39,424 bases of DNA, taken from positions 1 to 39,424 of the forward strand of contig JAJFLB010000007.1 in assembly GCA_021772915.1 (NCBI GenBank), given 5' to 3'. Source of the stretch: Gammaproteobacteria bacterium. Lineage in GTDB: Bacteria; Pseudomonadota; Gammaproteobacteria; Xanthomonadales; SZUA-36. The position numbers and the translations under genes are program-made. The first letter of the stretch is position 1; each line of letters begins with the position of its first letter. The notes below the pieces were generated by a model. That model did not search any database. It saw only the letters and a list, made by a program, of their open reading frames with translations, and was not told the origin of the DNA. Below are positions 1 through 39,424 of the stretch, piece by piece.

Positions 1-55
1 GGCGTGTCGTTTTTTTGCATTAGGGAATGGGCTGTTTGGGGGGTTGGGTAATACG

Positions 56-466
56 ATGGCAGGAACCAAGGGAATGGAGACCGGGGCGTTAGGTCGTCCT
101 GGGGAAACTCACCAACTGAAAACCACAGGTCCGCAGGGTCCGCCGAAACTTCCCAAGGGAATGGGGGACGAAGCGAATCGTGTTTGGCTTGATGCGGTGG
201 AAGCGTTGGCCCATGTTTTACAGCCGTTGGATTACGCGATACTTCGTGGCTGTTGCGAAGCGTGGCAGATGTTCATGGACCACAAGGACAGCGAGGACAC
301 GAAAACCCGTCAACAGTCGATATCCGCACTGTCTCGATTTGAAAGTTTGGCGGGTAAAATAGGGTTGACTCCAACATCGCGGCGGATTGTGAAGCCAGTT
401 AAGCGTGAGGGGCCGGATGAAACCGACGATTTCCACGAGTGGTTGGGCGAAGGTGGGCTGGAATAA
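56..466 (+). CDS. terS: Terminase small subunit (P27-like)
   Basis: Probable DNA-recognition subunit of the packaging motor. The 136-residue product has a flexible Gly/Pro-rich start, then the pattern PPKLPKGM...EANRVWLDAV...LDYAILRGCCEAW, which matches the helical region of P27-family small terminases; the length is also usual for that family. ATG at 56 is preferred over the upstream TTG at 44 because a G-rich stretch lies just before it. The stop TAA overlaps the ATG of the next gene (TAATG), so translation is probably coupled, and the large subunit follows one gene later. The family call rests on pattern recognition only. Confidence 0.8.
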   Translation: MAGTKGMETGALGRPGETHQLKTTGPQGPPKLPKGMGDEANRVWLDAVEALAHVLQPLDYAILRGCCEAWQMFMDHKDSEDTKTRQQSISALSRFESLAGKIGLTPTSRRIVKPVKREGPDETDDFHEWLGEGGLE

Positions 467-786
467 TGAACCATTTAGTAATCTGCGGGAAGCCCGGCAG
501 CGGAAAAACGACATACGCCGAGTCGATCCGCGAACAGTCTGACATTGTATTTGACTTAGATAAGCTGTCAGAGACATTGTGCCCGGCAACCGCAACATAT
601 CATCAGCGACCGGATTGGTTGGCGTCTATGTTAATTGAGTGGCGGCATGTGCTGGTCAGGAAGCTGATTGCGAGTCGAGCTGACAACCGTTGTATTTTGA
701 TTATCACTGACGAAACATCTGCCGAAAGAGTTGCCGACTTAATAGGGGGTGAAGTGGTTAAGCGTGTGGCGGGGGAGTGGGATTGA
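466..786 (+). CDS. Small P-loop NTPase/kinase-like protein
   Basis: A 106-residue protein that opens with an Ile/Val-rich strand followed directly by a Walker A loop, GKPGSGKTT at about residues 8-16. A later stretch, CILIITDE, could be a second strand with acidic residues. The size and the very N-terminal P-loop resemble short AAA or nucleotide-kinase-like phage proteins. The start is fixed by TAATG overlap with the small terminase, and its 3' end overlaps the start of the large terminase. Its position between the two terminase subunits is unusual. Substrate unknown; NTP binding is well supported, kinase activity is inference. Confidence 0.6.
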   Translation: MNHLVICGKPGSGKTTYAESIREQSDIVFDLDKLSETLCPATATYHQRPDWLASMLIEWRHVLVRKLIASRADNRCILIITDETSAERVADLIGGEVVKRVAGEWD

Positions 787-2459
787 TAGCAAATACTCAA
801 CCAATATCGAGTATGGACCAGTATATCGCGGACGTTTTGTCTGGTGAGATCGTGGTTGGTGCGTTGGTTCGGGCTGCAGTCGAGCGACATTCGCAGGATT
901 TGAAACGGTCGGATGCCGAAGAGTTCCCGTATGTTTTCGATAGGGGGTCCGCTAATCGAGCGATCAAGGCATTCCCGATCCTGTTTCGTCATACGATTGG
1001 GGCGTTTGCCGGCAGTCCGTTCATCCTGGCGCCGTGGCAAGCGTTCATTGTTGGTTCGATATTCGGCTGGAAATGTCTGGACGGGACGCGAAAGTTCCGG
1101 CGGGTATATTGTTCGGTCGGTCGGAAGTCGGGTAAGTCAACATTATCGGCAGCGTTGGCGGTGTTGTTTGCCGGGTTCAACAAGGAAGCACAGGCCCAGG
1201 TGTTCATTGGAGCCACGAAAGTTGAGCAGGCAAAGGTCGTATTTGATGAAGCAACGCGGATGTGTAACGAGTCGCCACGGCTCGTACATCGGTCACGGCG
1301 CAAGGTTGGGCGGATTGAGTTCGGCACGTCGTACATAAAGCCCCTCGGTTCAGACCGTGCTTTTTCTGGATTGAATCCCAGTGTGGTCATATTCGATGAG
1401 TTGCATGAATGGAAGGAAGTGCATCGGCGATTCTACGACACGTTGACCACTGGCTCTGCCGCGCGAACGCAGCCTATCCGAATCACAATCACAACAGCGG
1501 GGGACAAGAATTCGTTTCTGTGGAAGGAAGAGGACTCACACGCTACGTCTGTAGTTACAAGGCAGTACGACGAAGAGCGGTATTTCGTATTCGTTGCATC
1601 GATTGATAAGGGACTGGACCCGTTCGACGAAGAGAACTGGCCAATGTCAATGCCGAATATCGGACTCATGGACCTGACAGATATTCAGCAGTTGGCGAAA
1701 GAGGCCCAGATTTCCCCGCAGGCTCGGCATCGGTTCTTGCGATATCATGCGAATCAGGAAGTCAGTTCGATAAGCAGAGCGTTGGAGCCTGAAGATTGGG
1801 ACGATTGCGAAGTCAAGGAGTTGTCAGATTGGAACCTCGCCGACGTAGTAGCGGGTGCGATGGATGCCGGTGGAATGAATGACCTCGCAGCGTCGGCTAG
1901 AGTTGCCCGGTATCCGATTGGATTTGACGACGACGGGACACCGGAATATCGGTACGAGGTCAAGGGACGATGTTATATGGACGTGGATACGTCGAGAGAT
2001 ATGCAGGAGCAACCGTGGCTTGCGTGGGTTGATACTGGTCAAGTCAAGATGACTCCATCGGTATTTGGTCACTTGCGGGATGATCTGGCGATGGATTTAC
2101 AATTGGTAGGTGGAAAGTTGGTGGGGTTCGACCCGTGGAACCTCCGCCAGATGGGCGAAGAGATGCAGGCGGAAGGGTTTGAGTGTGTCAAGATACCGCA
2201 GAATAGGTACAATTTGCACGAACCGCTACGGCTATTCCTGGACCTGGTACAGAAGAAACGAATCACCCATGACGGGAGTTGGCCGTTATTGCGTTGGGCG
2301 ATAGAGAATTTGGTTATCAATTCCGATTCAAACGAACGCTGGATGCCTGACAGGAAGCAATCGGCGGACAAGATTGACCCAATTGTAGCGGTGATTATGG
2401 CATTGAGATTGGCGAGTCTGGCACCAGCCAGGCCGAAAGGTTCCTTGTTTGTGAGTTAG
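777..2459 (+). CDS. terL: Terminase large subunit
   Basis: ATPase-nuclease of the head-filling motor. The 560-residue product has the N-terminal pattern of HK97-type large terminases, a Walker A-like loop SVGRKSGKS at about residues 115-123, and a Walker B strand VVIFDELHEW at about 203-212. The C-terminal half should be the RNase H-like nuclease; an acidic residue in KIDPIVAVIMAL near residue 535 fits its last active-site position. GTG at 777 overlaps the preceding gene and has a G-rich ribosome site; ATG at 813 is an alternative start that would keep all domains. Length is typical. Confidence 0.93.
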   Translation: MGLIANTQPISSMDQYIADVLSGEIVVGALVRAAVERHSQDLKRSDAEEFPYVFDRGSANRAIKAFPILFRHTIGAFAGSPFILAPWQAFIVGSIFGWKCLDGTRKFRRVYCSVGRKSGKSTLSAALAVLFAGFNKEAQAQVFIGATKVEQAKVVFDEATRMCNESPRLVHRSRRKVGRIEFGTSYIKPLGSDRAFSGLNPSVVIFDELHEWKEVHRRFYDTLTTGSAARTQPIRITITTAGDKNSFLWKEEDSHATSVVTRQYDEERYFVFVASIDKGLDPFDEENWPMSMPNIGLMDLTDIQQLAKEAQISPQARHRFLRYHANQEVSSISRALEPEDWDDCEVKELSDWNLADVVAGAMDAGGMNDLAASARVARYPIGFDDDGTPEYRYEVKGRCYMDVDTSRDMQEQPWLAWVDTGQVKMTPSVFGHLRDDLAMDLQLVGGKLVGFDPWNLRQMGEEMQAEGFECVKIPQNRYNLHEPLRLFLDLVQKKRITHDGSWPLLRWAIENLVINSDSNERWMPDRKQSADKIDPIVAVIMALRLASLAPARPKGSLFVS

Positions 2460-2468
2460 GGCAAAACG

Positions 2469-2687
2469 ATGGCAGAAAACGCAAGCGTTACGTTAAGGTA
2501 TTCTCGCGTTCGCGGGCGTGAGTTAGACAAACGCAACTCGGCAATTTGTGTGCCCGATGATGATCTACTGTATGCCGCCGACGGGCGTCAGTTTCGCGTG
2601 CTGGAATGGACTACAACAGTCCGGCGGGAGGAGGTAATTGCGATACCTAGATTGCGGATCGAAATGCTGGATAGTGAGAAACAATGA
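2469..2687 (+). CDS. Hypothetical protein, 72 aa
   Basis: Not recognised. A small charged protein, rich in Arg, Glu and Asp, with predicted short beta strands and no Cys pairs, membrane segment or signal peptide. It starts ten bases after the large terminase stop and its own stop overlaps the next start (ATGA at 2684-2687), so it is part of the packaging operon. In many head operons a small head-tail or neck protein lies here, but nothing in the sequence proves that. Confidence 0.6.
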   Translation: MAENASVTLRYSRVRGRELDKRNSAICVPDDDLLYAADGRQFRVLEWTTTVRREEVIAIPRLRIEMLDSEKQ

Positions 2688-3208
2688 CAACAGCGACTGA
2701 AGCGAAGCTCCACATTGGCGGCACTGAAACGAAAGAGGGCTGGTCGGTCCTGAACATCCAGCAGGTTCCCGGCGTGGACTACGTTGGCGACATTCAGAAC
2801 ATGCCGTTTGACGATGGAGCGGTGGATGAGATATACGCTTGTCACATACTGGAACACTTGAGCTATCAGGGTGAGTTACAGAAGGCGTTGAAGGAATGCA
2901 GGCGGGTATTGAAACCGGGCGGGGTGTTTCGTATCAGTGTGCCTAATTTGCTAGTCCTGTGCGGGTTGTTATGTACTCCAGGTATTGACCCGTCAGAACA
3001 AATGCACTTGATGCGGATAATTTACGGTGGGCAGGTAGATGAATACGACCATCACAAGACGGGGTTCACGGTTGATTTGTTGGCGTCGTTCCTGTCGCAA
3101 GCGGGTTTTGAAACTATGAAAACAGTGGAGACGTTCGGGCTGTTTCAGGACTGTAGTGAGATTGTAATCGGTGGCCAGTTGATATCCATTAACGTCGAGG
3201 CAACCTAA
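2684..3208 (+). CDS. Class I SAM-dependent methyltransferase
   Basis: A 174-residue protein of the Methyltransf_11 type. Seen in order: VDYVGDIQNMPFDDGAVDEI, where the acidic GD and the MPFDDG loop match the SAM-binding and post-motif II region; HILEHLSY, the usual EH-containing motif; and RRVLKPGGVFRISVPN, the LKPGG motif that follows the SAM site. The glycine-rich motif I is weak, with the N-terminus shorter than in cellular enzymes. Start overlaps the upstream stop (ATGA) and the stop overlaps the next ATG. The family more often modifies sugars, lipids or small molecules than DNA. Substrate unknown. Confidence 0.75.
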   Translation: MTTATEAKLHIGGTETKEGWSVLNIQQVPGVDYVGDIQNMPFDDGAVDEIYACHILEHLSYQGELQKALKECRRVLKPGGVFRISVPNLLVLCGLLCTPGIDPSEQMHLMRIIYGGQVDEYDHHKTGFTVDLLASFLSQAGFETMKTVETFGLFQDCSEIVIGGQLISINVEAT

Positions 3209-3756
3209 TGGAATCACTTGCACAATTCGGAGAGGACTTATTGATCCATGCAGAGCTGGAACGGATTGGAGTTCGGAACCAGTGGTGCTTTGAAGTCGGT
3301 GCCCATGACGGGACGTTTGCCAGCAACACTTTGCTATTCAGGAACATGGGCTGGAATGCTGTGTTGATGGAACGCGACCCCGTACTGTTTGCGACGATGG
3401 AAGAAACATACGGAGCGATTGACGGAACACAGTGCTACAACGCGACCGTGAAAAACCTTGACAGTATGCTGGAATTAACAGGCGCACCAAAGGATATTGA
3501 CTTTGGAGTTATTGATATCGACGGTGCGGATTATTGGTTGTGGTCTGATATGGAAGTCTACCGGCCCCGGTTGATGTTGATTGAGTTCAGTCCGTACAAG
3601 CATCAGGAAGGGTACATTGAACACGACCCACAACCACGCGGTTCCACGGTGCAGACGGCACGACTGCCGACGATTGAGCTAGGGACTGACAAGGGGTATC
3701 GGTTGGTGGGCGAGACGTTTTGCAATTTGTTATTTGTGGATGAGTATGAACGATAA
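3208..3756 (+). CDS. FkbM-like methyltransferase
   Basis: A 182-residue protein with the FkbM-type opening: SLAQFGEDLL, then CFEVGAHDG (SAM-binding strand and glycine loop), NTLLFRNMGWNAVLMERDP (second strand ending in an acid that would bind the SAM ribose), and later IDFGVIDIDGADYWLW. FkbM-family enzymes O-methylate sugars and related groups. ATG at 3208 overlaps the stop of the preceding methyltransferase, so the two are translated together and may act in one modification pathway. A glycosyltransferase lies further along at 8284. Substrate and target are inference. Confidence 0.7.
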   Translation: MESLAQFGEDLLIHAELERIGVRNQWCFEVGAHDGTFASNTLLFRNMGWNAVLMERDPVLFATMEETYGAIDGTQCYNATVKNLDSMLELTGAPKDIDFGVIDIDGADYWLWSDMEVYRPRLMLIEFSPYKHQEGYIEHDPQPRGSTVQTARLPTIELGTDKGYRLVGETFCNLLFVDEYER

Positions 3757-4018
3757 ATATCTACCAACAGTGGATGAGTTTTCAGACGTTGTTGATGAGA
3801 TGCTATGGGATTTTCAAGGTCTGTTTGAGGCTATGAGCGTTCACGGACTGTCCGACAAGACGTTTCGTATTTGCTTGTTAGATATGCCCAAATGGAAAGC
3901 GTTTTGCAAGTTAGTCGCGAATGGTTTGGAAATCAAAAGTACAGTCGGTCGCGTTGCGATTTTATACGCACGGGAATACAACCAGGGCAATCAAGGAACG
4001 GCAGATGTCAGGACTTAG
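3746..4018 (+). CDS. Hypothetical acidic protein, 90 aa
   Basis: Not recognised. A mainly helical, acidic protein without membrane or zinc motifs. ATG at 3746 (or 3740) lies inside the end of the FkbM-like gene, and the gene end overlaps the portal start at 4005. The tight overlaps on both sides show it belongs to the head operon. Some phages carry small head proteins or inhibitors at this place, but no such function can be read from the sequence. Confidence 0.55.
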   Translation: MNDKYLPTVDEFSDVVDEMLWDFQGLFEAMSVHGLSDKTFRICLLDMPKWKAFCKLVANGLEIKSTVGRVAILYAREYNQGNQGTADVRT

Positions 4019-5564
4019 TAACCCAATGGGCTGGCTGGTTGATTGGTTTCGCAGGGATACAGGTAAAGGGAAAGTGCCTGTTACCAACGATTCCATGTTG
4101 AGTATTCCAGAAGTGTTTTTTTGTATTCAGTCGATATCGGGTGACGTTGGGCAGATGCCCCTTGCGCCCCATAAAGTGTACGAGCAAGCCAGAGATGGCA
4201 GGGCGGCTCGTGGGTCTACGGCAGACCTGAATCACACAACGTGGAGACTGTTACGGGATGAACCTAACAAGGTGCAGACCTCGGACGTGTTCAAGGAGTT
4301 GCTGCAAAGTCACGCCCTTGGATGGGGTAACGGCAGAGCGGCGATTATCCGAAACGGTGCAGGTGCTGTTACCGAATTGCTTCCAATGATGCCAGACCGA
4401 ACGGGAACGGTAATGGTGATGGGTGTTAAGTATCACGTAACGTGCCCGACTGAAGATGACCCGGTTCGCTTTCGAACTATCGCCCAGGAGATCATCGAAG
4501 GAAAAACAATTCCACGCGACTGGATCGTTTTGAATGATGAAGATGTCCTGCACATTATGGGGTACAGTCGTAATGGGTTTATCGGGTTGAACCTGGCAGA
4601 CCTTGCAAAGGATTCGATGGGTACGGCGTTGGGCGGGCAGCGGTACTCACGTACTGGAATGGATAAGGGGTTTGCAGGCCGGTTGATGTTGACGGCGCCA
4701 CCAAACGCATTCAAGACGGAAGATGACGCAAAGAAGTTCCTGACCAACTTTCGGGAGCGGCACGAAAACAGCAAGGACGGCGAAACGGTTGGCCTGTTGC
4801 GAGAGGGGATAACGGCAGACGTATTGCAAATGTCAAACGTCGATGCCCAGATGATTGAGCAACGTCGATTCAGCCGACAAGATGCTATGTTGTGGTTTGC
4901 CTTGCAACATCTACCCGGTGATGATTCCAGCGTCAGTTACAACAGCCTGGAACAAAAGCTACTTGCTCACCGGGCGTCAGCGTTGAATCGATGGCTCACA
5001 CGTTGGGAGATGCAATGTGACGCCAAACTACGGACGGAAGCGGAGAAGGCAGGCGGGCAGTTGTTCTATAAGTTCAACCGTGCGACGACTCTCGCAACGG
5101 ACACGGCGACAAGTGCGGAAGTATTATCGAAGTTACGCATGGCAAAGATCATCACGCAAAACGAAGCACGGGATAAACTCGACATGAATCCCGTAGAGGG
5201 CGGGGATGAGTTCGAGAATCCCGCCACGTCTACAGCGGCACCCGTACCACCACCAGAAGAGCCAGATGACAGCGAAGCGATGGCCAAGATACAATCGATG
5301 GTAGCACTTGAAGCGAAGCAGGTTGCCAACGGTGCGAAACGTCCAGGCAACTTCCTTAATTGGTTGGATAAGCACTACGCCAAATGGTCAACGAAACTGG
5401 AACAGGTGGCTGTAGAGTTTGGGGCGGACGTGGAAACAGTATCGGACGATTGCGAGTCTCGACGGCTTGCCGTTGTTGAAGCCTGTGATTGTAAGGACAA
5501 TGAACTTGTCGAGAGTGTCGGCAAGGTGTGCGAAACGTGGAAATCAATAGAATGGGGTGTGTAA
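4005..5564 (+). CDS. Phage portal protein
   Basis: Forms the twelve-subunit ring through which DNA enters and leaves the head. The 519-residue product shows HK97-family portal patterns: SIPEVFFCIQSISGDVGQMP near residue 28, HTTWRLLRDEPNKVQT, then ELLQSHALGWGNGRAAII, and a long region ending in a Pro/Glu-rich flexible tail (APVPPPEEPDD). ATG at 4005 has AAGGA eight bases upstream; the longer open frame back to 3921 has no support. The gene overlaps its upstream neighbour and ends beside the protease. Length is in the normal family range. Confidence 0.9.
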   Translation: MSGLSNPMGWLVDWFRRDTGKGKVPVTNDSMLSIPEVFFCIQSISGDVGQMPLAPHKVYEQARDGRAARGSTADLNHTTWRLLRDEPNKVQTSDVFKELLQSHALGWGNGRAAIIRNGAGAVTELLPMMPDRTGTVMVMGVKYHVTCPTEDDPVRFRTIAQEIIEGKTIPRDWIVLNDEDVLHIMGYSRNGFIGLNLADLAKDSMGTALGGQRYSRTGMDKGFAGRLMLTAPPNAFKTEDDAKKFLTNFRERHENSKDGETVGLLREGITADVLQMSNVDAQMIEQRRFSRQDAMLWFALQHLPGDDSSVSYNSLEQKLLAHRASALNRWLTRWEMQCDAKLRTEAEKAGGQLFYKFNRATTLATDTATSAEVLSKLRMAKIITQNEARDKLDMNPVEGGDEFENPATSTAAPVPPPEEPDDSEAMAKIQSMVALEAKQVANGAKRPGNFLNWLDKHYAKWSTKLEQVAVEFGADVETVSDDCESRRLAVVEACDCKDNELVESVGKVCETWKSIEWGV

Positions 5565-5565
5565 C

Positions 5566-6258
5566 ATGATCCAAGTCAATCAAGAGTCGAAAGAGATAAT
5601 CGTCTACGATATCATCGGTCCATCGTGGGGCGGTATGGCGGGTGCGGATGAGTTCGTGGAAGCGTTGGCAATGTTCAAGGGGCAGGATATCTCAGTGAGG
5701 ATCAATTCGCCAGGTGGCTCGGCTGACGAAGGGCTGGCCATGTATCACGCCCTGAAACGGCACAGTGGCACGGTGACTACCTGGAATGATTCGGTTGCAG
5801 CATCAGCGGCGTCGGTTCTGTTTCTTGGCGGTTCGGTTCGGATGGCCGCCAAGCAATCGCGGGTGATGATCCATGAAGCTAATACAATGGCGATGGGTGG
5901 AAAGGCGGAGTTCCTGAAGGTCGCAGAAGTCCTCGACAAGTACAATCAGGACATTGTGGAAATCTATTCGGAGGCCACGGGAATTGAGGAGAAGGAAGTC
6001 GCTGCATTGATGGCGGATGAAACCTGGTACCGTGCCCAGGAATCGGTTGATGCCGGGTTTGCTACCGCGATATTCGAACCAGATAAGCCGGTCGAATCAA
6101 AGGTTGTGCCGGAATCGTGGTACAGGAACACCCCGGAATCGTACCTGAAACCAGCGACCCAGCTACAGTTCATCAAGCAGCGGCCACAGATTACCCATGA
6201 TATGCAAGCACGGGCTGACAAGTTTGCTCAATTGACAGGGAGAAAGCTACCCGTATAA
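5566..6258 (+). CDS. ClpP-like prohead protease
   Basis: Head-maturation protease of the ClpP/crotonase (S14-like) class. The 230-residue protein has RINSPGGSADEG at about residues 44-55 (oxyanion region), SVAASAASVLFLGG near 75 with the nucleophilic Ser in the ClpP-like context, and RVMIHEA near 102 carrying the catalytic His. Such enzymes remove the delta domain from the major capsid protein after assembly, and the capsid gene indeed follows and carries such a domain. ATG at 5566 is preceded by a GGGGTG site; GTG at 5557 is possible. Length is usual for a protease without a fused scaffold. Confidence 0.88.
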   Translation: MIQVNQESKEIIVYDIIGPSWGGMAGADEFVEALAMFKGQDISVRINSPGGSADEGLAMYHALKRHSGTVTTWNDSVAASAASVLFLGGSVRMAAKQSRVMIHEANTMAMGGKAEFLKVAEVLDKYNQDIVEIYSEATGIEEKEVAALMADETWYRAQESVDAGFATAIFEPDKPVESKVVPESWYRNTPESYLKPATQLQFIKQRPQITHDMQARADKFAQLTGRKLPV

Positions 6259-6332
6259 TTCGGGGGACATACAACTTAGGCAAAATGCAGGCAACTTATT
6301 AGCGGCTTGTTTTGCAGATCGTTTTGTAATTG

Positions 6333-6360
6333 AAACGGTCAGCGAGACGGGCCGTTTTTT
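6333..6360 (+). terminator. Hairpin with T-tract before the capsid gene
   Basis: AAACGG at 6333-6338 pairs with CCGTTT at 6352-6357 and is followed by a run of T to 6360. The loop is 13 bases. It looks like a weak intrinsic terminator in the 143-base gap between protease and capsid genes. Since the capsid must be made in excess, it could act as an mRNA end-protecting or processing element, or capsid transcripts may start in the same gap. No clear promoter was found there. Confidence 0.55.
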
Positions 6361-6401
6361 CGTGCCATGACGCTGGCCATTAACCAGCGGAGGCATGAAC
6401 A

Positions 6402-7763
6402 ATGCTTACAGTCAAGGCTCTCAAAGAGCAAAAAGCAGAGATGGAAGATAAGATTCTTGCCATCGTCACCAGTGCGAAGAAAGACGAGCGGGAGAACACG
6501 CCGGAAGAGTTGGCGGAAATCGACTTGCTCCAGGGTGTTGGCGATTCGAAGGGCAAGATTGGCGAAGTGCAAACCGCACTGGACCGGGCTATTCGAGTTG
6601 AAGAAACCCAGAAGCAAATCGCGTTGTCACGGGTCAAGCCTGACTTTACTCCTGACGGGCAAATCAAACTTCCGGAAACGAAGATCGTTATCCCAAGTTC
6701 GCAGATTCGGGGAAACCTGAAAGCTTTCAAGGGCGACAACGCGATGGAGGATGCGTTTGTTTGCGGTCAGTGGGCAGCGGCTACGTTGGGCAATAATTCG
6801 CACGCTCGCGATTGGTGCAAGAACCACGGCATCGATATCCAAAACGCGATGTCAACCGACAGCAACACGGCTGGCGGGTTCACTGTTCCCGATCCTCTTG
6901 AGTCAACCGTGATTCGATTGGTGGAAGAGTACGGCGTATTCCGTCGGAACATCGGGCGAGTCTGGCCAATGCCAAACGGTAGCTTGAAAGTACCGAAACG
7001 CAACGGGGGGTTCACCACGTACTACGTCGGTGAGAATACCGCAATCACAGCAAGTGATGTTGCGTTTGCTCAGGTATCGCTGCAGGCCAACAAGCTCGCA
7101 GCATTGACGCAGATCAGCAATGAACTGTTCGAAGATACCGCAGTAGCATTGGGTGATATCCTTGCCCAGGAGTTTGCTTACGCTTTCGCAGTTGCGGAAG
7201 ACGCTGCGGGATTCCTTGGTGATGGAACCAGTACCTATGGTGGCATCCAGGGCTTGGCAAACGCTCTCGCAGCGGGTGCGGTTGAAACTACTGCGTCGGG
7301 TGTGGATACGTTTGACGAGTTGACAATTGCCACGTTCCATAATGCCCAGGCCAAACTGGCACGCTACCCAGGCATCATGCCAAAGTGGTATATCAGCCAG
7401 GTGGGTTATGAAACGTCCATGAAGCGACTGGCATTTGCTGCCGGTGGTAACACGGTCGAGAACTTTGCAGGCGGAATGGCCCTATCGTTTATGGGCTTCC
7501 CTGTTGAGATTTCACAGACGTTGCCAGGAACATCGGGAACCACGGACCATAGCGATGTCCGCTTTGGATACTTCGGTGATTTGTCGATGGCGGCTGCAAT
7601 GGGTGATTCGCGCGGGATGACGGTTCGGTCTGACCCGTCGGTTTACTTTACGCAAGACGCATTGGCGATTTGTGCAACCGAACGCTACGACATCACGGTC
7701 CACGACATCGGAACGGCAACTCTTGCCGGTGCGGTGGTCGGAATGCACTTCAACGCATCGTAA
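6402..7763 (+). CDS. Major capsid protein, HK97 fold, with delta domain
   Basis: The 453-residue product begins with about 80 highly charged, coiled-coil-forming residues (the delta or scaffolding domain normally cut off by the protease encoded upstream). Next come HK97-fold signatures: STDSNTAGGFTVPDPLES at about residues 151-168, LVEEYGVFRRN, then VPKRNGGFTTYYVGENTAI and LAALTQISNELFEDTA, and FLGDGTSTYGGIQGL. This order is that of phage capsid family PF05065. ATG at 6402 has an AGG ribosome site nine bases upstream. It stands directly after the terminator-like hairpin. Confidence 0.94.
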   Translation: MLTVKALKEQKAEMEDKILAIVTSAKKDERENTPEELAEIDLLQGVGDSKGKIGEVQTALDRAIRVEETQKQIALSRVKPDFTPDGQIKLPETKIVIPSSQIRGNLKAFKGDNAMEDAFVCGQWAAATLGNNSHARDWCKNHGIDIQNAMSTDSNTAGGFTVPDPLESTVIRLVEEYGVFRRNIGRVWPMPNGSLKVPKRNGGFTTYYVGENTAITASDVAFAQVSLQANKLAALTQISNELFEDTAVALGDILAQEFAYAFAVAEDAAGFLGDGTSTYGGIQGLANALAAGAVETTASGVDTFDELTIATFHNAQAKLARYPGIMPKWYISQVGYETSMKRLAFAAGGNTVENFAGGMALSFMGFPVEISQTLPGTSGTTDHSDVRFGYFGDLSMAAAMGDSRGMTVRSDPSVYFTQDALAICATERYDITVHDIGTATLAGAVVGMHFNAS

Positions 7764-7770
7764 CACTGAG

Positions 7771-7845
7771 CCATCGGTTTTGCCCCCGATGGATCGTATG
7801 AGGGGTGGTGACGTTGGTTGCCCCCCTCGATTAACCAACAACCAA
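7771..7845 (+). other. Competing mRNA hairpins downstream of capsid gene
   Basis: Three inverted repeats crowd the 98-base gap: CCATCGG (7771-7777) with CCGATGG (7786-7792); GAGGGG (7800-7805) with CCCCTC (7823-7828); and TTGGTTG (7814-7820) with CAACCAA (7839-7845). The last two interlock, so they form either a pseudoknot or alternative folds. No T-tract follows, so a terminator is unlikely. They may stabilise the capsid mRNA or control the next gene. Confidence 0.5.
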
Positions 7846-7861
7846 ACTGGAGAAAATAACT

Positions 7862-8257
7862 ATGAGCAATCCTTACCAAGCCGGGGAATACTCCGTTGTA
7901 CTCGCGCCAGACGCATCGAGTACCGCAGAGCGGACGGCAAACCTTGATTGTGCTGGTGCTGATGTTGCGATGATTGCCGTGGAGGTTTCCGTTGAAGCCA
8001 ACACGAATAGCACCAACGTCGTACTGTCGGTTCTGGAGTCTGACGATACCGTTGTCACAAACTTCGCAACGTACAACAGTGCGTTCGAAACGACCATCGA
8101 TAACACGGCAGCAGCAGTGCATCCGATTTCGATTGACCTCCGCGGACGCAAGCGATATCAGCGGATTTCGTTGACACCGGACACAACCACCAATGGGGCG
8201 GTTCTGGTTTCGGCAGTTGGCATCCTGGCGAAAAACGTCGTCACGGCGAACGCATAA
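7862..8257 (+). CDS. Probable capsid decoration/structural protein
   Basis: A 131-residue Ala/Thr/Val/Ser-rich protein with alternating beta-strand pattern and no enzymatic motif. Small beta-rich proteins encoded directly after the major capsid gene are often head decoration or stabilisation proteins, and the strong ribosome site (GGAGAAAATAACT before ATG) fits high production. The identity is inferred from position and composition, not from a recognised family. Confidence 0.55.
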   Translation: MSNPYQAGEYSVVLAPDASSTAERTANLDCAGADVAMIAVEVSVEANTNSTNVVLSVLESDDTVVTNFATYNSAFETTIDNTAAAVHPISIDLRGRKRYQRISLTPDTTTNGAVLVSAVGILAKNVVTANA

Positions 8258-8283
8258 ACCTACGATCCAAACGGGGCAAAGCA

Positions 8284-8982
8284 ATGGACACAAAAAGCTG
8301 GAAAGTCTCAGCGTTTATGACCGCACCACGATATGAGGCGGTGTGGGCGCGGAACATGATTGACGCGGCACTGACTGAAAACAATATACCGATCAAGATT
8401 TCGGGCGGAGTGTTTTACGGTCAGTGTATGCAGAACATGCTGGAGAAAGCGATCGAGGGTGGAATCGAACTAGCGGTAACGATTGATTCTGATTCCATTT
8501 TCACGGCAGCCGATTTGGCAAGGTTGGTTCAGGTAGCGATTCAGAATGATGAGATGGACGCTGTGGCGGCAATGCAAAGCCGACGTGGCAAAGCCGGACC
8601 ATTATTTACAAAGGGCGGGGAGTCGCGGGTTTACTTTGAAGGCAGGCCGCTGCAGGTATCAACGGCTCACTTCGGGTTGACTGCGATCAAACTTGACAAA
8701 CTGAAGGACATCCCAAAACCGTGGTTCCATTCGATACCAAATGAAGATGGTAGTTGGTTGCATGACGCGGTTGATGATGACATTTATTTCTGGCGACAGT
8801 GGAAGGATGCAGGCCGGACGGTTTACGTTGACAACGGTTGTAGCATCGGACACCTGGAAGAGATGGTTGCAATCATTGACGACAACGGAAAGCACCAGTT
8901 CATGTACCCAAACGATTGGCTGAAGACGGTCAAAAACATAAGCGGCGAATACGAAAAGCCGAAACTGGAGGCAGTCAAATGA
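8284..8982 (+). CDS. GT-A-fold glycosyltransferase-like protein
   Basis: A 232-residue protein resembling phage glycosyltransferases. LAVTIDSDSIFTAADL at about residues 60-75 carries the DxD-type metal and nucleotide-sugar motif; MDAVAAMQSRRGKAG follows, as in GT-A enzymes; near the end DDDIYFWRQWKDAG and SIGHLEE match the acceptor and closing His/Asp-containing elements of this family. It would transfer a sugar to a virion or host component. It lies among head-tail genes, and with the two methyltransferases upstream could modify a structural protein. Donor and acceptor are unknown. Confidence 0.72.
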   Translation: MDTKSWKVSAFMTAPRYEAVWARNMIDAALTENNIPIKISGGVFYGQCMQNMLEKAIEGGIELAVTIDSDSIFTAADLARLVQVAIQNDEMDAVAAMQSRRGKAGPLFTKGGESRVYFEGRPLQVSTAHFGLTAIKLDKLKDIPKPWFHSIPNEDGSWLHDAVDDDIYFWRQWKDAGRTVYVDNGCSIGHLEEMVAIIDDNGKHQFMYPNDWLKTVKNISGEYEKPKLEAVK

Positions 8983-9233
8983 TTGTCAAATTGCTGCGAG
9001 GGTGGCGGGGATATCCTGCCGGGTTTGAGTTTATTCGGGCGAACATGCCTGGCGGAACGGTACATGAACTGGTTCGAATGAATTACGCGGAGTTGATTGA
9101 TGCGACTGACAAAGATAACAAACCCGCAAACGCTGCCAGTGGGTCTGGACGCAATCAAAAACCACATTCGAATCGACCTAAGCGAAAGCGGGTACGATCC
9201 GGACCTGACGGACCTGACAAGAACAGCGGCTGA
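8979..9233 (+). CDS. Hypothetical protein, 84 aa, overlapping the connector
   Basis: Starts with ATGA overlap on the glycosyltransferase stop. The first 45 residues look like a folded small protein (KLLRGWRGYPAGFEF, a pattern of small phage proteins of SH3-like or similar size). The last 40 residues are very basic and polar and lie in the 134 bases that also encode the start of the head-tail connector in another frame. The first part looks genuine; the tail may be a read-on shadow tolerated by selection on the connector. Confidence 0.5.
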   Translation: MIVKLLRGWRGYPAGFEFIRANMPGGTVHELVRMNYAELIDATDKDNKPANAASGSGRNQKPHSNRPKRKRVRSGPDGPDKNSG

Positions 9234-9699
9234 ATGGGTGGAAGCAGAAACCCACGTTACGCTGATATCAACACAACTACGGGCTGTCTGGGATTATCCC
9301 CCGGCGGATATTGTGAAACTCCCGGCATGGCCAGTCAGTGCGGTTGATTCGATTACCTATCTTGATTTGGACGGAGCATCACAGACGTTGGCAACGGCAA
9401 ACTACCGAACATCATTAGTGCAGTGCCCGGCAACGATTCGACCCGGTATTGATTTGGACTGGCCTGATACGTTGGTCGATGGTCTGGATGGGTTCACGGT
9501 AAACATGACGGCAGGTTATGCGTCGGCATCGTTGGTGCCTCATGCGTTCCGTCACCTGATTAAGTTGATGGTGGGTCATTGGTTTGTTAATCGGGAAGCG
9601 GTGTTGACAGGGACGGTATCGAAGCCAATTGAACTTGCAGTCGAGTCGTTAAAGAACATCACAAGAGTCAATGAGTTTGAGGAATTCCTGGTCCAGTGA
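9100..9699 (+). CDS. Head-tail connector protein (gp6-like)
   Basis: A 199-residue protein with the common opening of gp6/Phage_connect family proteins: ITNPQTLPVGLDAIKNHIRID, followed by TRTAAEWVEAETHVTLIST and a mixed middle domain, then HLIKLMVGHWFVNREAV near the end. It forms the ring below the portal. ATG at 9100 lies within the end of the preceding gene; TTG at 9097 is adjacent. Its stop overlaps the next gene (GTGA). The position in the capsid-connector-closure-gp10 order supports the call. Confidence 0.82.
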   Translation: MRLTKITNPQTLPVGLDAIKNHIRIDLSESGYDPDLTDLTRTAAEWVEAETHVTLISTQLRAVWDYPPADIVKLPAWPVSAVDSITYLDLDGASQTLATANYRTSLVQCPATIRPGIDLDWPDTLVDGLDGFTVNMTAGYASASLVPHAFRHLIKLMVGHWFVNREAVLTGTVSKPIELAVESLKNITRVNEFEEFLVQ

Positions 9700-10028
9700 A
9701 AGCCGCCGGAACATTACGTGGACGGGTGACGGTGCAAGCCAGAACGGTGGCGTACTCGACGCGCGGACAATCGACAGAAGTATGGACGGATGTTGTCGGT
9801 GGTACACGGTGGGCGGGTGTTACTCACTTGACGGGGACTGAGTTCGAACAGGCACGGCAAGTGGTGGCGACAGCGACAACAAGAATAGAGATGCGGAATC
9901 CCAAGTCGTTCGCATTAACTACGGATCATCGGTTGGTTTACAAGTCGGTCAATTACAACATCGGGGCGATACTTCCTGTGGGGGACAACGACGAAGATAT
10001 CAATATTTTATGTTCGAGGTTTGTGTGA
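9696..10028 (+). CDS. Head-tail adaptor / head closure protein
   Basis: A 110-residue protein with the short all-beta pattern of Phage_H_T_join: LRGRVTVQARTV near the start, VWTDVVGGTRWAGVTHLTG in the middle and HRLVYKSVNYNIGAI near the end. It plugs the connector after packaging and receives the tail. It begins with GTG overlapping the connector stop and ends overlapping ATG of the next gene. Length and position are typical. Confidence 0.78.
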   Translation: MKAAGTLRGRVTVQARTVAYSTRGQSTEVWTDVVGGTRWAGVTHLTGTEFEQARQVVATATTRIEMRNPKSFALTTDHRLVYKSVNYNIGAILPVGDNDEDINILCSRFV

Positions 10029-10252
10029 TGGCGAAACGCAAAATGGTTTCGGGTTCGGTACGGGTTCGGTTCATTAAGCCGCATATGGTAAGGAATCCGT
10101 TATACGGTCGGCGGTCTGGTCCGGACGTTAAGTCGTTTGTCTGCATTGATGAAGGTGCGGAAAGAGAACTTCCCAGGGCGATGGCAGACAAACTCGTGTC
10201 AAGTGGGACTTGCCAGTACCTGATGGAAACGGGAGGGGCTGATGGCGACTAA
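10028..10252 (+). CDS. Hypothetical small neck protein, 74 aa
   Basis: Not recognised. A small basic-then-acidic protein with VRVRFIKPHMVRN and VKSFVCIDEG stretches. ATG at 10028 overlaps the stop of the head closure gene (TGATG); an in-frame ATG at 10010 is less likely. The end overlaps the gp10-like gene. Position suggests a minor neck or head completion component, which is inference. Confidence 0.6.
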   Translation: MAKRKMVSGSVRVRFIKPHMVRNPLYGRRSGPDVKSFVCIDEGAERELPRAMADKLVSSGTCQYLMETGGADGD

Positions 10253-10646
10253 TACCAACATAACCGGCGTGGCGGAGCTGGACGCGAAATTATTCAGGCT
10301 GTCTCGCGCTCTACGAAAGAAGATTGTAAATAGTGCGGCCCGCAAAGGACTTAAGCCGGTTCTGAAGCAAGCAAGGAAAAATGCTCCCGTCAAAACAGGA
10401 GCGTTGCGGAGAGGGACCAAAATCAAAACAACACGAAGCCGGGTCAGGAGCGGCGCGAGGATTGAAACCAACCGGAGGCAATTTTACGGAACCATATTGG
10501 AGTTCGAGCATTCGCACAAAAGCGGGGCAAATATACCTGGTATGTTCTGGATGGAGAGAGCGCTCGAGGATAAACGGGAGGCGGGAATGAGAATCTTCCG
10601 CACGGAGATAATCAACGGAATCGAAAAGTGGGCTCCCAATGGCTGA
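10242..10646 (+). CDS. HK97 gp10-like neck/tail protein
   Basis: A 134-residue basic protein with the family layout of HK97-gp10: GVAELDAKLFRLSRALRKKI, then ARKNAPVKTGALRRGTKI (the conserved AP.kTG.Lr core at about residues 46-63), and PGMFWMERALED toward the end. It belongs to the head-tail joining set and overlaps both neighbours. The conserved core makes this one of the clearer small-gene calls here. Confidence 0.85.
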   Translation: MATNTNITGVAELDAKLFRLSRALRKKIVNSAARKGLKPVLKQARKNAPVKTGALRRGTKIKTTRSRVRSGARIETNRRQFYGTILEFEHSHKSGANIPGMFWMERALEDKREAGMRIFRTEIINGIEKWAPNG

Positions 10647-11028
10647 CCTAAACGAAAACCTTGTAACATACATCGACACGCTTACAACCTTCCATGTGGG
10701 CGAGGTTGTACCGCAAGACGTATCAACCGGATATGTATTCCTTCAGCAATCGGGAGAAACCGAACGGGATTGTCTGGAGGAAGTGGCCACAATCGAAACG
10801 GTGTTTTTCAATATCGAAATTGCGGCGACTGACATTGATAGTGTGCGAACGGAAGCGGCAACTATCAAGTCAGCGTTTCGTGAGTTGGGCAAGTTCCCGT
10901 CAGGGTTCGAATCACTTGTGGAGTTGTTCATTATCACGGACCACGATGACGAATACCTGTACCAATCCATCGACGCTGATACACGGCTGGAAGTCGCGGC
11001 CTTGTCTTTGTCGGTTCACCAAACCTAA
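10639..11028 (+). CDS. Probable tail terminator / tail completion protein
   Basis: A 129-residue acidic protein. Its place between a gp10-like protein and the tail tube, and its size, fit the tail terminator family (DUF3168/gpU-like), which caps the tube and joins it to the head. No motif alone proves this. ATG at 10639 overlaps the preceding gene, and a GGAG ribosome site for the tail tube follows its stop. Confidence 0.6.
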   Translation: MADLNENLVTYIDTLTTFHVGEVVPQDVSTGYVFLQQSGETERDCLEEVATIETVFFNIEIAATDIDSVRTEAATIKSAFRELGKFPSGFESLVELFIITDHDDEYLYQSIDADTRLEVAALSLSVHQT

Positions 11029-11040
11029 AGGAGTTTTATT

Positions 11041-11469
11041 ATGGCCAAAGGTCAAGGCGCTATTCTGTACATCGACGTGAATAGCGATAACACGTATTTG
11101 GATGTTGGTTGTATCTACAACCTGAAGCCCAGCGGGATGGCTCGCGGGGTGACTGCTGGTGAAGCCTGTTTGGCGGATACGTCGGTCACAGACGAAACGG
11201 GCGATTTGAAGTACACACCAATGACGGGCACGCTACAGGCGGCACCTACTGGCACAGCACAGGCGGAGATCGAGGCGGCGATTCTTGCTGATACGGCGAT
11301 CCAGTTTGCCATCAAGCACCCGTTGTCAACTGTGATCTATCAACTTGGTAGCGGCAAGATATCGACGTTTGAATATCAGGGATTCGAACGGGACACCGAG
11401 ATGAAGTACGACATCGAGATCGTTCCCGATGCGGCTTACACATATTCCACGACAGCACCAACAACATAG
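11041..11469 (+). CDS. Major tail tube protein
   Basis: A 142-residue protein with the light, Thr/Ala/Gly-rich beta composition of tail tube subunits. It opens with MAKGQGAILYIDV, continues with a segment of alternating strands (TGDLKYTPMTGTLQA) and has YQLGSGKISTFEYQGFERDT toward the end. A strong GGAG site before the ATG fits a protein made in many copies. It stands directly before the chaperone pair and tape measure gene, the standard order. Confidence 0.78.
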   Translation: MAKGQGAILYIDVNSDNTYLDVGCIYNLKPSGMARGVTAGEACLADTSVTDETGDLKYTPMTGTLQAAPTGTAQAEIEAAILADTAIQFAIKHPLSTVIYQLGSGKISTFEYQGFERDTEMKYDIEIVPDAAYTYSTTAPTT

Positions 11470-11477
11470 AGGGAAGC

Positions 11478-11855
11478 ATGAGCAAGGCAGATTCTATTCG
11501 CAGGGCAAATCCAGTTATCTGGAAATCGGTAGACTGCCCTGAGTGGAAAGACGAAAACGACGATTCGCCAGAGCCGTTTTTGGTGTGGGTCAAGGCAATG
11601 CCTGGACCGCAATACGACGACTTTGAACGGGTGTCGATGAAGAAAAACTACCTCAAGAAAAACCCATTCGAGATTACAGAACGCTTCGTAAAAGCCTGTG
11701 CCTACGACGAGCAGGACGGTCAGTTATTGTTTTCGGACTTCTCAACTGCAGACCTGAAAGCATTAAATCCACAGGCTCGTGGACGTGTACTTGACATGGC
11801 GTTGGCCTTGAGTGGTGTCACTCAAAAGGACGCGGATGAACTTCAGGGAAACTAA
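11478..11855 (+). CDS. Tail assembly chaperone (G-like)
   Basis: A 125-residue protein in the place of lambda gene G, between the tail tube and tape measure genes. It is acidic and helical, with VKAMPGPQYDDFERVSMKKN in the middle. It ends with the codons GGA AAC followed at once by TAA, and these last bases form the slippery heptamer GGGAAAC at 11846-11852. Most ribosomes would make this short form; a few would shift to the second frame and make a longer form. Such chaperones coat the tape measure protein during tail assembly. Confidence 0.8.
   Translation: MSKADSIRRANPVIWKSVDCPEWKDENDDSPEPFLVWVKAMPGPQYDDFERVSMKKNYLKKNPFEITERFVKACAYDEQDGQLLFSDFSTADLKALNPQARGRVLDMALALSGVTQKDADELQGN
11846..11852 (+). 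promoter_or_regulatory. -1 ribosomal frameshift site GGGAAAC
   Basis: The heptamer fits X XXY YYZ in the frame of the upstream gene: G GGA AAC, and the next codon is the stop TAA at 11853-11855. The -1 frame is closed at TGA 11837 but open from 11840 to 12277, so the shift must happen within a few codons, exactly where the heptamer lies. The equivalent lambda site is GGGAAAG. Confidence 0.85.
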
Positions 11856-11869
11856 AGTCGCCACTTCGA

Positions 11870-12277
11870 ATGTTGTTGTTCGATATGTGCAGGGAGATGG
11901 GAATTCCACACCCCGACTATCTTTTGCAGAAGTTGAACAGTAGACAATTGAAGGAGTGGCAACAGGTCAACGCAAAGCGACCGTTTTCCAGAGAGATTGA
12001 TTTGTACATGATGGCTCGTTTAACCGCGATGGTTGCGGCATCGACAGGCCAAAAAGTAACAGTGGAGCAATTCCTTCCATGGAAAGTCAAACACAAAAAA
12101 CACACACCGGAACAACTGTTATCGGCAATGCCCGGCGGTCAGGCAGCGATGCAGGAACTACTGGACAAGGCGGCAGAAAAGGGAACCGATGGCAGTAGTG
12201 GGAAACCTGATAATCACGATGAGTGCTCGGACGGACGCGGCGACGAAGAAGCTGACGCGGACGGGCAGGATTGTTGA
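11870..12277 (+). CDS. Tail assembly chaperone extension (T-like)
   Basis: The second half of the G-GT chaperone system. Read by -1 frameshift the frame continues from 11852, giving a fusion of about 266 residues; it also has an internal ATG at 11870, without a convincing ribosome site. The product contains MCREMGIPHPDYLLQKLNSR and a helical region, then a very acidic, disordered tail (Asp/Gly/Glu-rich), whose coding sequence overlaps the first 89 bases of the tape measure gene. In lambda the T part recruits tail tube protein. Confidence 0.78.
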   Translation: MLLFDMCREMGIPHPDYLLQKLNSRQLKEWQQVNAKRPFSREIDLYMMARLTAMVAASTGQKVTVEQFLPWKVKHKKHTPEQLLSAMPGGQAAMQELLDKAAEKGTDGSSGKPDNHDECSDGRGDEEADADGQDC

Positions 12278-13718
12278 CGGACTCAAAAAGAAAGTTTTGG
12301 GTCTGGCGGCAGCGTGGATATCGTTTCGTGGTATTACGGCAGTTGGTAGTGGTATCTCGGAATCGCTGGACAGGATCGACCGATTCGCGAAGAAGTCCAC
12401 CGCATTGAACCTCCCTATAGCAGAGATTCAAGCATTCTCCCAAGCTGCTAATATCGCAGGGGCGGACTTCGAAACGGTTATCAAAGCACTTGCTGTTATG
12501 CAGCGGCGGGGTAGTGAAGCAGCGGTAGGTTTGGAATCTGCTAAACGCCCGCTTGAGGATTTGGGGATCAATATCGAGGCGTTTAATAACCTCGGAACAA
12601 CAGACCAGTTCCTCGCGATTGCGGACGGTTTGGAAAAGGTGGCTACTCAAAACGACAAGGCCCGGATAGCAAGTGAGTTGTTCGGTCGTGCTGGTGTGGA
12701 GCTGTTGCCGTTTTTGAAGGATGGCAACAATGCCCTGAAAGCGGCAAATGAAACACTGGACAAGTACGGGTTGAAACTTAGTCAGTTGGACGGCAGGACT
12801 GTCGAGACAATCAACGACAGGTGGACAACGCTACGGCTTGTATTGTCGGGTATATACGACGTTCTTGCGATTCGTCTATCACCAGCGCTTGCGGCATTGG
12901 GGTTGTTGTTGACAAAGACATTTAGCGGTGCGATTGGGTTGGTTCGAAAGCTGTCTGATTTCATGGGAACGGCGGCAGGCAAGGCCGTTTTGTGGGTGTC
13001 AGCGACGGCGGCAATGGTGGTGTTGATACCGACTGTCATAGGGGCGTTGAAATTACTTGTCACAGGCTTCAAGGCTCTCATCGGCGCACAGACAATCTCA
13101 CAAGCGTTGATGGGGCCAGCGGGGTGGATAAATCTTGGGTTGGCGGCTGCCGCTGCAACGGGCGGGATTGCGTTGGCAAACTCAGCTTTAGAGAAGTTTA
13201 ACGATGAGATAGTTGCTGCACAGGGAGATGCTGACAAACTGGCCGAGGTGGCGGAAAAGATCAGAGAGTCAACAGAAGGCAGTCTGGATACGCTTGATGC
13301 GGATGGTGAGTTTGAGAAAATAGCAGACGCAATCGAATCCCGTGCGGACGCCATGAAGCAGGCACTACGCACACCCCTGGAAGAGTTCAGAGACAAGCTA
13401 ATAGAGATCAACGAACTATCCGAACAACTCGGCCCCGACTTCACCAACAGGGCACAATTAGCGGCACGGGATGCGTTTGTTAGGTCGCTACCGCAAAAGA
13501 TTGAAACGTCGAAACCAGTACAGATCATCGCCAATGTTTCAGCTGGCCAGCGTGGTTCACAGGAAGAACTGTCTCGATTGTTCAAGGTCAAGATAGATGA
13601 TTCCGTTGACGTGCAAGAAGAAATACTAGACGCAGAAGAAGAGGGCAATCGAGTGCTAGGGGATATTCTGGAAGAGCTTCGCAAGCCGACATCCACAGTA
13701 CCAGGGAATTTAGGTTAA
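12189..13718 (+). CDS. Tape measure protein
   Basis: A 509-residue protein, helical with Ala/Leu-rich heptad-like segments; it sets tail length. Seen: RTDAATKKLTRTGRIVDGLKK at the start, IAEIQAFSQAANIAGADFET and ARIASELFGRAGVELLPFL (the conserved tape measure region), then hydrophobic segments at about residues 270-340, where AMVVLIPTVIGALKLLV and GWINLGLAAAAATGGIAL could enter the host membrane. The last part is coiled coil. It is short for a tape measure, so a short tail of the long-flexible type is expected. Its start lies inside the chaperone extension and its stop overlaps the next ATG. Confidence 0.88.
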   Translation: MAVVGNLIITMSARTDAATKKLTRTGRIVDGLKKKVLGLAAAWISFRGITAVGSGISESLDRIDRFAKKSTALNLPIAEIQAFSQAANIAGADFETVIKALAVMQRRGSEAAVGLESAKRPLEDLGINIEAFNNLGTTDQFLAIADGLEKVATQNDKARIASELFGRAGVELLPFLKDGNNALKAANETLDKYGLKLSQLDGRTVETINDRWTTLRLVLSGIYDVLAIRLSPALAALGLLLTKTFSGAIGLVRKLSDFMGTAAGKAVLWVSATAAMVVLIPTVIGALKLLVTGFKALIGAQTISQALMGPAGWINLGLAAAAATGGIALANSALEKFNDEIVAAQGDADKLAEVAEKIRESTEGSLDTLDADGEFEKIADAIESRADAMKQALRTPLEEFRDKLIEINELSEQLGPDFTNRAQLAARDAFVRSLPQKIETSKPVQIIANVSAGQRGSQEELSRLFKVKIDDSVDVQEEILDAEEEGNRVLGDILEELRKPTSTVPGNLG

Positions 13719-14704
13719 TGGCGATCACAAGTACAAAAGTTATCAAGTACCCCAAGGGCGAAATTGGCAAGGATGCCTCGTTTGCGGTTGATTACAAAAT
13801 TGAGATGGAGGACGGGGATAGCGTCGTTACCGCACTGGGTGATCCTGCGTTACCCGCCAAAGGTGACACATACAACTTCAACGGCGAAACCCATCCAGCG
13901 GCACACACGATAAAACGGGCGCGGATAATCAAGGCGTCACCATCAAAGGTTATCGCGGTTGTTACTTGTGATTATGAATTAAAGCAGACAGACCCTGACG
14001 GACCAGACCCAAATGGCGACCCAACAAGCGATCCGTTGGAGGTGCAGGTCCGGGTAACACCTGGATACCGGGTGGTCAGTCAGGCAATCGATAAGGCGGA
14101 GTTTCTCGGATACTTTGACAAAGACGGCAACACGGTTAATCCAGCCGACCCGACACTGACTATCGGCACAAAGTACCCGATACAAAACTCGGCACTGGTT
14201 CCATATATCCCGGTGCCAGAACGTCCGATATCGTTTCCAACACTGACAATAGAACGGTATTATTGGGGGTGGAACCATAACTTTGACGGTGCAATCGGAA
14301 CAACCAATGACGCGGCCTACGGGATCAATTTCGTGGACGGTTCGGGAAAGGAAATCTATAATCGTTTGTTTCAAATAGACGAGTTGTATCTTCACAACGT
14401 CACGGCACAGCAAGCTCAATTCGGGAACAGGATTTATTACTGGGTGACGGTGGAGTTGTGGATTGGTGATTTCTATCTGGACGTTCCAGATATCGGTGTA
14501 ACGCAATTCGGGTCAGTAGGGGTGAACGGTAAGCGGCCTCTGGAACCGATTAAGAATAAGCACGGTGAAAACATACAAGAACCGGTGGCACTTGACGGTA
14601 ACGGTGTTGCCCTGCAAGACCCGGAAACCCAGGGCACGATTTACTTGCGGTGGGAATCGGCAACCAGTTCGGACTTTAACGCCCTTGGGCCGTTGGTGGA
14701 CTAA
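13718..14704 (+). CDS. Probable distal tail/baseplate protein, 328 aa
   Basis: Not assigned to a known family. A beta-rich protein with an Asp/Pro/Gly-rich linker (DPDGPDPNGDP at about residues 91-101), many aromatic residues (ERYYWGWNHNFDGA) and no enzyme motif. It starts on the tape measure stop (TAATG), the place of distal tail protein in siphophages, and ends in the same kind of overlap with the next gene. Function is inferred from place only. Confidence 0.6.
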   Translation: MAITSTKVIKYPKGEIGKDASFAVDYKIEMEDGDSVVTALGDPALPAKGDTYNFNGETHPAAHTIKRARIIKASPSKVIAVVTCDYELKQTDPDGPDPNGDPTSDPLEVQVRVTPGYRVVSQAIDKAEFLGYFDKDGNTVNPADPTLTIGTKYPIQNSALVPYIPVPERPISFPTLTIERYYWGWNHNFDGAIGTTNDAAYGINFVDGSGKEIYNRLFQIDELYLHNVTAQQAQFGNRIYYWVTVELWIGDFYLDVPDIGVTQFGSVGVNGKRPLEPIKNKHGENIQEPVALDGNGVALQDPETQGTIYLRWESATSSDFNALGPLVD

Positions 14705-15294
14705 TGGCCGTAGTAGACTTTTCGGACAGAGATATCAAAACACTTCGCAAGATGGCGTCATGGTATCGAATTGCGGAAGGTGCCAAAGTACCAAAGGCAC
14801 AGGCCCACAAGCCCGGTGATAATGTCTGGTCACGAATTGTTAAAACGCCAAGTGGGGGAATCCCGGCCTATGATGAACCTGATCCGGGTAACGCTGAATG
14901 TGATTTATGTAGAAAAAACGACGATGACGAACTGGATGTAATTGAGGCGGGTGTGGCTGTTCTGGATGTCTGGAATGCTTCGGCATCGCCCGTTGCGGGT
15001 GCGACGTTCATTAGTGCGTGGCGTGACCCGTGGGGGACGTGGTGGGCCGCTCCAGTATTTAGCGGTGCGTTTTTCCTGACACCATCGGGCGGAATTCCAG
15101 CCGCAACGCAAAAGTTCACTCCGTCATTTGTTCAGGCCCAAAGATATCAATTCAACGGATTAACGATAGCAGCATTCATCCCGCCAAAGTTCGAGGCATT
15201 AGGAAACCACATTCAATCCGCCATCGGTGGCAACAAAGTAGTTCAGGCGAAGCTAATCGACGGCAGTTGGTTTGTCGATGTGGAACCGTGTTAA
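14704..15294 (+). CDS. Structural protein with two TPSGGIPA motifs
   Basis: A 196-residue protein. An identical motif, TPSGGIPA, occurs twice, encoded near 14848 and near 15079. After the first comes a short Asp/Pro stretch and a CDLC pair, so the first copy looks like a small module. The middle is beta-rich with Trp-rich segments (WRDPWGTWWAAP). I recall this motif from proteins of planctomycete phages, but could not check. Probably part of the tail tip or a virion surface protein. Confidence 0.6.
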   Translation: MAVVDFSDRDIKTLRKMASWYRIAEGAKVPKAQAHKPGDNVWSRIVKTPSGGIPAYDEPDPGNAECDLCRKNDDDELDVIEAGVAVLDVWNASASPVAGATFISAWRDPWGTWWAAPVFSGAFFLTPSGGIPAATQKFTPSFVQAQRYQFNGLTIAAFIPPKFEALGNHIQSAIGGNKVVQAKLIDGSWFVDVEPC

Positions 15295-15309
15295 TAAAAG
15301 GAAAATACA

Positions 15310-15759
15310 ATGGGACAAATAGACGCAGGAACAATCACACAAGCGACAATCGTGAATGCGGATATCGCGGCGGGGGCAGGGATTGCGGCATCCAAGGTCG
15401 TACATCAGCAGGTGGCAACGACGGATTTCAACCTGGCCTCGACAGCAACACCAACGGCACAAAAGGTTGTCGTGTACATTGCGAGAGGCGTAGCAACGAT
15501 CCGTGATTTTGCGGGGGTGTTGATGGACACGGGCACGACCACCGACATCGACCACGATTTACTTATCAATGGGGTATCGGCGTTATCGGCACAGGTTAAT
15601 CACACCAACGCAGACACAGACGGCGTTCCCAAAGCTGGAACGATTTCGACCAGTGCGTTAGCATCAGGTGACGTGGTGGAAATCCAGCAGATAATCACAA
15701 CCAGCACGGGAGCGTTAGGTGGTGCAGCGTCAGTGCGTATTGACTCGAATCACGTCTAA
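15310..15759 (+). CDS. Probable tail/virion protein, 149 aa
   Basis: A Thr/Ala/Val-rich, beta-strand-rich protein with no recognised family. The opening GQIDAGTITQATIVNADIAA resembles the repetitive strand starts of fibre or trimer-forming phage proteins. It has a good AGGA ribosome site before ATG at 15310 and its stop overlaps the start of the next gene (TAATG). Likely a virion surface part; this is inference. Confidence 0.5.
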   Translation: MGQIDAGTITQATIVNADIAAGAGIAASKVVHQQVATTDFNLASTATPTAQKVVVYIARGVATIRDFAGVLMDTGTTTDIDHDLLINGVSALSAQVNHTNADTDGVPKAGTISTSALASGDVVEIQQIITTSTGALGGAASVRIDSNHV

Positions 15760-17114
15760 TGGCTGGCTGGAAAGATAACGGACCTGGCGGATGTTGTTGC
15801 GCGTCCTGTTGGGGATGGGCTGACGACTTCGCGGATGGGGTGTTATCGCAGCATCCGGGGCCAACGCTTAATGGTGTGCGATGGCAGAGTCCCAACGCTG
15901 CAGGTGCATGGAGTAACGAGGTTGTTGGCCTTGATGGATATCTGAAATCAGGACGCCCGCCAAATACACCAGAACAGGGCGTGCATTCCCTGAAAGCGCT
16001 ACACATGCTGACGACGATTGACTCCAACTCTTTGATAGCTCAAGGGTTCAGTGTGCGAGCTGGCCACGTAGGGGTGTATGAATTCGACTTGACCGTTCAT
16101 TCGTTCGGGAAGTGCATCGTATCGGCTGATGTAGATTGGGGTTGGGTATTTGATCGCGGTTCTGGCGGGTTGTGGATGGGACTTTGGAATCGACGATTTC
16201 CTGCTGGGTTACGACAATTTTGCCCGGTTGGTAATTTGATACCCCATGACTTTTCAAACGAAACGCACGTCAAAATAGACATCGGGCCATCGTTGCATTC
16301 GCCACCACTGAGCCCGTTTAGCACGGTAACTAACCACCCGGTAGCGATATCATTAGACGGGGTGGAAGTAGCCAGGGGGAAATGGACTTCATTTGTCCAG
16401 CCTGCACCGGTGGCGATTGAACAGACTGACTTGCGATTCGTGCAATGTAGATCGTATGGGGTGGCGTCGATTTCGTTTAATCAACCGTTAGACCCAGAGC
16501 CGTTCGGATTGTCCGGTTCCCAAGGTTTTTATCAGGGTGGCAGTTCGAACATCTATGACAACCACTGGACACCTACAGAAACAATCGACAGTAACGGGTA
16601 CGAAGTTCGCAATATGCAGTTCAACGCAACGTCGGCAGTGGCCCCACCTGGGCAATGCGAACCGGGCGTGACGCATTGGTTCGTTGACTTTATCGATACG
16701 GGCAATGTACTTCTGGACGTAACAGGTGCCGCTCACTCAAACTCAGATGGAGAGATCACGTTAGGCCTACTCGGGGCACAATCAAATCAGGTGTGGTCGG
16801 GCGCATTCCCCGGAACACCAACAGGCGTAACCGCACAAGGCAACGATTACACCGCAGAGCTACTAACGGCAAAACTGTACATGCTACCGAAACTTAATCA
16901 GTTCAGGCTCGATATAAACGCAAGGGCGAAATTACAGATCATCGGGGCATCGTGGTTTAACGTGTCGTTCGTTCTTCGGGTAGACTTCTCAAGCAACTAC
17001 ACATTCCCGATTGTGTTTGCAGAACCGGATGTAATAGTCGGCGGCGAATCGACCACTGGTTTCTGGGCAGAGTTGTTCGGGGATTTATGGACAATAACAC
17101 TTTCAAACGGCTAG
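15759..17114 (+). CDS. Virion protein, 451 aa, Cys-rich start and beta-rich body
   Basis: Unrecognised. The N-terminus carries a Gly/Cys cluster (GPGGCCCASCWGW) that may bind metal or form cross-links. The rest is beta-rich with repeated lectin-like aromatic strands, fitting a jelly-roll or tail-surface protein. The last residues are LWTITLSNG before TAG. In the same frame after this stop is a second, similar ending (WTITLTNGP, stop TAA at 17190-17192), so the gene may once have been longer. Placed last in the tail operon. Confidence 0.55.
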   Translation: MAGWKDNGPGGCCCASCWGWADDFADGVLSQHPGPTLNGVRWQSPNAAGAWSNEVVGLDGYLKSGRPPNTPEQGVHSLKALHMLTTIDSNSLIAQGFSVRAGHVGVYEFDLTVHSFGKCIVSADVDWGWVFDRGSGGLWMGLWNRRFPAGLRQFCPVGNLIPHDFSNETHVKIDIGPSLHSPPLSPFSTVTNHPVAISLDGVEVARGKWTSFVQPAPVAIEQTDLRFVQCRSYGVASISFNQPLDPEPFGLSGSQGFYQGGSSNIYDNHWTPTETIDSNGYEVRNMQFNATSAVAPPGQCEPGVTHWFVDFIDTGNVLLDVTGAAHSNSDGEITLGLLGAQSNQVWSGAFPGTPTGVTAQGNDYTAELLTAKLYMLPKLNQFRLDINARAKLQIIGASWFNVSFVLRVDFSSNYTFPIVFAEPDVIVGGESTTGFWAELFGDLWTITLSNG

Positions 17115-17194
17115 AACCTGGACCTTAAGCCCAGAACGTAGCACGACAACCAGGGCGATGCCTGGACGATTACTTTAACCAATGGACCTTAACT
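17115..17194 (+). other. In-frame remnant of a duplicated gene end
   Basis: The 80 bases after the 451-residue gene continue in its frame through a TAG at 17139-17141 and then encode HDNQGDAWTITLTNGP before TAA. This repeats the WTITLSNG end of the upstream protein. It looks like a relic of a duplicated C-terminal segment or of a longer gene. A small hairpin, CCAGG at 17150-17154 with CCTGG at 17161-17165, lies in it. Confidence 0.45.
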
Positions 17195-17608
17195 ATGGCA
17201 GCAATATCAATTACCCCAGAAAACATCGAACAGATTTCAGCAGCGGCTTTGAAACGCCACGTATCTGGTGCCGCACTTACTGGCGGGTTGGCGGTTTACA
17301 AAAACACTTCGGACGGAAACAAGTTGTATATTGCCGACTATAGTGCAGCGGCTACCGCGATTGTCGAAGGCATTATCATGTTCAAGGCGTCATCAGGTTC
17401 CTATGGTTGGGTAGCCAGCACGACGGGTATGGAAATTGCGATAGGTGGAACTTCGGCAGCGGGTGTGGAATACTACTTAGGGGCATCGGGTGCTATCGTT
17501 CTGCGATCCGACGTGACGACTGGGAAATTTGTAACCAAGATATGCACAGGCAAAACGACGGCTAATGTGCTTATCGATATATTTGCGTCAGGCGTGGCAT
17601 CGGCCTAA
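17195..17608 (+). CDS. DUF2190-like small virion protein
   Basis: A 137-residue Ala/Gly/Thr-rich protein with a repeating weak beta pattern: GLAVYKNTSDGNKLYIADYSA, then VEGIIMFKASSGSYGWV, then AAGVEYYLGASG and VLIDIFASG near the end. This resembles DUF2190 capsid decoration proteins, which have short beta strands with conserved glycines. It is the last gene before the regulatory junction at 17.6 kb. Family identity is moderately supported. Confidence 0.55.
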   Translation: MAAISITPENIEQISAAALKRHVSGAALTGGLAVYKNTSDGNKLYIADYSAAATAIVEGIIMFKASSGSYGWVASTTGMEIAIGGTSAAGVEYYLGASGAIVLRSDVTTGKFVTKICTGKTTANVLIDIFASGVASA

Positions 17609-17617
17609 AAATACCAG

Positions 17618-17646
17618 TTGAATAACAATAGCTTGTAGTCTATAGT
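17618..17646 (+). promoter_or_regulatory. Sigma70-type promoter for leaderless HTH gene
   Basis: TTGAAT at 17618-17623, a 17-base spacer and TATAGT at 17641-17646. A start point six to eight bases downstream falls on or next to the ATG at 17653, so the mRNA should be leaderless or almost so. Confidence 0.7.
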
Positions 17647-17652
17647 TTCTGC

Positions 17653-17856
17653 ATGAGCAAGCCAGACCCTATCTCGATTCGTACTGCGGCCAAGTTATAC
17701 GGCGTCACTCCCTCGCGGATGCACCAGTTGTTTGAGCGGCATGGGGTGAAGCTTGTCTATCTTCATTCCCGGTTTGCCCAGGTTAGCCGCAAAGAACTGG
17801 CGAAAGTACCGAAAAAGCGGACCACTGGCAGACCCAAAATAAAGTTAGCCAAATAG
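17653..17856 (+). CDS. Small HTH DNA-binding regulator, probably leaderless
   Basis: A 67-residue basic protein. Residues 6-40 (ISIRTAAKLYGVTPSRMHQL) form a helix-turn-helix like MerR/excisionase-type small proteins, and the tail is Lys/Arg-rich (KVPKKRTTGRPKIKLAK), with an AT-hook-like GRP core. It sits between the late structural genes and the next strong promoter and could control that promoter or act as an excisionase. No ribosome site precedes the ATG, and the promoter lies so close that translation would start at the mRNA 5' end. Confidence 0.7.
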   Translation: MSKPDPISIRTAAKLYGVTPSRMHQLFERHGVKLVYLHSRFAQVSRKELAKVPKKRTTGRPKIKLAK

Positions 17857-17858
17857 GC

Positions 17859-17887
17859 TTGACACTAATAAAGACTTTGGATAAGAT
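17859..17887 (+). promoter_or_regulatory. Strong sigma70-type promoter
   Basis: Perfect -35 TTGACA at 17859-17864, a 17-base spacer and TAAGAT at 17882-17887. The start point should be near 17894. It directs transcription to the 17932 gene and beyond. It lies directly behind the HTH gene and its downstream bases are part of a terminator hairpin. Confidence 0.8.
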
Positions 17888-17918
17888 ACCCGGCAACGAA
17901 AGTTAGTCGGGTTTTTTT
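17888..17918 (+). terminator. Intrinsic terminator overlapping a promoter start
   Basis: ACCCGGCAAC at 17888-17897 pairs with GTTAGTCGGGT at 17902-17912 (one bulged A) around a GAAA tetraloop, and seven T follow (17912-17918). It would stop transcripts arriving from the structural genes. Transcripts from the promoter above begin inside the 5' arm and so lose most of the hairpin. Confidence 0.8.
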
Positions 17919-17931
17919 ATGGGTTGAGTCA

Positions 17932-18321
17932 ATGAACGCTAATGAGTTTTTCGATTGGTTCCTTACCTGGCGACAAGCTATCACTCGCGGAATCATTGAT
18001 TGTTCGAATCAGGAATTGCCGATACCGATAGAGGCTCAGGCGAAATTAGAGCAAGCACGGGCGATAGTTGAGAAGGCGGCATTGAATAAGGAGCTTAATA
18101 GCGATGCCGCGATGCCAAGTGAACAACCAAAAGAACAGGCAGGCACGTCGTACAATTGGTGCAACTTTGGGGCGGTCCCAGGGTTGACCCTCCGCGATTA
18201 CTTTGCAGCGGCAGCTATGCTGGCATTTGTGTCCAGGATCGATATGCAACGCGGTGACGAAGGCTATTCGAGGGAAGCGTATGGATTGGCCGATGCAATG
18301 TTGCAGGAGCGAAACAAGTGA
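17932..18321 (+). CDS. Hypothetical protein, 129 aa (early module)
   Basis: The first gene after the strong promoter. The N-terminal half is helical and charged; the second half contains GLTLRDYFAAAAMLAF, a motif I know from small hypothetical phage proteins of unknown role. ATG at 17932 lies 14 bases after the terminator T-tract and has only a weak ribosome site. The stop overlaps a GTG start of a small frame (GTGA). Confidence 0.6.
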   Translation: MNANEFFDWFLTWRQAITRGIIDCSNQELPIPIEAQAKLEQARAIVEKAALNKELNSDAAMPSEQPKEQAGTSYNWCNFGAVPGLTLRDYFAAAAMLAFVSRIDMQRGDEGYSREAYGLADAMLQERNK

Positions 18322-18485
18322 GAGAGTCCCTGCCAACTAGAAGGCCCGGTACGTCCCGGTCGGCACTTTTGGTGGGGTGGTTTGATCGGTGGCGTTCTGG
18401 GAAACGCGAGTACATCACTATTTGTTTATTGGAGGTGGTCGCGAGGTCAACGTGGTACGCGGCGAAGAGTAGCCTCAGTCCTTGA
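18318..18485 (+). CDS. Possible small protein, 55 aa
   Basis: A GTG-started frame coupled by GTGA to the preceding stop. It is basic at the start and hydrophobic in the middle (REYITICLLEVVARSTW). It covers the 5' half of the tRNA-like element, so one of the two readings may be accidental. No family is recognised. Confidence 0.35.
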   Translation: MRESLPTRRPGTSRSALLVGWFDRWRSGKREYITICLLEVVARSTWYAAKSSLSP

Positions 18486-18541
18486 CGCCAGTACGAAGTC
18501 GAGGACCAATAGACTTGTGGGTTCGAATCCTGCCCGATCAA
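18383..18541 (+). tRNA. Interrupted tRNA-like element
   Basis: The 3' half is convincing: a T-arm GTGGG-TTCGAAT-CCTGC at 18517-18533 followed by an acceptor strand CCGATCA at 18534-18540 and A at 18541. Its exact complement TGATCGG stands at 18383-18389, followed at the right distance by a D-arm with GCGT/ACGC stem (18392-18395, 18404-18407) and GG in the loop. GTAC at 18410-18413 and 18491-18494 could form most of an anticodon stem, and AAGTC/GACTT (18496-18516) a long variable arm as in Leu/Ser/Tyr tRNAs. About 77 bases lie where a 7-base anticodon loop should be, so the anticodon cannot be read. It could be a broken or intron-bearing tRNA, or a tRNA-derived attachment site. Confidence 0.4.
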
Positions 18542-18552
18542 CTATCAGTAGA

Positions 18553-18599
18553 CCGGACGTTCCGGTGCCCGGCTTGCGGCTCGTAGCTTGCAAGTCGGG
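18553..18599 (+). other. Two adjacent hairpins after the tRNA-like element
   Basis: CCGGA/TCCGG (18553-18557, 18561-18565) is followed by a 10-bp stem, CCCGGCTTGC (18568-18577) with GCAAGTCGGG (18590-18599), one G-T pair and a 12-base loop. No T-tract follows. They may be processing or 3'-end signals of the tRNA-like transcript, or arms of an attachment site. The 18486-18634 stretch has no other gene. Confidence 0.5.
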
Positions 18600-18634
18600 T
18601 TAGTAAACAAGGTGTATAACAGGAAGGGATAGCC

Positions 18635-18934
18635 ATGAATCTAGCAGAATCATTGCGACATTTGGCAGACCGCATTGAGGCGAACGTGTCATGTGACATT
18701 GCCGACAGGTGTAATATTGACCTGTATTTTCACAACCTTACGACATTGGAAGAGCTTCGGCAAACGAGGTTGATTACTGAAAAGGTGACGGCAGATCACA
18801 ATGGTGGTACTTACTGGTTTGGCGGCAAGTTCGGTACTCAAATCTCAGTGAAGTCGTTTTATCCAGCGGGACTGTTGGGTGGCACTCAAGAATGCCGAGA
18901 AGAAATCGGAACGGACTTATCACTACTCGACTAA
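18635..18934 (+). CDS. Hypothetical protein, 99 aa
   Basis: Not recognised. The protein starts with an amphipathic helix and has no zinc, HTH or membrane motif; the second half is Gly/aromatic-rich (GGTYWFGGKFGTQ). ATG at 18635 has the ribosome site AGGAAGGGA, nearly identical to that of the following csrA gene, which suggests shared translational control. It lies 22 bases before csrA. Confidence 0.55.
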   Translation: MNLAESLRHLADRIEANVSCDIADRCNIDLYFHNLTTLEELRQTRLITEKVTADHNGGTYWFGGKFGTQISVKSFYPAGLLGGTQECREEIGTDLSLLD

Positions 18935-18956
18935 CCAAACAAGGAAGGGACATCCA

Positions 18957-19160
18957 ATGGGACTATCATTAAGTCGCAAACGCAATCAATCAATCACAAT
19001 CGGGGACGACATCAAAGTCACGATCCAGAAGATTGATGGCAACAAAGTATCGGTCAAGATCGAGGCACCGGCAGACAGGCGGATACTTCGGGCCGAGTTG
19101 AAGCCAGAGGACGGATGTTCTGCGGGACGGACCCCGCACCTTTCAGGGGGTGAGAAATGA
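18957..19160 (+). CDS. csrA: CsrA/RsmA-like RNA-binding regulator
   Basis: A 67-residue protein whose first 48 residues follow CsrA: GLSLSRKRNQSITIGDDIKV (cellular CsrA opens L-LSR-----I-IGD-I-V), then GNKVSVKIEAP and RRILRAEL. The RNA-binding Arg in the first strand (SRK) and the Arg in the ILRAEL segment are kept. CsrA dimers bind GGA motifs in mRNA leaders and block or stabilise mRNAs. The Gly/Cys-rich tail beyond residue 50 is extra. ATG at 18957 is used because it aligns with the family start; the AAGGAAGGGA just upstream holds two GGA motifs, so self-control is possible. Confidence 0.88.
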   Translation: MGLSLSRKRNQSITIGDDIKVTIQKIDGNKVSVKIEAPADRRILRAELKPEDGCSAGRTPHLSGGEK

Positions 19161-19363
19161 ACAGACCGACGCATGAGATTTACGCGGACCTGTGCAACGC
19201 TCGGCTATTGGTTGGCTGGCATAGTCAGAAAATAGCGGGCGCTACACAAGCAGTTGCCGATTTCGAAGTGGAACTGTTGCACCGATTGGTTGATGGTAGG
19301 TCGGTACGGATAGACGGTGTAACAATTAGCCGCGTTGGTTGTGAGCTGAGGGAAACGCGATGA
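19157..19363 (+). CDS. Hypothetical protein, 68 aa
   Basis: Not recognised. A small soluble helical protein. It overlaps the csrA stop (ATGA at 19157-19160) and overlaps the start of a tiny membrane frame at its end, so it is translated as part of the csrA operon. Confidence 0.55.
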   Translation: MNRPTHEIYADLCNARLLVGWHSQKIAGATQAVADFEVELLHRLVDGRSVRIDGVTISRVGCELRETR

Positions 19364-19437
19364 ACGAACCATTCACAATTCGCGGCCTTGTTTCCGTGTT
19401 TATTCTGTGCGTTCTTTTTCTATGGGTGATTCTATGA
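19360..19437 (+). CDS. Tiny membrane peptide, 25 aa
   Basis: A 25-residue peptide: short polar start (MNEPFTIRG) then one hydrophobic helix (LVSVFILCVLFLWVIL). ATG at 19360 overlaps the stop of the previous gene, and its own stop overlaps the next ATG at 19434. The tight coupling on both sides and the clean transmembrane helix support a real gene although it is very short. Function unknown. Confidence 0.5.
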   Translation: MNEPFTIRGLVSVFILCVLFLWVIL

Positions 19438-20312
19438 TTGTTCAAAACCTGCCATTCCCTGATTACCAATCCGTCAACCGGATGAACCCGTCAACGCTCA
19501 AGGCAGCTCGTAAGTCGATGTTGCATTTGGCAACTACCATCATGGGCGGGTTCCGTGACGCAACGCCAGAGATGGAATTCGGAACGGCCATGCACTTTAT
19601 GACTTTGGAGTACGAGAAGTTCGAGGAGCATTTCGTTGTCGTTCCAGAATTCCACACGTCGCCGGAAAACGTGGACGGTAAAGGGAAGCGGAGCGAATCG
19701 AAGAATACCACCTGGCACCGGGAACGGATCAAGGAATTCAGCCGGGAACATGCGGGCAAGAAGTTCCTGACAGATGACCAGTACCACCGCGGCCTGAAGA
19801 TGCTGGAACGATTACGGCATAAACCGGAAGTCGAATGGTTGTTAAACAAGTGCCAGAAGGAAGTCACGCTATACGGGACCATCGAGGGCGTCGAGTGCAA
19901 GGGGCGGCTGGACTTGTACGAGCCGACAGTGATATCCGATTTGAAGGTCACAAACGATGTTTCCCCTCGACTGTTTTGGAATGCGGTCAATCGGTTCGGT
20001 TCATGCTATTCGCTGGCGTTCTATCAAGAGTTGGCACGACTGGAAACTGGAATCGTACCGGACGTTTCCATCATCGCTATTGAGCCGGAAGGGGACCACG
20101 ATTGCGTGGTTTACGACATCCCGCAACAGTTACTCGACAATGAGTTGAAGCATATCAGGGCACACTTGAATCAGTACAAGGCGTGTTTGAAGTCGGGAAT
20201 GTGGCCGGGTGTTGACGGTGGCAAACCGAGAATTCCGTTGTACGTTCCGAATTGGGCGATGATGGATGAACAGGACATTGACGCTGACTTTGATTATGAG
20301 GGGGTGAAATGA
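19434..20312 (+). CDS. PDDEXK exonuclease, RecE-like
   Basis: A 292-residue nuclease of the RecE/exonuclease VIII C-terminal type (PF12684-like). Order seen: MNPSTLKAARKSMLHLATT at the start; EFGTAMHFMTLE near residue 50; KGRLDLYEPTVISDLKVTND at about 156-175, where the two Asp and the Lys match the D...xDxK active site; and LAFYQELARLE near 200, the QxxxY-like helix in modified form. It should resect double-stranded DNA 5' to 3' for single-strand annealing recombination. No annealing protein of RecT/Bet type is recognised beside it; the 114-residue products downstream are candidates. ATG at 19434 is chosen over 19407 from the coupling with the previous stop. Confidence 0.82.
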   Translation: MIVQNLPFPDYQSVNRMNPSTLKAARKSMLHLATTIMGGFRDATPEMEFGTAMHFMTLEYEKFEEHFVVVPEFHTSPENVDGKGKRSESKNTTWHRERIKEFSREHAGKKFLTDDQYHRGLKMLERLRHKPEVEWLLNKCQKEVTLYGTIEGVECKGRLDLYEPTVISDLKVTNDVSPRLFWNAVNRFGSCYSLAFYQELARLETGIVPDVSIIAIEPEGDHDCVVYDIPQQLLDNELKHIRAHLNQYKACLKSGMWPGVDGGKPRIPLYVPNWAMMDEQDIDADFDYEGVK

Positions 20313-20653
20313 CACAACGCGAACAGTTGATTGATGACTTGGAAGAATACGCATCACTGGACAAGCACAGCATCTACTTGGCTAAGTGCCTAAGCGATGC
20401 AGCGAACCAGATTAAAAAGGACGGCGAACAACTTGGCTGCCTACAGTCATGGATAAAAGGGAATATGGCAGCGGCCGAAACGAGTGAGGCAGAAGCTGAC
20501 TGTGAATGGAAGCGGTTTTATGGCGGCAAACATTTCGCGTTTTCGCAGGTGTTGCAACGAATAAGGCAGGTCCAATCTTATACCGCTCAGGCAGAGTCAA
20601 TGAGTGCGGCGATGACAGCAGTTAACAAGGCATTGGGGAAATCTAATGACTGA
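20309..20653 (+). CDS. Hypothetical helical protein, 114 aa
   Basis: Not recognised. Helical, charged, with coiled-coil tendency through most of its length (RIRQVQSYTAQAESMSAAM). Start overlaps the nuclease stop (ATGA). Since it sits in the recombination operon, it may be a partner of the nuclease or of DNA replication, but no motif proves this. Confidence 0.55.
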   Translation: MTQREQLIDDLEEYASLDKHSIYLAKCLSDAANQIKKDGEQLGCLQSWIKGNMAAAETSEAEADCEWKRFYGGKHFAFSQVLQRIRQVQSYTAQAESMSAAMTAVNKALGKSND

Positions 20654-20990
20654 TTACAAAGACCACTGGGAAGCACAGTTCGACCGTGACTATCTTCGCT
20701 GGTTCCACTTGCAAGGGCATGAGGTCACTGTAGAAATCGAGTCGATTGAACGCAAGGAATTGACGTTACGCGGTGGGGCAAAAAAGAAGTCGCCTGTTAT
20801 TCGGTTCGTCGGCAAAGATAAGCCGCTCGTTATGAACTATACAAACATGGAGTCAATCAGCGAGATCCACGGCAAGAGCGTTAAGGATTGGGTTGGCAAG
20901 AAAGTTGTTTTGTACCAATCAGAGACACAGTTGAAGGGCAAGACGGTTGACTGTATTCGGATCAAACCAGTAACGAAAGGGACGAAATGA
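20646..20990 (+). CDS. Possible OB-fold DNA-binding protein, 114 aa
   Basis: A basic protein of alternating strands: HEVTVEIESIERKELTLRGG, then SPVIRFVGKDKPLVMNYTN, and LKGKTVDCIRIKP. The alternation and the aromatic/basic residues fit an OB fold as in small phage single-stranded DNA-binding proteins, and its position beside the RecE-like nuclease suits that. It could instead be an unrelated replication accessory. Overlaps both neighbours (ATG at 20646, ATGA at the end). Confidence 0.5.
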   Translation: MTDYKDHWEAQFDRDYLRWFHLQGHEVTVEIESIERKELTLRGGAKKKSPVIRFVGKDKPLVMNYTNMESISEIHGKSVKDWVGKKVVLYQSETQLKGKTVDCIRIKPVTKGTK

Positions 20991-21205
20991 GCGACGAATA
21001 TATCAGCGTGCGAATGACGAAATCGGAGTTCGCCGGGATTGTAGCGGCGGCAGAAACCTTGTCGTTAAACATTGACGGACCAGACAAGGGGAGGATTGCA
21101 GGTTATTGCCAGGCGGTGATTAACCGACGAATAGATGATGTGACTGACAGTTTTGCCTCCACAATCGAAATGTGTATCAACCAGAAAAAGGTGATGGAGC
21201 CATGA
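20987..21205 (+). CDS. Hypothetical protein, 72 aa
   Basis: Not recognised. A small helical protein with no special motif. It starts with ATGA overlap and ends with ATGA overlap on the NinG-like gene, so it belongs to the same operon. Confidence 0.5.
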   Translation: MSDEYISVRMTKSEFAGIVAAAETLSLNIDGPDKGRIAGYCQAVINRRIDDVTDSFASTIEMCINQKKVMEP

Positions 21206-21663
21206 ACGAAGCAGCAGCACGGAAAGCCGCCAGAACGAAGATGATGAATACCGCAAAGACGATGAACAAGACTAAGTACATGCGGGATTATGTGGCGAAG
21301 TCGTGGCAGGAATTGGTTCGACTCCGCGCGGCTGACGAGTTCGGGTGGGTGACGTGTGTGACCTGCGGAGTTCGCAGTCAGTGGAACAACTACATGCAGG
21401 GAAGCCACTACAAACAAGGGCGACGAATGTCGAGTCTGGTTGACCCAATGAACTGCCACCCGTGCTGTAACACTTGTAATAAAAACAGCGGTTCACTGGA
21501 CAAGTTCGCGATATTCATGGCGGGCAAATACACACAAGAAGAACTGGACGCATTGGATCGGAGGCATAATTCGACGGTCGAGTACAGCCGGGAAGAACTG
21601 GTGGAAATGAACCTGGCGTTCAAGAAGGAAGCCAGGGAGATTAAAGCAAGGTTGAAAAGTTGA
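21202..21663 (+). CDS. ninG: NinG/Rap-like recombination protein
   Basis: A 153-residue protein with the NinG layout: a basic helical start, then CVTCGVRSQWNNYMQGSHY at about residues 50-68, where C..C and GSHY match the family, then NCHPCCNTCNKNSG at about 83-96, closing the zinc site and an HNH-like core, and a helical tail. In lambda NinG/Rap is a Holliday-junction nuclease that helps recombination and replication. Its place behind a RecE-like nuclease fits. ATG at 21202 overlaps the previous stop. Confidence 0.82.
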   Translation: MNEAAARKAARTKMMNTAKTMNKTKYMRDYVAKSWQELVRLRAADEFGWVTCVTCGVRSQWNNYMQGSHYKQGRRMSSLVDPMNCHPCCNTCNKNSGSLDKFAIFMAGKYTQEELDALDRRHNSTVEYSREELVEMNLAFKKEAREIKARLKS

Positions 21664-21668
21664 GGATC

Positions 21669-21722
21669 CAGGTGTAAAATGCGTAAAGCCAGGGTATCCG
21701 CCCTGGCCTCACTAAACACCTG
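21669..21722 (+). other. Double inverted-repeat structure before HNH gene
   Basis: An outer 7-bp repeat, CAGGTGT (21669-21675) with ACACCTG (21716-21722), encloses an inner perfect 7-bp hairpin, GCCAGGG (21688-21694) with CCCTGGC (21701-21707), loop TATCCG. No T-tract follows. The structure lies in the short gap just before a homing-endonuclease-like gene. Confidence 0.6.
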
Positions 21723-21742
21723 AAACTTGAAAGGAGTTCCAG

Positions 21743-22348
21743 ATGGCTAATGGATATTCTATCCCCCCAAAACTTTCTGGTCTATCACATTGCACATTTT
21801 CTGATTGCGGACTTCCTGCAAGGAGCCGCGGTCTTTGCCAACGTCATTACCACAAGTGGCGAAAGTACGGAGACCCGTCTATGGGTGGCCCGCCATTGGG
21901 TCGCACAAAAGAGTTCCTGAAGGAAACGATCAGCAACCATCAATCGGGCTGTGTTACATGGCCGTTCGCTACGTCGAGAGGGTATGCGTACATGATGTGG
22001 AAAGGTCGGTACCAGAGCGTTTCAAGGTTGGTATTGAAACTGACTGTTGGCGAGCCGCCATCTCCCGACATGGAAGCGGCTCATAAATGTGGACAAGGAA
22101 GCGCTGGTTGCATTAGTCCAGACTGCCTCTACTGGGCCACTAAACAACAAAACCTGAATGACAAAGAACGTCACGGGACAATTCCGCGTGGCGAAATGTC
22201 TGGCATGTCAAAACTGACACTGACAGAAGTTCTTGCAATCCGAGAGGATACCCGGAAGGGAACGATTATAGCGGCGGAATACGATATAAGCCGAGCACAG
22301 GTATCGAGAATAAGGTCAGGGAAAACATGGTCGCACTTGAATGAATGA
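21743..22348 (+). CDS. HNH homing endonuclease (I-HmuI/phage type)
   Basis: A 201-residue free-standing endonuclease. An N-terminal zinc-like region (CTFSDCGLPARSRGLCQRHY, residues 17-36) is followed by SGCVTWPFATSRGYAYMMWK, typical of phage HNH proteins, and by the HNH core EAAHKCGQGSAGCISPDCLY with the next N in KQQNLNDKERHG. The C-terminal part (KLTLTEVLAIRED then SRAQVSRIRSGKTW) is a helix-turn-helix like the DNA-binding end of such homing enzymes. A very good ribosome site (AAAGGAG) lies before the ATG. Such genes spread by cutting unoccupied sites in related phages. Confidence 0.82.
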   Translation: MANGYSIPPKLSGLSHCTFSDCGLPARSRGLCQRHYHKWRKYGDPSMGGPPLGRTKEFLKETISNHQSGCVTWPFATSRGYAYMMWKGRYQSVSRLVLKLTVGEPPSPDMEAAHKCGQGSAGCISPDCLYWATKQQNLNDKERHGTIPRGEMSGMSKLTLTEVLAIREDTRKGTIIAAEYDISRAQVSRIRSGKTWSHLNE

Positions 22349-22527
22349 AACCCGGCACCAAAGTAATCGACTCCCGCAAGCCAGAACGGATCGGGGTATT
22401 GTGTTCGATCAACAAATATCAGGCGGTGATGTTCGTGGACAAGAAGCCTGTGCGGTTTGACAATCGATATTTGAAACTGGCCTATCCTAATTTACGGCAT
22501 GGGCGTGTAAAGCCAGTTGACAGGTAG
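22345..22527 (+). CDS. Small basic protein, 60 aa
   Basis: A basic, beta-rich protein whose opening (GTKVIDSRKPERIGVL) is like small KOW/SH3-type proteins, which bind RNA or proteins. The ATG at 22345 overlaps the stop of the HNH gene. The -35 box of a promoter for the next transcription unit lies in its last codons. Fold suggestion is tentative. Confidence 0.5.
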   Translation: MKPGTKVIDSRKPERIGVLCSINKYQAVMFVDKKPVRFDNRYLKLAYPNLRHGRVKPVDR

Positions 22528-22544
22528 CAGGGTGTAGTTATGAT
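22517..22544 (+). promoter_or_regulatory. Strong sigma70-type promoter
   Basis: Perfect TTGACA at 22517-22522, a 16-base spacer and TATGAT at 22539-22544. The start point should be near 22551. It drives a leader of about 110 bases before the gene at 22661. Confidence 0.75.
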
Positions 22545-22598
22545 TGTGGTAGCGAGATCAGGTCGAATCCAAAATACGCTTTGCCTCGGCATTGCGCT

Positions 22599-22645
22599 AA
22601 GCCCGCCCGATCTGGTTTCGCAACTATCTTCGGCGGGCTTTCTTT
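22599..22645 (+). terminator. Leader terminator or attenuator
   Basis: AAGCCCGCC (22599-22607) pairs perfectly with GGCGGGCTT (22632-22640), loop 24 bases, and is followed by a T-rich run (TCTTTATTT). It lies between the promoter at 22517 and the ATG at 22661. The AAGC of its 5' arm can also pair with GCTT near 22578, a possible weak antiterminator. A leader attenuator or a small RNA of about 90 bases are both possible. Confidence 0.65.
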
Positions 22646-22660
22646 ATTTGGAGTAACGGA

Positions 22661-23353
22661 ATGAATAAGGTAGCGAATCGGCTCGAACAACTAGAAGCCG
22701 AAATCGAGAGCGGGTGCGGCGAAATCGCCAAAGCATTGACCGCGATCCGTGACGGGAAACTGTATGTCGATGGCTATGGTACCTTCGAAGCGTACTGCAA
22801 ACAGCGGTGGAATTTCACCGATCGGCACGCCAGAAACTTGATCGATGCCGAACAGGTCAGGGCCAAAATCGGAACAATAGTTCCGGTCCGGGGGTTAAAC
22901 AGCTTACAGTTGCTGGAAATTGGGAAGGCACCTGTAAAGCAGCAAGCGCAGATAGCGGCTGAGGTTATCGAGCAATGCGAGGCAGAGAATCGCAAGCCAA
23001 CGGCAAAGGACTTCAAGAAGAAAGTTGGACCTGTCGAGGCAAAGCCAAAGCCCGAGCCAAAACCGCCAAAGGAAAAGGTATTCAAAGCCGATGCCAAAAT
23101 GCGGGAAATGTACGTCGATGCCGAGAACAACGAAGTCCCGGAGTCGTTGTACCCTGTTTGGCGGGATGTCGCGGCGTTTCACACGATCCACACCATACTC
23201 AGGGACGCGGCGGCAAAGGTCCAAATCATGGAGCATGGCCCTGGGGGAGACTTTCTCGACGGGGAAGGCGACCAATTGCTTGCACTGGCTGAAGTAATCT
23301 TCGCATCGAGACCTTATCTGGTGTCCGGAGACGAATGGAGCTGTGCTAGGTGA
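22661..23353 (+). CDS. ParB/KorB-like DNA-binding protein, 230 aa
   Basis: The N-terminal third has AIRDGKLYVDGYGTFEAYCK and RWNFTDRHARNLIDAEQVRA, a pattern seen in phage and plasmid regulators in which a helical DNA-binding segment reads F..YC..RW....R...LI.A. A Lys/Pro-rich linker follows at about residues 125-145, then an acidic helical C-terminal domain. It could regulate the next gene or act in replication. Good ribosome site (GGAG). Its stop overlaps the GTG of the helicase gene. Confidence 0.6.
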   Translation: MNKVANRLEQLEAEIESGCGEIAKALTAIRDGKLYVDGYGTFEAYCKQRWNFTDRHARNLIDAEQVRAKIGTIVPVRGLNSLQLLEIGKAPVKQQAQIAAEVIEQCEAENRKPTAKDFKKKVGPVEAKPKPEPKPPKEKVFKADAKMREMYVDAENNEVPESLYPVWRDVAAFHTIHTILRDAAAKVQIMEHGPGGDFLDGEGDQLLALAEVIFASRPYLVSGDEWSCAR

Positions 23354-25812
23354 ATCTCGACAGACCCTATCAAACGCGAACCATCGAAGCCATCCGGAAG
23401 CAGATCGGACTAGGCAAGCGGCGTATTCTGGTTGCTGCTCCCACTGGTTGTGGGAAAGGGTACATCGCGTCCAGGGTGATGGAAATGTGCCGGGAAAAGG
23501 GGTCTCCAAATGTTTTCTTCGCGGCCCAAAGGGAGCTTATCTACCAATTGCAGGCCCAACTTGACCGGCTGACTGTTCCGAGTCGGGTGATAATGGCCGG
23601 TGTCAAAGACGAATTTCACTCATACGACGAAGCTGATACCGATTGCTGGCTGGTTGCAAAAGACACATTGAATGCCAGAGCGTTTCAGCGGTCCAAGATT
23701 GCCCCTCCTGCGGCAAAGCTGATTCAGGTCGATGAAGCACACCAGAGTCTAGCCGACGTGTATCAGGCGATTATGGGACACTACAGCGATAGCATTGTGC
23801 TTGGCTGGACGGCTACCCCATGCCGGACGGATGGGAGAGGGCTAGGGGAATACTTCGATTGCATGATTCAAGCGGTGACATACTCAGAACTTCAAAAGGA
23901 TGGATGGCTGGTCCCTGTTCGGGTGTTTGCTCCTGATCGGCCGGACCTGAAAGGCATGAAGGTATCGAGGGGTGATTACGCCAAAGGGCAACTTGAGAAA
24001 CGAATGAACCGGGATGAGATGGTCGGTTCGATTATTGAGGAATGGAAAAAGAACGCGAACGACCGTCAGACAGTGGTATTCGCTTCGGGTGTCCAGCACT
24101 CGATTCACATCCGCAACGAGTTTCTGAAAATAGGCGTGCCGTGTGAACACATTGACGGGAAGATGAAAACGGACCAGCGAGAGGAAGTCATGGCTGGTGT
24201 GCGGGACGGGTCCACAACTGTCGTCTGCAATTACGGGGTGATGACAACGGGGGTTGATGTTCCAAGCCTCAAATACATGGTTTGTGCCAGGCCAACAAAG
24301 AGCTTTCTGTTGTGGCGGCAAATGGGCGGGCGGATTCAGCGGCCGGCAGACGGGCACGATCATTGCTGCATAGCCCGCGGCTCTTTGGTTCTGACTGACC
24401 GCGGCAACGTACCGATCGAAGATGTTAAATTAGACGATCTCGTTTGGGATGGGGTTGACTTTGTGTCGCACTACGGCATACTGTACAAAGGGACGCAAAC
24501 CGCGATAATGTACAGCGGGCTAACAGCAACGCCAGATCATAAGGTACTGACAGATGAAGGATGGAAGACAATTGCCGCGGCGGCTGGTCGCAACAAGCGG
24601 CTTGTTAGAGGATCGATTGGTAGGACTCCGGTACGGGTGTCTGACCATAGCAACCCGCACGATTCAAGGCCGCGGTGCACAGATGGAAGTAGAAGTGGAT
24701 TGCTCGCAATGTGGGGAACGTTCGTTGATTCACTTTCACAACTTGGAGCGGCGGCAACCAGTGGATTGCAAATGTTGCCGTCCGGTTTGGGGCGAACACT
24801 GCCCAGAATGGCTCTATCGACGCGTTGCCCACCAATTCCGTCGATGCACCGACCGGAACGACATTGGATATTCGCTTTACGGCGGGCGGGGAATAGAGTT
24901 TCGTTTCAAGACAGTTTACGAGGGTGCGTGCTGGATAGCGGAACATCTTGGAATTCCAAAGAAGAACCGGAATATCACGATCGACCGGATAAACAACAAT
25001 GGGCATTACGAGCCGGGCAATCTGCGATGGGCAACTCACAGCCAGCAAATGAAAAACCGCGAACCGTTCATTCGAAAAAATTCACGGTATCGCAAATTCC
25101 TTGCCGAGTACCCGGACGTGGAATACGACAAAAACTATCTCGGAGTGCTATTTCGTCAGGGCTTAACAGCTCAACAGATTGCGGAACGATGGCGGTCGAA
25201 GTTTTTGATATCGTCAACTGCGGACCACGATCCCGATTCTGCGTGAATGGGGTGATCGTCGCGAATTGCATCCAAGATCACTCGGACAACGCTTTGCATT
25301 TTGGATTCCCCGACGAGGATGTTGAATGGTCGCTGGCGGCAAAGGACAGGGCACAGGACTTGCCACGGACAGAACGGAATTCGGTAGAGACAGATGAGCT
25401 GACAGTCAAAGACCCGTATGCTTGTGAAAAGTGCGGGGCCAAGTATCGCGGCCCTCATTGCCCCGCCTGCGGTCACATCCCGCAAAGATCGGGTAAAGAA
25501 GTCGGGATGTCCAAGGGTGACTTGAAAGAGCTGGAGCGGTCCAAGTGCAACGCTGCGGCGACTCCAATGGACAAACAAAAGACTTGGGACGAGTGCCTTG
25601 GGTGGGCTGTTGGTACGAACAAGAAGGTCGGTGCGGCTGCTTGGCGGTATAAGGACAAGTACGGGGTGTTTCCGAATTCACGTATTCAGAACACTCCACG
25701 GAACAGCCAATGGCAGATGATGGCGCGGGACTTCTACCGGGAAGTGATTAAACCAGCCAAGGAACAGAACAAAAAAGAGTTCGCGTTGTTTGGATCTTCA
25801 GAAAGGGATTAG
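23350..25812 (+). CDS. DEAD/DEAH-box (SSL2-like) helicase with intein
   Basis: A superfamily 2 helicase precursor of 820 residues, 520 after splicing. Motifs in order: APTGCGKGYI (Walker A, about residues 30-39), QVDEAHQS (DEAH, about 126), LGWTATPCRTDGRG (motif III region), VVCNYGVMTTGVDVP (motif V) and LLWRQMGGRIQRP (motif VI, about 321-333). A few residues later the intein starts at Cys340; the extein resumes with CIQDHSDNALHFGFPDE at 640, the strand that normally follows motif VI (in relatives: DC-I-DH-GN---HGFPDED). A zinc knuckle (CEKCGAKYRGPHCPACGH) comes after. It should remodel or open phage DNA. GTG start coupled to the previous stop. Confidence 0.88.
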   Translation: MNLDRPYQTRTIEAIRKQIGLGKRRILVAAPTGCGKGYIASRVMEMCREKGSPNVFFAAQRELIYQLQAQLDRLTVPSRVIMAGVKDEFHSYDEADTDCWLVAKDTLNARAFQRSKIAPPAAKLIQVDEAHQSLADVYQAIMGHYSDSIVLGWTATPCRTDGRGLGEYFDCMIQAVTYSELQKDGWLVPVRVFAPDRPDLKGMKVSRGDYAKGQLEKRMNRDEMVGSIIEEWKKNANDRQTVVFASGVQHSIHIRNEFLKIGVPCEHIDGKMKTDQREEVMAGVRDGSTTVVCNYGVMTTGVDVPSLKYMVCARPTKSFLLWRQMGGRIQRPADGHDHCCIARGSLVLTDRGNVPIEDVKLDDLVWDGVDFVSHYGILYKGTQTAIMYSGLTATPDHKVLTDEGWKTIAAAAGRNKRLVRGSIGRTPVRVSDHSNPHDSRPRCTDGSRSGLLAMWGTFVDSLSQLGAAATSGLQMLPSGLGRTLPRMALSTRCPPIPSMHRPERHWIFALRRAGNRVSFQDSLRGCVLDSGTSWNSKEEPEYHDRPDKQQWALRAGQSAMGNSQPANEKPRTVHSKKFTVSQIPCRVPGRGIRQKLSRSAISSGLNSSTDCGTMAVEVFDIVNCGPRSRFCVNGVIVANCIQDHSDNALHFGFPDEDVEWSLAAKDRAQDLPRTERNSVETDELTVKDPYACEKCGAKYRGPHCPACGHIPQRSGKEVGMSKGDLKELERSKCNAAATPMDKQKTWDECLGWAVGTNKKVGAAAWRYKDKYGVFPNSRIQNTPRNSQWQMMARDFYREVIKPAKEQNKKEFALFGSSERD
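24367..25266 (+). mobile_element. Intein in the helicase (300 residues)
   Basis: Protein splicing element between extein residues 339 and 640. Block A starts CIARGSLVLTDRGNVPIEDV; block B contains GLTATPDHKVLTDEGW with the TxxH signature; blocks F and G read VEVFDIVNCGPRSRF then CVNGVIVAN, followed by Cys+1. The last residue Asn639 is present, but the penultimate residue is Ala instead of the usual His, and the block F His position is Arg. The middle (about 24630-25188) reads in this frame as Ser/Arg/Pro-rich, low-order sequence, as expected if it mainly serves to keep the frame open. The same DNA carries an endonuclease gene in the +1 frame. Confidence 0.85.
24554..25246 (+). CDS. HNH homing endonuclease nested out of frame in the intein
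   Basis: A complete 230-residue HNH protein in the +1 frame relative to the helicase. Residues 18-60 have the common opening of phage HNH proteins (LVGLRYGCLTIATRT, then C..C...). The catalytic part shows YGGRGIEF near residue 109, WIAEHLGIPKK, and IDRINNNGHYEPGNLRWAT near 143-161 with the Asp, His and Asn of the motif. The ATG lies two codons after an in-frame TGA (24548), so this gene has its own start; AAGGT is a weak ribosome site. The first codons overlap intein block B and the last overlap block F. Confidence 0.85.
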   Translation: MKDGRQLPRRLVATSGLLEDRLVGLRYGCLTIATRTIQGRGAQMEVEVDCSQCGERSLIHFHNLERRQPVDCKCCRPVWGEHCPEWLYRRVAHQFRRCTDRNDIGYSLYGGRGIEFRFKTVYEGACWIAEHLGIPKKNRNITIDRINNNGHYEPGNLRWATHSQQMKNREPFIRKNSRYRKFLAEYPDVEYDKNYLGVLFRQGLTAQQIAERWRSKFLISSTADHDPDSA

Positions 25813-25814
25813 TG

Positions 25815-26159
25815 ATGACAGAATTTAAGACGTTGGTGCCGAAACACGAAATAGTAGCAGATAGCCCGGAAGATGCGGCCGTCGCATTTTTCAAGCTATT
25901 ACAGGAAACACAGGGGGCGGCGACTGCAAAACTGTACTCACCAGAGCAAGCTGGACAGATGGTATTTGGTCCGTCGTGGGTTGTGAGTTGGGAAGATGGC
26001 CCGCACGATTGGGGTGCATCCGTGTCCATTGGGGGCGATCCATTCATTGATTGTGCTGACCGATCCGACAATCAGTTTTGTACAACAAGCGGGGATAACT
26101 GGCACATGGAAGTCCATTATGGATTTGACATTATGTTTTTCGATAACGAACCGGGCTAA
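25815..26159 (+). CDS. Hypothetical protein, 114 aa
   Basis: Not recognised. An acidic, Trp/Asp-rich protein (GPSWVVSWEDGPHDWG, DNWHMEVHYGFDIMFFD) with probable beta strands. ATG at 25815 lies next to the helicase stop. Last gene of the helicase operon before a gap with regulatory elements. No enzyme or membrane motif. Confidence 0.55.
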   Translation: MTEFKTLVPKHEIVADSPEDAAVAFFKLLQETQGAATAKLYSPEQAGQMVFGPSWVVSWEDGPHDWGASVSIGGDPFIDCADRSDNQFCTTSGDNWHMEVHYGFDIMFFDNEPG

Positions 26160-26222
26160 CCGTTCGGCCATCCAGACGGGTCACGTAGGGTAACGGCTAT
26201 TTACGATTTTATTTAATTCATA

Positions 26223-26250
26223 TTGACCACAACGAACGGACCTGTAAGAT
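26223..26250 (+). promoter_or_regulatory. Sigma70-type promoter of candidate small RNA
   Basis: TTGACC at 26223-26228, a 16-base spacer and TAAGAT at 26245-26250. The start point should fall near 26257, at the beginning of the structured stretch described next. Confidence 0.65.
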
Positions 26251-26256
26251 GAAAAC

Positions 26257-26350
26257 GAACGCCGTGCAAGCGAACAATTCAAACATTGGCTTTCGGGCCA
26301 CGAATCGAAAACCATCGGTAACTGCTTGCACGGCTGCCGGTGGTTTTTTC
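26257..26350 (+). ncRNA. Candidate small RNA with terminator and long stem
   Basis: Between the promoter above and a T-tract ending at 26349 is a stretch of about 93 bases. GCCGTGCAAGC (26261-26271) is perfectly complementary to GCTTGCACGGC (26324-26334). ACCATCGG (26311-26318) pairs with CCGGTGGT (26337-26344) with one G-T pair and is followed by T to 26349, an intrinsic terminator. The two stems interlock: either a pseudoknot, or two exclusive folds in which the first would block the terminator. A 35-codon frame (26249-26356) runs through it but starts upstream of the expected transcript start. Confidence 0.55.
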
Positions 26351-26642
26351 GTTTGAACACTGAGCAACGACAGCCGCTGAATGGCAAACGGTTAAACGGT
26401 GTGACTACCGACTCCCGAGGCGAAAGTACAGGAACAAAGGTCGCACGAACAAAATCCTGAAGCCTTCGGTGGATGCCGTTGGCAGGTAAAAAGGTGTGGC
26501 GAGGATAGCGATTGCGGCCACGGTGAAAGCCCAGAACAGCGGCCTAAGGGGTAGTGTGTTCGGACTGTGGCTAAATGACCTGGACAAATCGGCTTGCTAG
26601 TTAGGCTGGTGACATAAGAACGGACTTTGAAAGAGTGGTGGA
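26350..26642 (+). other. Intergenic stretch without a + strand gene
   Basis: No credible + strand frame, terminator or promoter was found in these 293 bases. On the minus strand 26587-26405 encodes 60 residues with one hydrophobic helix, but it would need TTG, has no ribosome site and would be the only minus-strand gene. I see nothing else certain here. Confidence 0.5.
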
Positions 26643-26930
26643 ATGAGTGCAACACGGAAGGCCATCGAGGACATGAAGCAGGAGTCCCACAACCTGAACA
26701 GGTCATGGTTGGAGGAGTCGATAAACTGCAAGACGTTACGACGGGTGGACGAGTTGGACAGGCAGTTGGCAGAGGCTATCAGGATGATTGGCAAGGCTCA
26801 CGAACGGATAGAGCAACTGGAGTCTTTGATAGCGAGGGTGGAACAACTAGAGTTGTTGCCTGGTCAGCTAAAGACACGATTTGCGAAAGTGGATGAGCGT
26901 GTTGCTGAGGTGGTTGCACGAATTGGATAG
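26643..26930 (+). CDS. Coiled-coil protein, 95 aa
   Basis: Almost entirely a heptad-patterned coiled coil (LDRQLAEAIRMIGKAHERIE, then LESLIARVEQLELLPGQLK). No enzyme motif. It ends in TAG directly before the first 89-bp repeat (the repeat begins on the next base), as in a gene cassette. Function unknown. Confidence 0.6.
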   Translation: MSATRKAIEDMKQESHNLNRSWLEESINCKTLRRVDELDRQLAEAIRMIGKAHERIEQLESLIARVEQLELLPGQLKTRFAKVDERVAEVVARIG

Positions 26931-27019
26931 GATAACGTCAGTGATCACGGGGCCGGAACCAGTGATCTAACTATTTGAAAACGCACGCAAGGCCGACTTC
27001 CGTGCAACATTTTGTTATC
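26931..27019 (+). repeat. 89-bp cassette-boundary-like repeat, copy 1
   Basis: Starts GATAAC and ends GTTATC, an inverted repeat. Within it CACGG-GGCC near the left can pair with GGCC and CCGTG near the right, giving one long imperfect hairpin; GCACG/CGTGC forms a smaller one. It follows the stop of one small gene without a gap, and ATG of the next gene comes nine bases after it. 83 of 89 positions are the same as in the copy at 29770-29858; the differences lie near both ends. Confidence 0.8.
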
Positions 27020-27028
27020 GGGCGAATT

Positions 27029-27289
27029 ATGCAAGTTACCGTTTGGAAAACAGTAGAGGTCGAGGCCGAAGCAACGGTCGAGATGGACGACATCATTGCG
27101 GAGTTTTCGCAGCGACAGGATGAGGCGACAGAAACGTACTGGAGACGATTGATTCCAGCGCTGGATTCGATGACGCGAATCATGGCAAGCATTCCCAACG
27201 GAGTAATTGCGGCGTTTCCAGATTCCGCGTGCAATACATTGTGCGAACGTTTGACGACTCAAGCGTCGAGGTACGACCGGGAGTCTTAG
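27029..27289 (+). CDS. Hypothetical protein, 86 aa (after repeat copy 1)
   Basis: Unrecognised. Starts with an acidic beta/helical segment (VTVWKTVEVEAEATVEMDDI) and continues as a helix-rich domain. ATG at 27029 lies nine bases behind the repeat; no good ribosome site is seen, so the repeat may supply the translation start context. After the stop comes another GATAAC with an imperfect hairpin. Confidence 0.5.
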   Translation: MQVTVWKTVEVEAEATVEMDDIIAEFSQRQDEATETYWRRLIPALDSMTRIMASIPNGVIAAFPDSACNTLCERLTTQASRYDRES

Positions 27290-27293
27290 TCCC

Positions 27294-27334
27294 GATAACG
27301 TCACGATTCAAAATCCGCCGGGGCGGATCGTGAC
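27294..27334 (+). repeat. GATAAC plus imperfect hairpin, third boundary-like site
   Basis: GATAAC at 27294-27299 directly precedes GTCACG (27300-27305), which pairs with CGTGAC (27329-27334). Inside, ATCCGCC (27313-27319) pairs with GGCGGAT (27322-27328); seven unpaired bases remain on the 5' side. GTTACC, not GTTATC, follows at 27374, about the same distance from GATAAC as in the 89-bp repeats. It could be a decayed relative of them, or simply a terminator-like hairpin without T-tract. Confidence 0.5.
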
Positions 27335-27458
27335 AATGGGAGGGTGATTTTCGGCGGTATTTTGCAATCGATTGTTACCCGCCTGTACCCGGTTTTCCCG
27401 TGGTTTTTAGCTATTTTGATTATTTTTGGAATTATTGCCCAATTTGGCAACAATACCC

Positions 27459-27486
27459 TTGCAGTATTGCCGAATACGGTTATAGT
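27459..27486 (+). promoter_or_regulatory. Sigma70-type promoter
   Basis: TTGCAG at 27459-27464, a 16-base spacer and TATAGT at 27481-27486, in an AT-rich stretch. It would give a leader of about 45 bases before ATG 27539. GTATTGCC in the spacer and a similar inverted sequence just upstream may be an operator. Apart from the hairpin at 27294 and this promoter, 27290-27538 holds nothing I recognise. Confidence 0.6.
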
Positions 27487-27538
27487 TAAGGCATGGCAAG
27501 CGACTGACGCGAGCCGCGAAAATAACCGGAGAAAAACG

Positions 27539-27760
27539 ATGTACAAATCAATCAACATTACAACCGAACAAATCAACGCAACAGGTTTGGATTTTGGCAA
27601 TCGAGTCGAGTACACCGGAGATGCCTGTAAAGGTCAGCAAGGCACGATTACCGGATTTGACGGCGATTTCCGTCAGGTAATGGTTTACGTCAAATGGGAC
27701 AACCCAACCGAAGCAACCAGCGCCGCGTGCGTCAGAGTCGATCACTTACGAAAGGTTTAA
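27539..27760 (+). CDS. Hypothetical protein, 73 aa, KOW/SH3-like
   Basis: A small beta-rich protein: LDFGNRVEYTGDACKGQQGT then VMVYVKWDNP and VDHLRKV. The pattern G..V.......G..G.I.......V.V.W resembles KOW or SH3-like small domains. The frame upstream to 27344 has a hydrophobic part but overlaps the promoter, so ATG at 27539, with GGAGAAAAACG before it, is chosen. Confidence 0.55.
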   Translation: MYKSINITTEQINATGLDFGNRVEYTGDACKGQQGTITGFDGDFRQVMVYVKWDNPTEATSAACVRVDHLRKV

Positions 27761-27763
27761 GCC

Positions 27764-27964
27764 ATGTTGACCAACCAACAAAAAACAACTGTCGCAAAAT
27801 ACGTCAAGCGGTATCCTCACCTGGCAACTCTGGCAAAAAATGCGGAGTTGGAAATCTCAGCGGCGAAAGCTCTGGGCGATCAGATTGGGAGATTGGCAGC
27901 CCCGTCCGATGTGTCCGGCGCAGAGTTGCAGGCGGTGTGCGATTTGGGATTGAAAAATGAATAA
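27764..27964 (+). CDS. Hypothetical protein, 66 aa
   Basis: Not recognised. Small helical protein with Ala/Leu-rich helices. It follows the previous gene by three bases and overlaps the start of the HTH gene, so it is likely co-translated with it; a partner or antidote role for the HTH protein cannot be decided. Confidence 0.5.
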   Translation: MLTNQQKTTVAKYVKRYPHLATLAKNAELEISAAKALGDQIGRLAAPSDVSGAELQAVCDLGLKNE

Positions 27965-28145
27965 ACAACTCCTCGCCGCATTCCGGCGATCGAAACTGAC
28001 GAACTACCAGCTAGCGGCACAGACTGGAATTAGCAACTCCACGATAGGCCGTTGGGTGCGTGGTGAAACTGATCTGGCGATCAGCAACGCCGAAAAGATT
28101 GCAACGGCGATCGGCTACCAACTTAAGGTTGTTAAGTGCGGGTAA
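27957..28145 (+). CDS. XRE/Cro-type HTH regulator, 62 aa
   Basis: A short helix-turn-helix protein: LTNYQLAAQTGISNSTIGRW at about residues 14-33 is the two-helix recognition core, followed by GETDLAISNAEKIATAIGY, as in Cro/CI-type domains. It is only a DNA-binding domain, similar in size to Cro. ATG overlaps the preceding gene. It may control the promoter at 27459. Confidence 0.8.
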   Translation: MNKQLLAAFRRSKLTNYQLAAQTGISNSTIGRWVRGETDLAISNAEKIATAIGYQLKVVKCG

Positions 28146-28180
28146 CGGCAGCGATCGACTGCGAACACGAAAGGAAAGAA

Positions 28181-28558
28181 ATGGGTAGAAATTGCGATTG
28201 TAGATACACCAAAACAGGACAGTTGATTTCAAAGTGCGGCAAGTGTTCGTCTGTCGAATCGCCTTGTTACGTCGCGACGGATCGCGAAAAACAAGGCGAT
28301 CAAGGCAGCATGGATGCTGACGCAGTCGCTGCCGTTACGTCGGCGCAACTGCTGCCGTGCCCGTTCTGCGATTCTCACAACGTCACAGTAGAATTTGTTG
28401 GAAGGTTTTTGCAATGGCAAGTGGAATGCCACGATTGCGTATGTGCCGGTCCTGCAAATGATTATTCGAAAGAAACCGCTGCCAGCGACTGGAACCAACG
28501 GGCACGGCAGCAACCAGATAACGACGGTAAGGATACCGTCCTGGATTCGCCGACGTAA
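28181..28558 (+). CDS. Zinc-finger protein with Lar-like domain
   Basis: A 125-residue protein with a first Cys cluster (CDCRY...CGKC) and, at about residues 63-110, a Lar-like domain: LLPCPFCDSHNVTVEF, then WQVECHDCVCAGP and ASDWNQRA. Lar-like proteins (restriction alleviation) have this C..C...C..C and W-N pattern; their activity in phages is to weaken type I restriction, but most family members are untested. ATG at 28181 has a strong AGGAAAG site. Its stop TAA lies in the loop of a hairpin. Confidence 0.7.
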   Translation: MGRNCDCRYTKTGQLISKCGKCSSVESPCYVATDREKQGDQGSMDADAVAAVTSAQLLPCPFCDSHNVTVEFVGRFLQWQVECHDCVCAGPANDYSKETAASDWNQRARQQPDNDGKDTVLDSPT

Positions 28559-28592
28559 CGTCGGCAATCACCCAGCGGCGATGGGTGATTTT
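28549..28592 (+). terminator. Tandem hairpins at gene end, second terminator-like
   Basis: First hairpin: GCCGACG (28549-28555) with CGTCGGC (28559-28565), and the loop is the stop codon TAA itself. Second hairpin: AATCACCCA (28566-28574) with TGGGTGATT (28582-28590), a perfect 9-bp stem, followed by TT (four T in all). The pair looks like an intrinsic terminator. Confidence 0.65.
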
Positions 28593-28650
28593 ACTTCAAT
28601 TCGCACTTAACCGCCGCTTGGGTGCATTGCTTTGTTCTGTGGATTTTTAC

Positions 28651-28980
28651 ATGTCAGAAACCGTAAAAGTAGAAATAGAGATTCCCGTCGAAGCGATCGA
28701 CGCAATGAAACGATACACGCTGGATTCGTTGATGTTAGAGGGCGACGTTCCGCACGACATCAAACGAGCAATCACCCAGGCCATTGGAAAGCATGTCGAG
28801 GCATCGCCGGAGTGGGAGAAGATTGCAGCGATGATTGTTGCAGAAGTCGAGGCCCAAAAGGATCACGTAGTCAAGTCGATTGCAGACAGGATCGTGTCTC
28901 AGCTTTCGCAGGGTGTGAATCATGCCGCGTCGCAAGTTGTTCAGCAGTTGGGCAGTAAGTTGAAATCGGTGCGATTCTAA
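28651..28980 (+). CDS. Hypothetical helical protein, 109 aa
   Basis: Not recognised. Starts with a strand (KVEIEIPVEAIDAM) and continues as long amphipathic helices (HVVKSIADRIVSQLSQGVN). The ATG at 28651 lacks a strong ribosome site. May be a self-associating protein; no enzyme motif. Confidence 0.5.
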   Translation: MSETVKVEIEIPVEAIDAMKRYTLDSLMLEGDVPHDIKRAITQAIGKHVEASPEWEKIAAMIVAEVEAQKDHVVKSIADRIVSQLSQGVNHAASQVVQQLGSKLKSVRF

Positions 28981-29030
28981 TTCCACAGAACGCTGGCCGT
29001 AATCGAGTCCCGACAAACAAGGATTAAACC

Positions 29031-29405
29031 ATGAGTGATTCAAAGGAAGTAAAAACAGACGAAACCGGGACTTCGGTTCACGGCTTTGTTATCCATCCAT
29101 CTCGATTGGCCCAAATGAAAAAGGGATTTCCGCCAGAGGAATGCCCGAAATGTTTGGCGGGAGATGCAGACTGCGAAATTTGCGACAGGACAGGGGTGTT
29201 TATCCAGCGAGTCGATGCGGATTGGCAGCCACCAAAATTGAAACCGGGCGAATGGTTGGAAGCGTATTTGGACACGGACGAATGGGGTTATGTCGGAGTG
29301 ATGAACAAAAGAGGCGATTTTACAGAGACGGCTTTCCCGTTTGAGTCAACAGGATTCGCCACGGCAAAACACATGCAAACCCTCGGATTCAAAGTTGAGT
29401 GGTAG
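29031..29405 (+). CDS. Hypothetical zinc-ribbon protein, 124 aa
   Basis: A protein with a zinc-binding cluster in the middle (CPKCLAGDADCEICDRTG, about residues 38-55). This C..C......C..C spacing is like DnaJ-type or rubredoxin-like knuckles. Before it is PSRLAQMKKGFPPEE; after it come Trp-rich strands. The zinc site is clear; the role is not. Confidence 0.55.
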   Translation: MSDSKEVKTDETGTSVHGFVIHPSRLAQMKKGFPPEECPKCLAGDADCEICDRTGVFIQRVDADWQPPKLKPGEWLEAYLDTDEWGYVGVMNKRGDFTETAFPFESTGFATAKHMQTLGFKVEW

Positions 29406-29407
29406 GT

Positions 29408-29764
29408 ATGGATAACGTCAAGGATAACCGAGCGGAGAAAAAGATGCCAAGTGACATGGACAGAGCACCCGATTACGAACGAATGATGGAACGAGACGAG
29501 CCGCAAGCCGCTTCGGTTCATCCGGTTGTTATCTGCCGTTTGAGTCAAACTGAAATTCGGTGCTTGCCAATTGAAACGCAACGAAGGATTTTGCAGGAAG
29601 CAGGGGATTCAGCTAATGCAGCGGGAATGTATCGAAGGAACAAAATCGCCAATGCCAAAGCAAGGCTAGAGGAACGAGTGAAAACAATCGAACAAACGAT
29701 TGAGGAACTGGAAGCCGCAATGGTTGTTGGTCGAGAATGTTTAGAAATGGAATTCACGATTTAG
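29408..29764 (+). CDS. Hypothetical coiled-coil protein, 118 aa
   Basis: Acidic/basic start, then a helical region with KARLEERVKTIEQTIEELEA near the end, a short coiled coil. ATG at 29408 has GGTAGGT just before it. The gene ends in TAG five bases before the second 89-bp repeat, as the coiled-coil gene at 26643 does before the first. Both proteins before a repeat are coiled coils. Confidence 0.5.
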   Translation: MDNVKDNRAEKKMPSDMDRAPDYERMMERDEPQAASVHPVVICRLSQTEIRCLPIETQRRILQEAGDSANAAGMYRRNKIANAKARLEERVKTIEQTIEELEAAMVVGRECLEMEFTI

Positions 29765-29769
29765 AGGCA

Positions 29770-29858
29770 GATAACGCTAGTGATAACGGGGCCGGAACCA
29801 GTGATCTAACTATTTGAAAACGCACGCAAGGCCGACTTCCGTGCATCACATTGTTATC
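29770..29858 (+). repeat. 89-bp cassette-boundary-like repeat, copy 2
   Basis: Same length and outer GATAAC/GTTATC as copy 1. The central 60 bases are identical; changes are confined to the first 16 and last 13 positions. ATG of the next gene follows at 29869. The 3' flank CGGG continues the shared sequence for a few bases. Confidence 0.8.
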
Positions 29859-29868
29859 GGGCTTTACG

Positions 29869-30108
29869 ATGGGACATACAGGGACAGGGCCGCACAGAAG
29901 CAGTAATGATCCGTACCGACCAATCCCGCATCGGGAGCCAGTCGAGATGCACACCGAAATCCCAGTCAGTGAGTGGGCGAGATTGAATCAGCGTGTCGGA
30001 TTCCTCGAAGGTGTGATCGTGGGGTTAGAGTTTGCGACGACATACGAGGAAGTTCGGGGATGCCTCGAACGAGCGAATAGACGATACGACGAAATCAAGT
30101 CCCGATAA
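29869..30108 (+). CDS. Hypothetical protein, 79 aa (after repeat copy 2)
   Basis: A small protein: a His/Pro/Arg-rich start, then helices (WARLNQRVGFLEGVIVGLEF). It begins ten bases behind the repeat and its stop codon TAA is part of a GATAAC (30104-30109). The same GATAAC hallmark ends the gene behind repeat copy 1 (27294). Function unknown. Confidence 0.5.
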   Translation: MGHTGTGPHRSSNDPYRPIPHREPVEMHTEIPVSEWARLNQRVGFLEGVIVGLEFATTYEEVRGCLERANRRYDEIKSR

Positions 30109-30194
30109 CAATATCATTATCCGGTTCCCAAAACATTGCACCGCAACGGAAACAATTGAGAAAACAGGACTTAAAACAATCGGGGTGCAACATT
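30104..30194 (+). repeat. Fourth boundary-like site with inverted repeat
   Basis: GATAAC at 30104-30109 begins a 91-base gap before the next ATG. TTGCACC (30136-30142) pairs perfectly with GGTGCAA (30184-30190), and GTGCAACATT at its right end is shared with the right end of repeat copy 1. Its length and gene-to-gene placement match the 89-bp repeats, although most of the inner sequence differs. Confidence 0.45.
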
Positions 30195-30362
30195 ATGGGG
30201 CGGCCAAAATCAGACGTGACGATAAGCCTGAGAGGTCGTGACGGGAAAACGACTCGACTGAATTTGGTTGAGTTGCTCGACGGCAAATGGCAGGTATGCG
30301 GGACGGTAAGAAATCAACTCGGCTACCCTATGCCACAGCAAGCGATGTTGGAAAGGCTGTAA
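30195..30362 (+). CDS. Hypothetical protein, 55 aa
   Basis: A very small basic protein (GRPKSDVTISLRGRDGKTTR, then LLDGKWQVCG). ATG at 30195 directly follows the boundary-like site. GRP at the start is AT-hook-like, so DNA binding is possible but unproven. Confidence 0.45.
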   Translation: MGRPKSDVTISLRGRDGKTTRLNLVELLDGKWQVCGTVRNQLGYPMPQQAMLERL

Positions 30363-30366
30363 CGAA

Positions 30367-30531
30367 ATGGTTAGCCAGTCAAAAACGGTGCTGAAAATGA
30401 AATACAAATCCTCAGTGATGACCTGTTACGATGACGCGGACCATTGTTCAGTTTGCCGGGTAATATCAGGCGGGCGGGAAGCTGCTGATTTACTGGAGAC
30501 TGTCAGGATATTGGATAAGGCATTGGCATAG
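30367..30531 (+). CDS. Hypothetical protein, 54 aa
   Basis: A small frame starting four bases after the previous stop; ATG at 30397 is an alternative. It has CYDDADHCSVCRV, a Cys group that might bind metal. No recognised family. Confidence 0.4.
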   Translation: MVSQSKTVLKMKYKSSVMTCYDDADHCSVCRVISGGREAADLLETVRILDKALA

Positions 30532-30641
30532 TCGCAGCGGTTGCGCGTGAGGCAGTTAAGGCCATGCTGGCGATGGGGCGGGAGTAGTCACTTGACAATC
30601 CCCCCTGATAAGGTCAAATACGGTATCTCACGGAGGGCTTG

Positions 30642-30869
30642 ATGAGCGAATCAGTACCACGTAAGGGCCAACAGTGCCAATCTCACCGGACTCGCATAGT
30701 CCGAGCAGGCGAAGTTCCCGCCAAAAAAGACCGCAATTCATGGAAGTGTTCTGCTTGCGGCGGCTCGTTTTTACCTACAATTAGCCGTCAGGTGCACAAT
30801 GAATCGTGCCGGGAACACCCGCTGAATAATTTACCCGCTTGGGTTTTGAATAAAGGTATATTGGAATGA
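30642..30869 (+). CDS. Small zinc-finger protein, 75 aa
   Basis: A basic protein with one zinc-finger-like site, WKCSACGGSF then VHNESC (C..C...H...C). ATG at 30642 has a strong GGAGG site and a TTGACA box lies at 30592, but no clear -10. Its stop overlaps the ATG of the holin-like gene (ATGA at 30866), so it opens the lysis/membrane region. Confidence 0.55.
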   Translation: MSESVPRKGQQCQSHRTRIVRAGEVPAKKDRNSWKCSACGGSFLPTISRQVHNESCREHPLNNLPAWVLNKGILE

Positions 30870-31186
30870 ACGAACAATTCAAATCAATCATAGTCGGCGG
30901 AATCAGGTCAATGGCGGCTGCCGCAGTGGGGTTCCTGTTGGTACTCGCTGCGAAGTATGCGGTAATCCTCCCAGATGGATTCGACGAAACATTAACAGGA
31001 ACTTTGTCAATCCTCCTGATGGGCGTCTATTACGGCGTGGTTCGGTCGTTGTCATCGGTCAAGGGTCTGGAATGGCTGGAATGGTTTTTGATCGTTCCGA
31101 CAAAGCCTGTGTACGTTCCGGCTGTTGACAGGACGCAGGTACTTGCGGCAGCGAAGCAGGTTGAGACACGGAGGAAACACCCGTAA
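30866..31186 (+). CDS. Holin-like membrane protein, 106 aa
   Basis: Two transmembrane helices are visible, AAAAVGFLLVLAAKYAVI at about residues 12-29 and a second in LSILLMGVYYGVVRSL at about 48-63, then a short soluble tail. This is like small class II holins or membrane-anchor proteins of the lysis region. Start overlaps the upstream stop. Holin activity is inference from topology and place. Confidence 0.6.
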   Translation: MNEQFKSIIVGGIRSMAAAAVGFLLVLAAKYAVILPDGFDETLTGTLSILLMGVYYGVVRSLSSVKGLEWLEWFLIVPTKPVYVPAVDRTQVLAAAKQVETRRKHP

Positions 31187-31380
31187 CAAATCATGCGGGC
31201 AACGGACTGGCACAAAAACTTAGCGCATTGAATCCAGTACGACCCGCTTAAATCAGAGAGAGTAGGAATTCTGTTGCCAGGGATGGGCCATGACAATCCG
31301 GGGGCGGTTCGCTGGTTTCATTCCAATGGGATCAGCAGCCGTCGCCGGTGCCATTTAGTTTTTACCCATTGGAGAAAACC

Positions 31381-31890
31381 ATGAAACGATTTGTATTCAG
31401 TTTGATTGTCGCGGTAGTTGTCGGCTGCAATTGTCAACCGGCTGACTGCCAAACGGCGTTGAATCAAGAACTTGATATTGCCCGCGCGGCGGTCAGTGAT
31501 AACGCTCTTGACCGGGCAGAAGAACTTGCGTTTGAAACGCAGGCGGGCGGGTTTCATCGAGCGCTTGTACTTGCAGGGCACGCGGCTGTCAAAGACGGTA
31601 CGCTCACGCGGTTGGAACTTTTGAAATTGCGGGCCGCTATGCTGTCGCCAGCAATGAGGAAACGCGCGGAAGATTTGGTCATTACCCAAATGTTGGCCAG
31701 TGGGGAAAGTCCTGAATTCATTCCTTACGATGACGATGGCCGCGTTGATCGGGGTTCGATCAATTGGGAAGGCTTGGCCAATTTCTTGAAGGAAATGGCC
31801 CCGTTAATTCTGATGTTAATCAAACTGTTCTCTGGTATGGGCGCTGTTGGGTTCTTTCGGCGCAGGTTTAGTTCAATGTCTATCTGTTGA
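31381..31890 (+). CDS. Exported lipoprotein-like protein, 169 aa
   Basis: Signal peptide with lipobox: KRFVFSLIVAVVVGCNC; VVGC at about residues 13-16 would be cut before the Cys. The mature part is helical with EELAFETQAGGFHRALVLAG and, near the end, a hydrophobic segment (LANFLKEMAPLILMLIKLF) that may enter a membrane, followed by FFRRRF. It could be an outer-membrane or periplasmic partner in lysis. ATG at 31381 with a GGAGA site. A 33-codon frame (31283-31384) coupled to it upstream is doubtful. Confidence 0.6.
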   Translation: MKRFVFSLIVAVVVGCNCQPADCQTALNQELDIARAAVSDNALDRAEELAFETQAGGFHRALVLAGHAAVKDGTLTRLELLKLRAAMLSPAMRKRAEDLVITQMLASGESPEFIPYDDDGRVDRGSINWEGLANFLKEMAPLILMLIKLFSGMGAVGFFRRRFSSMSIC

Positions 31891-31964
31891 GCCACAAAAT
31901 TGCCGGGGGCTGTTTGACGGTCCCCGGCTTTACTTCCAACACAACAAATCAATCGGGGTGAATC

Positions 31965-32900
31965 ATGGCGGGCAGTACAGGACCAGCAATTCGCGGCGTT
32001 TGCAGAATTATCAATCAGAATTCGTGCGGATCAGGATCAATCGTAGGCCACCAGAACGGCGGCTCTTTGGTGCTGACTAATGCGCACGTAGCCGGAACGA
32101 AGATCGGACGCACGGTGCAGGTTGATATTGAATCGTTGGGGATTCGTAAACCGGCGAAAGTCATTCGCGCGGCGTACTCAAATCAGGTCGTTGCCGATTG
32201 GGCTGTCCTGTTTATCGAAGGCTTTCAGGACATCGCGCCGGTTTACCTATCCAAAAAATCGCCAGCGGCGGGGGAATCGCTTTATACAAAGGGGTTCCCG
32301 CGATGCAACGCGCACGCCGGGACGGACATTACGCAACACCGGACGCTAAACACTGGCGTCATGCTCTGGTTGCCAGATGCCATCGGTGGCCAATCAGGAT
32401 CGGGCGTTTGGAATGACGTAACCAATTTACAACAAGCATTGTTAACTTGGAGTTGGGGCGATGGGAGGCGCACGTATGGGGCTGGTCAACTGACATCGGA
32501 AATATACCGACAGAACCGTTCATTCAGTCTGGTTGGCCATCCAAAAATGGAAGGGCTGGTGGAATTGAATGATTACGATATGCCGGAAAACATGGCTGGC
32601 GTTATTGACGATCCTGTTTGCGAACAAGGTTTCTTTACCGGTCCAGTGGAACGGGGAATTCAGGACTTGCCAATCTGGTTTGAGGATCAGGTAACACCAC
32701 CGGTTGACCCGGACGAACCGACAGACCCCGGCGACCCGGCAGACCCAACAGACCCGGAAACACGGAAGCGACTTGCCGAATATTTCCGAGAGCAAGCAGA
32801 GTTGTCCGACAAGTACCGCAAACACTTTGAGGGCGCAGCCGCGCCGGTTGATCCAGTTCCGCCGGGCGACGATGCCGGGCCAATGTTCGGGCTTGGGTAA
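31965..32900 (+). CDS. Trypsin-like serine protease, 311 aa
   Basis: Chymotrypsin-fold protease (S1-like). The triad is seen in order: LTNAHV (His, about residue 40), ADWAVLF (Asp, about 78) and GGQSGSGVW (nucleophilic Ser, about 144). A Pro/Asp-rich linker (VDPDEPTDPGDPADP) at about 245-260 joins it to a helical tail that ends in FGLG. It starts directly with the protease domain: no signal peptide is seen. In phages such proteases are rare. It stands between a lipoprotein-like and a secreted protein, so lysis or host-surface degradation is a fair inference. Confidence 0.82.
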   Translation: MAGSTGPAIRGVCRIINQNSCGSGSIVGHQNGGSLVLTNAHVAGTKIGRTVQVDIESLGIRKPAKVIRAAYSNQVVADWAVLFIEGFQDIAPVYLSKKSPAAGESLYTKGFPRCNAHAGTDITQHRTLNTGVMLWLPDAIGGQSGSGVWNDVTNLQQALLTWSWGDGRRTYGAGQLTSEIYRQNRSFSLVGHPKMEGLVELNDYDMPENMAGVIDDPVCEQGFFTGPVERGIQDLPIWFEDQVTPPVDPDEPTDPGDPADPTDPETRKRLAEYFREQAELSDKYRKHFEGAAAPVDPVPPGDDAGPMFGLG

Positions 32901-32938
32901 CAGGCTCGATTCAATTTCACGTTTTGAGGAATAGATAA

Positions 32939-33712
32939 ATGAGACTGAAAACAATCACCGCCTGGGCCGTTGTGGCCGTTCTTGCGGCACTTCCAGCGAT
33001 GGCCAGCGCCGAAATGTTCGGCCTTGGAGGGCTTGAGCCATCACCAACGGCGACAGCGCCAGCCGCAAACAGCGGGCCTACGTTTGGCCTGGGAACGGAA
33101 CGGGCTGAAACAATCTGCTACACCTGGCCGGATGGGACGGTGGAGTGTTTTGAATCAGTGGCGGCGTTTGAGGCGGCAACTGGCATTCCGTTTTACAATA
33201 CGGTTTCAGCGCCATTGCCCAAGCTCACACCAATCCCCTTGGTTGAACCAGTTGCAGAAACATTCGGCATGGCAGCGTACCGCTCTCCCGCAGGATACCA
33301 TCGGCACGTTATGAATGATGGGTCAATCATTGAACATCACGACAGCAACTACGGAAGTGCATCTGCTCATAGAGGCGTTGCGGGTGCAGGTTGGCCTAAG
33401 TATTACGGTCCAGCGGCTCCAAGTGACGTTGTGACCAGGACAGTACAACGATCCGTTTCGCGTCAACAATTAGTGCGGGTGCCATGCCCAACTTGTCCGT
33501 CAGGATATCGGTACGTGATGCAGACAGTGACAACCCCGGCATCGGTCGCACAAAAGTCTAACAGCGTTTCATATTCAAGGACTGTTGAACGTGCAGGCGG
33601 TTGGTACCCAGGCAGGCTGTTACAGCGGACACGGGCGGCGGTTCGGTCGCGGGTATTGTGGCGACCGTTCGCGCGGTCCCGGTCGTTTACTCGTTCTGTC
33701 GGCGGTGGCTGA
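32939..33712 (+). CDS. Secreted protein, 257 aa
   Basis: A classical signal peptide (TITAWAVVAVLAALPAMASA) is cut before EMFGLGG. The mature protein has a Pro/Ala-rich start, FGLG-type motifs (MFGLGG, TFGLGTE and TFGMA), a region with YTWPDGTVECF, then His-rich GYHRHVMNDGSIIEHH, a C..C pair (PCPTCPSGY), and a very basic Arg-rich tail. The adjoining protease ends in the same FGLG motif. Not in a family I know; probably acts in the periplasm or outside. Confidence 0.6.
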   Translation: MRLKTITAWAVVAVLAALPAMASAEMFGLGGLEPSPTATAPAANSGPTFGLGTERAETICYTWPDGTVECFESVAAFEAATGIPFYNTVSAPLPKLTPIPLVEPVAETFGMAAYRSPAGYHRHVMNDGSIIEHHDSNYGSASAHRGVAGAGWPKYYGPAAPSDVVTRTVQRSVSRQQLVRVPCPTCPSGYRYVMQTVTTPASVAQKSNSVSYSRTVERAGGWYPGRLLQRTRAAVRSRVLWRPFARSRSFTRSVGGG

Positions 33713-33759
33713 TAGTATTTAGCGTTGCCAGTTGGCAATAACCTCTAACGGAATAGACG

Positions 33760-34080
33760 ATGACATTAGAAGTCTGGTATTACCTGAGCATCTACGGCAT
33801 CGGTGCCTTGGGCGGGTTGACTCGGATCAATTACAACGGCGAGTGGCTTGGGGCGTGGAACTTGCTCAAAGTCGCTTGCATGGGAGGGCTTTGTGGGTTT
33901 GTCGTTGTCGCCATCCTGATTGCCTGGATTGACTGGAACGCTTGGCAGCCCGTTCCACCGGTTGGTGGATTGGGCATCTCGGCGTTTATCGGTCTGTCGG
34001 GGAAAAATTCGGTTGAACTGATTGAAATGGTAAGTGCAAACATCAAGAAAAGATTAGGGCCGCATGATGACAAAACGTGA
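33760..34080 (+). CDS. Holin-like membrane protein, 106 aa
   Basis: Three possible membrane segments: WYYLSIYGIGALGG at the start, LLKVACMGGLCGFVVVAILIAW at about 35-56, and a Gly-rich weaker segment GGLGISAFIGLSG at about 78-90. After it comes a helix VELIEMVSANIKKRLG. The glycine-rich end resembles LydA-type phage holins. With the protein at 30866, the region has two holin-like candidates, one of which may be an anti-holin. Confidence 0.65.
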   Translation: MTLEVWYYLSIYGIGALGGLTRINYNGEWLGAWNLLKVACMGGLCGFVVVAILIAWIDWNAWQPVPPVGGLGISAFIGLSGKNSVELIEMVSANIKKRLGPHDDKT

Positions 34081-34387
34081 ATCCGTGGGGAACACGCTAC
34101 GGGTGAAGTTTGCTTCGATTGTCGTGGCATGGACGATATCGTTTGTGTTGATTGTTTGGTCCGTTACAGCGTCAATAGACTCGGCCCGACGACTGGATGA
34201 ACGGACGGAAACATTCGTCACAATTCGGGATGCGATTGACGATCACAACAGGTCGCAAACATCCATCGTCAGTTTTATACGTCAACTTGCGATAGAAAAT
34301 AATTGGGAAATACCAGTGGATGAAAACGGGGTGGAACAATGGCCGCAACCAATTACGTCCATCGTGATAATTGTACCGGAGAGATAA
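34064..34387 (+). CDS. Single-span membrane protein, i-spanin-like
   Basis: 107 residues: basic start, one transmembrane helix (IVVAWTISFVLIVWSVTA, about residues 19-36), then a periplasmic helical region with coiled-coil character. This topology is that of inner-membrane spanins, but no family was recognised. ATG at 34064 (or 34067) overlaps the holin-like gene; its stop overlaps the next ATG (TAATG). Confidence 0.5.
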   Translation: MMTKRESVGNTLRVKFASIVVAWTISFVLIVWSVTASIDSARRLDERTETFVTIRDAIDDHNRSQTSIVSFIRQLAIENNWEIPVDENGVEQWPQPITSIVIIVPER

Positions 34388-34632
34388 TGCGTACCTTGTG
34401 TTGGCTTTTGATCGTTGGAGTGTTGTCGTATTGGGCCATGCCGATATCGACCGAACTGCATGGGCAAGCATCCAGTTTTGCGAGTCCGGTAATTATGGAG
34501 CCGAATGCGGCCAAGCAATTCCAGCGGTCAATCAATAACGGCTGGTACATCGCATGTCGAGATAAGGGCGAATACGACGAAGTGTTGCGCCACCTGTTGC
34601 TTTATCGGAAGGTCAAGGCGGAATCCCAGTGA
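34387..34632 (+). CDS. Small exported protein, 81 aa
   Basis: A signal peptide or membrane anchor at the start (LCWLLIVGVLSYWAM), then a soluble part with RSINNGWYIACRDKGEYDEV. There is no lipobox. Stop and start overlaps on both sides tie it to its neighbours; it might be a partner of the preceding single-span protein. Confidence 0.5.
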   Translation: MRTLCWLLIVGVLSYWAMPISTELHGQASSFASPVIMEPNAAKQFQRSINNGWYIACRDKGEYDEVLRHLLLYRKVKAESQ

Positions 34633-34790
34633 AACTCGCACCAGCAATCGGAAGGTCAGGAACAGCGTCAAGGCTGCCAACGTTTGAGCGGTTGGGGTCT
34701 AAGTTATCAAAGCCTGATTGGTTGCCAACACCGGGTCCGTATTGGCCTCGACTGCTAAATAACGACACTTTCTGGCCATCCCCCTGTTGA
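34629..34790 (+). CDS. Small Pro/Trp-rich protein, 53 aa
   Basis: A GTG-started frame coupled to the previous stop (GTGA). The product is basic, then Pro/Trp-rich (WLPTPGPYWPRLLNN) and ends FWPSPC. No family known. The coupling is in its favour; the lack of other evidence is against it. Confidence 0.4.
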   Translation: MKLAPAIGRSGTASRLPTFERLGSKLSKPDWLPTPGPYWPRLLNNDTFWPSPC

Positions 34791-34807
34791 TAAATAGGAA
34801 TAAAACA

Positions 34808-35632
34808 ATGCTGCAATGCCCAGGCGAGATAATTGCAAACGGTTCAGTAACGGGGCTTTATGAGTTTGGCCCATACGATTACGGGTTTGATGAATCAAAC
34901 CAAATCGAACTGGGAAAGACTGTCGGTATCCGCGTGACGGGTGCGGGTCAGGTTTATCATTCATTGCGAAACGCTGAAGAAAAACGCACGACCAGATTAG
35001 TTTGGACTGGTGCACAGGATGGTAATATTTTCTCCGGCAAGGTCCGTCATGGCGTGTTTGAGGATTTTGCGATTGTTGATGGTAAGTTCGAGATTCCGTC
35101 GTCGGGTGGTACGGGGTTTTGCGAATTCAACCGGGTATCTGCGTTGGGGGTATATTCCGGGTTTCGGTTTGGGTCATTTGACGGTAACGAGAACGCAGCG
35201 GATAACATCTTCCGCAATTGTCAGTTTGTGAATTGCGAACGCCCGATATTCCTTAGCGATTCACAGCAGGTCAATTTTGCTATCCTTGATTCGAAATTCT
35301 ACCGCACTGATTGTTGTGTAAGGCTTCGAGGTGGTGGATTGGTGGATGTCGTCAGGCCGTATCTTACGGATGTGGAATCGGTGTTTATTGTCAGGGGACC
35401 GGGTAGCCGAACGGGAGCGGGCAACGGACGTTTTTCCGCAATGGATGTCAAGTACGATGCCCAATCCACAGCACGACCGAATATCGTCAGGGATAGTAGC
35501 ACCGCCACTGGTAGTAGTCGGGTGCTTTCAGTCAATGACGTACACTGGCCGGGCGGTGCGATTGATGGCGGCGACCTTGTAGTGTCGGATTCGGCAATTT
35601 GGACAATTGAAAATTCAGCGACAGGGACATAG
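34808..35632 (+). CDS. Beta-helix (pectate-lyase-like) virion protein
   Basis: A 274-residue protein with right-handed beta-helix rungs: repeating short strands with Asn/Gly turns (DNIFRNCQFVNCERPIFL, then NFAILDSKFYRTDCCVRLRG). This is the fold of tailspikes and parallel-beta-helix polysaccharide-binding or cleaving proteins. No known catalytic pattern is seen. It opens a set of three host-binding-like genes. ATG at 34808 is chosen; a TTG in frame at 34787 lies in the previous gene. Confidence 0.65.
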   Translation: MLQCPGEIIANGSVTGLYEFGPYDYGFDESNQIELGKTVGIRVTGAGQVYHSLRNAEEKRTTRLVWTGAQDGNIFSGKVRHGVFEDFAIVDGKFEIPSSGGTGFCEFNRVSALGVYSGFRFGSFDGNENAADNIFRNCQFVNCERPIFLSDSQQVNFAILDSKFYRTDCCVRLRGGGLVDVVRPYLTDVESVFIVRGPGSRTGAGNGRFSAMDVKYDAQSTARPNIVRDSSTATGSSRVLSVNDVHWPGGAIDGGDLVVSDSAIWTIENSATGT

Positions 35633-37071
35633 TGGCCTACGGATTAAGTTTTAACGGTACAAGTGGATCGGTTGATTGCGGTAGCGATACGTCGATAGAT
35701 AGCCTGTTTGCTTCAGGCGGGACGATAGTTGCCAGGATACGACCAAATAGCGATGGCGAATCCAGTGTTGGCAGGATTGTTGACAAGCGACACGCAAGCG
35801 GGACGGGGTACACTCTGTTTTTGCGAGAGGAAGCGGGGGGAAGTTCCAAGGTCCAATTCACACACGACTGGACCACACAACCGGGGGCATGGAAAACCAC
35901 CGCAGTTGCTATCCCGAACGGAGTATGGTCGGAAGTAGCGGTGACCTATGACGATTCCGCAACAACGAATAACCCCACTCTTTTCGTGGATGCGTCCTCC
36001 GTGGCGATAACCGAGGATAACACACCGGCGGGAACGGTTGAGCTTGGCAACGCCCAGAACCTGTACATCGGAAATCGTTCGGGCGATGATCGAACCTTTG
36101 ACGGGATGATTGATTGGGTGCGATTATATGACAAGGAGTTATCGGCGGCAGAACTTGCGGACTTGCCATCGGTATCGGGCAATCTTGTCGAGGCGTGGGA
36201 ACTGGAAGCAGGTAGCGGTTCAACAGCGGTTGCCAGCGTTACGACTCCGACGAATGACGGGACGATATCTGGTGCGGCATGGACTGGGATTGGTGTTTAT
36301 CAAAGGAAGTCCACAACGAAAACCAGTTCAGGGACCACGTTTGCGTTTTCTCCTGACGCGAATTTTGCATCAGGTAGCTTTGCTGTTCTGGCGTGTAGTT
36401 TGAATAATTCGGAAGCAGGCGGCGTTGCGTTCACGACTTTCACGGTCACCGACGATGACGGCAACACGTGGACGCGGCAAAATGGCGGTTCGGTCAATTA
36501 CGACCCTGGCGGTGCTAATGCAGGTCTGGATGCGGGTCAATTTGTCTGCGAACAGGATACTGCGACAATTACATCGTCGACGGTCATCACAATTACAGTT
36601 TCCACAGCGTGTACACAATGGGCGGTTGAGCTTTACGAGGTGGTCCCAACGGACGGGTATGAGTTATCAGTATCGGACACGGGAAAGGGCACAGGCTCCA
36701 ACACCACCTCCCCCACGGTGACAACGGCCTCTTTGGCGAGCGGTAGTTTCCTGCTGGCGTTTACCGGGATCGAATATGGGATAAGCATGGCGTTCCAGCC
36801 TATTGCGGTGACAGATGACAGTGATACGACCTCCGGCAGTTGGGCGGCTGGCTCGTTGACTTATACGAATGGAATCCAGGCCGGCGGGATGTCGGTTTAT
36901 ACTCAATACAAGGTCACAACAGGCACCGGGGCACAGACTTTCAATCCTGTTTATGGCACAGTCGCCGATACGAATTTGGGCTATGTGGAAATCGCTGAGT
37001 CAGTCAGTTCGAGTTTTCAGGCGGCGTGGGCGGTCAATGCCAATCAAATAATCAATCCAGGGACACTGTAA
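35632..37071 (+). CDS. LamG/concanavalin-like lectin virion protein
   Basis: A 479-residue protein. Residues 1-190 follow a LamG-type (Laminin_G_3) jelly roll: LSFNGTSGSVDCGS, then TIVARIRPN, VWSEVAVTYDDS, LYIGNRSGDDRTFDGMIDWV and RLYDKELSAAELADL. The remainder is a series of Thr/Ser/Gly-rich beta strands, like adhesin domains. It should bind host glycans. GTG at 35632 overlaps the previous stop; the stop overlaps the next ATG. Confidence 0.8.
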   Translation: MAYGLSFNGTSGSVDCGSDTSIDSLFASGGTIVARIRPNSDGESSVGRIVDKRHASGTGYTLFLREEAGGSSKVQFTHDWTTQPGAWKTTAVAIPNGVWSEVAVTYDDSATTNNPTLFVDASSVAITEDNTPAGTVELGNAQNLYIGNRSGDDRTFDGMIDWVRLYDKELSAAELADLPSVSGNLVEAWELEAGSGSTAVASVTTPTNDGTISGAAWTGIGVYQRKSTTKTSSGTTFAFSPDANFASGSFAVLACSLNNSEAGGVAFTTFTVTDDDGNTWTRQNGGSVNYDPGGANAGLDAGQFVCEQDTATITSSTVITITVSTACTQWAVELYEVVPTDGYELSVSDTGKGTGSNTTSPTVTTASLASGSFLLAFTGIEYGISMAFQPIAVTDDSDTTSGSWAAGSLTYTNGIQAGGMSVYTQYKVTTGTGAQTFNPVYGTVADTNLGYVEIAESVSSSFQAAWAVNANQIINPGTL

Positions 37072-38042
37072 TGCAAAAGAACGTATCGGGCCAAGCTATT
37101 GGTGCACAGGTAATCACAGCCGCTGATGGGACGGCATTCACGGGTTCGGTGACGGTATCGGTGACTGGTGATGCGGGTACTCAGGCGACCGGGTCAGTTG
37201 GGGCAGGGGCGTGTACGCATGAGGGCAACGGTTATCACACCTACGCACCAGCCCAGGCGGAAACTAACTACGATTTGGTAGCGTTTACTTTTACAGGTAC
37301 AGGAGCGATTCCATCTACGGTGCAGGTTTACACTCGATTCGATGCCAATACGATTGAAGTCAGCGGTACGAGTCAGACTGCTGGTGATATTGCCTCATTG
37401 GTGACGACTGTAGATGGGATAGTTGATTCCATTTTGGTCGATACTGCCGAGATAGGGCCGGCGGGTGCAGGACTGACTGATTTAGGCGGATTCTCGACAG
37501 CGGCCAAGGCGGAGATAAACGCAGAAGTAGACACGGCGTTGACGGATTACGACGGGCCAACGGATACGGAAATGGTCGCCGCGTTTACAGAGATCAAAGG
37601 GGCAACGTGGAGCAGTTCGACAGATACCTTAGAGGCGATTCGGGACCGGGGTGATGTGGCGTGGATAACAGGGTCGGGTTCGTCGGTAGTAGTCACGCCA
37701 GTAACGGGTGCAGCGGCCAACATCGGAAACGGCACAGAGTTGCGAACAAAATCAGGTGGCGATCATGTTGTGACCATAAGTGGCACAGACGCCAATGATG
37801 CGGTGATTGACTTCACGGCATTGGGTACGTTGACGTTTATCCTGGAGCAAGAGCAGACAGGGGACGTATTGGTGATAGCAGACGGGTCAATGACCAAGTC
37901 ATCCACTAATGTCCAGTTGACCATACCAGCGGCACAGAACGTGGCTTACTCATCGTATATCTGGGCGATACGCCAAGTGACAGGCAGCGTGTTTGTCATT
38001 GGTGGTACGCTCATTGTGGAGAAAGCAGCGGAGGCGGACTGA
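37071..38042 (+). CDS. Tail/adhesin-like protein, 323 aa
   Basis: A protein whose first 90 residues (SGQAIGAQVITAADGTAFTG, then GACTHEGNGYHTYAPAQAET) match a frequently seen N-terminal domain of phage tail-associated proteins. A short helical linker follows at about 105-200 (AKAEINAEVDTALTDYDGP), which is a known helical repeat type in such proteins, and then a beta-rich C-terminal domain. Stop overlaps the next gene. Likely a fibre or tip part; ATG at 37071 (TAATG overlap). Confidence 0.65.
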   Translation: MQKNVSGQAIGAQVITAADGTAFTGSVTVSVTGDAGTQATGSVGAGACTHEGNGYHTYAPAQAETNYDLVAFTFTGTGAIPSTVQVYTRFDANTIEVSGTSQTAGDIASLVTTVDGIVDSILVDTAEIGPAGAGLTDLGGFSTAAKAEINAEVDTALTDYDGPTDTEMVAAFTEIKGATWSSSTDTLEAIRDRGDVAWITGSGSSVVVTPVTGAAANIGNGTELRTKSGGDHVVTISGTDANDAVIDFTALGTLTFILEQEQTGDVLVIADGSMTKSSTNVQLTIPAAQNVAYSSYIWAIRQVTGSVFVIGGTLIVEKAAEAD

Positions 38043-38371
38043 TGGCACTGATAGGCAGGCTATGCTCCTGTGGTCGTGTGGTTCACGGGAAGTGCGAGCA
38101 TTGCAGGAAGTTCAAGCAGGCCAGCACACAAGACTACCGTTTGACACCGGCAGACCGTGGCTACGATCAGGAGTGGCGAAACCTATCAAAGCGATTCAGG
38201 CAAGCTAACCCACTGTGCCAACTGTGCGAATCAGAAGGGCGTACAACGGTGGCAAGTGAAGTTCACCATAAAATACCAATACGGCAACGGTTCGACTTAC
38301 GCTTGACCTGGAGCAACCTGGTGAGTGTTTGCGGGCCTTGTCACGAAATACTGGAGAGGCAAAGTGGTTGA
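38042..38371 (+). CDS. HNH endonuclease, packaging-associated
   Basis: 109 residues. First C..C/C..C pair (CSCGRVVHGKCEHC), then GYDQEWRNLSKRFRQANPLC, the standard opening of HNH proteins found next to terminase genes, followed by CQLC, VHHKIPIR (catalytic His-His region) and NLVSVCGPCHE. In HK97-type phages such enzymes are needed together with the terminase for cutting packaged DNA. If the genome is circular or terminally joined, this gene lies just before the small terminase. Confidence 0.88.
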   Translation: MALIGRLCSCGRVVHGKCEHCRKFKQASTQDYRLTPADRGYDQEWRNLSKRFRQANPLCQLCESEGRTTVASEVHHKIPIRQRFDLRLTWSNLVSVCGPCHEILERQSG

Positions 38372-39404
38372 AAAGGAAATGAGAACGTGCCCAGGATGTA
38401 CGGGTCACTTCATGTGCAGGCCAAAGGCAAAGCAGGTTTATTGCTCGAAAGAGTGCCGATGGAAGAACGGCGTAGCGTCACATGGCGAGCGATGGGCGGC
38501 AACAGACTGCCCGCGATGCCAAAAGCCCAACATGACCAAAAACAAGTATTGTTCGAAGGCGTGCGTCAAGAATCCGCCAAGGTGCGTTGATTGTGGTGTT
38601 GTTAAGGGGCGTGGGCGGGATCGCAAGCGCTGCGTGAAGTGTTATGGAATATCAAGGAGGGGGCGACCAGGCGGCGTTTACTTTGTCAGGACGTGTGGTG
38701 TGTGCGGCGTAAAGTACAAAAAGCAGAAGTCGTTGAAGTACAAGAACCACTACTGTTCGAACGCTTGCCGGGGAGTTGCCAAGTCCGAGAGGGCGAAGCG
38801 TGAGAGGCAGCTGCTGCCAGAGACGCAAAAGGTGCTATTCAGGGCTATCGAGTGCATTGACTGCAAGGTGGTGTTCTTCAGTAAGGCTATCCGAAAGCGG
38901 TGCAGTACGTGCAAGCGTGAGCGAGAGAAGCAGCACAGCCGCAAAAAGTTGGCTAAGTACCAAGCATCAGAAGCCTATCAAGAGTACCTAGCTGCCAAGC
39001 GTATGCCAGTGACTATAACGTGCAAATGGTGCCGCAAAGATACGGCGTTTGATAGGGGCGGAAGCAGGATTAAGTTCTGTAGCCATAAGTGTAGCCGGAA
39101 ATCGGCTAGTTGGAATCGAAAACAACTTGAAAGGGCGACATCAGGAGGTGTGGTTCTATCTAGGCGAGAGATATTTAATCGAGACGACTGGAAATGTCAG
39201 TTGTGTGGCATCACCGTTATTCGCGTAAACAATCGAGGTGCATACCGGCCAGACGGAGCAACGGTAGATCACATCATCCCCCTATCGAGGGGTGGTACGC
39301 ATACAATGGACAACGTGCAGGCGGCGTGCTGGGCGTGCAATACATCCAAAGGGGACACTATGCCTGAAGTGTATGGCAGCATACGCGCCCCGGTCAGAAT
39401 GTAG
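38364..39404 (+). CDS. HNH nuclease with six tandem zinc knuckles
   Basis: A 346-residue protein. Six consecutive Cys-rich modules each have the layout C..C...(9-15)...C...C (for instance CPGCTGHFMC, CPRCQKPN, CGVCGVKYKK, CIDCKVVFFS, CKWCRKDT) with basic linkers, and the C-terminal part is an HNH domain: IFNRDDWKCQLCG, ATVDHIIPLSRGGTHTMDN and CWACNTSKGD. Such a chain of small zinc sites suggests an extended DNA-binding arm. GTG at 38364 has GGAGAGG upstream and overlaps the first HNH gene; an ATG lies at 38379 and GTG at 38325. Confidence 0.82.
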   Translation: MVEKEMRTCPGCTGHFMCRPKAKQVYCSKECRWKNGVASHGERWAATDCPRCQKPNMTKNKYCSKACVKNPPRCVDCGVVKGRGRDRKRCVKCYGISRRGRPGGVYFVRTCGVCGVKYKKQKSLKYKNHYCSNACRGVAKSERAKRERQLLPETQKVLFRAIECIDCKVVFFSKAIRKRCSTCKREREKQHSRKKLAKYQASEAYQEYLAAKRMPVTITCKWCRKDTAFDRGGSRIKFCSHKCSRKSASWNRKQLERATSGGVVLSRREIFNRDDWKCQLCGITVIRVNNRGAYRPDGATVDHIIPLSRGGTHTMDNVQAACWACNTSKGDTMPEVYGSIRAPVRM

Positions 39405-39424
39405 GGGCGGACGTTCACCCCTAC
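39401..39424 (+). other. Perfect hairpin at the right end of the window
   Basis: GTAGGGG (39401-39407) and CCCCTAC (39418-39424) are perfectly complementary, loop 10 bases, and the second arm ends on the last base of the window. It covers the stop of the HNH nuclease. It may be a terminator whose T-tract lies at the left end of the window (the run of T at 10-17) if the ends join, or part of a packaging site. Confidence 0.5.

Follow-up and report, generated by a model that had tools for sequence, protein, structure and literature searches.

A phage helicase intein with an HNH homing-endonuclease-like gene nested in its +1 frame, and its relatives in phage and bacterial genomes

The window, that is, the whole stretch of 39,424 nucleotides that we analyzed (positions 1–39,424 of JAJFLB010000007.1, assembly GCA_021772915.1, Gammaproteobacteria), is part of contig C57 of a 4.68-Mb assembly of 71 contigs. 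Because terminase, portal, major head, and tape-measure genes are present in it, it represents a phage or prophage contig. One of its ORFs encodes a helicase precursor interrupted by an intein, and a second ORF, similar to HNH homing endonucleases, lies inside the intein in another frame. The coordinates of the helicase ORF, the intein, and the nested ORF, first proposed in a sequence-only reading, were right when we re-read both frames. The features are the following:

23350–25812, plus strand: helicase precursor ORF, 820 aa, GTG start, carrying the intein
23350–24366 and 25267–25809, plus strand: exteins of the helicase, with a gap-free joint relative to the Baldr helicase
24367–25266, plus strand: intein of 300 residues, Cys1 to Asn300, with Cys as the +1 residue (splicing blocks, AlphaFold, Foldseek)
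24367–24636, plus strand: N-terminal splicing block, intein residues 1–90 (C1, T55, and H58 invariant; pLDDT 96–98)
24541–24544, plus strand: putative weak Shine-Dalgarno-like AAGG, 9 nt before the ATG at 24554 (duplex energy −4.0)
24554–25246, plus strand: nested HNH homing-endonuclease-like gene, 230 codons, ATG start, +1 frame (phrog_374, AlphaFold)
24637–25176, plus strand: host-frame insert, intein residues 91–270, predicted disordered, near-neutral and stop-free
25177–25266, plus strand: C-terminal splicing block (F and G), intein residues 271–300 (D281, G286, and N300 invariant; pLDDT 90–97)

The host protein matches the Pfam families ResIII (E 2.9e-20) and Helicase_C (E 7.3e-13). The Helicase_C domain ends at residue 331, immediately ahead of the intein, which corresponds to precursor residues 340–639 (Cys340 at 24367; the codon of Asn639 ends at 25266 and is followed by Cys640). 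An intein-less homolog exists in Pelagibacter phage Baldr, and the window exteins align with this helicase with no gap at the joint. A search of 299 related genomes with the N part of the helicase returned the window and three distant matches. The complete N- and C-terminal splicing blocks previously recognized (Cys340, a TPDH block B, and Cys640) are indeed present in the helicase frame. Block B reads TATPDHKV and block F reads VFDIVNCGPRSRF, the names of the blocks (B, F, etc.) being those that we take to apply to this intein. The N-terminal cysteine and the TxxH motif of block B, both characteristic of inteins, are therefore in place. At the C end, Asn300 and Cys+1 are present, and the penultimate residue is an alanine (VAN^C), not a histidine. 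Among the 91 loci of the set described below that have a clear C end, this position is occupied by His in 62, Ser in 24, Ala in four including the window, and Phe in one. Some inteins splice without a penultimate histidine.

The nested HNH ORF lies entirely within the intein, in frame +1 relative to the helicase. In its frame, a TGA (24548–24550) and a single CAG codon precede the ATG at 24554, and its stop codon (25244–25246) falls within the FCVNG codons of the helicase frame. Two frames are thus open across the same about 690 bases. The encoded protein consists of two CxxC pairs, an HNH core, and a helical C-terminal tail. It belongs to an HNH sequence family on the basis of its PHROG matches, phrog_374 (HNH endonuclease, E 1.1e-23) and phrog_3377 (E 1.5e-17); neither a Pfam match at E 0.1 nor an NCBIfam match at E 0.01 was obtained. 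The AlphaFold model of the protein has a mean pLDDT of 86, and a Foldseek comparison of this model with PDB folds gave no match at E 0.001. Among 200 related genomes, the HNH protein retrieved its own match and two weak ones, none a close relative.

The position of the HNH start is uncertain and is the weakest point of the mechanism proposed below. Across the set of relatives, a duplex energy of −6 or lower was found at 27% of candidate HNH-frame starts, compared with 23% for the remaining frames. Half of the HNH loci (45 of 90) have an ATG at Cys+145, frequently accompanied by a strong Shine-Dalgarno sequence, but so do 10 of 11 HNH-less inteins (the reference motif was located in 90 of 104 HNH loci and in 11 of the 13 HNH-less loci tried). 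As the signal barely exceeds that of the other frames and the Cys+145 ATG is shared with HNH-less inteins, an HNH-specific ribosome-binding signal is unsupported as a general rule. The HNH protein might instead be made as a fusion to the N part of the intein, through a programmed +1 frameshift close to block B in place of internal initiation. The weakness of the internal signal in the window and the HNH frames of several relatives, which are open far upstream of block B, are in line with such a fusion. However, the HNH frame of the window is closed by the TGA immediately ahead of ATG 24554, so that any frameshift must occur after 24550, and we consider the fusion improbable.

The helicase frame was said to stay open through the HNH gene, and this observation is far from trivial. 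When the HNH frame of the window was shuffled synonymously, holding its amino acids and codon counts fixed, the host frame acquired 9.7 stops on average and none of 1,000 shuffles was stop-free; the observed number is 0.

With the HNH protein as the sole query, a single relative, L002, was found in IMG/VR. Here, too, a phage helicase contains an intein at the corresponding position, with an HNH ORF at +1 and a helicase frame open throughout; the HNH protein of L002 is 53% identical to that of the window and 110 residues longer. The intein N block used as query, which overlaps the HNH ORF in its first codons only, identified 23 loci, and a search with an N-block alignment gave matches in viral contigs, of which the best 80 of 536 were taken, and 31 in genome contigs. 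In total, 228 loci and the window were scored with profiles for the N block, the C block, and the HNH protein. An N block was found in 197 scored loci, 48 of which repeat another, leaving 149 distinct loci. The N and C blocks lie in one stop-free frame with the HNH at +1 in 115 of these, including the window. Seventeen others, mostly mini-inteins, have open N and C blocks but are not matched by this HNH profile, one has its HNH at +2, and in four, with the HNH at +1, the frame shared by the N and C blocks contains stops. No C block was recognized in the remaining 12: six show stops with the HNH at +1, two stops with the HNH at +2, two an open frame with the HNH at +1, one an open frame without HNH, and one stops with an HNH seemingly in frame. 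The two +2 cases (L029 and L032) proved on manual reading to have an open frame with a C block. The locus with the only apparent in-frame HNH is L227, whose N block is frameshifted, so that the HNH is not truly in frame. The ten loci combining stops and an HNH at +1 belong to, or resemble, the split class described below. The scores of L163 mirror those of L162.

Searches with the N block as the sole query account for a subset of 134 loci, or 109 distinct ones after removal of 25 duplicates. Open N and C blocks with the HNH at +1 were observed in 89 of them, and open N and C blocks without this HNH in 16, two of which (L024 and L026) harbor another HNH-like ORF at +2. This leaves L023, which is split, L046 and L084, in which no C block was seen, and L227. 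The layout of the window is hence no singular oddity but is shared by most members of this subset. Since extein clustering joined unrelated hosts, host families were assigned by Pfam on ten chosen hosts: three are helicases, four are PolA (L035 being slightly under the Pfam cut-off), and three have no match.

An open host frame combined with a nested HNH was present in 158 loci, which reduce to 104 non-redundant ones below 80% HNH identity; the C end is unclear or placed too far downstream in 13 of these. The HNH lies at +1 in 103 of the 104, including the window, and at +2 in one. The nested +1 layout is common to about 100 divergent relatives. Together with L002, these loci bear out the proposal that the HNH is a gene of its own, for which the intein serves as a protein-coding carrier in a different frame. 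Over the 24,443 HNH codons of the 104 loci, 0 host-frame stops were observed against 1,113.5 expected from synonymous shuffling, a figure that gauges the improbability of such a result without host-frame selection and not the frequency of frame breakage, as an open host frame was the condition of entry. The third frame of the same loci contains 1,309 stops. The 104 include L042, which retains an HNH remnant, and L088, with one stop in the HNH; in six or seven other flagged loci, the stops are located before or after the HNH core.

As controls, we used all 29 loci without an N-block match from one set of 80. One of them, L148, turned out to be a rearranged member: it has a C block, and its host frame is free of stops across the HNH match. 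Of the 28 that remain, 26 are distinct (L192, L193, and L196 are identical over the HNH match); each of the 28 has at least one stop of the equivalent frame within that match and no C block nearby. Over their whole ORFs, 478 stops were counted in 6,346 codons.

Substitution rates in both frames, a comparison that the sequence-only reading had called for, were estimated by classing substitutions according to their effect in the two frames. In five independent pairs with 75–90% HNH identity, omega was 0.09 in the HNH frame and 1.08 and 1.05 in the host frame. Four pairs of 90–97% identity, with few changes, gave 0.10 and 0.07 for the HNH frame and 0.74 and 0.47 for the host frame. In 60 more distant pairs, the host-frame dNN/dNS was 1.16–1.17, with HNH-silent changes saturated. 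Purifying selection acts strongly on the HNH frame. The insert as read in the host frame evolves almost neutrally, although it may be under weak constraint, given the values of 0.74 and 0.47 in the four closest pairs. Taken in both frames, omega indicates that the HNH protein is selected and that the host-frame insert is nearly free except for the avoidance of stops. The idea that the host-frame insert has a function of its own was also considered and set aside, omega being about 1 in the five pairs and exceeding 1 in the more distant comparisons, although the lower values in the four closest may reflect weak constraint.

These rates bear on the possibility that the HNH gene is a decaying passenger whose translation has been lost. 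Decay does occur among the relatives, as seen from the remnant in L042, the stop in L088, and the absence of the HNH from the close relative L208. However, HNH-frame omega is about 0.09 over the set, and the window copy is open for 230 codons and modeled with the mean pLDDT given above; a decayed gene in the window is unlikely, marginally more so than the fusion.

The intein itself is identified by conservation and by predicted structure. C1, T55, and H58 are invariant in two alignments, A1 (20 rows) and A3 (45 rows), and D281, G286, and N300 are invariant in A3. AlphaFold applied to the host-frame intein with the 45 rows gave, in blocks of ten residues, a pLDDT of 96–98 for residues 1–90, 42–61 for residues 91–270, and 90–97 for residues 271–300. 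The ends of the intein are thus predicted to fold confidently and its middle to be disordered. A Foldseek search with this model returned inteins or intein-like domains at ranks 1–44 of the 50 matches listed (best E 6.8e-4), in agreement with a Hint fold. Similarly, a profile search of PDB sequences retrieved chains of the RecA (PI-MtuI) intein only, at E 0.005–0.026.

Group I introns commonly contain HNH ORFs, and the record of Sodalis phage SO-1 notes a type I self-splicing intron for its similar gp38/gp39 arrangement. The insert of the window could accordingly be viewed as a self-splicing intron with an HNH ORF. Against this, no Rfam match to a group I or group II intron RNA core was found at E up to 1 over 23350–25812, the host frame is open throughout, C1, T55, H58, D281, and N300 are invariant in 45 rows, and the intein fold is predicted with confidence; an intron is very improbable. 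Still less credible is that two compensating frameshifts, biological or due to sequencing, displaced an ordinary in-frame HNH domain, which would yield the same layout in one sequence and has a possible starting point in the literature, where an intein with an HNH endonuclease was reportedly described by Dalgaard in 1997, yet is refuted by the relatives (L002, the 115 of 149 distinct loci, the same +1 offset in 103 of 104, and not one HNH truly in frame among 109, the only candidate being L227 with its frameshifted N block).

The relatives also show variation in the content and the continuity of the intein. At the PolA site, the intein of a Ruminococcus phage (L036) has 140 residues and that of a Streptococcus phage (L030) has 309 residues with the HNH. 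The Streptococcus sciuri locus L208 shares 92% identity with L030 in its initial 304 nt and 94% in its final 98, and is devoid of the 522 nt (174 codons) that hold the HNH in L030; the net difference is a multiple of three and the host frame is kept. The simplest reading of this alignment is that L208 lost the HNH gene by one frame-keeping deletion. In L042, just an HNH tail is left.

Nine PolA loci (L023, L145, L150, L155, L162, L165, L167, L174, and L186) have a broken host frame. Their host ORF stops soon after the N block and is overlapped by the HNH open frame over 143–317 nt. A second ORF, which the HNH open frame overlaps by 29–110 nt, encodes the C block and the remaining polymerase and has a possible start of its own, in many cases preceded by a GGAG- or AAGGA-like sequence. 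Judged from their reading frames, these nine loci have the layout of a split intein with the endonuclease between the halves. They form one group in the HNH tree (100/98), which was built from 60 of the 104 nested loci, 9 split, 12 free, and 3 at +2, the free rows including L148, actually a rearranged member. As the root of this tree is arbitrary and its deep forks are weak, with unsettled bootstrap, the direction from nested to split remains a proposal.

A different HNH subfamily is nested at +1 in APSE-1, Caulobacter phage RW, and Shewanella phage SFCi1, and the tree places it together with free-standing HNH genes, at a node (100/95) that unites six nested with three free rows. An HNH at +2 with an open host frame was observed in Sodalis SO-1, SETP3, Vibrio 97.13, Pseudomonas MR14, EBPR siphovirus 2, and Pubbukkers. 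The different HNH subfamilies and the two frames make it likely that nested HNH genes were acquired through several origins. Over 103 loci, N-block and HNH distances are correlated (Mantel r 0.395, 0 of 999 permutations as high), as expected if intein and HNH mostly travel together.

In our reading, which we hold to be very probably correct, the window carries a helicase intein whose N and C blocks enclose an overprinted gene for a homing endonuclease that is translated separately. Translation of the helicase frame would produce the 820-residue precursor, from which the folded ends of the intein would splice out 300 residues including the disordered loop, to leave a helicase of 520 residues. 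Internal initiation, probably at ATG 24554, would produce a free HNH enzyme of 230 residues. This enzyme would cut intein-less helicase alleles at the insertion site, directly behind the Helicase_C domain, and repair after the cut would copy the intein together with the HNH gene. We infer in this way the splicing, the separate translation, and the homing of the window system. Under such a mechanism, the DNA must give the HNH protein in one frame and merely no stops in the other. A broader generalization, on which we are evenly divided, is that there is a large group of phage inteins without in-frame endonuclease, whose mobility would depend on overprinted HNH genes that have their own starts and were acquired on more than one occasion, as the subfamilies and the +1 and +2 frames suggest. 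Natural split inteins that have an endonuclease between their halves would then be the outcome of a broken frame, and the insert would be selected only for the absence of stops.

If true, this third state of an intein, with an overprinted gene, would alter the annotation of such phage proteins. It suggests that intein mobility need not rely on splicing to release the endonuclease. The natural series of inteins without HNH, with a nested HNH, and split offers a test bed for the origin of fractured genes and split inteins. These loci are also a large natural set of overlapping genes, with one frame near-neutral but stop-free, on which tests for overlapping genes could be calibrated.

Inteins are usually described as a splicing domain with an in-frame endonuclease, or as mini-inteins without one (PMC11855218). 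The sequence-only reading had likewise stated that known inteins carry their endonuclease in frame, which is incomplete: nested out-of-frame HNH genes are already annotated in APSE-1 and SO-1, and phage ShiLan has an out-of-frame HNH without an intein (PMC11855218). Among the matches listed by our literature search, no paper deals with an intein carrying an out-of-frame endonuclease gene, and a 2025 preprint by Gosselin, Arsenault and Gogarten may describe such inteins. The HNH insertion of ShiLan interrupts a phage methylase and is devoid of intein motifs; its authors state that no intein or intron splicing elements were found and predict no splicing (PMC11855218). As in the window, the insertion is of about 200 codons, the host frame is open, and an HNH in another frame starts and stops near the insertion ends (PMC11855218). 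In contrast to ShiLan, where there is no splicing domain, the HNH of the window is flanked by intein blocks and its host is a helicase. Another out-of-frame HNH in a methylase is mentioned in a genome announcement (PMC12613952).

Also comparable to the window are APSE-1 P45/P46 and SO-1 gp38/gp39, in which an HNH CDS is annotated wholly within the DNA polymerase gene. We found intein blocks in the polymerase frame of both, with the HNH in another frame; the GenBank records give no intein. SO-1 differs from the window by its annotated type I intron and its HNH at +2, and the HNH of APSE-1, also at +1, is of another subfamily. Jersey-type Salmonella phages (e.g. HE775250) resemble the window by an intein in PolA, annotated as such. 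Their relative SETP3 has an HNH nested out of frame, in a record without annotation of the nested HNH. Unlike that of the window, the HNH is here at +2 and of another lineage.

Fractured genes, as reportedly described by Dassa in 2009, combine a split intein with a gene for an endonuclease located between its two parts. Their layout is matched by the nine PolA loci with a related HNH and not by the window, whose intein is in cis and whose frame is unbroken. Canonical inteins contain an in-frame endonuclease domain between blocks B and F. The intein of the window has the same splicing fold, but its endonuclease, encoded at +1, is not part of the intein polypeptide.

The window's intein-nested HNH has a counterpart at the +1 offset in the helicase intein of a second phage (L002). 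This HNH, encoded at 3980-5002, is 110 residues longer than that of the window, and the extra length looks like repeats of its own C-terminal unit. Across this added repeat-like stretch, the helicase frame of L002 does not close. Immediately 5' of the intein-bearing helicase, a free-standing ORF at 1769-2746 appears by eye to be HNH-like. The window itself has two more HNH genes, which lie outside the intein, and a junction endonuclease gene:

21743-22348, HNH endonuclease (phrog_59, E 1.8e-19)
38325-39404, HNH endonuclease (phrog_1271, E 1.5e-30)
21172-21663, NinG/Rap-like junction endonuclease (phrog_5034, E 9.9e-16)

In Sodalis phage SO-1 (NC_013600, gp38/gp39; locus L029), the element is labelled in the record as a type I self-splicing intron. 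The polymerase frame nevertheless contains intein blocks, and the label is probably a misannotation. A different HNH-like ORF lies at +2 within an open 326-residue intein frame at two loci, from 4258 in L024 and from 2107 in L026, beginning in both about 250 nt past the intein start; it perhaps represents another independent origin.

On the rearranged contig L148 (2883-4762), another ORF stands in place of the N part of the intein, and the overlapping frames of the HNH and the intein C part are retained. The PolA gene is split at the intein in nine loci (L023, L145, L150, L155, L162, L165, L167, L174, and L186), where the HNH ORF overlaps both PolA halves. They have the layout of fractured genes, and the HNH in them is a related one.
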